Shown here piece by piece: positions 1-64,000 of a DNA stretch of 64,000 nt; position 1 is the first letter of the stretch, and each line of letters begins with the position of its first letter. A program made the translations under genes and the position numbers. Source of the DNA: Ceratodon purpureus (taxonomy: Eukaryota > Streptophyta > Bryopsida > Pseudoditrichales > Ditrichaceae); NCBI GenBank assembly GCA_014871385.1, contig CM026432.1, forward strand, positions 8,548,825 through 8,612,824, written 5' to 3'. The notes below the pieces were generated by a model. The model was not told where the DNA came from. It did no database searches and worked only from the letters and a program-made list of their open reading frames with translations.

Positions 1-720
1 CAAATTTGACACAGCGTCAGAGATTCACAACCAAACGACCACTTCCAATTTCCCAAGCTTTGCCGAATTCCATACATGGGCTCTCACAGTAACAACACAA
101 AACAATGATCCATTTCCTCACAGCTACGTCGAAAACACAAACAAGAAACAAAACACTTCCAAAAAATCCGCGGTCCAAAATACTACAACAAACACAAACC
201 TAAAGTACGACAGTCACCCGCCTGCGCTGGTCCTGACATCCAAACAAGCACCACAAAGGACGTGCAACCATCACAAGAGACACATCACATGAGCGCAAAC
301 ATACCGTGTGAAGAAAAAACAGAGCTTCCTCGCAAAGTTTTCCACCTTCGTGCTCATTGACGTAAATCCTCGCAACGAATTCTCGTCCCCGCACCCATGC
401 ACACACAACAAGGGCCCAATTCTCCTCCGCACCTCGCACTCGCAACCACCTCCCGCCCTCGCTTGCAAGTTGGGTCCTTCCAGCAATGTCCTCCTCCTCT
501 AGCTCCACCTAACGCAAACGCAACAAACCCTTCCTCTCCGCCAATTAGGTCATTCACAAACCACCCAACTCCCAGTAAACCTTAGTTTCGGGCCTTCACA
601 AGGCTCCCGGAATAAAAAAATAATCACTCAAGCTTGGTTTCCATCTGCAACGTTCACCCCGGGGCCTTCACCCTTCACCCTCTCCCAAGGCCTTCTGTGC
701 AAATCCACTCGCCCAAATTG
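1..720. other. No confident gene; CT-rich stretch
   Basis: Several short overlapping frames exist on both strands and none shows a recognisable domain. One minus-strand frame starting at an ATG at 508 and reading to 200 begins with an acidic run (MELEEEDIAG) and could be the first exon of a gene leaving the window to the left. That is speculation, since I see no matching downstream exon inside the window. The plus strand between 410 and 590 is rich in C and T, as plant leader or promoter DNA often is. Confidence 0.3.
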
Positions 721-1065
721 TCACAAATCGGCAAAAATCGTCACCAAATGTCACAAAATGATACAAAATGTCACAAAATTCGAACGTCACAAAACATTAC
801 AAAATACCACAAAATAGCACAAAATGTAACAAAATGAAACAAAATGGAACAAAATGGAACAAAATGGAACAAAATGGGACAAAATGGGACAAGATGGGAC
901 AAGATGGCAAAAACTTGGATTGTTACAAAACAGCACAAAATGGGACCAAAATGGAATGTCACAAAACAGCACAAAATGGCACAGAATGGGACGAAACTTG
1001 AATGGTAGAAAACGGCTGGAAATGGTACAAAATGGGAGGAAATGGTATAAAATGGCACAAAACTG
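721..1065. repeat. Degenerate decanucleotide tandem repeat with phased A-tracts
   Basis: Units of the type ACAAAATGGA follow one another at a 10-bp spacing, very regularly between about 750 and 900 and more loosely to about 1065. Each unit carries an AAAA tract. One longer spacer of 16 bp interrupts the register near 779-794. Because of the repeat, several frames stay open on both strands, with translations rich in QNGTKW on the plus strand and FVPFC on the minus strand. These are not genes. A-tracts repeated in step with the DNA helix are known to give intrinsic curvature. Confidence 0.85.
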
Positions 1066-3116
1066 AAGTGGTAGTTGATTGCAGTCCGGAACGAGTGGCG
1101 ATGACGCAATGCAGCCACAGCATCAAAAGAAAGAGCAGGTGTGAATGGAATGGAAAAGGAGGCCTTTTTTCCTGAGCTCATGTTCTGAATCGATAAACCC
1201 ATGCCATGGCTTCTTTTCTTCCATCAATCTCTTTTGCTAGACTTTCTCCTCCTCTCCAGGAAGTAAGTTTAATTGCCAACCAAAACGAACAACACTTTCG
1301 CATTCATTTCTAACGATCTCGTTTCAGCCAAGCCTTTGCAAAGGTGAGGTGATCTCGGAAGACCCTTTCTTCCGGAGCAGCGGTTCTCGAAATCATCATC
1401 ATCATCCGCATATTCGCTCTCGATCGAAACATTCCAACTCGACGTTACGTTTACGTTTGAACACATCCCACATGAGAAGGGTCATGTCATGGTTTAATTT
1501 TCTTGCAAAGGAGTAACGAAATCCTGGAAATGAATATACTGTGGAGGTGATTTAATCCATGACTCTTTTTATGTGAATTTTTGTGACAAAGGATCATACC
1601 AGGTGTTTTGAATTCATGGAGTTTGAAGGCATGCAGATAATCCTGGCAAGAGATGGGATCAGGCTGCAGAGGCATGATCTTGTCTTGTCAGGTGATGTTA
1701 TGTGATGTGCATAAATGCTACCTGATAACGTAGCTAAAGGGAGACTATCAATTGGTGATGCTGACTGTTTTCACACCCTTCTTAGTTCGGTGTCTTGTTA
1801 GTTTCCTTTTGGTTCCCTTTTGGTTGAGGTTGGGTGTTTGGTGTTGAGCTTTTGTTGTGGTAATCAGTGCCTAGAATGTTTTGTTGTGTTGAGTTTGTGC
1901 ATGAGTGGTTTGAAGGAGCAGGGGAGCTTTGTTGATGGAAGATAAATATATGTGATTTGGTTCATAAAGAAAGCAGTTATTTGAGTTTGATGATGATGTG
2001 TGTGACACAGTTTTGGAGCTAACACAGTTTTGGTTGTTGAAGTGTATGATTGGGTTAGTTGTGGAGTGAGGTGATGTAGGTGTAGTGGATTTCTAGAGAG
2101 AGTGGTGGTGTGTGAAGTTGGGGTGATGTACTCGGTTTGAAAGGAGGTTTGGATGTGGGTGCTTCGGTTGGGTTTTAACGCATGTTGGCTGGCAGATGCG
2201 GTGGGTTACAAATGGTTTTAAATACCATGATATTTTTGATACTGCGTGTTTACTGTGGCTGGGTTTAGGTTTGTTGCTGATTGATTGCCTTAGGAAGGGC
2301 TTATACAAAGTCTTTGCAATGTTTCATGAGAAGGCGCTCTTTCCTCCGGAGGAGTGTTCGACGTTGTGACTGGTGATTGAACGTTAAATTGCAGCACGAG
2401 ACAGGTTGTGGAGTCGAGCATCAGAGGTGTCTTCTGGTGTGAAGTCAGGCAAGAAGGGTAAGTGAAGTCTTAGAGGTCCGGTTGTTCGTATTACCGCTGA
2501 TGTACACGTCGGTGAAAATGGAAGAGATGTTTCTTATCATTGAAGGGTACAAAGATACCTACACAACTGGGCTTCCATTAAGTACATGCTTCCATCACCA
2601 ACGTCGGGGGTTCCACTTCCCTGCAGTAGAAGATAAAAATGTAGAATGCAGTGATTGTCGAGATTCCAAGTTAGAGACTTGAACTTACATTAGTGCTTTA
2701 AGCCTTCAAGAGCAGTTAATGTTAGAGTCAGAGATTAGAATCACGGTACACTTTGTCGATCGATTGCCAACCCAAGTGCCTCAGAGTCTTCCTGCAAACT
2801 AAAGATTCTTGGTGTTACATGCTTAGGGGTGAACAGTGAACACCGGTCGACTACAGAAAACCCCAAACAGAATATAGAGGGCTTCAAACTTCAGTCGTAT
2901 TCAATTCCCAATCGCTGGAAAAATATAAATCGCTAATTCTACATGGGACGTAAACTTCCCATGAACATCCCATAACCCCGTCTCACTGTACTTGTAGGAT
3001 AACCAAACCTCTACGAAACAGTGACACAGTGAGCTCTCTGAAAAAGAATTGATTATGTTTCAGTTGTACACTCTTAATTCTGCTTCACAAAGGGAGAATG
3101 TTAACCTTGGAGCTAA
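1066..3116. other. Intergenic, no gene recognised
   Basis: Only short frames without recognisable domains are present. The stretch lies just downstream of the PIG-O stop codon (minus strand), so its right end must contain that gene's 3' untranslated region. I see no RNA gene or clear transposon end. Confidence 0.4.
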
Positions 3117-6100
3117 CTATTGCATTTTAAGCCTCGCCTTCCTAGAGAATAGAGAAAAGTAAAAGATTGCTGCAATGACAATAAATCCATCGATGACCAG
3201 AAGACCTAATGCATCAAAGACATACTTTGGCGCGAACAGTCCCCAAACCTGCAACAAACGTCATCACCTTAGCAACAAATATGAATACAAGGATAAGAAC
3301 AAAGGGAACTTGACCTCAAAGTGCACACCTTTTATCTTAAATGGATATCTATTTTCAAACCTCGTTAGATGTCCTCTGAGTATGTGGGTAATTTTTAGAA
3401 GCTAAGGGTATGTAAAGCAAAAATAAGAGGAGAGAATGATAGAACTTGCCATAAGATGACGACGCTGCAAAGTAACACAAACTGTGGTTACTGCTGTTAA
3501 AATGGTTCGTACCAGGCCATAACAGAGGTACACCTGCAAAATTGCATTTCATCAGAATCTTTTCAGGCAGATACAATGAGGCCATAGCCCAAGAAAGTGA
3601 ATTTAATGACCAACTTGAATATGGTGGGGATTGGTATATTTTTATTCCAAGTAAAGTCTCAGAATTAGGTAGACCTCATTCACAGAAAAATATAACAGTA
3701 AAGCAAATTAAGAAGGGTCCACAGAAAACTTCAGCGACCCCTTAGTAACAGAACCAACATCAACACGTGAATGTAACCTGAAATGCATCGAGAACAAATC
3801 ATAAGTAGCTTACTTTAGCAACTTCGAGTGAAAAAAAACTGCCGTCTGAAAACGAGGGGTTGGACTGTGCTACGGCAGCTGCGGTGACCAAAAGAGGAAG
3901 CCCAATAACTGGAAGAATGTGTGAGGAGCCAAATGTGTCGGCCGCTAACAGGGCACCTTGTCGGTAGAAATAGAACTCATCAAACCTGCATGTGCATCGG
4001 CCATACCATGATATTAGACTCCTATAGTAAGGAACAAATTCAAGAACAATTTGAAATGTCATATATTTCAAAAAAGCTACATGTAGATAGTGATAACTGG
4101 AAGTGTAGAAAATGAAATATAAAAATTGTGCTGCGCAACAATTTTAGACCATTCAGTAAGCTGTATATAAATGATCCACAATGACCGTTAATTGTACGGC
4201 ACTGCTGATTCAACTTTAGTATGTAAGCAGATTTCCGAAAAGGCCATTACTAGTGAGCAAGAAACAGTAGCCATACCCGACGAAAGCTGCCGTGTAATGA
4301 AGACCATCAAACGTACACCTGAAAACCACGAATTATTGAGAACCAGTCAACTATCGACACAATTGTTTCCAAGAGGATACAAAATGAGTGGCATGCTAGA
4401 GGGACAAGACTATTACAAGGGTACAGCCTTTGGTGAAAACAAAGTGCCAAAACAAAGGCTATCCACCATCTTGAATAGGTATTGAGAAGTTCAAATTTGG
4501 AATATAAAGTCATATGCTTTGCACCAAACCTGTGACCAGTGCAGAAGAACAGCTGTACTGCAACTAAATTCCAGTCAACTGCGGCTCCAAAGTAAGAACC
4601 CAAACTCCTTCCATTCAAGTGCTCGTCTTGATGATCAAGCCCTTTATCCGCCTCTTTTTTACGCTGGTTTAAATCCTCTACGCCTTGCAAATCCAGAAGA
4701 CACCACACTGCTCGAACAAATAGAATACGGGCAAGATGATTAGACCTAGGCCCACAAGGGGGAGAAAGACCGAACTAAACTTGATTACCAGGCTACGAGA
4801 AAAACAGGATATTAGGAAAATATGAAATGAAACTGTTAAACCAGAAAAGGTTGAAGTGACTATACCTTCCAGTACAGCAAGGAGTACAATCGTGGGCCCT
4901 TTCCTTCCTAAAAGAAGAATGATTGTTCCACTAATACCAGCAAGCATCGACACAATTCCTTCCACAAGATGATCTCTATATGATGTTGACACATTCCCTC
5001 TGGCGTTCAATGTCATTGAAATAATAGTGAATATTAAGAGCATCAGACTGACTAAATATACTAACTGGGGGCAAAGTAACCGGGAGAACTCTTTAACAGA
5101 TTGTGGAATTTCCACCACCATAGAGGATACTAGATCCATGGTGAACCAGTGAATCACTAGTAAGGAGTATGCCAGAGGAATGGTCACAGCTGTAGCCCAA
5201 TACAGGCTTTGCAATCTCAAGATTGTACGAGCACGGCGGAGTATGAGCCGTGCAAGAGAAAAGAGGGGTAGAACAGTCGTTATAAGGGCTGCACATGCGA
5301 GGGTGACAAATTGTTGGAGTGAATAGGATGCTGGGACGTAGTCATCTATAAGAGAAGAGCTAGCTATCGTTGCCGGGTCTTTAAAAATCTCAAATAGACC
5401 TACACTAGCCATCCCAGCATTCAGTATTAAAAATAGAATTGCCTGCAGACAAATTAAGGTGTTAATGATCTGAGGTGTACAGTGGAATAAAGGACCATTT
5501 GGGTGAAGACGAAAAAGCAAAGCCTTGGTCAGGTCAACGCCTTACACAAAAATAAATGAAAGGACGGTACAGTACTGTACTCCAGACGAGACCAGGTTGG
5601 CACAAACAAAAAATACTTCACCAACAAATAGAACACGAAATTGAGAATACCACAAGATAAGCTTGACGTTCACACCCTAGAGGTAAGATAAACAAATTCA
5701 CAGACAACAGAAACACTGTCTTGCAATGACCTTCGTTAAGACTTGACACCTTCACAACACTAGCCAAAATATAAAAATGTAAAATGTACCTGAGGTACTT
5801 TGCAGCCACTTTGGATAGCTTGACGCAAGTAAAGGATGCCTGATGTTGCTAACAGGAAGCAAACGACTTGTCCTTCGCTAACTGCGTACAGGTTCAATCA
5901 TCAAAAAATAATGAGATTAAAAGCCATTATTACACGGGTGAGGATAGGAGCACAATTCAGACACATCGTCAAAAACTAGAAGAATTATACTGCCTTTACC
6001 AAACAAACACCCTGTCTAAGAACTTTATCAGCTTTACTAGAGGTCGATGGCATTCCTTGTTCTTCCATGATATCCTGTTAAGACATTTGAAACTCCCACA

Positions 6101-9100
6101 TTCCCCTTGTTGCAGGCAGGTACTTACGGATATAACTATTTGACAGAAGGCCACAAGCATGTAAGCCAACAGAGAGGACAGCCATGTATGATTTAACACA
6201 TGTCCATTGATCTTGAGAGCTAGTGCCAATTGTCTGTCCTCTTCCAAGGACGCTTTGATCACTTTGCACTTGCCCAACGCCATAGATGGGCATTACATAT
6301 GCGACAACAGAAGCTATCAAAATCAATGCTGTAATGATAATATTTGTTTGCCCATGAGAGATTGCAGCAGCTAATGGTGATTTCAACCATCTTATCGTCA
6401 TCTGAAGTCCCCAGATAACACCTGCGAAAACAATTCAAATCAGATCGAATATCTCTGTACTGCTGCAAATCTATAATATACTGCTAATTACTAGAATATG
6501 GGCATCCCTCTACTTCAGAGTTGCTGAAATCACAATTCGAAACCTTATAAATGTAATCGATTCAAGTCTACACGCATATACGATGTCACCTTCTGCTCAC
6601 CTGCAGTGACTGCTACACCTCCACACGCCAATAACATTCGCCTCAAGGGGAATAGTTCATGAAGTCGGTTCTGCACCTCAGAATCCCTATCTTCACTTAA
6701 TAATATTCTCTGTGTAAGCCTCATGGCTCTGGAAAGAGCAACTCCATGAATGACCATGGAAGTGACCAAAAGAATGAGCCCAATGACCATCCATTCATCC
6801 TCAAACTGTGTCCATTGGGTACGTGCTAAATCAGCTGCAGCTAGTAAATACACCAGGTTGCTTTGTATGCTGTCTATCAACCTAGTCACTGTTTCACTCG
6901 AATACTCGTTGAACTTGCTCAAGTCCGACCCTGAATCATTTCTTTTTAAACGAGGATGATCTGTATGCAAAAAATGTGGACTTGTCTGGGCCTTATCATA
7001 TAGGCTCTGAACATGTGCAAACTCTGCTGAAGGAAATCCACGGATGCTGGATGCTGTATAAGCATCTAGATATCGTTTAACCTGCAACCAAAGGAGACGG
7101 TATCAAGACAATTTCAATAGAAAAGCGAAGTAAGACCAAGTGAATAGATAGACCTACCGTAGACCACATAGGAAAGTGACACAACAGGAATCCACCAACA
7201 CGGATTTACAGATTCTTACTTGAAGGATACGGTAGAAAAGCACAAGTTGAAGACTATCCTCAAAGTGTAACCAAGTAGTCAAATTTCAGAAGTTAAAGCA
7301 GGTGCCAAATGTACAGAACAACTTAAGTTGTTCCCCGGATTTAGGTATTATATGAGCTACAGGTGCATGTGTTGAAAAGGAACCTCTGGGTGTAATGAAT
7401 ATGAGGTGGTCAGTTATTTAGTCAAAATTTCGAATAATTTTTTTCGATGTAGTACAAAGTCAACTAGTGATATTACATGAATCATGAGATGGATTAGAGG
7501 GTGAAAAGAATATGCAGGCAACCAAGTACCTGCCAGCTGTTCATACACAGCACATGATTGAATCTCTCCAACCATACTGGAACCAGGGCTTCAGAAAGAT
7601 GTCCAACTTCGGAGGGTAAGGGCCATGTAGAAGCAGCTAAGGCATACAACTCTGTATTAACCCGTCCAACGCTGCACAAAAAATAGCAAACCAGCCGTTA
7701 AAGTTCAGAGACTTGAATCCATATTAATTAGCTACATTAAATGAAGAATCTCACAAATACTTCGTTGACAAAAGCACAGACGTCATCAAAGTCCAGCCAG
7801 GAAATAGACCAGTTGCTGGAGGAACAGAATGATCACGTCACATTCACTGACCTTCCAAATGGGAATGGAACACCAAGCAGAGCTGCCATCGTTGAAGCGA
7901 AGTCCAGCTGCCATAATTAGAATTGTTAAAATTAATATAGATAAATGATGCATCATATTGACACGATCAAATCTTGACTGATAAAGCAAAACTCCAAGCG
8001 TACAGTCAATGCTCGAACAGCTACCATTCCATACAGAGAAGTTCTAACAGTAACACTCTGATACTTTAACCCACCTGAGGAAACGTAGTGATACATTGAC
8101 TTCGGCCTGCTTTTACTTCCTGAACACAATCATATAGTAACATTGTGAATATCAGACACAAAAAATGAAGCAGTTGGGAAATAATCATCTTCACCTACAG
8201 ACCCCCTGAAAGTCTTCAGAGTGCTATTCATACCATAGCTAGTCAACTTGGTTCCGGAAAAAGCTTCAAAAATATAATTCAGAAAGATGTTTACACAGCC
8301 TTACCGTACTGATTGTGCATGTAGAAGACTGGAGGTCTAGTGGCAAACGACCCGGTGATTCACGCATGCTCAAAGCAAACAACGCGGTTTCTACCTGCCA
8401 ACTCCATCAATACAAATAAGCAACGCCGTGGAGTACGAGAAACCGACACTTAGAAATTACCAGTGAACTAATCTTGAATTCTACACTCTTAAAATATAAG
8501 CCTTCCGGTAGTGGAAATTACACTACAGAGAACGCATTGACTTCCCGGTGGTTTAACATGAGAAGTTCGCCTCTCTCCAGCTCTCACTACCTCTTGATTT
8601 CTCTCAGACAACGCGGAAACACACGTTAAAGGGAAACTAGTAAACCTCTTCTGATGTACCACCACCGTGGTCTCCATTTAAAGTCTGGCCATGGTCGCCT
8701 AAGACCAACAGCATAGTATCCTCATGAAGACCCCCTGGCCCAGACTGGTTCTTCAATACTGCCACGATTTCCTGTCGTAACACATTTTTCGATCTGTTAA
8801 GAGTAATCAAGCCCAGGAGATATTTCCTTACTAGAATTTGTAACATCAATTTTTTTTAAAAGACGTTTTGAAAGCTTAAATGCTGCAAACCTTGAGCGTA
8901 AGTCTAAACAACAGAACCAATGTGACGGTGAATTTGTGCCAAGTAACAATTTAGCCAGTTGTGCAAGGCTGGGACCGGCAACAATGTTGACCAAGATCAG
9001 CCAAGCTGGAGCAAACCGTTGTAAGTGAGGACACCAGGAAAGAATAAAACCTCAATGACTCGGTTGTATTGCTCCAGCTTCTCTACCATCAAAGGCGACT

Positions 9101-12100
9101 CCACACCAAAAATATGTCCCACGTGATCCTGCTCAGGTGCCCAAGAGCTTTATCAAAACTTAAAACAAAAGAATCATGGTAAAAAAAATGAATTCACGCT
9201 TACAATGTCAGTATGTTCATACGTTATACTATTTTAATTTATTGGTGAGCAAGTTCATAATTTCCGAATACTTAAACATATATGTAATGGCGTATTATGC
9301 ATTGATTGCATAAATGAGAAGTACTTGTAAAATATCCATCAACTTAATTTGGTTGAGATAGTGGCTGACTCCAAATGTACAATACATGTAAATGAATTTG
9401 CAGTTCTGTACAGTCGTATTTCAGTTCTTCAGAAATAATCTTTTAATGACAGTAATTTTTTACCACAGTTGAAGTTAACGTGCAAGATGCGTGCCTGGTC
9501 CTTAGGAAAGTACCACGCCTAGGAAGTGGCCTATCAGAACATTCCAATCAGTTTCTAAAAGAGCCGGGAAGATCTCACGGATAACTCCATCATCCACCTG
9601 CGCTTAGTAATGGCAAAAAAAAAGGGATTAGTGCACAAACAACTCCACAGAACAGTGAGGATATGGCAAACAAAAACTATACCAGTGAAACTAGGAATTG
9701 ATGATGTGTACAAAATCCAATGAAAACATGTGTAACTAGTTTCTAAACTTGGATAATATTGAAAAGGTGCGCCCCTTCAGACCAAATATCCTTGCCTTCT
9801 TCACGGGTAAGTATGATAGAACCAGGAAGAAAACAAAGCCTTGTGCATACTCGACGCTCAGATGTGGCCGCACCACAGAAATATACTGAAAAAAAGATTC
9901 TATATCACCTCGAACTGTAGACTGTGCAGTGCAAGTGGTCATAATCCATGGTTGACAACTAAAACCTAAGGAGCCTAGCCTGAACCTAACTATCAAGAAC
10001 TACAAAACAGATACAGTAGCCATGGGTAGAACGAAAAGAAGGTGGAACAAGAAAGCCAAACAGCTTAATCGATCTAGGCCGGCTTCAGATGTATCTGAAA
10101 CACTACCAGGTCAAGGCCAAGTGGAAGGGTGTACAATTGATATCGATGTTGAGTCCTCGCAATCGCTAGAAATACGTTTAGCGAAGGACTCGGTAGCCTT
10201 GAAAGCTCAAATCGATGATTACGCTGAGAAAGTTGAAGGCATGGTTCTCAATTTAAAAGGGCTCCTTGAGAGGTTACAAACCCTAAAGAACGAAGTACCT
10301 AAGAATAAATCCGTCAACTGTATGATTACACACTCACTTCAAGAAGTCGACACACTAGAGAACAGAACCTGTAATGCACCACCGAATTCAACCCCTCGAC
10401 TCAACAATCTCAGCCTGAATTTAACCCCCCGATTTGGCTTCGCTCCACTGGCTCACCAGGGCCCAAGTATTTTAAACTCAATCACGTTTGAAAGGTACGA
10501 TGGCAACAAGGACTTTAAAACAATCCACGACTGGTTGTATGCATTTGACGCGTATTGGAACATAATCACCATTCCAGAAGAAGATAAAGTGAAATTTGCA
10601 GCCTTGCATCTAAGAGGAGCAGCTGCTATCATCTGGTGTAAACATAATGTAAGGGCGCAGCAAGGGCACGAGACTATGATAAGCAACTGGGGGCAATTTC
10701 GAAACTGGATCATGCATAATTTTCTTCCACATAACTACGTAGACCAAACTAGGACAGAGTGGCGGAATTTAAGGCAAAAGAACAACACAGTTCAGTTATA
10801 CGTAGAACAGTTCGAGAATTGTTTATTGAGGGTGCCCGACACTGTAGACGAGTCAGAACAGGTGCATCATTTTCTAATTGGGTTGCGCAGGGACATCAGA
10901 CAGGAAGTAAAGGTTACCAAACCGGCCACCTTAGCAGAAGCTGTTTTTCAAGCAGAAGTAGTGGAGGAAAAACTGTGTAGCAAAAAAACAACTATTTCTC
11001 AAATGAATAAAAACAAAGAGGAGAAACATTCACGTAGCAAGAAAGAACCTAAGGAATTCGCCACATTAGACTATTTGACATTGATGTGTACACCAAAAAT
11101 TACTAAAAAGGTACAATTTAAGTGGCTAACAGATAAGGAAAAAGATGAGTATCGTAAGCTGGGCATGTGCTATGTATGTAAAAAACCAGGTCACACTACG
11201 TTCAAATGTCCTGAAAAAGTCGAGAGGCAACGCACTAATGCACTTAATAATCAAAATTCTCAGGAAATGGTTGAAGGCAGTTCCGTAGAAGGTGTAGATT
11301 ACGTCGAAAGCATCAAAGTCTCAAAGAATTCTCCAGATAAAAATACCACTAGAGGAAAGGAACCTACTGACAGCATTTCTGAATATGACCTCTTGAGGAT
11401 GCGATACGGTATTCTTAATGCCAAATAAGGGCACTAAAATTCAAATTCCCATAGACAGAGCTACCGCATTAGATCCTTCTACTGATAGAACAGGGCGAAT
11501 CTTAACATCAAAAATACCAAAATAGAAAAAGTTCTACGAGAGAGAAACTTACAGTATGAAGGTCCTTGACATTAAAAGAGTCAAATGGGTGCGCCACAGA
11601 AAAATGAGAGGGAAATAGCTTCATCCAAGTGTCGTCCCCCATCATCCGCACTTTCTTTCCAGCTCGTACCAGCTGCATCAGAAGTAAAATATTTAGTGAA
11701 GTAGAAAAAAGGAAGAGAAAAATCGTGTCAAAAAAATAAAAACTTCTAGAAAATTTCTTCATAGACAAACTAGTAAATTCCTCTGCATCTTCTGAGTGCT
11801 AGTTTATGTGCGAGAAACAATAATCTTCATATCCGTGTCGCTTGTTTGACTCTGTCGCATAGCATTAAGGGCATTGGCTCACGCCTGGGATTATGTCATC
11901 TGGAACTACAATGCTCTCAAATGCTATTGAATCAAGCTATCCTTTAATGGTATAGAGTAAACAAGATCGAACAGAATTAATCTCAAGAATACAAAGTTAA
12001 TTCTCCTTGGATCATTTCGTTGTTCAAGTCTCGAAGTATTTGCCTCTCCGTCGTTTCTTGTCCAATAATGCAGTATACACGGTCAAGAAGGAGTTGTGTT

Positions 12101-13621
12101 CTGAATAATTCATATAGTACAAGTAGCCTACCTGATTAATGAGGTTGTCCTCTACAATTGCCGGAGCCCCAAAGCTATGCCCAATGTCTACAAATGTAGG
12201 CAACCCTCCAGTCGTCAAGCCCTACAATTCAAGTTCAACCATCAGCCCTACAAACATGCTGTTGCTAAAGACATTCTAGAACCACATGTACCCATGAAAA
12301 AGAAAGCAAGGGAATGTTCGAAGCTTGGTTGAGGAAGCTTGGTATAGCTTTGAGCTGTTTATTCTGAACGACACAATCTATACATTCAGTTTCTTAGAAA
12401 AATCAGCCCCATTTAATCCTGCAGTGGCATGCACCTTCAGACGCTGGAGAGTGGTGGTAGGCGGGTCAGCCACGAATTTGAAAATTCGAGCTGAGCAGTT
12501 TTCTTCTCTAGAGAGCTGCTGTAGCACCTGTAACTTGTCCATCCAGGGTTGGCTCTCTGAAAGTCCCAATTGAGCATTTGTCAATACTATTCCCAAATCT
12601 CAACAGAATATGAATACAGGGACACTACGAATGGTGACTCGAATTCCAGTATTGTGACTTGTTTAGCCTCTGAGGTAAGAATTGGCAAGATTATCCGAAT
12701 CACCCACTGCGATAAACCCAGGCAAAGATAACTTCCTCCACTAAGTAATCTATCCAGAAGAAGGTCTCAACCACCCCAAAAAACCAGATTCAGTTTAGCG
12801 TCTTCATGACTCATTTTAGTCCTTACAAATACATGATAGATGTAATGGATGCATCAAAAGAAGGAAAATGAAAGCTCAACCTCCAGGGAAACTGCTGCTA
12901 GGTGCGACAAAGTCAAACCTGTCAACCAATGAACCTGATTATTAATTATCAGAGCCAAAACAGTTTATATTGATACCTAACGTTCTCAACAGGCACCAGG
13001 CCTTACGTTAACAGCAGACAAAATAACAGCATCAAGCAAAATGACTAGTTCGTGAAGTCGAATAGATAATCAAATTACAAAGTAGATTAAAAAGCTACAC
13101 ACACTCCACCCTCACGAGCAAGGGCTGTACTGGGGCAGAATTCAACGGTTGTATCTAAATACCTCAGGGCATCAATGATAATAATTACGGCCCGCTTGAT
13201 GGCAGGCTTTGTCCAGCACTCCTTACTCAGCTTGTCTTCGCTTCCTCCTCCGCCTGTCGGCTCCGGAATCGTCCCGTTTTGAGAGCAAAATGCCTTATCT
13301 CCCACAATGTCGTCACAGTTTCCAGTAACCTTCTCGCTGGAAACTGCGACCACGACAAGACGAACCTTATCAGCTTACGAAGCAACTCACAACAATCCAA
13401 ATATCACACTCCGAAGGGAAATAAATATTACCTGTACCGCTGAAGTCCATGGTTTCCCCAAAGCAAGGCGACTTGGCTATGTCGGAGCAAGTACTGAACT
13501 CGGGAAGCTCAGTTCGGGTAAGCAGAAAACCACTAGTGAAGAAAAAAATGGCCAGAGAGTGCAAGCAGAGGATGTAGCAGAAGAGTGCTACGAGGCGGCA
13601 CCTAGCATCGCCCTCCATCAT
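3117..13621 (-). CDS. PIGO: GPI ethanolamine phosphate transferase 3 (PIG-O), 22 exons
   Basis: Adds ethanolamine phosphate to the third mannose of GPI anchors in the ER membrane. Modelled exons, 5' to 3': 13621-13432, 13343-13163, 12918-12881, 12556-12435, 12221-12132, 11672-11553, 9597-9514, 9128-9051, 8771-8646, 8394-8305, 8119-8075, 7907-7852, 7671-7530, 7081-6601, 6421-6128, 5881-5790, 5442-4866, 4707-4530, 4318-4277, 3985-3814, 3533-3450, 3248-3117. Phases agree throughout, giving about 1137 residues. Visible motifs: signal anchor with FFTSGFLLTR; alkaline-phosphatase-type core with IIIIDALRFDFVAPS, DPPTTTLQRLK, MGDDTW, GHFLGVDHVGH and LGDHGQTLNGDHGGG; FPFGSVGRVNTELYAL; then a long multi-spanning carboxy half ending SHILPVIGLP and RRHLMVWGLFAPKYVFD. 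The start is the first of two adjacent ATGs. One exon has only 38 nt. The intron between 3533-3450 and 3248-3117 needs a GC donor. The 11552-9598 intron holds a gag insertion. Family identity is near certain; single exon edges could shift. Confidence 0.93.
10022..11428 (+). mobile_element. Gypsy-type retrotransposon gag ORF, antisense inside a PIG-O intron
   Basis: An uninterrupted 468-residue frame. The amino end is basic, followed by a likely coiled coil at about residues 50-100. A retrotransposon gag core spans about 160-320 (WLYAFDAYW, LHLRGAAAIIW, and a QTRTEWRNLRQ segment). A CCHC zinc knuckle CYVCKKPGHTTFKC lies at about 383-396. The stop is followed in the -1 frame by an overlapping frame starting at an ATG just before the gag stop (beginning MPNKGTKIQIPI) that ends after about 35 codons, near 11520. 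That is the position and style of a retropepsin start, but the rest of pol is absent. I see no LTR on either side. It therefore looks like a truncated gag-pro copy; a retained gag-only gene is the alternative. Confidence 0.85.
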
Positions 13622-15636
13622 GCTATAAATCCAACCTCCTCCTGCTCTTCACAAAACGAGATTCACAGGCATATCAGTTCATACTCCACTCGAATTCCCT
13701 CCCCTCAATAAATCTCCAACAATGTACCTGGTTCTGATCAATTTTGCATCACAAAGGAAAACCTAGACCACAGAGTGACTGATCACACACCTGGTGTAGT
13801 GGGAGTTTAACAACGCCGTTCAATCAAATTCTCCACGATTCCTTTCCTTACGAGCAGCAACACATTCCACCATGCAGCACCGAAAAAACGCCCGGAGGTA
13901 CTCCCATCACAGAGCATGAACATAAAACCCCGGACAAAACCCCAAACCCTAACAACAGAGCAGTCGAACTTTCGTAATACTCCACGGGAAGAGACGCCAC
14001 GAAGAGGAGCCGAGACGGCAGCGTACCATGTTGGCGAAGGCACTCCTACCGCGATCGCGAGGTAGCGCGATCGGTGGCGATGGCGATTGCGGAGACGGAG
14101 ATCGGCAGGGAGATGGTGAGCTACGCTGCTTGAAGGCAGCGATCGCCAAAAAACTACCAAATTAGGGCAGAGAGCTCTATCATTCCGCAGTTAACTTTGA
14201 AGCTGATGAAATACTCCTTGTCATTTAATTTGCCATATTATTGCAATTAAATTTTAAAATTAGAATTTCTTTGAGGATTTGATTCTTAAGGCTACCTCTC
14301 CATTGTATGTGGGTAAAATTTGAGTCAAACTTTTTCTGATCCATTTTCACATTGACATAGACATTTCAAAAATTGGAATTACAAATTGTGAATCTTGTTT
14401 TGTGAAGAGCACATTGTAAGCTGTGTGAAAATATTTTGATTGTAATGAATGTTGCAGTTAAAGCAATTAATCAATGTCACAAACTTGACAACTGAAAGAA
14501 AATAATCTCTAAGATAGATGTACCTATTATGTTAAGAAATAGTTTTTTGTTTCAAAAAATAAGTTGAACCCGTGAAAAAGACTTACAGATGCTATCATTT
14601 GAAAATGAAGTTCAATACAAGTAATTTTATAATTTTTGAAGTTCATATGCTTAAGTGATAAAGTATTTAGACTACATACATGTACACCACCTTATTTAAC
14701 CCCTGAAGGGACTGAGAGCCCTTTCCGGCCGTACGTACTGTATGCTATTTTCACGTATTTGAGCAGCAAGCACTTTCCAAAGCTTTCCGTGAGTAACTGC
14801 AATATTGTGGGCGACAGAAAAACGCATTCAACAGTATATATTCATTTCAATTACTGCAAAATTATAGTTGCCGTATGAGCTACAATACGGGCCGTATGCT
14901 CAGACCCCAAGGGACGTTCAGGGGTTAGACCAGAAGTTTGTACGCCCATCTGCGCTCAACACCCATATTATCTCACCATATATTTTGAACCAGAAGAACT
15001 TGACCACTCCTTTGATGCGTAGAGAAGTCCGAGAAAGGTGGAGAGCTCTTACAGATTAGGGTTACAAACGGTACAAAGTGTCTCCCCGCGTAGGACTAGG
15101 GTCAATGAAGTTGGCTTTCATCACAGTAACAGTTAGTGGCACTGACCTTCTCAGGAACATCTAGGAAACAGAAACCAAAGTGTAGAATTTACGTAGATAT
15201 GTTCGTTATAATAGAAGTGACGGGTTTCGGTACTTGGCTTCGATTGGGTTCCTGACGGTTTTAGGGGGAGGACGGAGGAGAATAGATCAGAGCAGAGAAC
15301 GTCGTGGTAATTATTTGATCAAGCCATGCATGCATGCAGGCCGGATTGTTAGGGTTAATCTGCATGGCTATGGCGACGTCGATGGCGATGGCGATGGAGT
15401 GCATTATTTGCTCAGGTGTTTCATGTGTTCCACAAATGCGGTGCGTGTTCTGGAGGTCTTGGGATTAAACTGGAATCCGGTTCTGTGATGTGCCGAGTGG
15501 TGGAACGTGGAAGAACGAGCCTCGGGAGGGATGGCACAGTTGTTGTGAAGGTGGAGTGCAATATGCTGGCGCAGTTGCTGTGGATGTTGGGAGAGTGAGG
15601 TTTGGGTGACGTTGTTGTTGTGAGGAGGTGACAGGG
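13622..15636. other. Divergent intergenic region between PIG-O and RBM42
   Basis: This holds the 5' regions of two genes that point away from each other. A minus-strand frame from an ATG at 14149 (starting MAIAAFKQRSSPSP, rich in S, P and R) runs to a plausible donor after about 14029. It could be a leader exon of PIG-O or a fragment of an unknown gene, at low confidence. 14160-14700 is AT-rich with nothing recognised. On the plus strand before RBM42, short GATGGC-type repeats occur near 15367-15395. Confidence 0.4.
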
Positions 15637-18383
15637 ATGGCGAATTTGATGAATGAGCTGGAGAGGTTTGAGCAGGAGATGAAGGAGCTTGGATCGGAGG
15701 GGAAGCTTGGATCGGTGTTGCCTCCACCGCCTCCTCCGCCTCCTCGTCCTCCTGCTCCTCCGCTTCAATATACGTTGGTGAGAAGTCATGTTCCGACTCC
15801 ACCGCCTCCGCCTCCACCGCCACCACCGCCACCACCGCCTGTTAGTGTTGTTAACCATGAGATTTTCATTGGAGTTTTCAGTATGAAAGATGTTGTGTAT
15901 ATTTGTTTCATTGGTATTTTCATGAAGGACAGCTTGTTGTTTCAGAGGATTAAATCATGCGGATTTGAGGGTAATGTGGTATATTGATGTAGACGCTGGA
16001 ATAGAATTCTAACTTCATTGTTATGGTTTGTAGACTGGCCAATGTGGATCAAAAGGAAATGGAACAGCATCTGCTGCATTTTTGGTTTCTCCACCACCCC
16101 CTCCGCCTCCACCACTTCCACCCCGTCTGCCATCAGCGGGAACTTTAATCGCGCAGCCCAAATTGACGTCGTCCACTCTTGTTGCTCCACCACCCCCGCC
16201 TCCTTCCACATCAGTGTCTCAGTATTCGTATTCCACCACTGCCGTGAAGACTACAATTTATATCCCAGCTCCACCACCACCTCCTCCTCCTGCTACACGT
16301 TCTTATTTTCCAGTTCCTTTCCATCTGCAGCAACGTCAACAGCAGTATCAAGCACCGCCGCAACAATACAATTCGGCGTCTCAACTTACCTATCAAACGC
16401 AGCCTCAGACCATTATTATTCAAACAGTTCAGGCAAGTGTTCCGACAGCTCAGTATCAATACACGGAATTGTATCAGCAACCTGCTACAAGCTATTGGTG
16501 CTACCTTGTCAGCTAAGCTAACAGTCTGTCGATCCCCTTCCTCATCAACAACTAGCGGTTCAAGCTATCAATAGCTGTTCTGCACACTGTCTATTTGATG
16601 TGTAATCTGCCGTGCGGTGAACGATTTCACAACCCCGGGATATTCAACTTCATAGTCTGAATTTTCGATCCACAGCTGCTTTACGTACGGTCAAGAGATG
16701 ACTGGCAAAGAGTGGACCTGCCTCATACCTTCAAGTCTATATTTTTGCGATTGTGAAGCCTAACGAGTGATATTGTATGTTAACAGGCCCAACAGCTGTT
16801 TCGAAGAGATGCACAAACTATTACCCCAGAGGCTCTTGAAAGTGTAAAGGCTGCTTTGGCTAGTGGCGAGGGTGAACAAAAATCAGAGACGAAGAAAAGA
16901 GCGATCCCTCGAAAAGCTGCTGGACAGACCTGGGAGGATCCTACCCTTGCTGAGTGGCCTGAGAGTACAAAGACACATCCCTGACCTACATTTACTTCGG
17001 AGTGCCCTACGTCAGTGAATGTGTTGCATATGTTGATTTCATGTTTCCGGATCTAAAGCAGCTTGTATTTCGCATGAAGGGATATTTTAGGTCTCAACTC
17101 CTGGAATTTCAGGCTAGTTGTATTTGCAGTTGTTGATACGAAGGTGGTGGATCATTAATAGCAGTTACGTTGTGAAGATTGGAAGTTGTGTCGTTACAAG
17201 GATAGAGATGGTTCTTGCCAAGGATTGCATCAGAAGGCAAGTAAAACAAGAAATTGTCTGTCATGAGTCTCTGATAATATGTCACTTGATTGTCGGTGAC
17301 CGTGCAGATGATCATCGCCTTTTCTGTGGTGATTTGGGTAACGAGGTGAATGATGAAGTCCTGACAAAGGCCTTTGCACGCTTTAGCTCTTTTAATATGG
17401 CACGAGTAAGTATTTTTCACGCAATGGAACATTTGAGATGAATCTGACAACTCTAGCTTTATGTCATTCAACTTCTGAAAGTAAAAGGGTATTTTGGAGA
17501 TCGACCTTTCTGTACGTACAGAGACTCTGGAGTTATACTCCTTAAGTTTAAAACATCAGTTAATACATGATATCATGGTTTATGTTGTGAGGAACACGGT
17601 TTTCTTATTGTGGCCGGTGTTCTTCCAAGATGTACTTTTCTGTAGAAACCGACTTACTTTTCTAATACTTATACAGAGGAGGTTTTGCTAGGTTGTACGA
17701 GATAAACGAACAGGGAAGACTAAGGGTTTCGGCTTTGTCAGTTTTTCAAGTCCTTCAGACCTTGCTTTAGCCTTCAAAGACATGAATGGTAAGTCAGCGT
17801 ACTTCCTGTTAAACTTTTGTTTTTTTGACCATTTTCGGACATGTAGACGAGCACCTAGTAGATACCAGACGAATCTGCTAGAAGAGTGATGTCTTTTCTT
17901 CTTTCTTTGTACATCCCTGTACTTTTCTTGAGCTAATTTTCTCTTCTATTCACTGGATTGATGAGGCAATATGCTTCCATTATTTGTAGGTAAATATGTT
18001 GGAAACAGGCCAATTAAGCTGCGAAAGAGCACTTGGAAAGAGCGGACAGACACAGAAGCATTACACACGTCGAAGGTAAGTTTGCGAAGAGTTATCCTTG
18101 CTTAGTGATTCTGAGCTTAAATTGTGGTGCAGGTCGATTCAGTAGCCTTGAACTTGAGACATATTTTTAAACCTTTGGAAAGCAAAGAAAAATACTAGAG
18201 TTTCTCGAGTCGATATACATGAGGCCTGGAAACTAGCTAACACTACCTTTGCCTGATAAGCCTTGTTAAAATTGGTGCCTTCTGAAACTTTGTCCACATA
18301 TGCCGTTAATTATCCAGCATAACAAGCGGCACAAGGCAAAGAGGCCAAACAAGTCAAACAAGAAGAATATCCTGCATAAGTAA
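15637..18383 (+). CDS. RBM42: RNA-binding protein 42 homologue, 7 exons
   Basis: A single-RRM RNA-binding protein. Modelled exons: 15637-15840, 16034-16432, 16787-16964, 17308-17405, 17692-17788, 17990-18075, 18318-18383, about 375 residues with consistent phases. The start is the ATG giving MANLMNELERFEQEMKEL. Two proline-rich segments follow, encoded by CCN-rich DNA, with a Gln-rich stretch after them. Next comes the family signature (LFRRDAQTITPEALE, AIPRKAAGQTWEDP, LAEWPE), then the RRM with RNP2 RLFCGDLG and RNP1 KGFGFVSF, then YVGNRPIKLRKSTWKER, then a Lys/Arg-rich tail. The exon 2 end was placed at a CAG|GCAAGT site (GC donor), because that keeps phase and joins directly to AQQLFRRDA. 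A GT donor a few bases on (after GCAAGT) also keeps phase and would add two residues. Upstream is the divergent PIG-O gene. Function in plants is inferred from family membership. Confidence 0.9.
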
Positions 18384-20614
18384 TCGACAACAACAAACAC
18401 GGCGCCCGAGTCGGCCTAACTGGTGAAGTTACGACGGATGCAACGACGATCTTCTGCTTAACTCCAACAATTCAATACCGGCACTTCTGTCATTTTCAGG
18501 TTGGTGTATTGATATTGTTAAGTGCAATGTACATGTAACAGATGAAATTGATCAACTTCCTTCACAAAACCTTCTTCACTGAAAGGGCCTCAAGTGACAA
18601 TTCTCTTCTCTAGGTTGTAGTTCAGCTAGCTAGTTACAACTCTATTTCTTGATGTCTTTCAATCCTTTTGCCTGGATGCTTAATGTCATTCTGTCTAAAA
18701 TTTCTATTTTGGATCAGAAATTGCTTTGCATAGGGCTCTTATTGTGTAACTCGCTTTCATGGAATCCTGAACTTGGATTATATTTGTATGCAATTATGTA
18801 ACTCACTTTCATGGAATCCTGAAGTAGTGTGCAATTATATTTGTTGTCTGCAGCCTGTTTGGAGCTAATTGGGTGCCAGGGTGTGTAGGTGAGAGTTTTT
18901 GTGAGAATGGACAAATTATGCGGGACCTTCAACACTATCTTGACAATGAGCAAGCCTGAGAAGATGTCTCTCAATTCAGTTCCCAACTCAAGTAGTGTAA
19001 TTTGCCTTATGTAATTGTCACAAGATGTAGATGTTTTCATAAAGAAATGAGCATACCTCTTGCATACAGCCTCCTATGTCTATAAGGTCAAATTACATGA
19101 TATTATCTTAAAGATTTAAATACAAAAAAAATTCAAATTGTATCTAATTTAATTTAAGAACAAGACTTGAGAAATATGAAAGAGAAGAAAGTGGATGAGA
19201 ACTACTTAAATATAAGCAACTCATGCCATCAAAATTTAAAGTCATATTTAAACATTTAGACTATAAGAAAAAAAATCACAATATAATTTAGAAGAAGAAA
19301 ATTGGTCTTTTAATCTTTGATATTTGAATTTTTTTTAAATTTGTGAAGTCATGTCATTTTTTGAATTGAATATAGTGAAATTTATCATTAGCTTGCGACA
19401 ATCTAATTTTTTTAAACCAATTTTTTAATGTAAGGCTTATATTACTTAGTCTCAATTATAATGGTATGTGTTTTACTTGTTTATAAGCCATGTACAGATG
19501 GAGTTTTGGTACTTAAAATAATAAGCCTAGACCCTTGAAATTTTCATTAAAATCCTTTAAGCCTTTTTAGTTTTCCAAAAAATTACATCAAATTTAAAAA
19601 TAGCTAAATTAATTATTAATTAGGCTTATATTACTTAGTTTATATAAATATGCTATGAACTAAGTACCACCAAATATATACCTACTAGTAAATTTATTTT
19701 AGTAATGGAAGTGAATTTGAATAAAAATTAGTAGAAATGACATGAGAAGGTAAAAATAATGAAATATAAGTCAAATTATACTACTATTGAAGAAGAAAAT
19801 ATTGTAGAGATTTCCTTGATACATATTACTATCAAAAATGGCATTAAGATGATCATGTACATCGGGATGGTGATTATTAGTTGTTGCTTGAGTAAGTAAA
19901 CCACAGGCCTAACATTGGTTTTTGGACTTCTTCAAAACTATGTTGGAAAAATTCATCACAAGTGCAATTCTTATTATAAAATTCTAATTCAACTGCACAA
20001 ATCTCAAAACTTCATTTTCCACCCATCTAAAATATTTGATATTTCGCACTAAAGCTCACATTCCAACTCACCACAAACTCAATGCAAGCTCTTGGAGGAT
20101 TCACTAGCAAAAAATTTAAAAATGACGTGCGATAAATAATAGGGTCCAATATATTCATTTAAGATAAATATTGCAAAAAAATGTACATGTAAAATAGGGG
20201 ATTTTAAAATAGTGAAGCATGTTATTATGTACAATACCATCACATATAATATTTTTAGATTTTTTACATTTAAAATGTACATATAAAAAGGGGATTTTAT
20301 AAATTCGTGTTTTGCAAAATATAAAACGGAGTGAACCCCGAGTGCAAGCTCCACCTTGCACACTTTGCCCATTGATCACCAAAGTCGAAATGAACGCCTG
20401 GTATCAGCAGGGTACTAATCAGATATCATACCAGTATAAACATAGAACCCAACGGGCAAGACATCAGTATCATACCAGTATCACCTTGTCATCACCTAGA
20501 TATCAGCCGAGAAGCGCACAGCGCAACTCGCAGTGAACTCCTTTGCGAGAGCGTCGTCTCGCACAGATTTGCTTGCGTTGGAGGTGGTTTCTGGATCGAG
20601 CGAGAGGCGGAGCG
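18384..20614. other. Intergenic, strongly AT-rich, no gene
   Basis: After the RBM42 3' region, 19060-20330 is AT-rich with only short frames. A 26-bp direct repeat (18746-18771 and 18798-18823, one mismatch, offset 52 bp) lies near the RBM42 end. Just before SEC13 a 14-base word TATCATACCAGTAT occurs twice (near 20425 and 20468). Confidence 0.5.
18746..18823 (+). repeat. Short direct repeat, two 26-bp copies
   Basis: Copies at 18746-18771 and 18798-18823 differ at one base. The sequence between them also shares a short CAATTAT motif with the flank, so this may be a roughly 52-bp tandem duplication. No function is evident. Confidence 0.7.
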
Positions 20615-22447
20615 ATGGGGGCGACGGGGCTGGTGAAGGAGGCGGGGGGCGAGCAGCTGGTGGAGTCGGGCCACCAGGATGTGGTGCACGACGTCGCCGT
20701 CGACTACTACGGCAAGCGGCTCGCGACGTGCTCCTCCGATCGCTTGATCAAGGTCTTCGCCGTGGGCGCTGGGGACGTGCCGACGGTTGCGTTGGCGGCC
20801 TTGTCGGGGCACGAGGGGCCCGTGTGGCAGGTCGCGTGGGCGCATCCCAAGTTCGGGAGTGTTCTGGCGTCGTGCTCGTATGACCGGCGGGTTATTGTTT
20901 GGAGAGAGGGCGCCGAGAACGAGTGGCAGCAGGATCAGGTTTGGATTTCCTTCAGCTAGGGTTTGTTGTGTGGTTCACGCATTGATTCATTCAGCTAGGG
21001 TTTGGTGATGTGATCTCTCAGTGGGGTGTGTTGTCGAGTATGGTGTTACGGTTTGCGTCGACTGGATTAGGACTAGGGTTTGGCATGTTCCCTCTTCTCT
21101 CCAATGCATGTGATGGTGTCTTGCGTATGGATTGGTCGCATGCACCCAGCCTCAGGGTGTTTAGGGATATGTCATCCATTTACTTTTCCAGGTGTCATAG
21201 TTTACTCCTGCATATGGATTAGTCACATGCACGTAGCTTTAAGGTGTTTAGAGCTTTCTCAAGCATTCTCTTTCAGATGTGTGTTGCGGCAGCTGCTCAT
21301 TGCGATGTATTGTCTTCTGTCGCGAGGTGCCCGTTCTTGTGAGGTTTGAAGGTGTTCGGGTATTGAGATGTTTAGCTCGGAATGTGACTGATGAAGACTT
21401 CTTGATATGCAATAGTCATTTGCACCCAGCGTCAAGGCGTTTAGGGATTTCTCAATAAGTCAGCATTTCTAGATTTTTGTTGTGGCTGCTGCTTACAGTG
21501 TTGTCGTTTGTTTGGTCCTTCGGTGGTGATTCTTGATTAGGATGTGTTTGGATGATCAGACGAAATGTGCCTGAGAAAGTGTTCTTGCAATGGCTACAGG
21601 TATTTCAAGAACACGAGTCGTCAGTAAACAGTATCTGCTGGGCACCTCAGGAATTTGGGCTGTGCCTCGCGTGTGGATCATCGGATGGGACTATTTCAGT
21701 ATTTACGCACAAACCTGACGGTTCATGGGAGAAGGCTAAGATTGAGCAGGCTCATCCTGTGGGAGTGACTTCTGTGTCATGGGCACCTGCAAGCGCTCCC
21801 GGGTCTCTCGTTGGAGCTGATCCTGGGCCGGTGCAGAAGCTGGTATCCGGTGGTTGTGACAACACTGTGAAGGTGTGGAAGCATATCAACAACAGCTGGA
21901 AAATGGATTGCTTTCCCCCTCTTTCTAAGCATTCTGACTGGGTGCGTGACGTAGCATGGGCTCCTAACCTTGGGCTCGTAAGGTCTACCATTGCTAGTGC
22001 ATCTCAAGATGGGACAGTTGTCATCTGGACTCAGGTATTGAGTTTGCACCATCCCAATTGTGTGCCAATTTTCTTTCAGTTTTCTAAATCAGGACTTTGA
22101 TGGTTTCGCATACTTGGAGAATGTCTTGTGCTGATGCTGGTGTCAATTGTACGGTTCATTGTGCCATGGTTAATGTGCAACTTGCAGAAATCTTCTTTTT
22201 CTGTTCCTGCTTCTCTTGCTTGTATGTCTTGTGCGTGGGTATCTTCCACTAACGGGGTATTGAATTTCAGGCGAAAGACGGGGATCAGTGGCAGCCATTG
22301 ACTTTGAACGATTTCAAGACTCCCGTATGGCGGGTGAGCTGGTCTCTCACAGGAAACATATTAGCCGTGTCAGACTCCAACAACAAGGTGACGTTATGGA
22401 AAGAAGATGTTGATGGGGAGTGGTCACAGGTTACAAATGTGCAATGA
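20615..22447 (+). CDS. SEC13: SEC13, WD-repeat protein of COPII coat and nuclear pore, 3 exons
   Basis: Exons 20615-20938, 21600-22034 and 22271-22447, all joined in phase 0, give about 311 residues, the usual SEC13 length. Six WD-type blades are visible: [77 protein letters not shown] and [28 protein letters not shown] with [12 protein letters not shown], and [20 protein letters not shown]. In known systems SEC13 pairs with SEC31 in the outer COPII cage and with NUP145C/NUP96 in the nuclear pore Y-complex; here that is family knowledge. The ATG chosen is followed by [21 protein letters not shown] and matches the family's short amino end. Introns begin GT and end AG. Exon 1 is GC-rich with a strong bias to G/C-ending codons, unlike exons 2 and 3. 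Confidence 0.95.
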
Positions 22448-23395
22448 GCTTGCATGTTGACCTTCGGCTTGGGAATTGGTTTCACTTCGGCTACTATACT
22501 CGGAAGGAGTAGATGCTCCACTTTGCCCTGCGGTTGAAGTATGTTATGCATGTTTTTGTGAGGACCTGAGCGGAAAGGAAATCACCTTCCAGGTGGTTTC
22601 CACTGACACAATAGACCACTACGTGAAAACAGATCCAGTACGAGGAGAGCATTTGTTTCGACCAGCAGACATTGGTCTTCAAGGGAATCAGTTGAAGGAT
22701 GGCCGCATCCTGGTGTACCAACATATCCAGGAGTCTACTCCTCACTAGGTTTTCTTTTGAGGATTGGCATGTAGATTTTTGTGAAGATTTTAACCGGGAA
22801 CGCGGAGTTACGAGCTCTGATACGATGCATAACGTGAAGACGAAGACCCAAGACAAATCTCGGTTTTCCTCGCGTTCTTTTTCGCAGAGGAAGCAGTGGA
22901 AGTCGGGCATAGGTTGGTTGACCCGAACATTCAGGAGGATACTCTTTTGACTTGGTGCTGCGACTTCGAGTTGGTCTGGGTTAGAAGAGGTTGAAATCAT
23001 ATTTCAACTGTGTCATAGCTTTATTTGGAACGAAGTGAACTTTTTCCTTCATGTAGGATACTTTCTGAGTTGTAGGTCAACTCCTTTCAGTTCATGCTAC
23101 GAGATATATTAGCAATTGAGCACGAATTTATTAACCTGTTGTCAGATTGGTAGACGAATATCTTGCCGTGAGTTGCAGAGTGGGATCTTGACAATGCTCG
23201 CGCAATATAACATTACACGGATCAGAAAGAATTTTGTTTCGTATTCAATTTTAGTATCGTGATAACTGGACGATACAGATGATTTGAGTTTCAGACGTGT
23301 CTTCAATTCTTCGCTTCAGTGGAACTCCTTTTGAAACGCCAAGTCTTTCCAAGTGGTGGTATACTTCAAGCGCTTCCTAATCATCACAATTTGGT
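22448..23395. other. SEC13 downstream region with an unidentified exon-like frame
   Basis: A plus-strand frame with no ATG (22476-22748) ends in a segment that looks protein-like (SGKEITFQVVSTDTIDHYV, then LFRPADIGLQGNQLKDGRIL) and stops at 22748. I do not recognise the family. It may be SEC13 3' untranslated sequence, a last exon of an unrecognised gene, or a relic. A minus-strand frame over the same stretch is probably its shadow. Confidence 0.25.
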
Positions 23396-23746
23396 TTGGG
23401 ATCAACATGCAATGAGATTGTGAAAATGATAAGAATCAAGAGCGTTAGAAGGCATGGTTTGATCTTGAATTGTCCAAACTTGAGGTTGTTAAACCTTGAC
23501 AACGCCAAGAACTCTATTGTGACAATTGCTGTGAAGAATTATCATGTCTGGGCACCGTCTGTTTTACACATGTCTAGACGTACCGTTATTAAGAAACTTC
23601 CAAAGATTATTGGAAACATGATCAATCTACTTGAGCTCCATCTTGGGGGTTGCAAGGAATTGACATGTCTACCAAAATCCATTGGCAAATTGGTCAACTT
23701 ATCAACACTTGATGTTTGGGGCTGCATCGAGTCCAGAGTATACTAA
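23396..23746 (+). pseudogene. Orphan LRR fragment of a TIR-NB-LRR-type resistance gene
   Basis: The frame reads through two to three leucine-rich repeats of the NLR type: CPNLRLLNLDNAKN, LPKIIGNMINLLELHLGGC, LPKSIGKLVNLSTLDVWGC. It then stops at 23746. There is no ATG at its start and no TIR or NB-ARC domain nearby. The style is the same as the LRR block of the TIR-NB-LRR gene at 45.2-50.1 kb but on the opposite strand, so it is probably a relic of a related gene rather than a working one. Confidence 0.7.
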
Positions 23747-24529
23747 GTTTTCAAGCAACTGTTGTGCACTATCAGTCGCAGACTACACTGAAGAGCAGAG
23801 TCACTGATCGAAACTGTCACCATCAGCGAACTTGGGGGCAGTTGTGCGAAACAACAGACTCTTCCTCCACCTTTGGAGTCATGGCTTTGCAAAGAAATCT
23901 GGTGTAATCCCAGTTGCAGACGTGAAGAGATCATTCATACTCCGTGTGTAGACTGGCTCCTAGTTGTCGATTGCCTGTCTCTCTTCCAGCAAAGGTTTGC
24001 AGGGTTTAGATCAGTACCGATGTTTTTTGGAGTTGAAAGCAGAAGCCACAATGTGCCATCTGCAAGCTTGAAATTGTTGTCTCAATCCAGAATTCACTTT
24101 CGTTTCGGGGTGCTTGTTACAGGACATCGTTATTGATTCCTGGGTGCATTCAATGACAAGTTGGTTGAAGAACTCGTGCACTCAAACCTGTATGTTGATC
24201 AGATCTGTGCCGGTTTCAGCTGCTTGAGGTTTGGAGATTCGAGCATGCTGTAGGCAGGATGGATTGCAAGGAGCGAAACCGATCTTTGAGAGGCCGTCAG
24301 TGGGAATTGAATTGATTGTACATTATTCCCGCGTCCACTTTCCAGAGTATGAATTCGAGGCGGTGAAAGGAAGTGGGTGCGTCTGTGATTTGATTGACTG
24401 TGACCGCATGGTTCAGAAGGAAGGAACGAAGCTTGGTATCGGATCAGTTTCATCAGATTTCGTGATTCCCACGACTGTCCTGCCAAGTGCACTGTGCCCC
24501 ACCTTGATGACGACTCGCATGTGAATTGT
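23747..24529. other. Intergenic, nothing recognised
   Basis: Lies between the LRR relic and the phosphoglycolate phosphatase gene. Several short frames are open, with no domain visible. The right end should hold the promoter and leader of the phosphatase. Confidence 0.4.
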
Positions 24530-24649
24530 ATGGCTCACAGCGGGTTGTTCTTCCTGACACTGACGCTCCGCCATGGCCAGCATCGCTCAGGCAGAGCATT
24601 GCGCTTGCTGCGACCAACACTATCGCACCCCGCATTTTGTGGCGGCTCC

Positions 24650-27600
24650 ATGGTCGTCTGCGGGGCTCCATTCCACTCCGTGTGCTCTCCTAAACCGCAC
24701 TTGCTCCGCGCTCACACAGAATCGCCCCTCGCTCGCTCCTCGCTGCGGATCGGCCTCGAACAGGGGCTTCCATCGCAACCCCACAGCTCCTTCCTGGGGC
24801 TCTTCTCCAGGGGACGCATGGACTCTAGCCCCCAAATCCGCTTCGGTAAGAACACGATGTCTCATTCGAAGACGCTCTTGACGATGCTCTCTTCGTCACA
24901 TCCTCAATCTTACTGCTTCCTTTGTTTTGCACCTTTGCCGATTCTCTGATTCTTCTCTTGTTCTGTAACCATGGTGGTGATAATCGTGAATTCTCCCTCG
25001 CAGGCTCCACTGCCACGGCACGCTTCTTGACGGACCATGACAAGCTAATCGACAGCGTGGAGACGTTCATCTTCGACTGTGATGGTGTGATGCTCCTTAA
25101 ACCCTAGAATTCAGTTCACTGGAGAGTTTCAGGGCTCTAGGAATTTTGGGTTATGTCGATAAGGAAATATGATCACTTGGCATCCTCATCATTGGATAGC
25201 ATTATCTTAATGCACTTGTTGGAATACGTAGGTGTCATATGGAGGGGAGACACGCTGATCGATGGCGCTGCCGAGACGCTCGACATGCTTCGAGCTAAGG
25301 TGTGCAAACAATTTTCATGTGTATGTGGGACTGCCGGAGTCATAAACTCGAAGTTTGCTTGGACAATGTGTAGGTGTCGAAGGTGATTACATGTATTGCT
25401 TCGTTTGGGTGTGCAGGGTAAGCAGTTGGTGTTTGTGACTAACAACTCCACCAAGTCCAGGAAGCAATGCAGGAAAAAGTTTGAGGCACTGGGGGTTAAT
25501 GTCTTGGAGGTGAAACTTTTGCTCCCATGTGTAGGAACTTGGTTATGTTGGTTGTTTGTTCAGTACACGCATCTGTTCATTCTCCTTTGCGCTTATGGGT
25601 AGAGTATTGATGGCTGCAGGAGGAGATTTTCTCATCGTCGTTTGCTGCAGCTGCATACTTGAAGTCAATCAATTTTCCTTCAAACAAGAAGGTACGGTTA
25701 AGGCTACTATAAAAGTTAAAGGATCTAGTGCAAACGAACCACTGTGGATATTTAAAATGAATGTGCATTGTTGTTTTGATCCTTTATAAATGCATGGAAA
25801 TGTTTTAGGTTCCAGTTCTAGTCGATGGATTCAACAGCCTACCAAGGCGTTTGATAGCAATAAGATACCTTACAGAAGTAGCCCTCAGACTTTCTGTGGA
25901 ATGAGTAGTTCACATCGATTGTAAGTTCACGTCCTCTTTGAAGATCGGTTCTCTATTGCTTGGTTGTCATTTTCATGAGTACTCCTGGTTCTATCAGTTC
26001 TACCATTCAGAAATTTTTAACATGGCAAGGGGTCTGAGACAGGTATACATAATTGGTGAAGCCGGCATTCAGTTGGAGCTCAAACAAGCTGGAATCAATT
26101 ATCTTGGAGGCCCTGTATGTCTAGCACCAGTTAATTTTTCTCATTGTTTAGTTCCTGATGAGCTTGTAGAGTAAGTAATTGTCCATACACCCGAAATTAG
26201 ATGAATGACTGACAGCAGCAGATTGAAGGTTCTCAAAAAAAGGAATTCAGATTTCAAATTTCACTTATTTGTAGAATATTGATATGCAACTGCGGTGGTT
26301 ATATATTGTACTTACATCTTTGTGCTTTACAGGAAGACGGAGACAAAAAAATCGACCTGTCACCGGGTCAAGTCATGGAGCATGACCCTGACGTACGTCT
26401 TTGCACCTGCCTATGGAACGATTGTCTTGCTAATTCTGACTTCAGAACCTCTACGCCGATTTTTGAAGTTCATTTGCTATTCGATAACATGGAGTCTGAC
26501 CAAAAACAAATTTCTCCGAAAAGGTTGCGGCTGTGGTGGTGGGATTTGATCGACATGTTAATTACTACAAGCTTCAGTAAGCCTACTAAGCCTTTGCTAA
26601 TTGTAGTACACATGCATATTGGTAACAAGCGCATACATTCTGTACCTTGAATGAAGTTGGTTCAAATGACGTCGCTCAATTCATTATCGTCGTGTATCTC
26701 CAGGTATGCTACTCGCTGCCTTCGTGAGAATCCTGGGTGCATGTTCATTGCCACCAATTGTGATGCCGGCATTCACTTAACAGAATCTCAAGAGTGGGCA
26801 GGTACTTATTGTCCATCCTATTGTCCTGGATTTTGTAATGGGCTGAAGTTTCACTTGAGTCACTTCAACATGTGTGTTTGTTTATACAATATTTGTGTTT
26901 TCGCAACAAGTCAAGTGTACGCAAAATGGACAGAGATTATTAACTAGTGAACGCTGTCAACTTACGCAGGGGCTGGCACTATGGTTGGTGCCATCAAAGG
27001 CTCAACAAAGAAGGAACCACTTGTGGTTGGCAAGCCCTCGACCTTCATGATGGATCATGTTGCATCAAAGTAAACTGCCAACCTTTGAGCTGCGCCCATC
27101 AAATCTCCTTCAAAATACTAATCATCAATGTTGAACATGGTTTAACTAGACCAGATTGAGCATTGGCCTGAGTTTGATGTAAAAACTCTTATTTTGCTAG
27201 CAATAGGAGATCCCTCAAGCATACTCTGCAAAGTTGTTCTGAGAAATTCAAATGTAGATCAAGCCAGGTTTCTTTATTGTGGGAACATCTCATAACCTAT
27301 ATCTTGGCTTGTGATAACAGCAGTTCTGATGAGTAGGATTGCGATGTGGCAGGTTCAACATCAAGACATCACAGCTATGCATGGTGGGAGATCGATTGGA
27401 AACTGACATCCTATTTGGCCAAAATGGAGGTTGTGCAACTCTCTTGGTTCTTTCAGGTAAATCATCTGTTCAAATGACTACTAAAATATGAGAAACTTTT
27501 ATCATTGTTTATTTGGGCATTACTACATCCAAAGCCATTCTTGTTCCTACTCATGCAAGAAACTTGATCAATAAGCTTGTTTTCTTGTAGGTGTGACCAC

Positions 27601-27700
27601 GCTTGAAGCACTTCAGAGTGATGAGAACAAAATCCAACCTGATTACTACACCAATAAGATCTCAGATCTACTGGCTGCCAAGAAGGTTGCAAATGTGTGA
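24650..27700 (+). CDS. PGLP1: Phosphoglycolate phosphatase, plastid-type, 12 exons
   Basis: Hydrolyses 2-phosphoglycolate, the first photorespiratory step, in the chloroplast stroma. Exons: 24650-24845, 25004-25084, 25232-25299, 25417-25509, 25620-25691, 26043-26114, 26333-26392, 26524-26576, 26704-26801, 26970-27069, 27353-27456, 27591-27700. Phases are consistent; about 368 residues. HAD-family motifs: FIFDCDGVIWRGD (nucleophile Asp), VFVTNNSTKSR, VVVGFDRHVNYYKLQYA, then KEPLVVGKPSTFMMD and MVGDRLETDILFGQNGG. The product ends ISDLLAAKKVANV. About 70 residues before LTDHDKLIDSVETF are rich in S, R and P and poor in acid residues, as a transit peptide would be. The start is uncertain: an in-frame ATG at 24530 would add 40 residues. 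The first splice falls just before GSTATARF. All catalytic motifs are intact, so the gene should be functional. Confidence 0.94.
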
Positions 27701-30265
27701 GTGGGCCTTCTGAAAACTAGAAACATAACAATAGACAATTTGAATGTGACACTTTCAGTTCACATTAATTTGATTTTCATACCCTACATGGCCAATTTGA
27801 TTTGGCTGAGCAGGTTGGGCAAAAACACAAATAATTCAAGGGTGCATACAGTTCTTGTAAACTTTGGACCTTGATTGTTCAAGAAATAGTAATGGCATTG
27901 AAGTAATGCCTAAAATCATGAAAATATATACTGGACTCTAAGGTAGTTTTGGCAAAAATTATAGTTCCAAATATAAATGTTGGATTTTTTTGAATGATGC
28001 CTCCAATATGCCGCTAATGCATAAAATAAAATTAGATGAATGATGAAAAATCTTGAAATTCAACACATGAATTGAGTATTAAATAAATTTAAAATAAATT
28101 TAAATTATGTAGAGTGATTACATGAAGTCCACTGCAAACATCCAATGAAACTTCATTGATTGTGGATGAAAGTCTCATTTCAAGTTATCCCCCCACCCAC
28201 CTTTCTAAAATTCAAATTTTGAAGAATTATTATTTTATTTTATTTTTTGAGTCAAACATCATAATCTGACATTAATTTATTTTTTAATTTTTAATTTTGA
28301 CACAAACAAGTAACTTTTATTACTCGTTGCAATAAAATGGTACAATGCCAAGCGGGGTTACCGCTGGTAAAAATAAATAAATTAATTATTTGACTGGGGG
28401 AGGATGAAATTGGCCTTAAATAATGGGTATTTGAACATTGCTTACATATATTACAAAGTCTTTTGCCTTAAGATATTCAATGCTTAAAAGTACAATCTTT
28501 AATTTAAAGAAACATTTAACACTCTAAATACAACAAAGAAATTATTTAATCGTAAGTGGTGAAAGTTAAGAATTAATGTATTGGCAAAATAAACATCATT
28601 CTATTTAAAATTCATATAAAATATCCTTCAACTTTAACATGTATAAAGATGAATGTCTAATTTGTTATTTATTATCAATCCAAAATGTCCAGTTTTTAAC
28701 ATATTATATTTTATTGTCTAATTATTATTTTTAAAACAAAGAATATGCATAAAAGTTTTTAAGTTGTTAAAAAGCTTTGGTAGTGTAATAAATTTATTCT
28801 ACTCTTTGTCACGGGTGGAATAGTTTTGTTTTCATATTCAATGTTTTGTAGATATAGCTGTTGGATATATCATGAAACAATGTTTTATCTATTTCAATCT
28901 TTTTATAGATATTTTTGCATACAAAAATATCAAAAGCTATATGCTTTGTAGTAATAAACTTTATGTTTACCAATAATATAGTATATAAGAGTAGTTTGAA
29001 TGTCTCATAATCATTGATTGAGGGTGTTTGTAGTAATGTAGTAGAGACATTCAAAAATATTTTTAAAATGAAAAAATCCAATACTAGACCTTATATGCAA
29101 GATTTTAGAATACAATAAAACCTAATCAATCAATGTGGAAAATCACCAAAACTAGTCTTGTTAAGGATCCGATTAGCTAAAATACTAAATATTCAATGTA
29201 TTAGAATAATTTATATATATATTTAAAAATTATTAAATGTTAAACTCTATCACATTTTAATTAACCTTAATCAAGAACCTTTTTGTCTATGAGAACGCTT
29301 TTGATACATCACAAAATATAAATAAGATATGCTAAGAACTTTGATGCCCCTAAACATTGGATCTTATCTTAATTACATTTTTAGTAGAATTGACATCAAG
29401 ATAACACTATTAAAAAGAACAAGTTCAATAATAAATAGTCATAAGTGTCAATCAACATGAGCGATATACCTTATGAATATTGCTTATAAATAGGCTAAAG
29501 ATTTGTTTAATATTGAAGAAGAGGACTTGTAAAAACATCGGTATTGTGTCTTGAAGCTATGTTGATTGAGTTGATGCAACTAACTTAGAAAATGAATAAT
29601 TAAATACCATGAATTTTGATCAAATAGCTACTCGACATAAAAGACTAAGGGAAATTTTCAATTAGAATTCTTATCAAATAAAGAAAATTTTGGTCGTCTC
29701 TCAATAGAAGATGAACTTTGTTTCTACCACTTTAAGGTGAAGAAGATTGCATGAAATTTGGTCAATGTGTGATTTCTTTTCAACTCATTGTAGTGTTTGA
29801 GAGTTATTTAGAATTGAATAAAAAATACATAGAATGAAAAAATATGAGAAAACACATGGTATGATTGCTTACACAATGGAGAACATGGGACATCAATCTT
29901 GCTCTTCAAACACCTCTACACGATCAAATAATTGATTAATAAATCTAAAAAATCTTTGTAACTTATTACCTGATTTCTCAAAAGAAAAAAATAAAATTAA
30001 TAAACAAAATTATTATTGGAAGGAGGAGAACTGTTATGTACATTCGGTATTTGAGATATCTTCAGGGGACAAAGGGAGTGGAATATTCAATTGCAATTTG
30101 AAGTGCTTTCTAATTAAGATTGATTTTAACCGGTGGCGTACAAGGAGGCTAAGATGAACTAGGAGAAAAATACTTACTTCTGAGAGAAAAATACAAAATT
30201 GTGGTTCCCTCTAAGCCGAAAAATTCTCTATGGTGGCCCCCTTACCACATTTGAAAACTACATTA
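27701..30265. other. AT-rich intergenic DNA, no gene
   Basis: Very AT-rich with only short frames lacking domains. Probably old transposon-derived or heterochromatic sequence; no intact element was recognised. Confidence 0.5.
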
Positions 30266-30600
30266 GGTTTAGCACCTTTAGGTGTCAACCTTACATTCTT
30301 CCAATTTGTATGGTCGATTGTGCTCCAATTTGGTATACACCTTTTTTATACAAAGTAGGTACAAGATCCTACGGTTACATATTCAATGTTAAGTCTAAAT
30401 TTAGAAAAATAGATTCCTATCAGTAGGAATATGTATATGATAGTTTTTGCCCAAAAAACATAGGGCCTTTAGGGGACAACCTTACAATCTCTCAATTTCT
30501 ATGGTACATTGTCCTCAAATTTGGTATACACCTTTTTATACAAGGTAGGTACAGGATTTTACGGTTACATATTCAATGTTAAGTCTAAATTTAGAAAAAC
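30266..30600 (+). repeat. Tandem array of about 190-bp units, copy cluster 1
   Basis: Units are recognised by the succession CCTTACA..TCTCAATTT, TTGGTATACACC, TTTATACAAAGTAGG, GATCCTACGGTTACATATTC and AAGTCTAAATTTAG. GGTATACACC recurs at about 30331 and 30522, a period of 191 bp. The stretch 30345-30599 is nearly identical, with one base difference seen, to 31521-31775. Confidence 0.85.
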
Positions 30601-31504
30601 CTTATGAATTTAAACCTTATGAAATTGTTTTAGGATCGATTTACAGTAACCATGAATATTTTAAAAATACCAAACCAATGAATACAAATATTATAATTTT
30701 GATCAAGTGAGATATTGCAAGATTCAGTTATCAACACGAGAAGTAACAACTTTGGGATGAAATTTCTTATAGTGTGAATGTTGGAATGTTAATGTTTTTG
30801 AATAGGACAATATGTATGTAAAGAAGATGCCCAACAAATTTAAGACTGAATAGAGAAATACCGTAAAAGATATGCATTGTTCAATGACGATGGATTGCAA
30901 CAAAAATTGGGCACATTGGTCTCCCTTGCATTAAGATTTTTCTCTTGGGCAATTTGTCGTAGAGAAACAAGTGGTAAATTTTTTATTGGATTTGTTGGTT
31001 GGCCAAGGTAAAAGATTGATTATTTTTTTTACCTACAACTCTTGAAAAAATCAAATTTTATTTTTCATGCAATCAAGCACGAAATTCATTAAAGAAACAT
31101 GTAAATTATATTTAAAAGAATTAATCAACTATGGTAATGAGCCCAAATTTCATTACAATTGGTAATCGTAAACTCATTACACTACTTCAGCTTTGATCAG
31201 AAAGAGATCAATTTTTTAGTTAAACAAAATTATTTAACTGCAACAAAATTGTTAAAATGCATACTACTATAAATCCACAAATTATATTGGTAAGGTATGA
31301 CAACATACATTGATGATGAAACCTGTATTTAAACTGCAAAATTGTCACAAAATTTTGGAACCATGAAACCTTCAAAATGCAAATCCGTAAGTTGTAAGCT
31401 TCATTTAATTCTTTTCCTACTTGTATATCTTCATATCTCCTACCTTAAACTTTATACTTTAGTTTCAACTTTCTCCAAATTTTGTATTTGTAGGTGAACC
31501 TTGA
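30601..31504. other. AT-rich spacer between two repeat clusters
   Basis: About 900 bp without a recognisable frame, flanked on both sides by the same 255-bp repeat in direct orientation. I see no coding signal. Confidence 0.5.
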
Positions 31505-31925
31505 GGTCCCACACGTCTTGTTTATACAAAGTAGGTACAAGATCCTACGGTTACATATTCAATGTTAAGTCTAAATTTAGAAAAATAGATTACTATCAGT
31601 AGGAATATGTATATGATAGTTTTTGCCCAAAAAACATAGGGCCTTTAGGGGACAACCTTACAATCTCTCAATTTCTATGGTACATTGTCCTCAAATTTGG
31701 TATACACCTTTTTATACAAGGTAGGTACAGGATTTTACGGTTACATATTCAATGTTAAGTCTAAATTTAGAAAAAATAGATTTCTATCAGTAGGAGCATG
31801 TTCCCAATGGTTTTGGCTCCAAAGACATAGGGCCTTTGGGGGTCAACCTTACAATGTGCTAATTTGTATGCTAGATTGTGCTACAATTTCATATACACCA
31901 TTTTATACAAGGTAAGTACAAGTCC
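31505..31925 (+). repeat. Tandem array of about 190-bp units, copy cluster 2
   Basis: 31521-31775 duplicates 30345-30599. The array then continues with a more diverged unit to about 31925 (…TTACAATGTGCTAATTTGTATG, CATATACACCATTTTATACAAGG). Related shorter pieces occur at 38075-38120 and 42577-42632. Confidence 0.85.
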
Positions 31926-33469
31926 ATGTAGCCAATAGGCATCACCCGTGCAAACGCAGGGCGGGTCTTAACTCTTCCACACGCATGGCACCTCCCCTAT
32001 CCAAGCACATGTCGCGTTGAGTGATAAAAAAATAAAGAACTTATTACATTCAAGTAATACTATAACAGGCGTTAATGGGTATACTTCAGTTTATATAATA
32101 TAGGCAACAAGCAATACATTTCACTATTTTACATAAAGCTCCACTTAAAATAACTATGATAAATAACAAATGTATATATACAAATTGAGAGGTTTTTATT
32201 AGCCTTCTTTTTAGTGTCACAAATATGCCTCGTCAACCCATTATTTTCACTGCTTTGTAAAGTTGGGCGCTCTTCAACTTTTGGAAATGTTGGAAACTAG
32301 ATTGTTTGTATTTTTTGGTTATGCGAATTGGATCCAAGACGTTGGCTTAAGTAATGACTGTATTATGACAACAATGCATATCACTACATCAGCGATCAGA
32401 GCATTTCTCCATAGTCAACAACACTGAAATGCATGTTCATCGATTCAATCCTCTATTTGCCTAATTTACATTGCTATGTCTAGAAATTAACTACATTTTA
32501 CTTTTATTAGCAAAACTATATTTTTACTTCTAATATGGCAAAAAATCTCAATATAGTCCTCTTATAATATACTTTTATATATCTTCACACAATGCACGTT
32601 ATGAATGCATTTATAATAACTTTTATTTAAATGTTAAAACTTTTACAAATTAAAAAATGATTAAAATATTTATACTTCATAATGTTAAATTTGAATCTAG
32701 AATTATTATAGTAGTCAATGCAAACATGTTTTAGAATATAGTAGGACAGAAATCCATGTAGGACGTATTGGCCGACTCCCCAATGCCACGCTGAATTGTT
32801 AAAACTCAAATACCAAAACTCAAAAAATCCAAGGATTATTAATTGAGTCAAAGAAGGGGGGAAACGGATCACTCCCGGCAAAGGAACGGTAGTTGAACTC
32901 TTGAGTTCCATGTTACTCGAACCACAGACCTTCCAATTGTTAATCAAATGACCAAGGATCTTGATATCCGACCCGGTGCACAAGGGATTCGCTTCAAAGC
33001 GGAAGTCGCTGTAGATGTTGCTACTGGTAGATGGCCCTCCATGCAGCTACTTAAATTGGCTCAATTTAAATTTATATTATAATGTAGATTAACTTGAATA
33101 TATAACTACTTTGAAAATGAAATAAAAAACTTAATAGAATAGAGGTATAAGTTTTCTATACTCTACTTACTAGTATCAATATTCTATTTAAAATTTATTT
33201 AAAATATTTAAAATAAAAATATCATTGAAATTTAAATTTTTTATAAAATTTTAATTTTGAATCAATAAATTACTATACATAATACAAAATCATTTTGGCA
33301 CAATGTAAATAATTTGTATATTCTTTTGTATATTCACATGATATGTATTCTTTTATTTACATTTTTGTTGTATTTTGAATCATAGAAAAATTTCAAGTAA
33401 AAATAATCATTAAAAATTTACAAAATAATAAAATATAAATAATGCTATTATAATTTAAGTTTCTCGTAA
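31926..33469. other. AT-rich intergenic DNA, no gene
   Basis: No frame with a recognisable domain. A less AT-rich patch at 32800-33050 carries GTTCGA-like words, but no tRNA cloverleaf could be drawn. Confidence 0.45.
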
Positions 33470-33474
33470 GTTAA

Positions 33475-36400
33475 TGTCGGAACACGGAAACGCAACGAAC
33501 ATCCGGATAGCACTCAAAATGAGCGTAAACTTCCGTATTGTCACTGGGTTCCGAGTATCGTCCAGGGATTCAATAGTGCTTCACCAAGTAGTTACTCATG
33601 ATAATTCCGAGCCTTGCCACTGCTCGGATAGCGTTTTCGGAACGTATCTCTTTGACTCTCTTCCATGTTACGGACAGGTGTTTCGTCCACAACCCCAACG
33701 TCTCGAAAAGGATACTGCCTCACAATTGACTTAGAATACTTCTGGCCAGCAGGTCACACAGGTGACCACTCCTGATCCGTGAGACTACAACGACAAACCG
33801 ATCCGGATCTAGGAGAACCAAGATCCGATTATCCCTAGGCGACCCGTGCCACGTTCCGAATCCTCCTCTCACAGAGTGCGGAACCTCTTCAGAAGTTCAG
33901 GGAGCCCGATCAAGTACCCCTCGATCCGCTTCGACCCTAGCGACGGCTATTCCGCGTGAGGTTGGATTGAGGATGGAACAGTGAGGCTTCACTCCTACGA
34001 CAATCCGCTAAATCTTTCCGCTCAATCCCATTACCTTTCCGGTTCGGGTCTCGTCACAACTCCCATCACCTTCCTATTCGAGCTACAGCGGAACTCTCAT
34101 ATCCTTCCCGGATCATTCACACTTAACTGGAAACCACGCACAGTACTTGCAAAACACGAATACTTTACTGATAAGGAATATAGGGAGAAAACATGCAAAA
34201 CGAAGACCCGGACTCCATCGCCTCCCCTGTTTAAGTAAGCAGGGGCTTCCACAAAAGCGGCGGCGCCGGAATGTTCAATCAAAAACCCTAATTCCTAATT
34301 ATCTACCTAGAATCCTACTTTACGATTAACCCGGATCTCCCCGATCCGAAATCTACTCCTATAAATCCGGAAAGTGACTGCCAGTTCCACTAAGAGGAAT
34401 CTATCCCATCTTCGTCTTCTTGTGGCTCTCCGGCTCTCGGTCCTTCTCCTTCGACGGGGTCATCCGGGGCTCGGATCCTCCTGCCTTTGCTGCCCGCTCC
34501 GTCTGACGCCTAGCACTCCGTTCCTCCTTCAACTCGTTTGACTTGGTCTCCAAGAAAAGCCGGGTAACGACCCGTGTCTTCGGAGACTTGGGAGACTTGG
34601 GAGACTTGGGCAACATCCGCGAGGGAGGGGGTCCGGATGTCGGAGTTCGAGTCTCAGTTCCGGCTGTCCTTACCGGGGAGCTTGCGTGAGTATCCGAGTC
34701 GGACCCGGAAATCGTAATGGGCCCCTTCTCCTCCGGTTCCTTTCTCTTCCTCAAAACCATCCAAGCACCGGAACTGTCAGCGGGGGAGTCCACCACGAGC
34801 GTCTCGGTTGGCGTAGGAGTCACAGTCCCGGTCCGGGCTGTGGGTGAAGGGGTGAGTGCCCCCTCCTGAGTCACTCGGGTACGTCCGGTAGGTGAAATGG
34901 ACCTCCTCCATTCCGCTCCGGCTACCTCCCCTTGGTGAACCGGAATAATCACCGACGTATCTAGCGCCGGGGAAACAACCTGCTGCACGGACCGGGTCAC
35001 TTCTTCCGTAACCGTCTGCTCCTCGGATCGCCTAACAGTGACTGTAGTCCCCGTCACCTCTGCCTGTCCGGTGGAAATCGCGCAGCCTTGCTGAGCCGTA
35101 GTGGCTCCGGGTGACGCCTTCTTGGCCTGAGCTTCCCAGATCAGGTCCGCGATCGTCCGAGCCGGTGCGAAGATGTCCGAGTCAACCGCCATTTGCTCCT
35201 CAAACCGGAGGTTGCACTCCATTGGGGTCCTGAACCCTGCACCGCGAGATTCCCCTACCACGGTCCGAGAGGGAGATCCGGGAAGTCTGGTTCCGACGCT
35301 GGGACTTCCGACTCCCGGATTGAGCAACTTCCGAATCTGCTTCAGGATCTGGTTCATCGAGTGCTCGCATTTGGAAAGGATCGTGATGATCTTCTGCCTG
35401 TTCTCAAATTCAGCTGGCAGCATCACATTCTCGTCGAACAACATGGCCTTGTTGACTACATCACCCGGAACTCCTACCAACTTCCGGAGCTCACCCAAAG
35501 TCTCCTCCTGCTCAGCATGGAACTTACGGATCTCCTCGCTCTTCGTCGCCAGTTCCGAGGTAAGTTCCTTCAGCTGAAACTCCAACTGCTTCTTCTCGCT
35601 CCGAAGCTTTGGGGCATCCTTCAAAAGCTCCACCTCTCGGATCACCTCTTCCGGTAAACAGCCTCCGAGCGACGTGCAGACTCTTCGGAACATCGTCTCA
35701 ATCCGATCGTAAGAGGCATGCGCCCGATGAGTTTCTTTCCTGAGTGCCCGGAACGGGTCAACCGGAAATCCTGGCTTGAAACTGACCTCCTTCCGTTCCG
35801 TATCACCTCGGGCCGTGGAGGGTTCCGCGTGCTGCGACATAGCGCGTTCCGATCGCAACTTGGAGTGGGCCTTCGTAGCGCTGGGATTCGGAACGATCAC
35901 CGTATCATCTTCCCCTTTCGTGAACGCCGTATCCGAGGTTTCGCCGTGATGTACGACATCAAACCCGGGCGGAACCTCCTGAAAGCAGAGGAGGTTCTTC
36001 GCCACCGTATAACTCTCCTCCTCTTTATCCATCAGCAAGCTATTGGAATGATAGAGGTGGTAGAGAAAAGGGGTGATTGGGGTCGGCTTCTTTCCGATTG
36101 AGGGTACCATCTTCTGCATGGTTTCCGCTATGAGAGCAGCCCAATTCACCGGACGTTGCTCCGTGTACGCTCCGAAGATGGTGTTTCTGACCGTGATGGT
36201 GACCTGTTCCAATTTCAACGGATACAGGATCGGAACGAGGAAGGCTAGGACCTGTCTATGTCTCATATCCTTGCAGGCGTCTATCACGTATCCATTGTTC
36301 TTATGGATCTTCCCGTGGAACCTATCCTGCACGTACTTATCCGTCCGGGTTGCCCAAAGTAAGTTTCCGCCCACCGTTCCGCATTCCACAGAGTGGGCTT

Positions 36401-37117
36401 GCCCCGGATCGTATTGTCCCACCTATTGTCTGGTCCCTCGAGGATCTCCGTGACCATCGCCTCATCTTTCAGCAACCAAGGCCGTAACAGCAAACCCTCG
36501 CACCTCATCCGGGTGAGATCGTCAATCAACTCGTTCATCTCCGACTCTCTCACCGGAGTGGCAGGGCTAAGAACTCTACACCGAATGTGCGACATTGCTA
36601 CACCTTACTTCTCTCCCTTTGCGATCCGACAGCAAGAAACCCGGCAATCCAACTGCAAGTGAATCGGAAAAGACGAAACACCTCACCGCTCTTTCACTCC
36701 CTACTCCCAGTCCGCAAAAAGGAACTCCAAACCCTAACACTTCCGCTTATATACCCAGAGCACCATAAACGCTGTGGCGGCACGTAATTGCAGCCGCCAC
36801 CGTACCGGGCTCGACATTATCCGAGTCATGATGACTTCCGCGTCGTTTCGGATCCCAGACGCGGTTACGGTAACGGTCAGTTCTCGGATCGTCAACCCGT
36901 TCCGTGTTTTCTCTTCCGAGTTTCCGGGATCAAGGTTCCGAGAATACTTCCTGCGTTAACTGTTTTAAGGTTTCTGGAGTATCCGGTTTGTGTTAACTCC
37001 TAATGCGGCTAGTGTCTAGCTAGTTTTTACCTAATTAACCAAAAAAATGAAAAATCAATGGAATCCTAACTCCGGATGGGGCTCTTCCGGTTTATTCTGA
37101 GTTTCTCGGATCCCACA
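33475..37117 (-). mobile_element. Candidate inserted element, TTCCG/CCGGA-rich, bounded by GTTAA direct repeats
   Basis: Composition changes sharply at both edges: AT-rich DNA outside, and inside a dense use of TTCCG, CCGGA and CGGAT words in coding and non-coding parts alike. The interior begins TGTCGGAACAC and ends GGATCCCACA. GTTAA sits immediately outside at 33470-33474 and 37118-37122. A TG...CA element with a 5-bp target repeat is the pattern of LTR-retrotransposon integration. However, I find no long terminal repeats, no primer-binding site and no reverse transcriptase. A TTAA-site DNA transposon is the other reading of the same bases. Its only large frames are on the minus strand (34401-36595). 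Confidence 0.55.
34401..36595 (-). pseudogene. Large protein of unrecognised family carried by the element, one frameshift
   Basis: An ATG at 36595 opens a frame (MSHIRCRVLSPATP) that carries a compact conserved-looking block (EGPDNRWDNTIRGKPTLWNA, then ERWAE). It runs out of frame near 36350-36390. A second frame continues the same protein to a stop at 34401 (TRTDKYVQDRF, VLAFLVPILYPLKLEQVTI, NTIFGAYTEQRPVNWAALI). One single-base shift would explain the break. The middle (roughly 35.3-35.7 kb) is a likely coiled coil rich in E, K, L and R. The carboxy third is low in complexity, rich in T, S, P and V, with a KSPKSPKSPK run and a basic end. I recognise no catalytic motif. It could be a gag-like structural protein of an unclassified element or a captured plant gene. 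Confidence 0.6.
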
Positions 37118-37287
37118 GTTAATACTACATTGCTCTTACAAATGTATGATGGTAAAGTCGGTTTATAGATTTTTTTGATGGGGATTTATAATCGCTTATA
37201 AAAATAGTTATATATTAATATCGGAGGCGCCAATGATTTGCCATGGATGATATGCTACCGCGTAATTTAGTTAGAAAGTCAAATTTG

Positions 37288-37441
37288 GCTTAAAGTTTTT
37301 ATTTGTTCAAGAATACTATGTAGAAGGAAATAAAAGGTTATTGAGTTTCGTTATGAAGCTTTTCCTTACAAATCCTATCTATAAAATACATTACCTTTTA
37401 ATAGATATTTTGAAAATAGTATGGAATTACAGATATTAATC
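37288..37441 (+). repeat. Dispersed 154-bp repeat, copy 1
   Basis: Begins GCTTAAAGTTTTTATTTG and ends AATTACAGATATTAATC. It matches 58984-59137 with only a few base differences and no gap. The two copies lie 21.7 kb apart in the same orientation, so they belong to a repeat family of unknown type. Confidence 0.85.
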
Positions 37442-38803
37442 CCTTACAACTTTTCCAAATCTCCTTGATTTTGAAAACTTCCAACCGTAGGATCTTGTTC
37501 AAAGCCATCCAATTAGTCTACATTCCAAGTTTTGTAAAGTTTGACCATACGGATCTTTAGATATATTAGTCAAAGTTCCAAGTTTTATAAAAACTTCCAA
37601 ACAGCTTTGTCACCCATTTTTCCTTCACCATTTTCTCCTCCTAAACCACAGTATATGCTGTAAAATTCATATCTATTTTGGATTTATTTATTTTTTGGAT
37701 TTTTTTCCTCTAAAATTTTTTTCTATACAAATGCATGTATACACCGTTCGGATTTCAAAAAATAGATGATCTTCTTGGGCATTTCTAGTGTGGAAAAAGA
37801 GCCAGTGTATATGCATTTCATTTGACTCCCATCACTGGAAATGGGGTTTTCCAATGCTTCTGTGTTTGTATTGTCTTCAAATTTTTTGAGCATACTTCCA
37901 ACTCACTTTAGAACCCAAAACTGAAGAGCCTCCAACCACACGATCTCAAAAAATTGGTTGTTTCACTCTCCGAAGGATGGCTGTCCCTGCCGGGGAGTAC
38001 CAAAAAAAACTTGTCTCTCAAGTTCAAACCTTACGATCTTCCAAACGGCAAGGAGTTACAATCTAAAATTTTGTGTACAAGTTAGGTACTAGATCCTACG
38101 GTTAGATTCTTTAAAATACGTTTGAATTTGCATAATTCTGCCTTGAACTAAAACAAGGCAGAATTAAGGCAGAATTTGGGATTTTATGGCCAAATGCTTT
38201 AGGGGTTAATGTAAAAGGAGGTGATAAATGGTAATTATCATCATTAATATAGTTACAAATGGTGGTAATAATTATTGCCCTTATTCTAAATGAAGTCAAC
38301 AAATGGTAGTATTTATCCTGGATAGATTAACAAAAGATATTGATCATTATTTGTAAATTTTGCTACTTTTCCAAATGAAGTTAACAAATGGAGTGGATCA
38401 TGATCTTAAGGACAAATTAAGGACAAATCTTAAGGACAACATTGTTTTGAAAGTATCAATATATGAAAAAATCTATTATGTACTTCAACCTTTTTATATA
38501 ATATTGGTACAAACAACAACTACTTAGTATGATAAGGAAATGTAGAATTGTGTATTATACCATGGATGCACTCTAAAAAATGTGAGCCCTTTGATGCTTT
38601 CACTTATTGACCTAAATATTTGTATTACAATATGTTGCCAGCCTGTTGCAAAATTAACACATGGCAAAGTACTCACAATAATGAACGTAAGTTATATCAT
38701 AAACCATCAGTAAATAAAATCAAAATTTGATTTTGATTATAAACCATCATAATAATATTACCTTTACTCCATACTCTGTAATACTGTAATAGCATATTAA
38801 AGA
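37442..38803. other. AT-rich repeat-derived DNA
   Basis: No gene. Contains a piece (38075-38120) of the roughly 190-bp repeat family found at 30-32 kb (TTAGGTACTAGATCCTACGG). Phrases like CCAACCGTAGGATCTTG and AACCTTACGATCTTCC recur through this part, suggesting decayed tandem copies. Confidence 0.5.
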
Positions 38804-40477
38804 ATGATTTACCATCCCATCATAGATAATCTAAAAATACCACAGATTTACATACAAATTGCTCCCCCTACCCCTTTAAATACCCCGGTTAAACCCAGTA
38901 AGAAATGGTCCAAATTAGACTACCCTAATACACTAAAAAATAGCCCCACACATATCCTTCCAATCCCAAACTACCATACAAACATGTCACTAAAATTCGA
39001 AGCCCAACTCAGTTATTACACCGATGGCTCTTTCATACCTCCAAAAGAAATTGGCCCCAATAATGAATGGATGAGGGAAAAAGCTGGATATGGCATCTAC
39101 AGCCCTAAAGGTATTAACATCCCCAAAAGACTCCATGGACACCAAAACATTTTACGAGCTGAAATGATGGCTATACACGAAACACTAAGAATCATCAACA
39201 CACAATTTCCTAATGAACCCGCATATATATTTACGGACTGCCTAAACGTCCTATATTTATTAAACACGCAAATCAAACACCCCACACTACACAATAGTCA
39301 CCCCGATCAAACCACACTTGCCTCCATGGTAGAACTACTCCAACAAAGAATACAACCCATTTCTCTACACAAAGTCAAAGCACACATCAACATTGATGGT
39401 AACGAGAAAGCGGACAAACTAGCAAAAATCGGTGTCGACCTAGAATATATAACTGACGAACACCCATACGAACACGCGCATGCTACCCTATACTACTACC
39501 AGAAAGATGTATGGCCATCCATGATAGATATGCCAGACAAAGGACCAGTTAGAGACCTAGAAAAACAAATCAAGAAATACGATAGAGAAAAAAACTTAGA
39601 AATTATGGCTATACAAACTCCCAATATTTACAAATGGACAGCAAATGAAGATATAGATAATGAACTCTCCAATGAATTCTGGAAAAATCCAATCATTACA
39701 GACAAACAAAAAACATGCCTTATCAAATTTCGTATTGGAACATACATGGGCCATGCTAGGAAACAAATGTTCTTTGGAAGAGAAAGATTTCCATCCATCA
39801 CATGTCCTATTTGTAGATCACATGAACCGGACACATGGTTACATGTGTTACTCACATGCCAACAACAACACATACATTCACTCCGCGTCAAAAGACACAA
39901 CAAAGCAGTTTGGGAAATCCGTAAACTACTAATCTCATCGGAAAAATCTCGCTGCTATATTCTCATGAATGCTCGAACCTTCAATGATAAACCCCCAGAA
40001 AATACTGTACCAAATTGGTTACTCCCTTGCACATGTGGCACACAAAGATGCCACTGTAACTCGAGATTTAGACCAGACATCTTATGTGTGAAAGGCCTAT
40101 CTTACCAAAGTGAACCCCCTTCTGAAATGAACCCCAACCTTACAATACAATTTATTGAATTTACATATTGCAATGACAGATTCTCCCCAGAAACACTCCA
40201 AGCCAAAACTAACAAATACAATCCATTAATCGCTAATATCACTGCTCTAGGATGGAAAGTTGACCCTCTTATCGTCATTACAGCCGGCGCTAGAGCAACT
40301 ACGCACATTCCATCAATGAAATCACTTGAAGAAAAATTCCAAATACCGATGCCCACCATCAAAAACACCTTCAAAAACATAAACACTATCGCCATACAAT
40401 ACGCCATATCCATTCTACTCCACAAAAGAAGAATAGAAAACCACCAACCGATTCCCAAAACATTAGAACCTCCTTAG
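38804..40477 (+). mobile_element. 3' part of a non-LTR retrotransposon: RNase H, zinc knuckle, restriction-like endonuclease
   Basis: An uninterrupted 557-residue frame from an ATG at 38804. RNase H domain at about residues 68-215, with the four acidic residues in place: YYTDGSF (D74), LRAEMMAIHE (E120), YIFTDCLN (D145) and GNEKADKLA (D204). A zinc knuckle follows, CPICRSHEPDTWLHVLLTC (C334, C337, H347, C352), then RHNKAVWEI. A Cys-rich turn PCTCGTQRCHC (409-418) comes next. Last is a PD-(D/E)XK-like endonuclease core: RFRPDIL (D425), FIEFTYCND (E452) and KTNKYNPL (K468/K471). This order matches the carboxy end of LINEs with a restriction-like endonuclease, and with RNase H present most resembles the Dualen/RandI type. 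No reverse transcriptase lies upstream, so the copy is 5'-truncated. The coding strand is notably poor in G and rich in A and C. Confidence 0.75.
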
Positions 40478-40480
40478 TAA

Positions 40481-40513
40481 AAACTTTAAAATAAAATAAA
40501 ATAAAATTTTGGT
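40481..40513 (+). repeat. (AAAAT)n tail of the non-LTR element
   Basis: Directly after the stop codon region come about four AAAAT/AAATA units. LINE 3' ends often finish in short A-rich tandem units, which supports this as the 3' end of the element. I could not find a target-site duplication pairing this end with the 5' truncation point near 38.8 kb. Confidence 0.7.
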
Positions 40514-43500
40514 AGTAGCTAGAGCTACTTTATTTAAATTGTTAGCATACAGGTGTCAAGTCTCTTTTTGTCACTTCTCGCAAAGGGGGCTGTTGGCTGG
40601 CACAACTTATTTCCTGCTCGTGATCGCTCACTCAGCAGTATCAAGCCACTCCATCCCCCACATCCACTCAAACGAGTCCATCACGGTTCGAACTCGGACC
40701 GGATTAATGAGACAAACGCTCACATCCAACCAACAATGAGCTCGTGGTTTGATGTCCGTAACATCACCACAAACTATTCTATACACCTGTTTTCACTGGT
40801 TTCTTGTTACTAGTTACTTGTGACTAAAGTGTCTACTATCGAAAGGGGGGAGTAGATCTTTACTTCCATACCTTTGTCCTGTGGGCTTTGGATTGGGGGT
40901 AGGTTGAACAGACACTTAATTCACGTCGGTCTCCGCCGGAGACCGAAGTTTCTCTCTCTCTACCATCCCATTTAACATCAAAGTGCACTAAATGCTACTA
41001 GGTGGAAGCACCGTAAAGTGGACCACAAAGTGACACATGTGATCATTTGGAAGTGATTATAAAGTGTGCTGTTTTTCAAAGCTCAAATCTGATTTTGAGC
41101 ATTTTGGTGTAGATTTTGAGCATTTTAGTCACTTTTTAAGGTGTCATAAGGAACCTTACAGGCACCTCCATAAAAAAAACATCTTCCATTGAAACTTAAT
41201 TTGACCACTAGTTCTAAATCATGAAAATAAACTTTTCCAAAGTTTTAATGGCTTCATTTGGGGCCCTTTGTTGGCTTTAGAAACTGTTTTTCCAATTTTA
41301 AAATCAGTGTTCGGTGAAAAAAAACTCCCTACAAGTACCGCGACAGTGACCCTCCTAAAAAACATCCTTGCGGTACTTTTGGAACCCTAAACCAATTAAT
41401 GAGTATATGAATTGATTATTTTAGAATACCTCTTAAACATATAGAGGGCCCTACTTCATCAAAAGTGATTTTTAGATAGTTTTTGATTCTTTTCTAACCA
41501 CTTTTTCAAATGACTGCATTCACATTGCTTGGATTTAAAGCCTTTATACAATTACTTTAAAGTGTCTACTTTGCATGAAACTTTTTCAAGTTATACAGAT
41601 AAAATTTGAGAATCTATATAAGCAAAAAAATTTGACTTCGATTACGTCTCTCCATCACTTTTGTGCAATTTTTGCAAAAGGGCTGAAACTGACAAATAGT
41701 TAAGCACTTTTTTGGTCCACTTTATTGTGCTTCCCCCCTACTGTATCCGCCTAACACCCTTTATTTTGAAAAGTTGTCACAATTTTTTAAACAACTTAGG
41801 TTATTTGCAAATACAGTCTCCTCATTCAAAGATGCACCCATGATTTCAACTCCCTTAGGTCATTTAATCCCTAATGTCAAAATCAACCCGATCAGGGTCG
41901 ATTTTGGTTCGATGAGGCTCGCATTTACTAAATTTAGATCAAATTAAGTTTTTATATTCGGAAGATTGTAGATATTTTCATACCTTTTCGAAATATCATC
42001 TCATGCTTCAAAATTCCTCATACTTTAGAAGATATCCACAGTCAAAGTTTGAAAACACAATTTGAAATCTGCCTAAAACTGCTAAAACTGCGGTATATGC
42101 TCATTTATGCTCAAAAACTGCCCAAAATCAATTAAATTGCAAAAATTTCAAAACTTCACCAAAAATTGAGATTTTACTTTTTTTTGAGTTTTGTTTTTTT
42201 TCAAGTAAACAAGGTTTTAAGGCATGATCCACCGTTTGGATTTTCAATCCAATAATTCTTCACATGCCTTTTTTATTGTCAAAGATTGGCCTTTGTAGTT
42301 GAATTTCAGCATACCTCTATGTGAATAATCAAGCATTTCTTTAGGATTTATAGGTTGTATGAGGGTAAAAATTGCAAAGGCATGTTCCTCACTCATCTAA
42401 AAACAAGAATCTGAAGAGCCTCATATCAAATTTTCTACCAAAAATGGTTTTTTTGGCCCTCAAAAAAACAAGTTACCCTTTTTCCAACAAGCAAAAAAAC
42501 TTTTTTTCCATCTTTAAACATTATGATCTCACAATTGGTAAAGAATTTGAATTTAAGATTTGACACATATATGCACATACAAGTTAGGTACAAGATCTTA
42601 CAATTGCATACTCAAAAATACATCAAAACTTAATAATTTGCACCTTGGATTTAAAGAGGGCAATTTTCAGGGTTTTTTGCAATTTTCAGGGCATTTGACA
42701 TTAGTGGTTAATATAATGAGTAGAACACATACTTCAATCCAAGAATTATTTCACTCACTCAACTAAGGAACATAATATATCAACTTAGAAATCATAAGTT
42801 GAAAGCCAGTGTTCACTCATTGGATGAAACGAAAAGGATTATTTTACAAACAGCTCAACTGGCCCTGCCAATGCTGAGGACATTGTCCATTTGAACAGTA
42901 AACCACCACAATTTCAGTTTTCACAACCATTACTCACAATTTGCACTACCCTGAGCGGTCCATTCTTTGAAGACACACTGCCCAACAAAGCATACAGAGA
43001 CAGCATCTGGGAAGGAGCATGACACACCACAACTTCCACAACTGAAGATGTAAGTCAGAAGCTGCACCTCCAATCCATTCACTTGAAATACCATAACAAT
43101 GTGCAACTACAGCGATAATGCATCTGAAACTTCAATGTCCAGTTGAGCATGTCGGAGTTGCATTGCAGAGCTGAAGCCTGGTTTGCACTAAAGCTGCACT
43201 TTCCACCTTCAGAGCAAGGTGCAGATCTGTGTGGACAAGGCACTCGGCACCTCTTCCAGGATTTCTACCACTCAACTGAGGGGTTCGTCTTTCACATTGG
43301 CCTCGTACCCATTTCTCTTGCTGTAGCCACAATCTCGAAATGAGTCGTTGCATTTGTAAGTACTGTACTCAATGTCCTTGTAGGTGCGATGGCTATGAGG
43401 TGATGATGCGCATTCCAGTTTACATCTGCCGCAGTTATGCACATAGGTTTGAAGGTTGGTCTTGCATATCGGATTAGTACTGCTATCGCATAAATGATTT

Positions 43501-45223
43501 GACGGAGAAGTCCTACATGATGAGTTTTGAAACCAGTTTGTGACCAGTGGATGAAAATTTACCTTCAATGCCATCACGGGTGGCTTGGGCAGGGAGTTGT
43601 TTAGCAAGTTTGCTCCACCTCCAGTCTTATACACCAGGGAGGATGTTGCAATCCTTGACTCCGATCCTTCACATACACTTATCCTAATCTTGTTTCTCTG
43701 TAACTATAGGTAAGATTGGAAATGAGGTATAAAAATATACACAATCACACAATGAGCAGATATACGAACAACTTCAGAGAGGTTCACAAAACAATCTCAA
43801 ACTCAAGACGAAAATAGGAAAACGAAATTCGGTAGAACAAGAGCAGTCCAGGAGGTATTGCGATCCCTTCCAAATTAAGTTGAACATCCACACAAAATAT
43901 ACACAAGCCTTCTCACAAAACAACAACTCTGTCCTGTTTACAAGCAATGTACCCTCTCATCGACATAATCATATCTCTACTCACAAGTTCCTATCGTCCA
44001 GTGCAACATCACAGCAAAATAAAAATACTTAGCAGGAACATTCACAGTCCTGAACTATAGCTCCCACAACTACTGTATACAAGCCAAGTCAAACCATGTC
44101 ACAGCTTGGTAACTTACAATTAGATTTCGGGGCAGCCTACAAGACTGTGAGCATAATATACATTCTCATACAAGAGAGCTTCACGAAACAATCTCGTGAT
44201 TCTGACGCTAAAAAAGAAAACGAGAATTGGCAGAACGTGTTCAGTCCCGTATGTATCAAGACGCCCTCAATTTGAGGTAAGACTCCATAAAAAAGAAACA
44301 GAGATCTTCTGACAAAGCAGACACCTTGTCCTGTTTACGTTGTAGTTACTCAATAACATCAAACTTTGCTAAGCAGAAGAATTCGCAATAAAACTCTACT
44401 CTTAAGCTCATCTTGTGCGGTGCTACACACACAGCTACACTGCAAATGTAAACCCTTGCCACGCGGAATAATCACAAAGTCCCACAACTTCACCTTCAAT
44501 GTAAGTCAAGTCAAACCATGTCACCGCGTCGCCTGCATCGTCAGTGTCGTAAGAGAAACTCCACTCGAGACAATCAGTCTTCACCAACTTAGACCCGATT
44601 CATCGACACACTTGGGATGATACAAAACAACGCCTGACATCAACTGCATTGATGGCAATACCGCCACAAAGCTGCTGAACAATTCATGTTACCCTCAGCC
44701 TGACTCCACCGTCGCCAAAAAGCGTTACGAGCAAACAAGGCTGCAAATGTAAATGCAATCTTATAAAAAGAAAACCTTGCACCAAACAGCATAGTACCTT
44801 GCCAGTTTCTACAGAAGAAAAGAAGTGTCAACACCACAATTTCATGCGAACCCTAGAGTTCTGAACAGAATCGGTCAGCACACATTCGCCAGAACTACTT
44901 TTACTCAAAAGCAATTGCGAACTTGGTCAGATCGACCCAGACACTTCCATAACCCAACATTCAAAAGTTCTCTCGTGCAAATCATTTGAGCTTCTAAACT
45001 AACTGTAGGGGATTTCTCGAAGTCTTTGACAGTCATCACCATGTTGCACTTACATTTGAGAACTTGCTTCACGTAGTCTGCTATTGGAGCGGACATCCAC
45101 AAAAAGATCGTCCAACATTTGCGCCTCCACGTCCAAAGTCAGGGATCACGTGAACCCTTCACTCGCTCATCCGGTCACCTGCGTTGTGTACGGGTCTTAA
45201 AGAAATCAAATTGCCTCTCTGCC
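40514..45223. other. Intergenic, no gene recognised
   Basis: 40.5-42.8 kb is AT-rich and repeat-derived, and includes a diverged copy of the 30-kb repeat family at 42577-42632. 42.8-45.2 kb is less AT-rich but shows only short frames without domains, on both strands. No RNA gene was seen. Confidence 0.45.
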
Positions 45224-48200
45224 CTACGACATAATCAACTTACAACAGTCCACCTTGTGTACTCGTTGCAATATTGACCGTCCACTATCAGCATCTTGCA
45301 CGAGGCGTAGAAACCCACAATCATTTGCTTCCACCACTCGCATTTCCTTCAAATCTCCGCGCACGTGAAGATATTGGTTGTCGTCGAGGCAATCGTACCA
45401 AGAAGGATCTCGATAGTTTCTGTCCAAAACAATTAGACACGATCCTGAAAGATTGGTGACAGAAGTGCATCCCCAAATGCGAAGGCCTGGCAACACTCTC
45501 AGCACACCCAAACCCTCCAGGCTGCCACAATCCAATATTTGTAACGACCCCAGCGCACTCAGCTGCCTGAGAGACTCCGGAAGTGCCTGCAACTCACCGC
45601 ACCCCTCAATCCCCATCCACACAAGCCTGGACAAGTGGCCGATGGACTCTGGGAGCTTGGTGAGGGATCTGCAGTGCACAATCGATAGCAGTTCCAAACT
45701 CGTGAGGGCACCCAAACAATGAGGCAGAGTCTCCAGGCTGCTGCATCCTCTCAGGGTCAGTCTCGTGAGCAGTTTGAGATGTCCGATGCTGTTGGGGAGC
45801 TCCCGCAAGTTCTCACAACGCCATAAATAGAGCCAGTCCAGATTCGTGAGAAGTCCGATGGTGTGAGGGAGCTTGCTCATGGCCGGGCTGTCATAAAACC
45901 GAATATTGGAAAGGTGGTGGAGATGGGCGAGCGAACTCTGTTCATTGAGCCATATGATTCCCTCATCACTGCAGTTCACTACTACGAGTTCCTTGAGCCC
46001 GTGGAGTTGTCCAACAGCGACTGCTTGCCATTCAGTCGTAAGGTCTGTAGCAAACCAGGTAAGGCCCGTCATGAGCCCCATTGATTCTGGTACCTTGGAC
46101 ATGGATGTGCACATGCCCATGATAAGCCGTTTCAACCGAGGCAGGGCACTGATGGAATCCGGCAATGATTCTAGGCTTCTACAGTCCTGTAGATGGAGTA
46201 ATTGCAATTGTGTGAGTTGTCCAATTGTACTTGGTAGCCTCTGCAAATTCTGACATCCATATAAGTTCAATACTTGAAGTCGAGATAATTGCCCTATGGA
46301 ATCTGGGAGAGTAATGATTGATGTGCAATCCTTCATACAAAGATTGAGCAAGTTTGGACAACCCTGAAAAGCACAACAAGTAATGAGTATCAAAATTCAA
46401 TCACAAAAAGACGAATCATCCAAACAATAAATTGTTATTGTAGATTGCAATTATAACTTCAATTGTAAGCAATTTGATTAATAAAGTCAATAAAGGATAT
46501 AAATTTTAAAATACTTACTTTCTTTTTCCTTTTATATATTTCAATTGCAATGTAAGATTAGCATAAGAGAAGTTATGGTTGAAGCATCAAAATAATTTTA
46601 CGTATTTCAACATCAAATTTGAAATTTAAGATAATTTTTGTTCAAATTATACAATGTAATTCATAATCATAACTTGGATTTTCTACCTTAAACATGATTT
46701 GATCAAATTGAAGTCCAAATGCTCATGTGGCTCTATTAATGCATGAATTTTCTATTTCCATATTTTGAATGTAAGCATTAAAGGTTTAAGAATTCAGAAA
46801 CTAATAAACTCAAATCATTATACATCTTAAGGTGAAAATTGAAGTATCAAAATGCAAGCTTGTTCAATTATAGATTTAGCTTTAAAACCAAATGCAATTA
46901 TCATATATGAAAATATACTTATGTAAATTTAATTCTTATTTAGTTTATATTTCAAAAAACATCTCTATGCTTTACACATTAAAGAAAACAAACAATATTA
47001 GAAAAAATAATCTACATTTGAGGGTTGATTTCAAAATTCTAAATGAAACAATCATTGTTATGTTAAATTAATACATCTTATTTTTCAATAGATGTAGACT
47101 AAATTTGAATTCTAAAGAATACATGTAAGTTCATACAAAAGTATTTTAGATAAAGAGATATTTTTTATAATTTACAAATGCTATACTTCATTGTTTCTAC
47201 ATTCATCCATGATTTAAAAAGAAAATCCACTTATTAATTGGTGGTGGAAAATATCAACCCATTTTGCTTTATTTTATTAAAATGTACATCTGGAATTCTT
47301 GTCAATTCATCATTAAAAATTAATTCAAAATCATTAGTGCTATCACTTGATTTTTCAATTCATTTTTTGATTTTCTTCTATCTACATTTGACATGTCTTA
47401 TCAATCAATACCATAGTTGTATTAAACAAATATTCCTTTTCAAAATAAAGTATTTAACATATATACAATTCAATCAAACTCTAATCCAAACTAGAATGTA
47501 GAATAATGTACCTCTGTTGCTGAATTTGATTCAGTCCATATACTAGCAAGGCCAGGGCTATTAGAAAGATCCAATGCTACCAAGTTGAAAAAATTCAACA
47601 TTCGAGGTACATGTTTCAATGGCATGTTCCTCCATTGCAACCACCGTAACTCTTTTGAAACATCATCAAAATTCCCACTTACATCACATCCATCCAATAT
47701 AAGATAATGTAAGTTGGTCATCTTTGCAAAACTCTCACATTCATATTTGCGTTTTCGACTCTTTGCGAGATTGAGCGCCTTTACTTTGTTGTACCTCTGA
47801 ATAATCAAAAAAAATAAAAACACCTTTTTTAAATTTTATAGATGTACCATATATGTATTCTTCAAGATTCTTCATAAGTAATATCATTTTTATATAACAA
47901 AATTTTAAAAAATGTACAAAAACATTATGGATAGCAAGTAAAAACTTACATCATAATTCTCTTCAACAACTTTGGCAGCTCTGTTCTCCCATAAATGGCT
48001 TCCACTCAGTATTCCAATACTTTGGCCCAATTCTTGTAGTAGACCATGCATCACCAACTCTTCTTGTCCAAAAAAATTCCTAACTCCAACTAATGACTTA
48101 TCAATGAGATTCCTCAAAGTCATATGAGGGGTCTCATATCCGCAACATGATGAACATCCCTTACAACTTTTCCAAATCTCTACAACCTCTTGCTTTCTGA

Positions 48201-50059
48201 GGTTGCAGAATACACAGGCAATATCCACAAACATCATCTTCTCTTCAACAGAAAGACAATCATAACTCCATCTTAAAGTGTTTATCACCTTCACCTCTCC
48301 CTTTAAAGCACTCACCGCCTCAGGCCAGATACATTCCAAATCTTCATCGCTTTTCTTATCCATCAAGCTAGAGCCCACCACCTTCAATGCTAGTGGCAAA
48401 CCACCACATGCTTTGCTCACATCATTGGCTACATCCTCGAACTTTGGAGGAGCTTCTTCACTACGAAATGCATGCATGTTGAAAAGCTTTGTAGCGTCAC
48501 TAGTCTCCAAGGGTGTCACTTCATGAAGAGAGAAATTTTGAGACTCTCCACTAATAACCTTCAACACATGGCGATCCCGAGATGTAACAATGATGCAACT
48601 CCCTTGTCCAAGAAGACCTATATCTAAGATGATGTCATCAAATTGGCTCTTCTCATGGATGTCATCCAACACAATCAATGTTGGACCTTTGTGTGATAAC
48701 TTGTGAAACCAAGAACTATAACTGCGAGCATTGCAATTTTGAACATGCAAAAGATCCCAAAGTAGTTGATTCTGCAATTTCTCCACCATACTTGAAGAAC
48801 TCAAAGTTGAGTTATGATCAACTATCAAAAAACTCATGGCTTGAAACTTCTTGTGATTTACAAAATGGTTGTAAATCAGCTTGGCAAGAGAGGTTTTACC
48901 GACTCCACCCATCCCCACAAGGCCCAATAAACCTGTGGTATTCGATATCATCTCCATCTTCTTGACGCATGCATGAACATGCTCTTTGACACCCACCATG
49001 CAACGATCAACTTGCAATGCCTCATATGAAGGTGTCAACTTGCTCAATATGGCACCCACCACTTCCTGTTTCAGTTCTACTTCGTCACTGCGCCAGGAAA
49101 ATCCGTCATTAGTACTTCATAATTTCCCCCACTAAATCCAACATTCATACTTACTTAAAATGGACTGAAAATTGGATGAGGCATGTCCTGAAATAATCGA
49201 TACAAGTGATAATTTAACTCTTAATCATGTGACCGGTGTATCATGACACTCCATACTCTACACTCCTTTATAGTACGAATTGCATGCCTGATAAACTTTG
49301 GGTTTGACATGACTCTCTTGCCAAAGAATAACCCTCTAGCTCTGCATGCCCATGCCTCGACAACAAAAGTACAAGACTGTTGTAACTATAACTCAATAAG
49401 AAACTCAAGCATAGCTAGTGATGCCAACAAAGTGGATTACAGTTCAATCAAGTCAAGTGCAATCCCATCACAAAACAAACTTTCATTCCGGGAGGGGTAC
49501 AAACATATCACGTAAACTTGAAGAGAGACACTCACCCCTTGTAATCAGACGGACGATAGCAAAATCCAGTGATGTCCGCCAAATTCCGAAGAGCTTCGCT
49601 CCATTCATCCACTTGCTCCGGTGATCTCTTGGACTTATGTTTCTCAAATGCCGCTGCAAACGGGCCATTCTCCACCCACCGCAAGTGTGCAGGCTCCACC
49701 TCGTAGTACACAGGTATTACTGGTTTTCCGCTCCTCAACATGTCAACCAGTTCACTCAGGCAATACTTCGACTCTGCATATCCTTTCGAAACAACTGCAA
49801 CATGGATCTTCGCCACTTCCAGAGCGTCATTTATGGACCTGAAAGCAGGATCCCCCTTCCTCAACGATGCCTTGTCCAGAAACGGATTCAAGCCAGCGTC
49901 CCTAAGTGCTTCATCCAAATGGGCCACAAATCCAGCTTTCACATCAGGCCCACGGTGGTTCAGGAACACGTCATAGTCCACGCCCATGGCTGTAGAAGAA
50001 GAGCATTGCCCTCGGGGACGTTTGCAACGCCTCCATAGTCCAAGAGCCCGGCCATCCAT
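45224..50059 (-). CDS. TIR-NB-ARC-LRR immune receptor, 4 exons
   Basis: An intracellular immune receptor of the TNL class. Exons: 50059 (or 49987)-49536, 49087-47950, 47796-47512, 46363-45224. Phases agree. Length is about 1004 residues from the ATG at 49987 (MGVDYDVFLNHRGPDVK), or 1028 from 50059. The TIR exon holds VSKGYAESKYCLSEL, which includes the conserved NADase-type Glu. NB-ARC: P-loop GMGGVGKTS, RNBS-A/kinase 2 TLIVLDDIHE, RNBS-B CIIVTSRDRHVL, GLPL motif CGGLPLALKVVG. The MHD position reads VMHGLLQELG (codon GGT at 48043-48045). The last exon is a run of about ten LRRs of the type LPDSIGQLSRLQVLNLYGC, then a carboxy part (SGSCLIVLDRNYRDPSWYDC) to a TGA-free end at KLIMS. The exon 3 to 4 intron is about 1.1 kb and could hide a further LRR exon. 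No partner gene lies beside it. Confidence 0.9.
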
Positions 50060-53000
50060 GGTTGCACTAGTCAAGATTAAATAATCAGGGAAAAAGAGAC
50101 CACGTAAAGTGGGACTTCTGTCACACAATTGCACTACATCAAGACTTGCACACTCCTGGCAAGTTAGACAACGTTAACGTCCTCGGAGCTCTTGGATATT
50201 GAGGAATGAACGTCTCCTTGACGTGGTACTCCTGTTTCAGACTGAACAGTCTAGAGGAGGTGAACATTGATCCCGTAATGTCATTCAGATCCTCAATCTG
50301 CAGGCTGGGTGCTCGTCTCGCCAGCGGCCTTCCAACAGCAGACAAATACTGCAGAAATACAGACACATTTTTTATTACCCCCAACTATGAAAATGTGGAA
50401 AATGATTCCTGATTGAAATGCAGCTACAGAGGGTATCAGCTGAGGATATCATGGGACAGGCTGAGAACTTGTCTCCATAATCTGGCACCCACAATTCCAC
50501 TGGCTATCCATAATCTGGCACCCACAATTCCACACTGCTCTAAGAGGCTGAAATCGTTGTCAGCTTCTTCATAAATCAGATGACGAAAGAGCACAACCCC
50601 TGCGGCGTCCGCACTTGGACATAACGACCTGCTTCAATGGCTCCTTAGACGTGGACTAGGCTGCACAAAAACCAGATAGTTTCAATAGAATGTTTACGTC
50701 ACACCAGAATCCTATATGAGGACGTAAGTCTTGATGTGCAGCAATTCATACCAGAAACCTACACCGAAACGTAACAAAACGAAATTTCACTAAGAGACAA
50801 ATTGGCAGAAGAAAGATTCCCTCGTGCAAGCATTCAAACTTGAAAGGCAGACTACAAGTAATATACTGAGACGAGGTTCTCTACTCGTAATCGAAGGAAT
50901 TTTGTCAATCAATTGCAAGAATCGTGGGTTTTCTGAAAAATGCCATATGTGGCTGGGGGTATTGTTTTCAAGGCTTTATCCTCACAAGGATACAGAGATG
51001 ATGACCCAAGTGCAATCCACCGGATCATTTCGGACCTCGCTACAACGTAGAGAGTCATTGTGTTCCCAAAGAGAACGAAAATGACCTGGACCTTCGAAAA
51101 AAATTCATGGGAAAATGGAACCTCCGCCTTCTGTGTCACCAACTAGGTGCCAACAGAGAACTCAAGCTCACCCACAAACCTTCTATGCTAAATAGCCCAC
51201 ATGTCTAGAGAATCTCAACGATTCTACTCCAAAGTTGACCGAACCTAATGAATCTGTCTTGGTGAGTTTGATGGAGAAACCACAAATGCAGCTGCGCACA
51301 ACCAGAGTACTTCACCAAAAAGCAATTTGTTGCAGTCAATATACTGTACCTGGGAGAAGGAGTCGGAGCCGAAATATCCCACTAAGAAGGAAGATCGTAC
51401 GACATAACAGCACATGTGGTTAATCAAGCTTATATCGTAACGGGTATCCACTTCTTCCCCGAACTGTTGTTTTCATGTTGTATTTATCCATGACGACCTC
51501 CGCAGACAAGTTCTAAACTTCTCATTGAAAGTCTACCCCCGGAAGGCCATCAATGCCGACTCAAGCCCCCTCCGCGGAACAACCCAATTGCTTCTGATTA
51601 ACCTCGAACATATTCGACCCCAAAAGCTCACTGACAATCATAAACCCATCACCAATCAGCAAATAAAATTACCACAAGGAGTAAGACTAACCTCCAAAAA
51701 CAAATCCTCCAGAGGAATCAGCAGGCTGATTATATAGAGGTGCAAACATACACTAAGATTCGGCTTCCTTCAAATCAGGCAGGTCGCAACAATCCTCCAT
51801 CTGTGCAAACGGACAAACTGAAACTAGTTGGCGCAATCCTGAACTCTGACACTGTCACCTCTGATATATCAATGCCACACTAAAACCTATACCGACAACC
51901 GGCCGTCCCCTATTTCCCCTGCTCCACCTTAACAAGCCCTAAACGGAGCTCAACCCCATCCTCCAACTCCCTTAGAGAGACAACGCACTAGTGACCGGCA
52001 ACCAACAAACAATAATCCTCCAGCACTCATAACTGCTGCTTAACCAAAATAACAACATAACAAACTAAAAATTCAAATTTAACTTTAAAAAACAACCTCC
52101 TAAAACCTCCACCAACCCCGCATCAAAACAAGCTCATCTTGATTCTTGAGCTTAACCCACATTCTCCAAGACCTTCAAAGTTCAAACCAACCACAAATAA
52201 CATACATCCAGGATCTTACTTCGAATGCAATAAAGCAAGTGCAGGAAACCAGACGGTCACCCAAACTTCGACCGGATCATAGTGCTGAATAAAGGCCTAG
52301 CGACTGATAACCTATGTTGACGTCAATTCGATAGTCTCCCTCAACTTCCAGAACTCTATTTCTTCGCCGACTCGTAATCCCCAACTAGACAACACCCCCA
52401 CAAGAATCGTGAAACTGCAAGCTTGTACGATGCCAGAAACAATAAACCTGATGTAACCCAAAAATACTACAATCGCACAAATTCTAACAGTTGTCGGTTT
52501 AGATTCCAGTCTCTAATATCAACACACGCAGAAACCTCTAGCAGCCAAGCTCCTTCTTACCCCATATTCAGAGCATAGATCCAAAATCCAACGAAACACT
52601 ACATCAATCAGCCAATATGTTCGATGCCATGTTCGGATCAGGCTAATGTACCTCCAAAACGACTACCGACACAAGTGAAAGTGGTCGACAAACGCACCAC
52701 CACATCTTCACTATGGCTCTAGCCACACGCTAGAACAAGACCCGAAGATGGCCACCAGAAAACCAGGTCCACCATCTAGTAACCCACACCTTCGATTACA
52801 AATCACAAACATCAGAGAAACAGACCACTCACAGATCAGAGACGGATCATCCAACCAAAAACTCCACACGACAGTCCTCCTTGAAAACCTTGAACATCGA
52901 TCAGCAAAAGGAGAAACTAACACTCACATGAGCCACCGTTCCGATGCACAGCTGCTGCATCGCTGAGTACCTGAATTTGCACCCTCCAAGACGATTCGCA

Positions 53001-54348
53001 ACCAGTCACGGCAAAATGCAAACCCTCGCTGATTCAGATCTGCAGACTTTGATGCAGGCGGAGTCCACGACAGTCGGCAAAGAGCGAGCACATCTCGATT
53101 GATATCTGTGATATCTGTGCGATACTGAGGTGATGCATGTGTAAATTGTCTGTAATACCTGTATGATACCGCGGCATTCAGGTTGTCAAACTAGGACGGT
53201 GTAAGTTTGTGCAGACGTAACTTAACCCAAAATCCCTTTTAAACTCCATTTTAAGCATTATTCTATTTTTAATTTGCTTGAGCTCTATTCTAAGAAAGTA
53301 TAAATCTCTTTAAGGTGCTCAGTTTGACATTCTAAAAATCCAATTTGGTATAATGGAGTGTAAGTTATGTGCAAGATTCTCTCAAAAAAAAAACCCAACC
53401 CCTTGGGCTGGGTCTGACGTTTAAGGGTTAACTTACAAAGCTTGCATTATGACGTCATGCGGATGGGCCACAGGGCAGCGATTCATTCATTGGGTCGACG
53501 ATGACCCTGTCTTGCAGCCTATTCTTTTTTAGTTGACAACTTGTCAATGGTCGCAGTCCTGAATGAACTTCGCCCCATGAGAGGCTGGGAGACTTGAAGC
53601 TCACAAATTGGAAGCGTATATCAACTAGCAAGATGATTTTACATTACCAGAATGCTTTTGGTGATGTTGTATTATGAAATGTTAACGAGGTTAGAGATTT
53701 CAATTTCAAGGGTATTGAGATGTGAAAATACACATTTTTGTGCACATCCTGGTAAGACACGGAGTCTTGGTTAATTTCTATGGTCAGATTCAAAACAGCG
53801 GTAGGCCCATTTCTTTACTGTCTCCAGCGGCTTCCTCTGTTCCATTCCTTGCCAGAAAAGAGGTGGACAATTTAAGTTTTAGTTACGTTCCCTATTTATT
53901 CTGTAAATGGAATTTATTCGACCAAGATATGCTCGAACGTGTAACATCACCAAGATATGCTCACGAGTGTGGATCAGCTTCACACTGGAAGTCATTGTGA
54001 AGAAGGCCTTCATTTGAAAGAGATGATGATTAAGTAATGAGTAAATAACACGACACTCGAGCACTGTCAATTCCATTGCAAGCAATTATGCCTTTACATC
54101 TGCCCAACATATGTTTGGGAGCCTTCACAGTACTTGGTTGTTGAATATACATCGACATGCACTTAATAGTTGTCGAAAGTTTGCTCGAAAGAAGTACTTC
54201 ACGTAAGAAAATCATCTGATTGATAGAGCTCGGAATCCTGAGAGCATTCTGCAAGGTGCAATTCAGAAGGAACTTAGCTGAGAGGTAAGTAACTTATTTT
54301 GAGTCTGTATTAGAGGTGATTTCTTGAGATCAATTGGCATCTGGAATG
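50060..54348. other. Intergenic, no gene recognised
   Basis: Upstream side of the TNL gene. Only short frames with no domain are present. Contains a 26-bp direct duplication (50475-50500 and 50508-50533). 50.5-53.1 kb is of moderate GC content and unusually poor in G on the plus strand, but no coding pattern emerges. Confidence 0.45.
50475..50533 (+). repeat. Exact 26-bp direct duplication
   Basis: CCATAATCTGGCACCCACAA followed by TTCCAC occurs at 50475-50500 and again at 50508-50533, separated by 7 bp. It is a recent 33-bp tandem duplication with no evident function. Confidence 0.85.
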
Positions 54349-54429
54349 ATGAACTATACAAGCATTGGAGTGATGAAACTTAGAAGCATTGGAGTTGCCG
54401 TTCATCACTCCAATGTTTGAATAGTTCAT
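54349..54429 (+). other. Long hairpin, 29-bp stem and 23-nt loop
   Basis: 54363-54377 (CATTGGAGTGATGAA) is perfectly complementary to 54401-54415. The flanking 54349-54362 pairs with 54416-54429 with two mismatches. The stem is thus 29 bp with a 23-nt loop. The loop itself repeats GCATTGGAGT. It could be a small-RNA precursor, a miniature inverted-repeat element or a chance fold-back; no target-site repeat was found. Confidence 0.65.
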
Positions 54430-56252
54430 AAAATATTATGGATTCTACAATCATATGGTATAAGAGCTTCACACAAGAGTACTATAGGAGCAAAGTATTC
54501 AATGTGTATCCACTTAGACAAATTTAGGACGATCTTTGAAGTTGGTCCAGATCATCTTCAAATAGCTTGGTTCTGATCTTCCATTTGTCTGAAGTGGCAA
54601 TAAATTTAAAATTCCAACTCTAGGTACGTGGCGAGGCACAATTTTAAGGTAGTGCGCCCAAAAACCGTCCTGGCCCAAAAACTGTCCCATAGGCTTGCCA
54701 TAGGCTTGACATAGGCTGTTCCTGAAACTGTGCTACATCATTCTAATTCCGTCTATGGCTGCAGAAATTGAGTGCTTGTGATTGGTGCAGAAACGTCTTA
54801 TTCTCATAATCCAAGTGGTCATATTAACCATGACTCTAGGGACGGTTAGAGGAGCACCTAGGGCTGAACATTCAAAAATTCATAAGAAATTGTAGACTTA
54901 CTCAAAAAATGATTTTTTTTTTGGGATGGCTTTGCACTAGCTTTGCACTTCATCCAAAAATTATAAAAAAATTCCACCACTATTCCAAATGAGCAAACCT
55001 GAAATTCGGACGGTTTCTGGGACCACTACCTTAACGCACAGTCCGGCAGTGTGACTGTGAGGCACAAAGTGTTCCATATACCAACGCCAAATTACCATGG
55101 ACGCATCCATGTTTTTCCCTCGCCACCCGTAGTATGGAAAGCCATTCCTGGTTAACCCCTAAACGCCTAAACGACCAAAAATTGGTCGATTTCATTCTTT
55201 GACCGTTCGCAGCCGTCATTCAGTTGACAGTTTTTCATCCGAGTAATTTTTTTGGAATCTAGAGGGTAAAATCTATCCAAATCACTTTTTTTTACTGTAA
55301 AATTCAATGTTGGTGATTTTTGGTGGCACTTCAAAGTGGAAATGATCAATACCGCGCACTCCCATTTTTTCAATCTGAGGTTGCTCGGTTTGCAAGGGCT
55401 GAAGCTTTAGGGAGAAAAAACTGTGTAGGACAAAAAAATTGAGAAGTGCCCGAGTAGTGCAAGGGTTGTGAAATGGGCAGTTTGTAGTTTTTGGGGCAGT
55501 TTGAAAGGACTCAAAAAGTGCATCCATGTAGGCAGCCACAGTGGCGGGGAGAACAAACCCCTCCAAAAAGTATGTCCACATGGCACATCCACATTCAAAC
55601 TAAAAAAAATTCAAATGAAGGGGGGTTAGAGAGTGCTTTCAAACTCTACATTGCTCGACCTATAGGATCCAAAGCAAGCACTAATGGAGAGAAAGATGGA
55701 GATTCCCATAACCACCAAATCAATTTGCAATCAAGGTAGAAGATTGAAACACAACCTCCAAAGAGGGAATTCTCTGACAATAACAATTGAGAGATAAGGA
55801 AGGGAGCTCTCACTTGCAAATTTGCCATGAAGGGCACACAAATTGAACATTGAATCCACAGATTCAGAGATTGAGGGAGGCCAACGGGCCTCACTTTGTG
55901 CACAAAAATTGAAACGCCACAGATTCTGCATTCACTGCAAGAGGGGACTAGAGAGATTGTATGTGAGGAGGTTGCTGCAATACTGAATGCGGGAAAGTGA
56001 TTCAGGCTGTAGCAAGAGTCGTAAGCTGTGTGTGAGTGGAGCCTAGCTGCAGCGATTGGGGGTGAGGGAGAGGTTCGGTGAGGCAGTCTGCCTTGAGAGG
56101 ATCTACAAGAGGAATAAACCAAGTTTGGTGAGGTGAATGAATTGAAGGTGAGGAGTGAGAATTGAGAGGTGAGGGAGAGAGCGAAGAACAATGCAAGTGA
56201 GAGGACGTGAGGGGAGGGAGGGAGAGGGTACCTGTGAGGTCGGGGAAAGGTA
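54430..56252. other. Intergenic, no gene recognised
   Basis: Contains a short tandem CATAGGCTTGCC/CATAGGCTTGAC stretch near 54690-54720. A long minus-strand frame (56446-55646) exists only because of the tandem repeat and CT-rich bias and shows no domain. Confidence 0.4.
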
Positions 56253-56390
56253 TCGAGGGCTTGCGGAAGTGGGTCTGTGAGGTGTCGAGGGCTTGCGGAA
56301 GAGGGTCTGTGAGGTGTCGAGGGCTTGCGGAAGAGGGTCTGTGAGGTGTCGAGGGCTTGCGGAAGAGGGTTTGTGAGGTGTCGCGGCAGC
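56253..56390 (+). repeat. 32-bp tandem minisatellite, about four copies
   Basis: The unit contains TCGAGGGCTTGCGGAAG and GGTCTGTGAGGTG. Starts of TCGAGGG are at 56253, 56285, 56317 and 56349, exactly 32 bp apart, with a partial fifth copy. Copies differ at one or two bases. Confidence 0.9.
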
Positions 56391-57997
56391 AAATCCAAGC
56401 TGTAGTCAGTGAGTTGAGTCAAAAAACCAAAAAAAAAAAAAAACAAAACAAAACAAAGTAGAGAGGAGCGGGTGGTGGTGGGGGTAGGAACCTGAGGGAA
56501 GTGAGGTGTTGGTGAGCAGTTAGTCCGTGAAACTCCACAACAGGCCTGCTATCGCTGATCGGCTTGTGTGCTCATTTCCTTCACACTCTAGATTCTCGTG
56601 TTCTCTTGTCCGGAATCGCATTCTGCACATATCAAATGGCTTCCAGAATGTCGTCGTCTGCTCTGCTGTTGCTGGCATTGTTTGTGGCAACCCTATAATC
56701 TATTCCTGCAGGTTGCATTCGTTGATGACGCCGTTGCTGGAGCTAGTACTTGTGATAAGGTCACCGCATCAAAGAGCCCAATATTGGTTTCAACATGACC
56801 CCTTCAGAGATTGAGGGAGAGGGTGAGGCAGGAGAGAGATTCGAGAGTTTGGAGAGAGTGAGGGCACTAAGAGGAAGATCTGAGCAGTGAGGAAGAGGAG
56901 AGGACAATGAGGAAAACCCAAGAAAAACGAGTGAGGGAGAGTAGGGGAAGAGATTCGAGAGTTTGGTGAGGGAGAGCGAGACAGGGAGATCTGAGCGGGG
57001 AGGGAGAGGAGAGAACGCCGAGAGAGGGAGAGCAGGGAACGAAAAGAGGGAGCGCGGCCCGGGATCTGGGAGGGCCTTGACTGTATCTTAGGGCCTAACG
57101 GCCAGCCCACGCGGCGGGGCCTTTCTCTACTGACGGGGCAGGGAGAAATTCTAAGGGGCAGCTGCCCTCCCAACCGGGTTTGCTTTTGGCGCTAGTGGGC
57201 AGCACCCTTTGAATCTCACATGTGCTGCCCTGACCTCCTCGAATTCCGGAGCTTTGTCTTCACAAAGACGCCGAGCTTGTGGGGAAGCAAATGTGGTGTT
57301 GCTCCAAATCGGGCCTCCACCACTTGCAACTTTGTTGTTTTTTGAAATGAGATTGATGCTCATTTCTTTTCTAATACACTATTCCTTCATAGTGAGTCAC
57401 TTGATTGTCTTTCTCATGTGTGTGATTTGTTTTAGAGCTCATTTTCCAATCTCTCACTGTTTTTAGACTGTAGAGGTGGCTGTGATTGCAAGACACTTTT
57501 CTCCCTATCTACTCTAGATCTTTAAGGGATTCTTTTTGCAAATGGTTCGCCTATACTTAGAGTTTGATTCTTATCCACCAAACCTACCGTGTACTTGAAT
57601 CTCACTCACCTAGATCCATTTTTCTATTGCTGCCCTGCTTTGGTCAACTCTCCATTTCGAGATTCAAAGCTCATTTTTGCACTATTCACTCACTTGATTT
57701 GCAATCAATCACCACAAGTGTGTTGCACCATGTATTCTCTACACTTTCTATTCCTCACAGCACCTAAACTACTCCAAACAGCCAACTGATTTGAGCCCAA
57801 ATGGAGTCTCCACGGTCATGGGTCCCAACTGTAGATTTCTCCACGGCTACAGGCACGGGCGTTTGGGGGTTAAGTACCAGCACCGATAATTTACTTCACT
57901 CTCAATGTTGACATTTTCTCTGTTAACAGCACTTTCATCCACCAGTCCTCATCCCTGTAGATAACCAACTTTGTACTGGTTAGTCAGATTACGGTAG
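56391..57997. other. Intergenic, with a GA-rich tract
   Basis: 56800-57060 is strongly purine-rich on the plus strand (GAGGGAGAG-type words), with AGATTCGAGAGTTTGG occurring twice. No gene was recognised. A poly-A run lies near 56429-56443. Confidence 0.45.
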
Positions 57998-58960
57998 TGT
58001 TAATTTTAGAATTAGGACAATGTATAAATTGATGTGTCTCTGAACACACTTACTCTCTCATCTTATTAATACAACGATGCATCTGCAGCAATTTCATCAT
58101 GGTATCAGAGCATCTGCTCTTCTAGCTAAGATCCTTATCCTCCCTCTATTTCCTATTTTCTCTCTCCTCCTTATCACTCTATCCTATCTAGTCACTATGG
58201 AATCTGCACTTTCAGGCAGAGAGATTCCGGAGACCACAAAGCTTTAGGGTGCATCCAATTACGCAATTTGGGCTTATAAGATCAGGACTTTGTTACAAGG
58301 GGAGAAGCTATGGCAGGTGGTCTCACCTGATGTACAACCCGGCTCCTCTGCTTCCTCATCCGGGACTACTACTTCCGAGGCTTCTCGTGAAGTTGAGTCA
58401 ACACCAACGGGAGCACGCACCACCGTCCCTGCATCGACAGTTCCGTCTCCTGCAGCTACTCCTTCTCCCGCACCGAACCTCGAGGATCAAAGATACAAGG
58501 CAACAATAATCATCATTCCAACTGTAAGAGACTCAATTCTACCTCATGTTATCAATATGACTGATTCTAGGAGAATCTGGATAAAGTTAAAAGACCTATA
58601 CGAATCTAGCTCCATGAATCGACGTCTTAGCCTAAAGTCTCAACTCTAAAGTCTCAAAATGACTGAGAAAAATAGTTTAGAGTCTCACCTTGCGTCGATT
58701 AGCACTCTGGTTGAACAGCTTGCTAATATCAGGGTCCTTATCCCTTATGAGGAGTTGGTAGATAGGGTCTTGACTAGTCTACCACCCAGCTGGAATGTTT
58801 TCCGCTAGATAATCTCTGGCAGAGAGCGATCTCCTACATTCGATGAGCTCGAAAGTCTGCTTCTGCAAGAAGACGGCGTTAGAACCAGAGACCGAGAACG
58901 CGACGATGGAGAACATGACATCCTATTTGCAGGACAACTTGGAGGAGAAAGAAGCTTTTC
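57998..58960 (+). mobile_element. Decayed Copia-type retrotransposon start: short LTR, primer site, gag
   Basis: A candidate 5' LTR of only about 100 bp starts TGTTAATTTTAG (57998), holds TATAAAT at 58023 and ends TTTCA or ATCA at about 58097-58100. TGGTATCAGAGCA at 58101 is the usual Copia primer-binding site for initiator Met-tRNA. Gag starts at the ATG at 58197. It is recognisable by ASNYAIWAYKIRTLLQGEKLW, RIWIKLKDLYESSS and a following SLESHLASISTLVEQL-type helix, ending DELESLLLQEDG. Three stop codons interrupt the frame (58245 TAG, 58647 TAA, 58806 TAG) without any frame change. No protease, integrase or reverse transcriptase follows, since the sequence is cut off at the palindrome at 58961. 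Confidence 0.8.
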
Positions 58961-58998
58961 ATAAAAACTTTAAGCAAAATTTTGCTTAAAGTTTTTAT
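58961..58998. other. Perfect 38-bp palindrome at a repeat junction
   Basis: The left half reads ATAAAAACTTTAAGCAAAA and the right half is its exact reverse complement, with no loop. The left half abuts the Copia fragment. The right half runs into the 154-bp dispersed repeat, whose other copy (37288) carries only the right-half sequence. The left half therefore looks like an inverted duplication of the repeat's first bases. Confidence 0.9.
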
Positions 58999-59137
58999 TT
59001 GTTCAAGAATACTATATAGAAGGAAATAAAAGTTTATTGAGTTTCGTTATGAAGCTTTTCCTTACAAATCCTATCTATAAAACACATTACTTTTTAATAG
59101 ATATTTTGAAAATAGTATGAAATTACAGATATTAATC
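58984..59137 (+). repeat. Dispersed 154-bp repeat, copy 2
   Basis: Counterpart of 37288-37441 in the same orientation with few mismatches. It starts inside the right arm of the 38-bp palindrome. Confidence 0.85.
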
Positions 59138-60180
59138 TATGAATAAGATTCATTTAATTTAAATCATACACAAGTTAAAGTATTTTTTTATTTTTAAACT
59201 TATAATATTATATAAATAAAATATAGTTTTTAATTCATTTGTAATATGTATTCCAAAATCACAATATATTTGTAGAAAAATGAACTTAATAAAGAATTGT
59301 ATGATGAAGAATTCTTTGTCAATTGATTTGTAGATGTTTTCATGCAATTATAAACAATAAAGCCAACAGATTTTCTTTTTAATACAATAGCAAAGACTTC
59401 ATTCTTAATTTTTTTCTACTTTATCTACATTAATTTAAATCTTGGTAAGTTTCAAATTTGTGGTAAAATTTATTTCAACAAAGTTTATTAAACACAAAAT
59501 TCTTACCATAGAATGGGATTTTTGATCAACAAACTCCATCAAATAAGAATTTACCACAAATTTGAAACCCAAGATATATAGTCATTTTGGTTTATCATCC
59601 ATACGAAGAAGGAAATCAAGCAAGAAAAAGATCGACAATAACAAGAAAAAGACCACTAAAGCCAAACAAAGGCAAAAGAACATTAGCGCAAATGCCAGTC
59701 GTCTACAATTTGACTACAAACAATAAACAAATGAAATCAACATCTAATTACAAATTAATTAACAAATTTTACAAAAATATAGTTAATATCCGAAATACTT
59801 GGCCAAAAACAAAATAAATTACCGTACGTGCATGGCCAATTGAGCAAAATTTAAGTTCTTTTTTGAGGTGCAGAAAAGTCCTGAAATTTTCTTAAAATAA
59901 AAGTCATATTGGTATTCAAAAAAATCGGAATCGCAATGAAATTAAGTTATTAAACTCAAAAACTCAAAATTAATTAATTATTCAGCACTACAGTGCCAAA
60001 TTGGCCGTGCATATGGTATGGGATACTTGGTTAATACCTACATAATAGAATTATTTGTAAGGGCTTCCGGTATATGACTTAGATACCATGAGTTTTGCTT
60101 TATTCCAGTGACGACCTAAGTCGGATCTGGTTTAGCATGGCTGGGAGGGTCGTTCGTCAACATGACAATTATTTCGTCAC
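59138..60180. other. AT-rich intergenic DNA
   Basis: No domain-bearing frame. An ATG-led frame at 59587-59817 is lysine-rich because of base composition only. Confidence 0.45.
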
Positions 60181-60295
60181 CCACGACAGTTCCATTTCGG
60201 CCTCCACGACAGTTCCATTTCGGCCCCCACGACAGTTCCATTTCGTCACCCACGACAGTTCCATTTCGTCACCCACGACAGTTCCAGCATTGTTC
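60181..60295 (+). repeat. 23-bp tandem repeat, five copies
   Basis: CACGACAGTTCCATTTCG recurs with starts at 60182, 60205, 60228, 60251 and 60274, an exact 23-bp period. The five bases completing each unit vary (GTCAC, GCCTC, GCCCC). It lies about 700 bp upstream of the first recognised POLA2 exon. Confidence 0.9.
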
Positions 60296-60432
60296 CCGAT
60301 ACTTTGGTTCCCAGTAATCGTGTTCCCGGCGTTCCGACGTTCCCGGTGGCGGTTCACTTACACCGTTGCGGAATCTGCGTTTCAGTGGAAGAGTGAGCGG
60401 GAGTTATATACGGAGGGAGTGTCGTTTGGTGT

Positions 60433-60957
60433 GCAATTGTTGTGGGTTATACATGCTACTGCTGGAAATCGTCTTTGAATGCGGGAGTGAGGGGTTTTTG
60501 AGGGCTTTTTGGTGTGCAGGAGACGAGGATTCGGAGATGTGGAGCGATTCGGATGTCGCCAGTGTTTGATTGAATGTGTTTTGGTAAGTGATTGATTCAA
60601 TTCAGCTTGAGCTTGAGCTTTCGATGATGGGTTCGGGGTATTGCGTCTTCAGTGTGTGTTTTAGGGTGGAGACGAGCGACTAGATGGTCCTACTCTTGAT
60701 GCTCTTCACTTTGTTTCGAGAGGATTGTTGGTTGATTTCTATGCCATCGTTGGGTAAACATATGTTGATGGGTTGGTTGGAGTTTGAGTTGGGATGGGTT
60801 TTGTGGGTTTGAGGAGTTTTTTTGTTTGTCTGTGTGATGCAGGTTTTGGTTCAGGGTGAGCTTGCAATTGTTGTGGGTTATGTAGTCGTTATACATGGTA
60901 CTGCCGGAAGTCGTCTTTGTATGCGGGAGTGAGGGGTTTTTGAGGGCTTTTTGGTGT
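60433..60957 (+). repeat. Direct duplication near the first recognised POLA2 exon
   Basis: 60433-60515 (83 bp) matches 60864-60957 (94 bp). The second copy has an 11-base insertion after GTGGGTTAT and a few substitutions. Both copies start GCAATTGTTGTGGGTTAT and end GGGCTTTTTGGTGT. The second copy forms the 3' end of an intron, with its TAG acceptor a few bases downstream at 60964. The first copy is likewise followed by a CAG acceptor-like site. Confidence 0.85.
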
Positions 60958-60964
60958 TTGGTAG

Positions 60965-61917
60965 GTGCGGCCATGTGCTCGAGCTTGGGGATGGAGCCGG
61001 AGGAGTTTGTTTCCAAATGGGAGCTCTTTTACCTTAATCTGTGAGTCTTCTGGGCGGATGCTCTGTCAATGCAGCAGGTTTTGGTGTTTGGGATGTAGTT
61101 CGGAGCTTGACGTTGAGAGGGTGTGGTTTTAGGCTTCGGTAGGGTGGTTGTGTGTAGAGTGCGTTTGATTAGAATGCTTAGGTTGTGTTTTGAGGGATCG
61201 AAAGGTTTGATGATTATGGACTGATTTGTGGTAGAGTGTTCAATTAAAGTGTTGGCATGTGGTTTAGGCAGATGGACGGAGTGAAGGTCTTGAAGGCGGA
61301 TTTGGATGGTTTCAAGCAGTTTCTGGAGAAGGAGAGACGGGAGTTTTTTCGGAAGAAGCAAACTGGATTGCATTTTTACACCAAAGATGACGTTGACATG
61401 TATGCCCTTCGCATTCAATTGTGGAGACAGATTGTAAGCTGCAGAGAAATGTTTTTTCATGCCAAATTTTAGTCTTAATGGAGTACCTTCTCTGCTCAGA
61501 TTGGAGAATGAGTCTTTTGCAGGTTGCTTGATGACAAGCAGGAAACTGGATGCGAAGAGAAACCTTTTACCACAGACTCCTTCGAAGGAGAAGGTTACAC
61601 CAGAATCTTATGTCAACCCCACGGAGCTGACACTCCCTCCATTTATTTTGAAAAACCGTGGCTTCTCTTTGCACACTCCAGCTGATGTTGCTCTCAAACC
61701 CTCAGATACTCCGTTTGCACGCCGCGTGAACAAGTTCGCTGTGCAATTTACATTCAATGATCATCTTTCTTTGGAGTCAAGCGGAGAAGCCGCCTCCAAT
61801 ACTGATAGCGATGATATATTGAAGCGCTTGAAGCCGGTTCGGCGTTGTGAGATTGATGTGTTGGGGACTGGACCTGAGTCAGGAACTCGATATATGTTCG
61901 AACAGATTGAGAACAGG
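60965..61917 (+). CDS. POLA2: DNA polymerase alpha subunit B, amino-terminal exons only
   Basis: The B subunit is the non-catalytic partner of the DNA polymerase alpha-primase complex that starts DNA synthesis. Three exons are modelled: 60965-61040, 61268-61399 and 61500-61917. All are phase-consistent: phase 1 in, then 2 and 2, phase 0 out. Together they encode SSLGMEPEEFVSKWELFYLN, then QMDGVKVLKADLDGFKQFL, LHFYTKDDVD, then FARRVNKFAVQFTFNDHL and PESGTRYMFEQIENR. These follow, in order, the conserved amino-terminal blocks of plant POLA2 as I know the family. The 5' phase shows that an earlier coding exon exists, but I could not find it. After 61917 the expected OB-fold and phosphoesterase-like segments are not recognisable before 64000. 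Confidence 0.75.
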
Positions 61918-62208
61918 GTGAGTTTCTGGAGGTTAACAGTGGTTTATATGTTGACATAATGTTAACATAATGTTAATATTATATGTTAACTTTGTTGAGT
62001 TATTTTTGCGGGCAATCTCGTTCATAATGGTTTCTGTCAGCAACATCTATTGCAATTCTATCTGAGTGTCTTTCTTCATTTGGCCATGTCTGACTCCCTG
62101 GACGCTATTTTGATTTTGCTTCTATCTTCGGATGGAGTATTTTGAGAAGCGGAATAATGAGAATTGCCTCTGCAATTTATTTACAGTTACTTATCTTAAC
62201 CTGTACAG

Positions 62209-62608
62209 AGTGCGATGGCCACCAAAGCAGTTGTGCCATGGGCAAACATTCCAGTATTGTGGTGGCAGGGATGCATATGTGGCACGGCATACTGCGACTC
62301 AGCAACTACGTTACACAGACCCTATGGACGTGCATTTGCACTTGCTACCAATGCCTGTCAACCATCTTTTGCTTGACGATGCCACTGTCACAATTGCTCA
62401 GGTAATTATCCTAGGATCTCTTGTTGGAGCTTTCAGATCCAGGTATGGATATTATTGTGTCAAAGAATTTAGTTTCTGATTGACGATTATTTGAGCAGGG
62501 TCCCATGATCACGGTGTGGAAAGTGAATCCTTCTGAAGAAGGACATCTGGAGGCACCAAACGTTTCGCAGGCACTCAGAGATCATAACGCACGTGTTACA
62601 TGCATGAG
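62209..62608 (+). other. Two exon-like segments of uncertain identity downstream of the POLA2 exons
   Basis: 62209-62401 and 62499-62608 are bounded by AG and GT signals and join in one open frame (RWPPKQLCHGQTFQYCGG, HLLLDDATVTIAQ, then GPMITVWKVNPSEEGHLEA, RDHNARVTCMR). The second has the look of a WD-repeat blade (ITVWKV, HNARVTCM). A weak resemblance to the POLA2 block containing EGHL is the rival reading. The frame does not connect in phase to the end of the previous exon at 61917 unless an internal acceptor (before TTGTGCCATG) is used. All three frames of the first segment are open, so coding status is uncertain. Confidence 0.35.
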
Positions 62609-64000
62609 GTAAGGAATTCTGTCATTCAGTTCCAGGCAAAATAGATGTTAAGAGATGTTGAATCCATTGTTCTGTTGTTAATACCCTCAAGTCTTATAAT
62701 GATGGGGTATAACCCGGTTTATTTTAAAAAAAATTGAATCGCAAACACACTTGCAGTACGTGCATATTTGTTGGTGCCATATAACTTGTTTATGAGCTTG
62801 TTTTTCAAGCGTTGATACCTCATCCACAAAACAAATACCTGATGTTTTTGGATGGTGATGCTCATGACAGTGTGATGACAATTACTTGTGCAGTTACAAT
62901 TTATGTTGCTTGTCTTTGTTCTCGGAGGGACAGTGGATTTATGTTGCTGAAGAACGGTCGAGCAATTTTCAAGTCACCAGTTCAACAACACCAATTCATT
63001 TTTCCTTTTCAATTGGAAAGTGGTGGAAGCGACTCTCCCAGTGCCGCTGAGGTTCTAACGTATCTCAATACTCTCTGAGATTTCAAATCTCTGCCTCTCT
63101 GACAAGCCTTAGCTTTTGGTATCTCGTTTTCCTTATTCAGTCCATAGCATAGAAACTGGGTTGGAAACATTGTTTCGTGGGCCGTGGCGCTAGAATGAGC
63201 CATGGTCTTCCCCCCTCGGATTTCAAGGTCTTTGTCTATTTAGTTTCCAGGCGTCCTAGAGTGTTAAAACGTCAAGCTAATGTACTCGGCAGTGTAAGTA
63301 GTAGTGTCTCTCTGAGATAACTTCCTCCCATCCTCGTACGCATTCGTAGGATGAATTAGCATGAAACGATTACATTCCGGACAATATCTCTTCCGACATG
63401 GTCACTGTCCCTTCTTTTATTTCCTGGCGTTTTCGTTTCTCACATCTTCACATCATCAACATGCACAAATGTCCATTAGCATGTGCCAGTACTGACCTCA
63501 AGTCTCTATCACAATGGGTTGGTTCATCTTTCGGATCATTTGAAACTTCCTTCGTTTCTTTCCAGTCATCTTCCAAACCGATGGGGTCTCGTTGTGCTTC
63601 CTGGCTGGCTGTATCATTATCTTTCGCCCTTTTCGTGAGCTCTATGTTCTCTTTTTAATGGCCGGCCTGGGTCTCAAGGAAAACTTCCTTTGAAAGTCTG
63701 TTTAATGTGTAGTTTGCTTGTGTATTGACAGGTTTTCTCACATTGCATGATCAGTTGAGCTCGCAAGGTGACTGGAGCTGTGAGTGGAGGCGTGTGTTAC
63801 CTAGCCGGATCATCAAATCAGGTATCATATTCACTTCATTGGTCAGACAGTGTGCGTTTGGCTCATTTACAGTGTGGTTTTGTCACTAGGCAGAAGGGGG
63901 GGATATTCTGAATACGAGACTTTCATCTGGAACAGGGCAAGGCTATGGTATCATTCTAGCCATATCCTTAGATGAGTGCTTGACACAGAGCTTGAACGAT
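62609..64000. other. Unresolved end of window, possible introns and exons
   Basis: Splice-like signals surround a segment at about 63732-63821 (frame with LHDQLSSQGDWSCEWRRVL) and another after 63890. Neither is recognised and neither could be tied to POLA2. The stretch 62609-63700 shows no convincing exon. Confidence 0.25.

Follow-up and report, generated by a model that had tools for sequence, protein, structure and literature searches.

The block that begins with TG at 33475 and ends with CA at 37117 (3,643 bp) of the window, by which we mean the whole 64,000-nucleotide stretch of Ceratodon purpureus DNA analysed, is with a probability of roughly 0.9 a solo long terminal repeat (LTR) of a Ty3/gypsy-type retrotransposon family. 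This figure is a joint one, covering the genome copies, their target-site duplications (TSDs), the polarity, the presence of a full-length relative, purifying selection that acted in the past on a protein encoded in the LTR, and an element-wide TCCG excess that is preserved between two lineages and is due neither to codons nor to host mutation. The family is unusual in two respects, namely in carrying its own selected protein gene within the LTR and in being packed with a short word over its whole length. The coordinates are given in Table 1.

Table 1. Features of the block in the window (positions are those of the window).
Feature	Positions	Strand	Evidence or remark
Target-site duplication GTTAA, left copy	33470..33474	.	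sequence
Solo LTR, Ty3/gypsy-type retrotransposon	33475..37117	-	TG..CA ends and TSD; end-to-end genome copies; ends and TSDs of copies; polarity from relatives
TCCG/CGGA words, n = 118	33478..37110	.	32/kb (3.3/kb outside); extended form roughly G-W-TCCG-R
Main frame of LTR-borne gene, 673 aa	34401..36422	-	residues 20-671 against residues 88-733 of the 734-aa relative, 69% identical
N-terminal frame of LTR-borne gene, 103 aa, broken here	36284..36595	-	residues 1-84 against residues 4-88 of the uninterrupted 734-aa relative, 75% identity
TATA-like box, putative promoter role	36748..36753	-	158 bp upstream of ORF start
Target-site duplication GTTAA, right copy	37118..37122	.	sequence

Within 150 bp on either side of both borders, no other TG..CA pair has exact 5-bp copies next to it. 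It may be noted that shuffled sequences hold a mean of 0.26 such pairs, and because 23% of the shuffles yield at least one, the flanks by themselves carry little weight. Segmentation by the TCCG word alone, which is independent of the ends, placed the borders at 33478-37110, while segmentation by GC gave a start at 33476 but an end at 36955. On searching the block internally no LTR-like repeat pair was found, as the original prediction had stated; its conclusion that the block is no standard LTR element does not follow, the block being itself one complete LTR between matching TSDs and without internal sequence. The sense strand is the minus strand of the window, where the LTR starts with TGTGGG at 37117 and finishes with CCGACA at 33475, a polarity taken from relatives in which gag adjoins the CCGACA end. 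Searches of Rfam, and for tRNAs within the window, returned nothing informative.

A search of the host genome with the LTR gave at least 47 matches, with 40 of 820 candidates scored. These best 40 are long matches at E = 0, of which 28 span the LTR from end to end, and those other than the window's own are 85-92% identical to it. Thirty copies were fetched, 25 of them complete and 5 truncated. Among the complete copies, 12 have exact 5-bp TSDs, 5 have one mismatch and 8 have two or more; the 12 exact TSDs all differ from one another, though one of these copies (L019) ends in CT instead of CA. The many copies, with the same end bases and different flanks, are the outcome that the original prediction had named as its check, and thus bear out the proposal of a mobile insertion made from the TG..CA ends and the GTTAA duplication. 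In 4 of the 30 fetched copies gag-pol sequence adjoins the LTR, and for two of these (L007 and L022) a second LTR was not found within the approximately 9.9 kb fetched.

The full-length relative (C6:2801064-2814433, 13.4 kb) has the same LTR unit with TG..CA ends on both sides of gag-pol, and GCTAC on both flanks as TSD. Its gag has zinc knuckles, and reverse transcriptase, RNase H and integrase follow in Ty3/gypsy order; no Pfam protease matched the family's own frames examined. As its two LTRs are only 3 substitutions and 7 gap columns apart, the relative is young and the family recently active. A TGGCGCC-type motif lies 10 nt past the 5′ LTR as a candidate primer binding site, and presumably fits tRNA-Asp. 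By this candidate site the family would be a non-chromovirus Ty3/gypsy type, like Athila, Diaspora and Calypso. The window's LTR would have arisen by the standard route, in which the two LTRs of an element of about 13 kb recombine, gag-pol is removed and the TSD is kept.

The block was also predicted to have a word bias of its own, in coding and non-coding parts alike, and both statements are upheld. Calculated on 33474-37117, TTCCG occurs at 13.4/kb against 0.9/kb outside, CCGGA at 12.1/kb against 0.8/kb and CGGAT at 9.9/kb against 0.9/kb; the CpG observed/expected ratio is 1.01 (0.63 outside) and the GC fraction 0.536 (0.403 outside). Dinucleotide shuffles hold 48 TCCG/CGGA words as opposed to the observed 118, which none of 300 shuffles reached, and the same result (0/300) was obtained for the 5′ non-coding part, the ORF and the 3′ non-coding part taken separately. 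Even a trinucleotide-based model, which is fitted to the element itself and so absorbs much of the bias, predicts fewer words than observed in these three parts, both for TCCG (17 against 14.4, 72 against 54.8 and 29 against 20.5) and for TTCCG (8 against 4.7, 27 against 14.5 and 14 against 6.6). The density is 24-34/kb across LTR, gag and pol; in the full-length relative it is 31-34/kb in these parts, and 3.3/kb in the right flank. Codon shuffles reject the proteins or their codon usage as the cause, since the words number 68 against 37.5 in the LTR ORF (0/2000), 55 against 29.4 in gag (0/1000) and 137 against 72 in pol (0/1000). The words are not unusually evenly spaced (140 of 1000 random placements were equally or more even), and EM motif refinement produced only a blurred palindrome.

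The likeliest reading of the words, at somewhat below even odds in our estimate, is as recognition sites in the DNA for a protein encoded by the element. An action at the RNA level, in packaging, nuclear export or binding of the genomic RNA by the Gag zinc knuckle, is an unlikely though by no means negligible alternative. It would agree with the presence of the words throughout the element, gag and pol included, and with the commoner occurrence of CGGA on the sense strand of the full-length relative (197, against 121 for TCCG). Yet the two orientations are both present and about equally conserved (0.70 and 0.65), and base counts alone, the sense strand being purine-rich, predict an excess of CGGA close to the one observed, so that an orientation-specific RNA motif is weakly disfavoured by these counts.

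We consider it quite unlikely that the bias is a functionless relic, whether of foreign origin (horizontal transfer from a TCCG-rich donor) or of a mutational process. Such a relic would explain the sharp contrast to the host (32 against 3.3 words/kb) and the CpG observed/expected ratio of 0.92-1.06 in all 25 complete copies. Variants present in single copies, however, lose 120 TCCG words and gain 26, yet two lineages of 81% identity hold 118 and 123 words (82 common, 36 and 41 private). Similarly, columns within the words carry about as many singletons as the others (rate 0.376 against 0.341) but diverge half as much from the relative (0.066 against 0.137; odds ratio 0.44, p = 2.9e-5), also in non-coding DNA (odds ratio 0.34, p = 0.017); all p-values reported here are nominal, as the tests rest on one diverged relative and related copies. 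The TCCG tetramer has a conservation of 0.68 (rank 4 of 130), and on the divergence ratio 3 of 71 words (GATA, AGGG and ACGG) precede it. The CG of TCCG differs from other CG overall (nominal p = 0.011) and not in non-coding DNA (0.15), and no significant difference is seen for the TC half by itself (p = 0.12). It is variants found in 2-3 copies that most frequently change the word (98 of 382, against 146 of 868 single-copy variants), which favours the relic; this class runs against a simple frequency gradient and does not fit neatly, and recurrent CpG change could be the reason for its excess. A peptide-pattern search of IMG/VR and a prokaryote genome set, with eukaryote donors outside its scope, found no relative of the 673-aa frame. 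The words are thus lost after insertion and yet appear to be maintained by selection across diverged lineages, in coding and non-coding DNA. Of the suggested foreign origin or unusual history, the latter is partly right, as the bias is element-wide and seems to be kept by selection. That the present bias stems from a foreign origin is not supported, because singletons lose words that the 81%-identity lineages keep, and as its sole cause a foreign origin is rejected by the gain and loss counts together with the word-column divergence.

The ORF of about 735 codons lies inside the LTR in sense orientation. Where one large protein had been predicted we found two overlapping frames of 673 and 103 aa, that is, a broken gene, and owing to this frameshift the window's copy cannot make the LTR protein in one piece. 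The longest stop-free stretch in 300 shuffles is 280 aa. The 673-aa frame has an N-terminal part, a charged middle that looks coiled-coil-like by eye, and a basic tail that contains three SPK repeats as well as an RKRK cluster. Upstream of the gene, the TATA evidence is weak alone, as further TATA-like matches occur on the plus strand at 34360 and 36748. Pfam assigned no family to the window frames (only sub-threshold coiled-coil-type matches) and had no match for the 734-aa relative protein; an NCBIfam search of the LTR frames gave nothing informative, the PDB sequences one match only (E = 0.58), and an AlphaFold model of residues 1-175 of the main frame was useless at a pLDDT of 37. On dividing the ORF variants by frequency, the ratio of non-synonymous (including stop) to synonymous changes is 388:120 for variants in single copies, an intermediate 132:110 for those in 2-3 copies and 79:109 for those common to at least 4 copies (nominal p = 5e-17 against single-copy). 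Purifying selection therefore acted on the protein in the past, in the lineage that replicated. A captured host gene, or a chance frame, of no function for the element is highly improbable: the protein has no named family and the frame is uninterrupted in only 2 of the 25 complete copies (and in one LTR of the full-length relative), but amino-acid changes are strongly depleted among the shared variants, and a second repeat family (in L037), whose borders were looked for and not found, encodes a protein 34% identical over about 215 residues. A short non-autonomous element or DNA transposon with its own gene, for which the window alone, showing neither an LTR pair nor gag-pol, might speak, has virtually no chance, as it is refuted by the LTR pair of the full-length relative, and the copies adjoining gag-pol also speak against it.

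The solo LTR and its relatives resemble plant Ty3/gypsy elements in TG..CA LTRs, 5-bp TSD, gag, the order of reverse transcriptase, RNase H and integrase, the long LTR and the extra ORF, and have the TGGCGCC-type motif as a candidate primer site. For Diaspora and Calypso the primer is described as tRNA-Asp (PMC1142308), and an extra ORF of sunflower Athila is described as resembling Transposase_32 (PMC11728184); neither Athila ORF-1 (PF03078) nor Transposase_32 (PF20167) matched the window frames or the 734-aa relative. Extra ORFs described in plants sit in the internal region, mostly between pol and the 3′ LTR (PMC7264820, PMC6317226), whereas here the ORF is inside the LTR. A literature search, with subscription papers largely outside it, found no ORF inside a plant LTR and no anti-silencer of an LTR element, and the literature examined, partly as excerpts, describes no element-wide word excess for plant Ty3/gypsy elements. 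Long LTRs occur in other elements such as Retrosat2 (LTR longer than 3.2 kb and made up of U3, an R of 2 kb and U5; PMC3485330), which differs in having ORF0 and ORF1 and, in the available portions of its description, no reported LTR gene (PMC3485330). A parallel in logic is offered by VANC, which is reported to bind a motif accumulated in VANDAL elements and to lower the methylation of cognate copies (PMC5735166, PMC10398659). Both cases have an element-encoded non-transposase protein and an accumulated short motif. However, VANDALs are DNA transposons and the present family is an LTR retrotransposon; the VANC motifs have 8-9 bases and lie in non-coding (tandem) repeats (PMC5735166), while the present word is shorter, dispersed and found also within coding DNA. 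The VANC domains DUF1985 and DUF287 had no Pfam match in the window frames or the 734-aa relative. A gene within a retroviral LTR is found in sag of MMTV, which is alike in this respect, the retrovirus being an unrelated animal one and its protein also unrelated.

Both LTRs of the intact element, 3.65 kb each, carry the gene of about 735 codons in sense downstream of a TATA-like box. With the gene within the LTR, it stands at both ends of the element and is therefore left behind in solo LTRs. The TCCG words would serve as double-stranded DNA recognition sites, most plausibly for the LTR-borne protein, which may cover the DNA of its element and so protect it from silencing, in the way VANC acts for VANDAL transposons; alternatively, the coating may mark the element DNA for another step of its cycle. 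In its full form the proposal is doubtful: a putative sequence-specific DNA-binding protein encoded in the LTR, with its word (about GWTCCGR) spread over the whole 13 kb including coding DNA, would coat and de-silence full and solo copies, and open solo LTRs would act as self-sufficient anti-silencing genes in trans for the family.

What the additional ORFs of LTR retrotransposons do in plants is described as largely unknown (PMC7264820, PMC11728184), and the work on VANC asks how one protein recognises a whole long element (PMC5735166). Here one recently active family combines a conserved LTR-borne protein with a dense and apparently selected DNA word, and with both in one element the two questions become directly testable. 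The family also shows that what was at first taken for a 'foreign' word bias can be a signature maintained by the element itself.

The inserted block (33470-37122) was found to hold a 3,643-bp unit (33475-37117) with TG...CA ends bounded by two copies of GTTAA, as originally predicted. Segmentation on TCCG/CGGA (hereafter the word) alone gave nearly the same borders, 33478-37110, so that two independent signals support its ends. It may be noted that the target site duplication (TSD) alone is weak evidence, as chance should give 0.26 pairs of TG..CA with 5-bp flanks lying at most 150 bp from the two borders. The predicted saturation with TTCCG, CCGGA and CGGAT was also observed, these being 11- to 15-fold commoner in the block than in the rest of the window. 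The block was searched against the host genome (362 Mb, 151 contigs; the window is C12:8548825-8612824). Since 40 of 820 candidates were scored, the counts are lower bounds: at least 47 matches, at least 40 of them at E=0, the latter including 28 that run end to end (the window's match is one of the 28). Of the best 30 matches, which were fetched, 25 are complete and 5 truncated. Exact 5-bp duplications flank 12 of the 25, no two alike, so the several copies with common ends and differing flanks anticipated for a mobile element do exist; one of the 12 (L019) ends in CT, not CA. Among the other complete copies the flanks have one mismatch in 5 cases and two or more in 8. The one-mismatch flank of L007 is no TSD, because this copy adjoins sequence common to L005, L022 and L024 (4 of the 30 fetched), always at the same LTR end. 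In L007 and L022 this adjoining DNA is coding in the orientation of the window's minus strand, from gag and zinc knuckles through RT and RNase H into the first part of integrase, and no second LTR was found within the ~9.9 kb fetched.

A full-length relative of ~13.4 kb (see table) has an LTR pair differing by 3 substitutions and 7 gap columns over ~3.65 kb, GCTAC at both ends, a TGGCGCC-type motif 10 nt past the 5′ LTR, a gag with Retrotrans_gag and zinc knuckle matches, and a pol with RVT_1, RNase H, Integrase_H2C2 and rve in that order; its LTR is ~80-81% identical to the window's. From the LTR pair, the gag-pol order and the polarity of the relatives, therefore, the family is Ty3/gypsy-type and the block, formerly an unclassified insertion, is a solo LTR with minus-strand sense, which we infer arose by recombination between two LTRs. 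The contig C6 (110,524,308 bp, 30.5% of the assembly) is possibly a moss sex chromosome, judging from its size, the sex chromosomes of C. purpureus being 110.5 and 112.2 Mb (PMC9273592). It carries 32 of the 39 E=0 matches besides the window's (nominal p=4e-11, best-scoring candidates only) and, despite the low recombination expected of sex chromosomes, 8 of the 12 copies that have an exact TSD.

Coordinates of the full-length relative and of other features in the window and fetched loci
Feature	Coordinates	Remarks
Full-length relative	C6:2801064-2814433	
5′ LTR of relative	L036:4437-8090	
Internal region of relative	L036:8091-9873 and L038:1-4274	
3′ LTR of relative	L038:4275-7933	
Second-family related proteins, 706 aa and 460 aa	L037:6152-8269 and L036:1-1380 (-)	TCCG density around frames high, 23.7 and 20.9 per kb
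AAACCCTAA teloboxes in LTR	window 34283 and 36729	Latter close to putative start of ORF transcript; two others in rest of window
Left flank and LTR right end	window 33451-33466 and 37093-37108	16-nt 81% match including AGTTTCTCG; probably chance
161-bp dispersed repeat	window 37281-37441 and 58977-59137	96% identical; first copy begins 164 bp beyond insertion end
557-aa frame	window 38804-40477 (+)	RNase H domain, then CCHC-like cluster; after RNase H, stretch like PD-(D/E)XK endonuclease by eye; no match among PDB sequences; perhaps end of an unusual non-LTR retrotransposon
Adjacent NB-ARC and LRR frames	window 45224-49062	Disease-resistance-type gene; CpG o/e of NB-ARC frame just 0.30
Ty3-type gag frame, from a different element	window 10022-11428	No TCCG bias
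1,916-aa open frame	L032:1870-7617	Near L022 copy; gag and weak protease matches; no TCCG bias; another retroelement, apparently young

Within the LTR, in sense, lies a frame of ~735 codons (nt 524-2728 of the LTR in L019), with a TATA-like box 158 bp above it in the window copy. It is uninterrupted in 2 of the 25 complete copies (L019 and L026). In the full-length relative it is open at the 5′ LTR, with 734 codons free of stops, but not at the 3′ LTR. In the window copy it is split into 103-aa and 673-aa pieces; 300 dinucleotide shuffles of that copy never gave frames above 280 aa. Single-copy variants, which are mostly post-insertion, comprise 388 non-synonymous or stop versus 120 synonymous changes; the figures are 132 versus 110 for variants in 2-3 copies and 79 versus 109 for those common to at least 4 copies, taken as older and from replicating lineages. 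The contrast between first and last class (odds ratio 4.5, p=5e-17, nominal as the copies have common ancestry) is plain in direction and points to purifying selection on the LTR-borne protein during element replication. Pfam gave at most sub-threshold coiled-coil-type matches for the window frames and no family for the 734-aa protein of the relative. The tail has SPK repeats and basic clusters, compatible with, though not proof of, putative nucleic-acid binding. The genome also holds a second family of repeats (L037, 706-aa frame), whose borders were looked for and not found; its protein shares 34% identity with the LTR-borne one across ~215 N-terminal residues, which suggests an older lineage of such genes.

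The density of the word in the window copy is 32/kb (32.6 in the 5′ non-coding part, 32.8 in the ORF, 31.3 in the 3′ non-coding part), 24-32/kb over all 25 complete copies, and 26-27/kb where L007 and L022 have internal sequence. In the full-length relative, LTRs, gag and pol have 31-34/kb, whereas the right flank has just 3.3/kb; the left side, with 9.9/kb, partly matches other repeats. The excess persists beyond protein and codon usage: with both fixed, the window ORF has 68 words against 37.5 expected (0/2000), and gag 55 against 29.4, an RT piece 30 against 11 and pol 137 against 72 (each 0/1000). Three other retroelement frames tested had no TCCG excess.

Host mutation erodes the bias, because single-copy variants lose words far more often than they gain them (120 versus 26), C/G sites, and CpG above all, being the most often changed. 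The window LTR (118 words) and the relative's (123), at 81% identity, have 82 in common with 36 and 41 private. The conservation of the word is 0.68, the fourth-highest value among 130 tetramers, against 0.35-0.55 for other tetramers with CpG; when the internal regions of L007 and L022 are compared, it is 0.72, the mean being 0.63. The singleton rate is 0.376 in word columns versus 0.341 in others, and divergence is 0.066 versus 0.137 (OR 0.44, p=2.9e-5), the lower divergence holding in non-coding DNA alone (OR 0.34, p=0.017). For the word's CG versus other CG the OR is 0.39 (p=0.011 overall, p=0.15 in non-coding DNA), and for the TC half alone the divergence difference is not significant (p=0.12). 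Word-altering changes make up 29/279 of variants in at least 4 copies, below the 146/868 of singletons (p=0.018 when compared with context-neutral changes and 0.0045 when compared with other CpG changes). Yet their share is highest in 2-3-copy variants (98/382), contrary to the frequency order, which recurrent CpG change could explain. By divergence/singleton ratio, 3 of 71 words rank ahead of TCCG, each with fewer columns. On this good but not final evidence from sequence comparison, the word bias, which is element-wide, appears to be maintained by selection.

An extended form, roughly G-W-TCCG-R, is present in the window LTR and across the whole relative. The word would fit a candidate double-stranded DNA recognition site, because it is present in either orientation with roughly equal conservation, and the sense-strand excess of CGGA over TCCG in the relative (197:121) is close to the base-count prediction; action at the RNA level instead is possible. 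For DNA recognition, the closest precedent among those found is VANC, the anti-silencing protein of VANDAL DNA transposons, which binds a short motif that has accumulated in its own element and lowers methylation (PMC5735166, PMC10398659). The parallel is in functional logic only, as VANC's DUF1985 was not detected in the LTR-borne protein, and the TCCG word is shorter than the VANC motif described there and also lies within coding DNA. The extra ORFs of plant elements, as described in PMC7264820 and PMC6317226, are internal, and a limited check of the literature turned up no conserved gene borne within the LTR of a plant element. Of the original suggestion of an unusual history or foreign origin, the oddity is thus real, but what is odd is a gene inside the LTR together with an apparently selected element-wide word, not a foreign composition.
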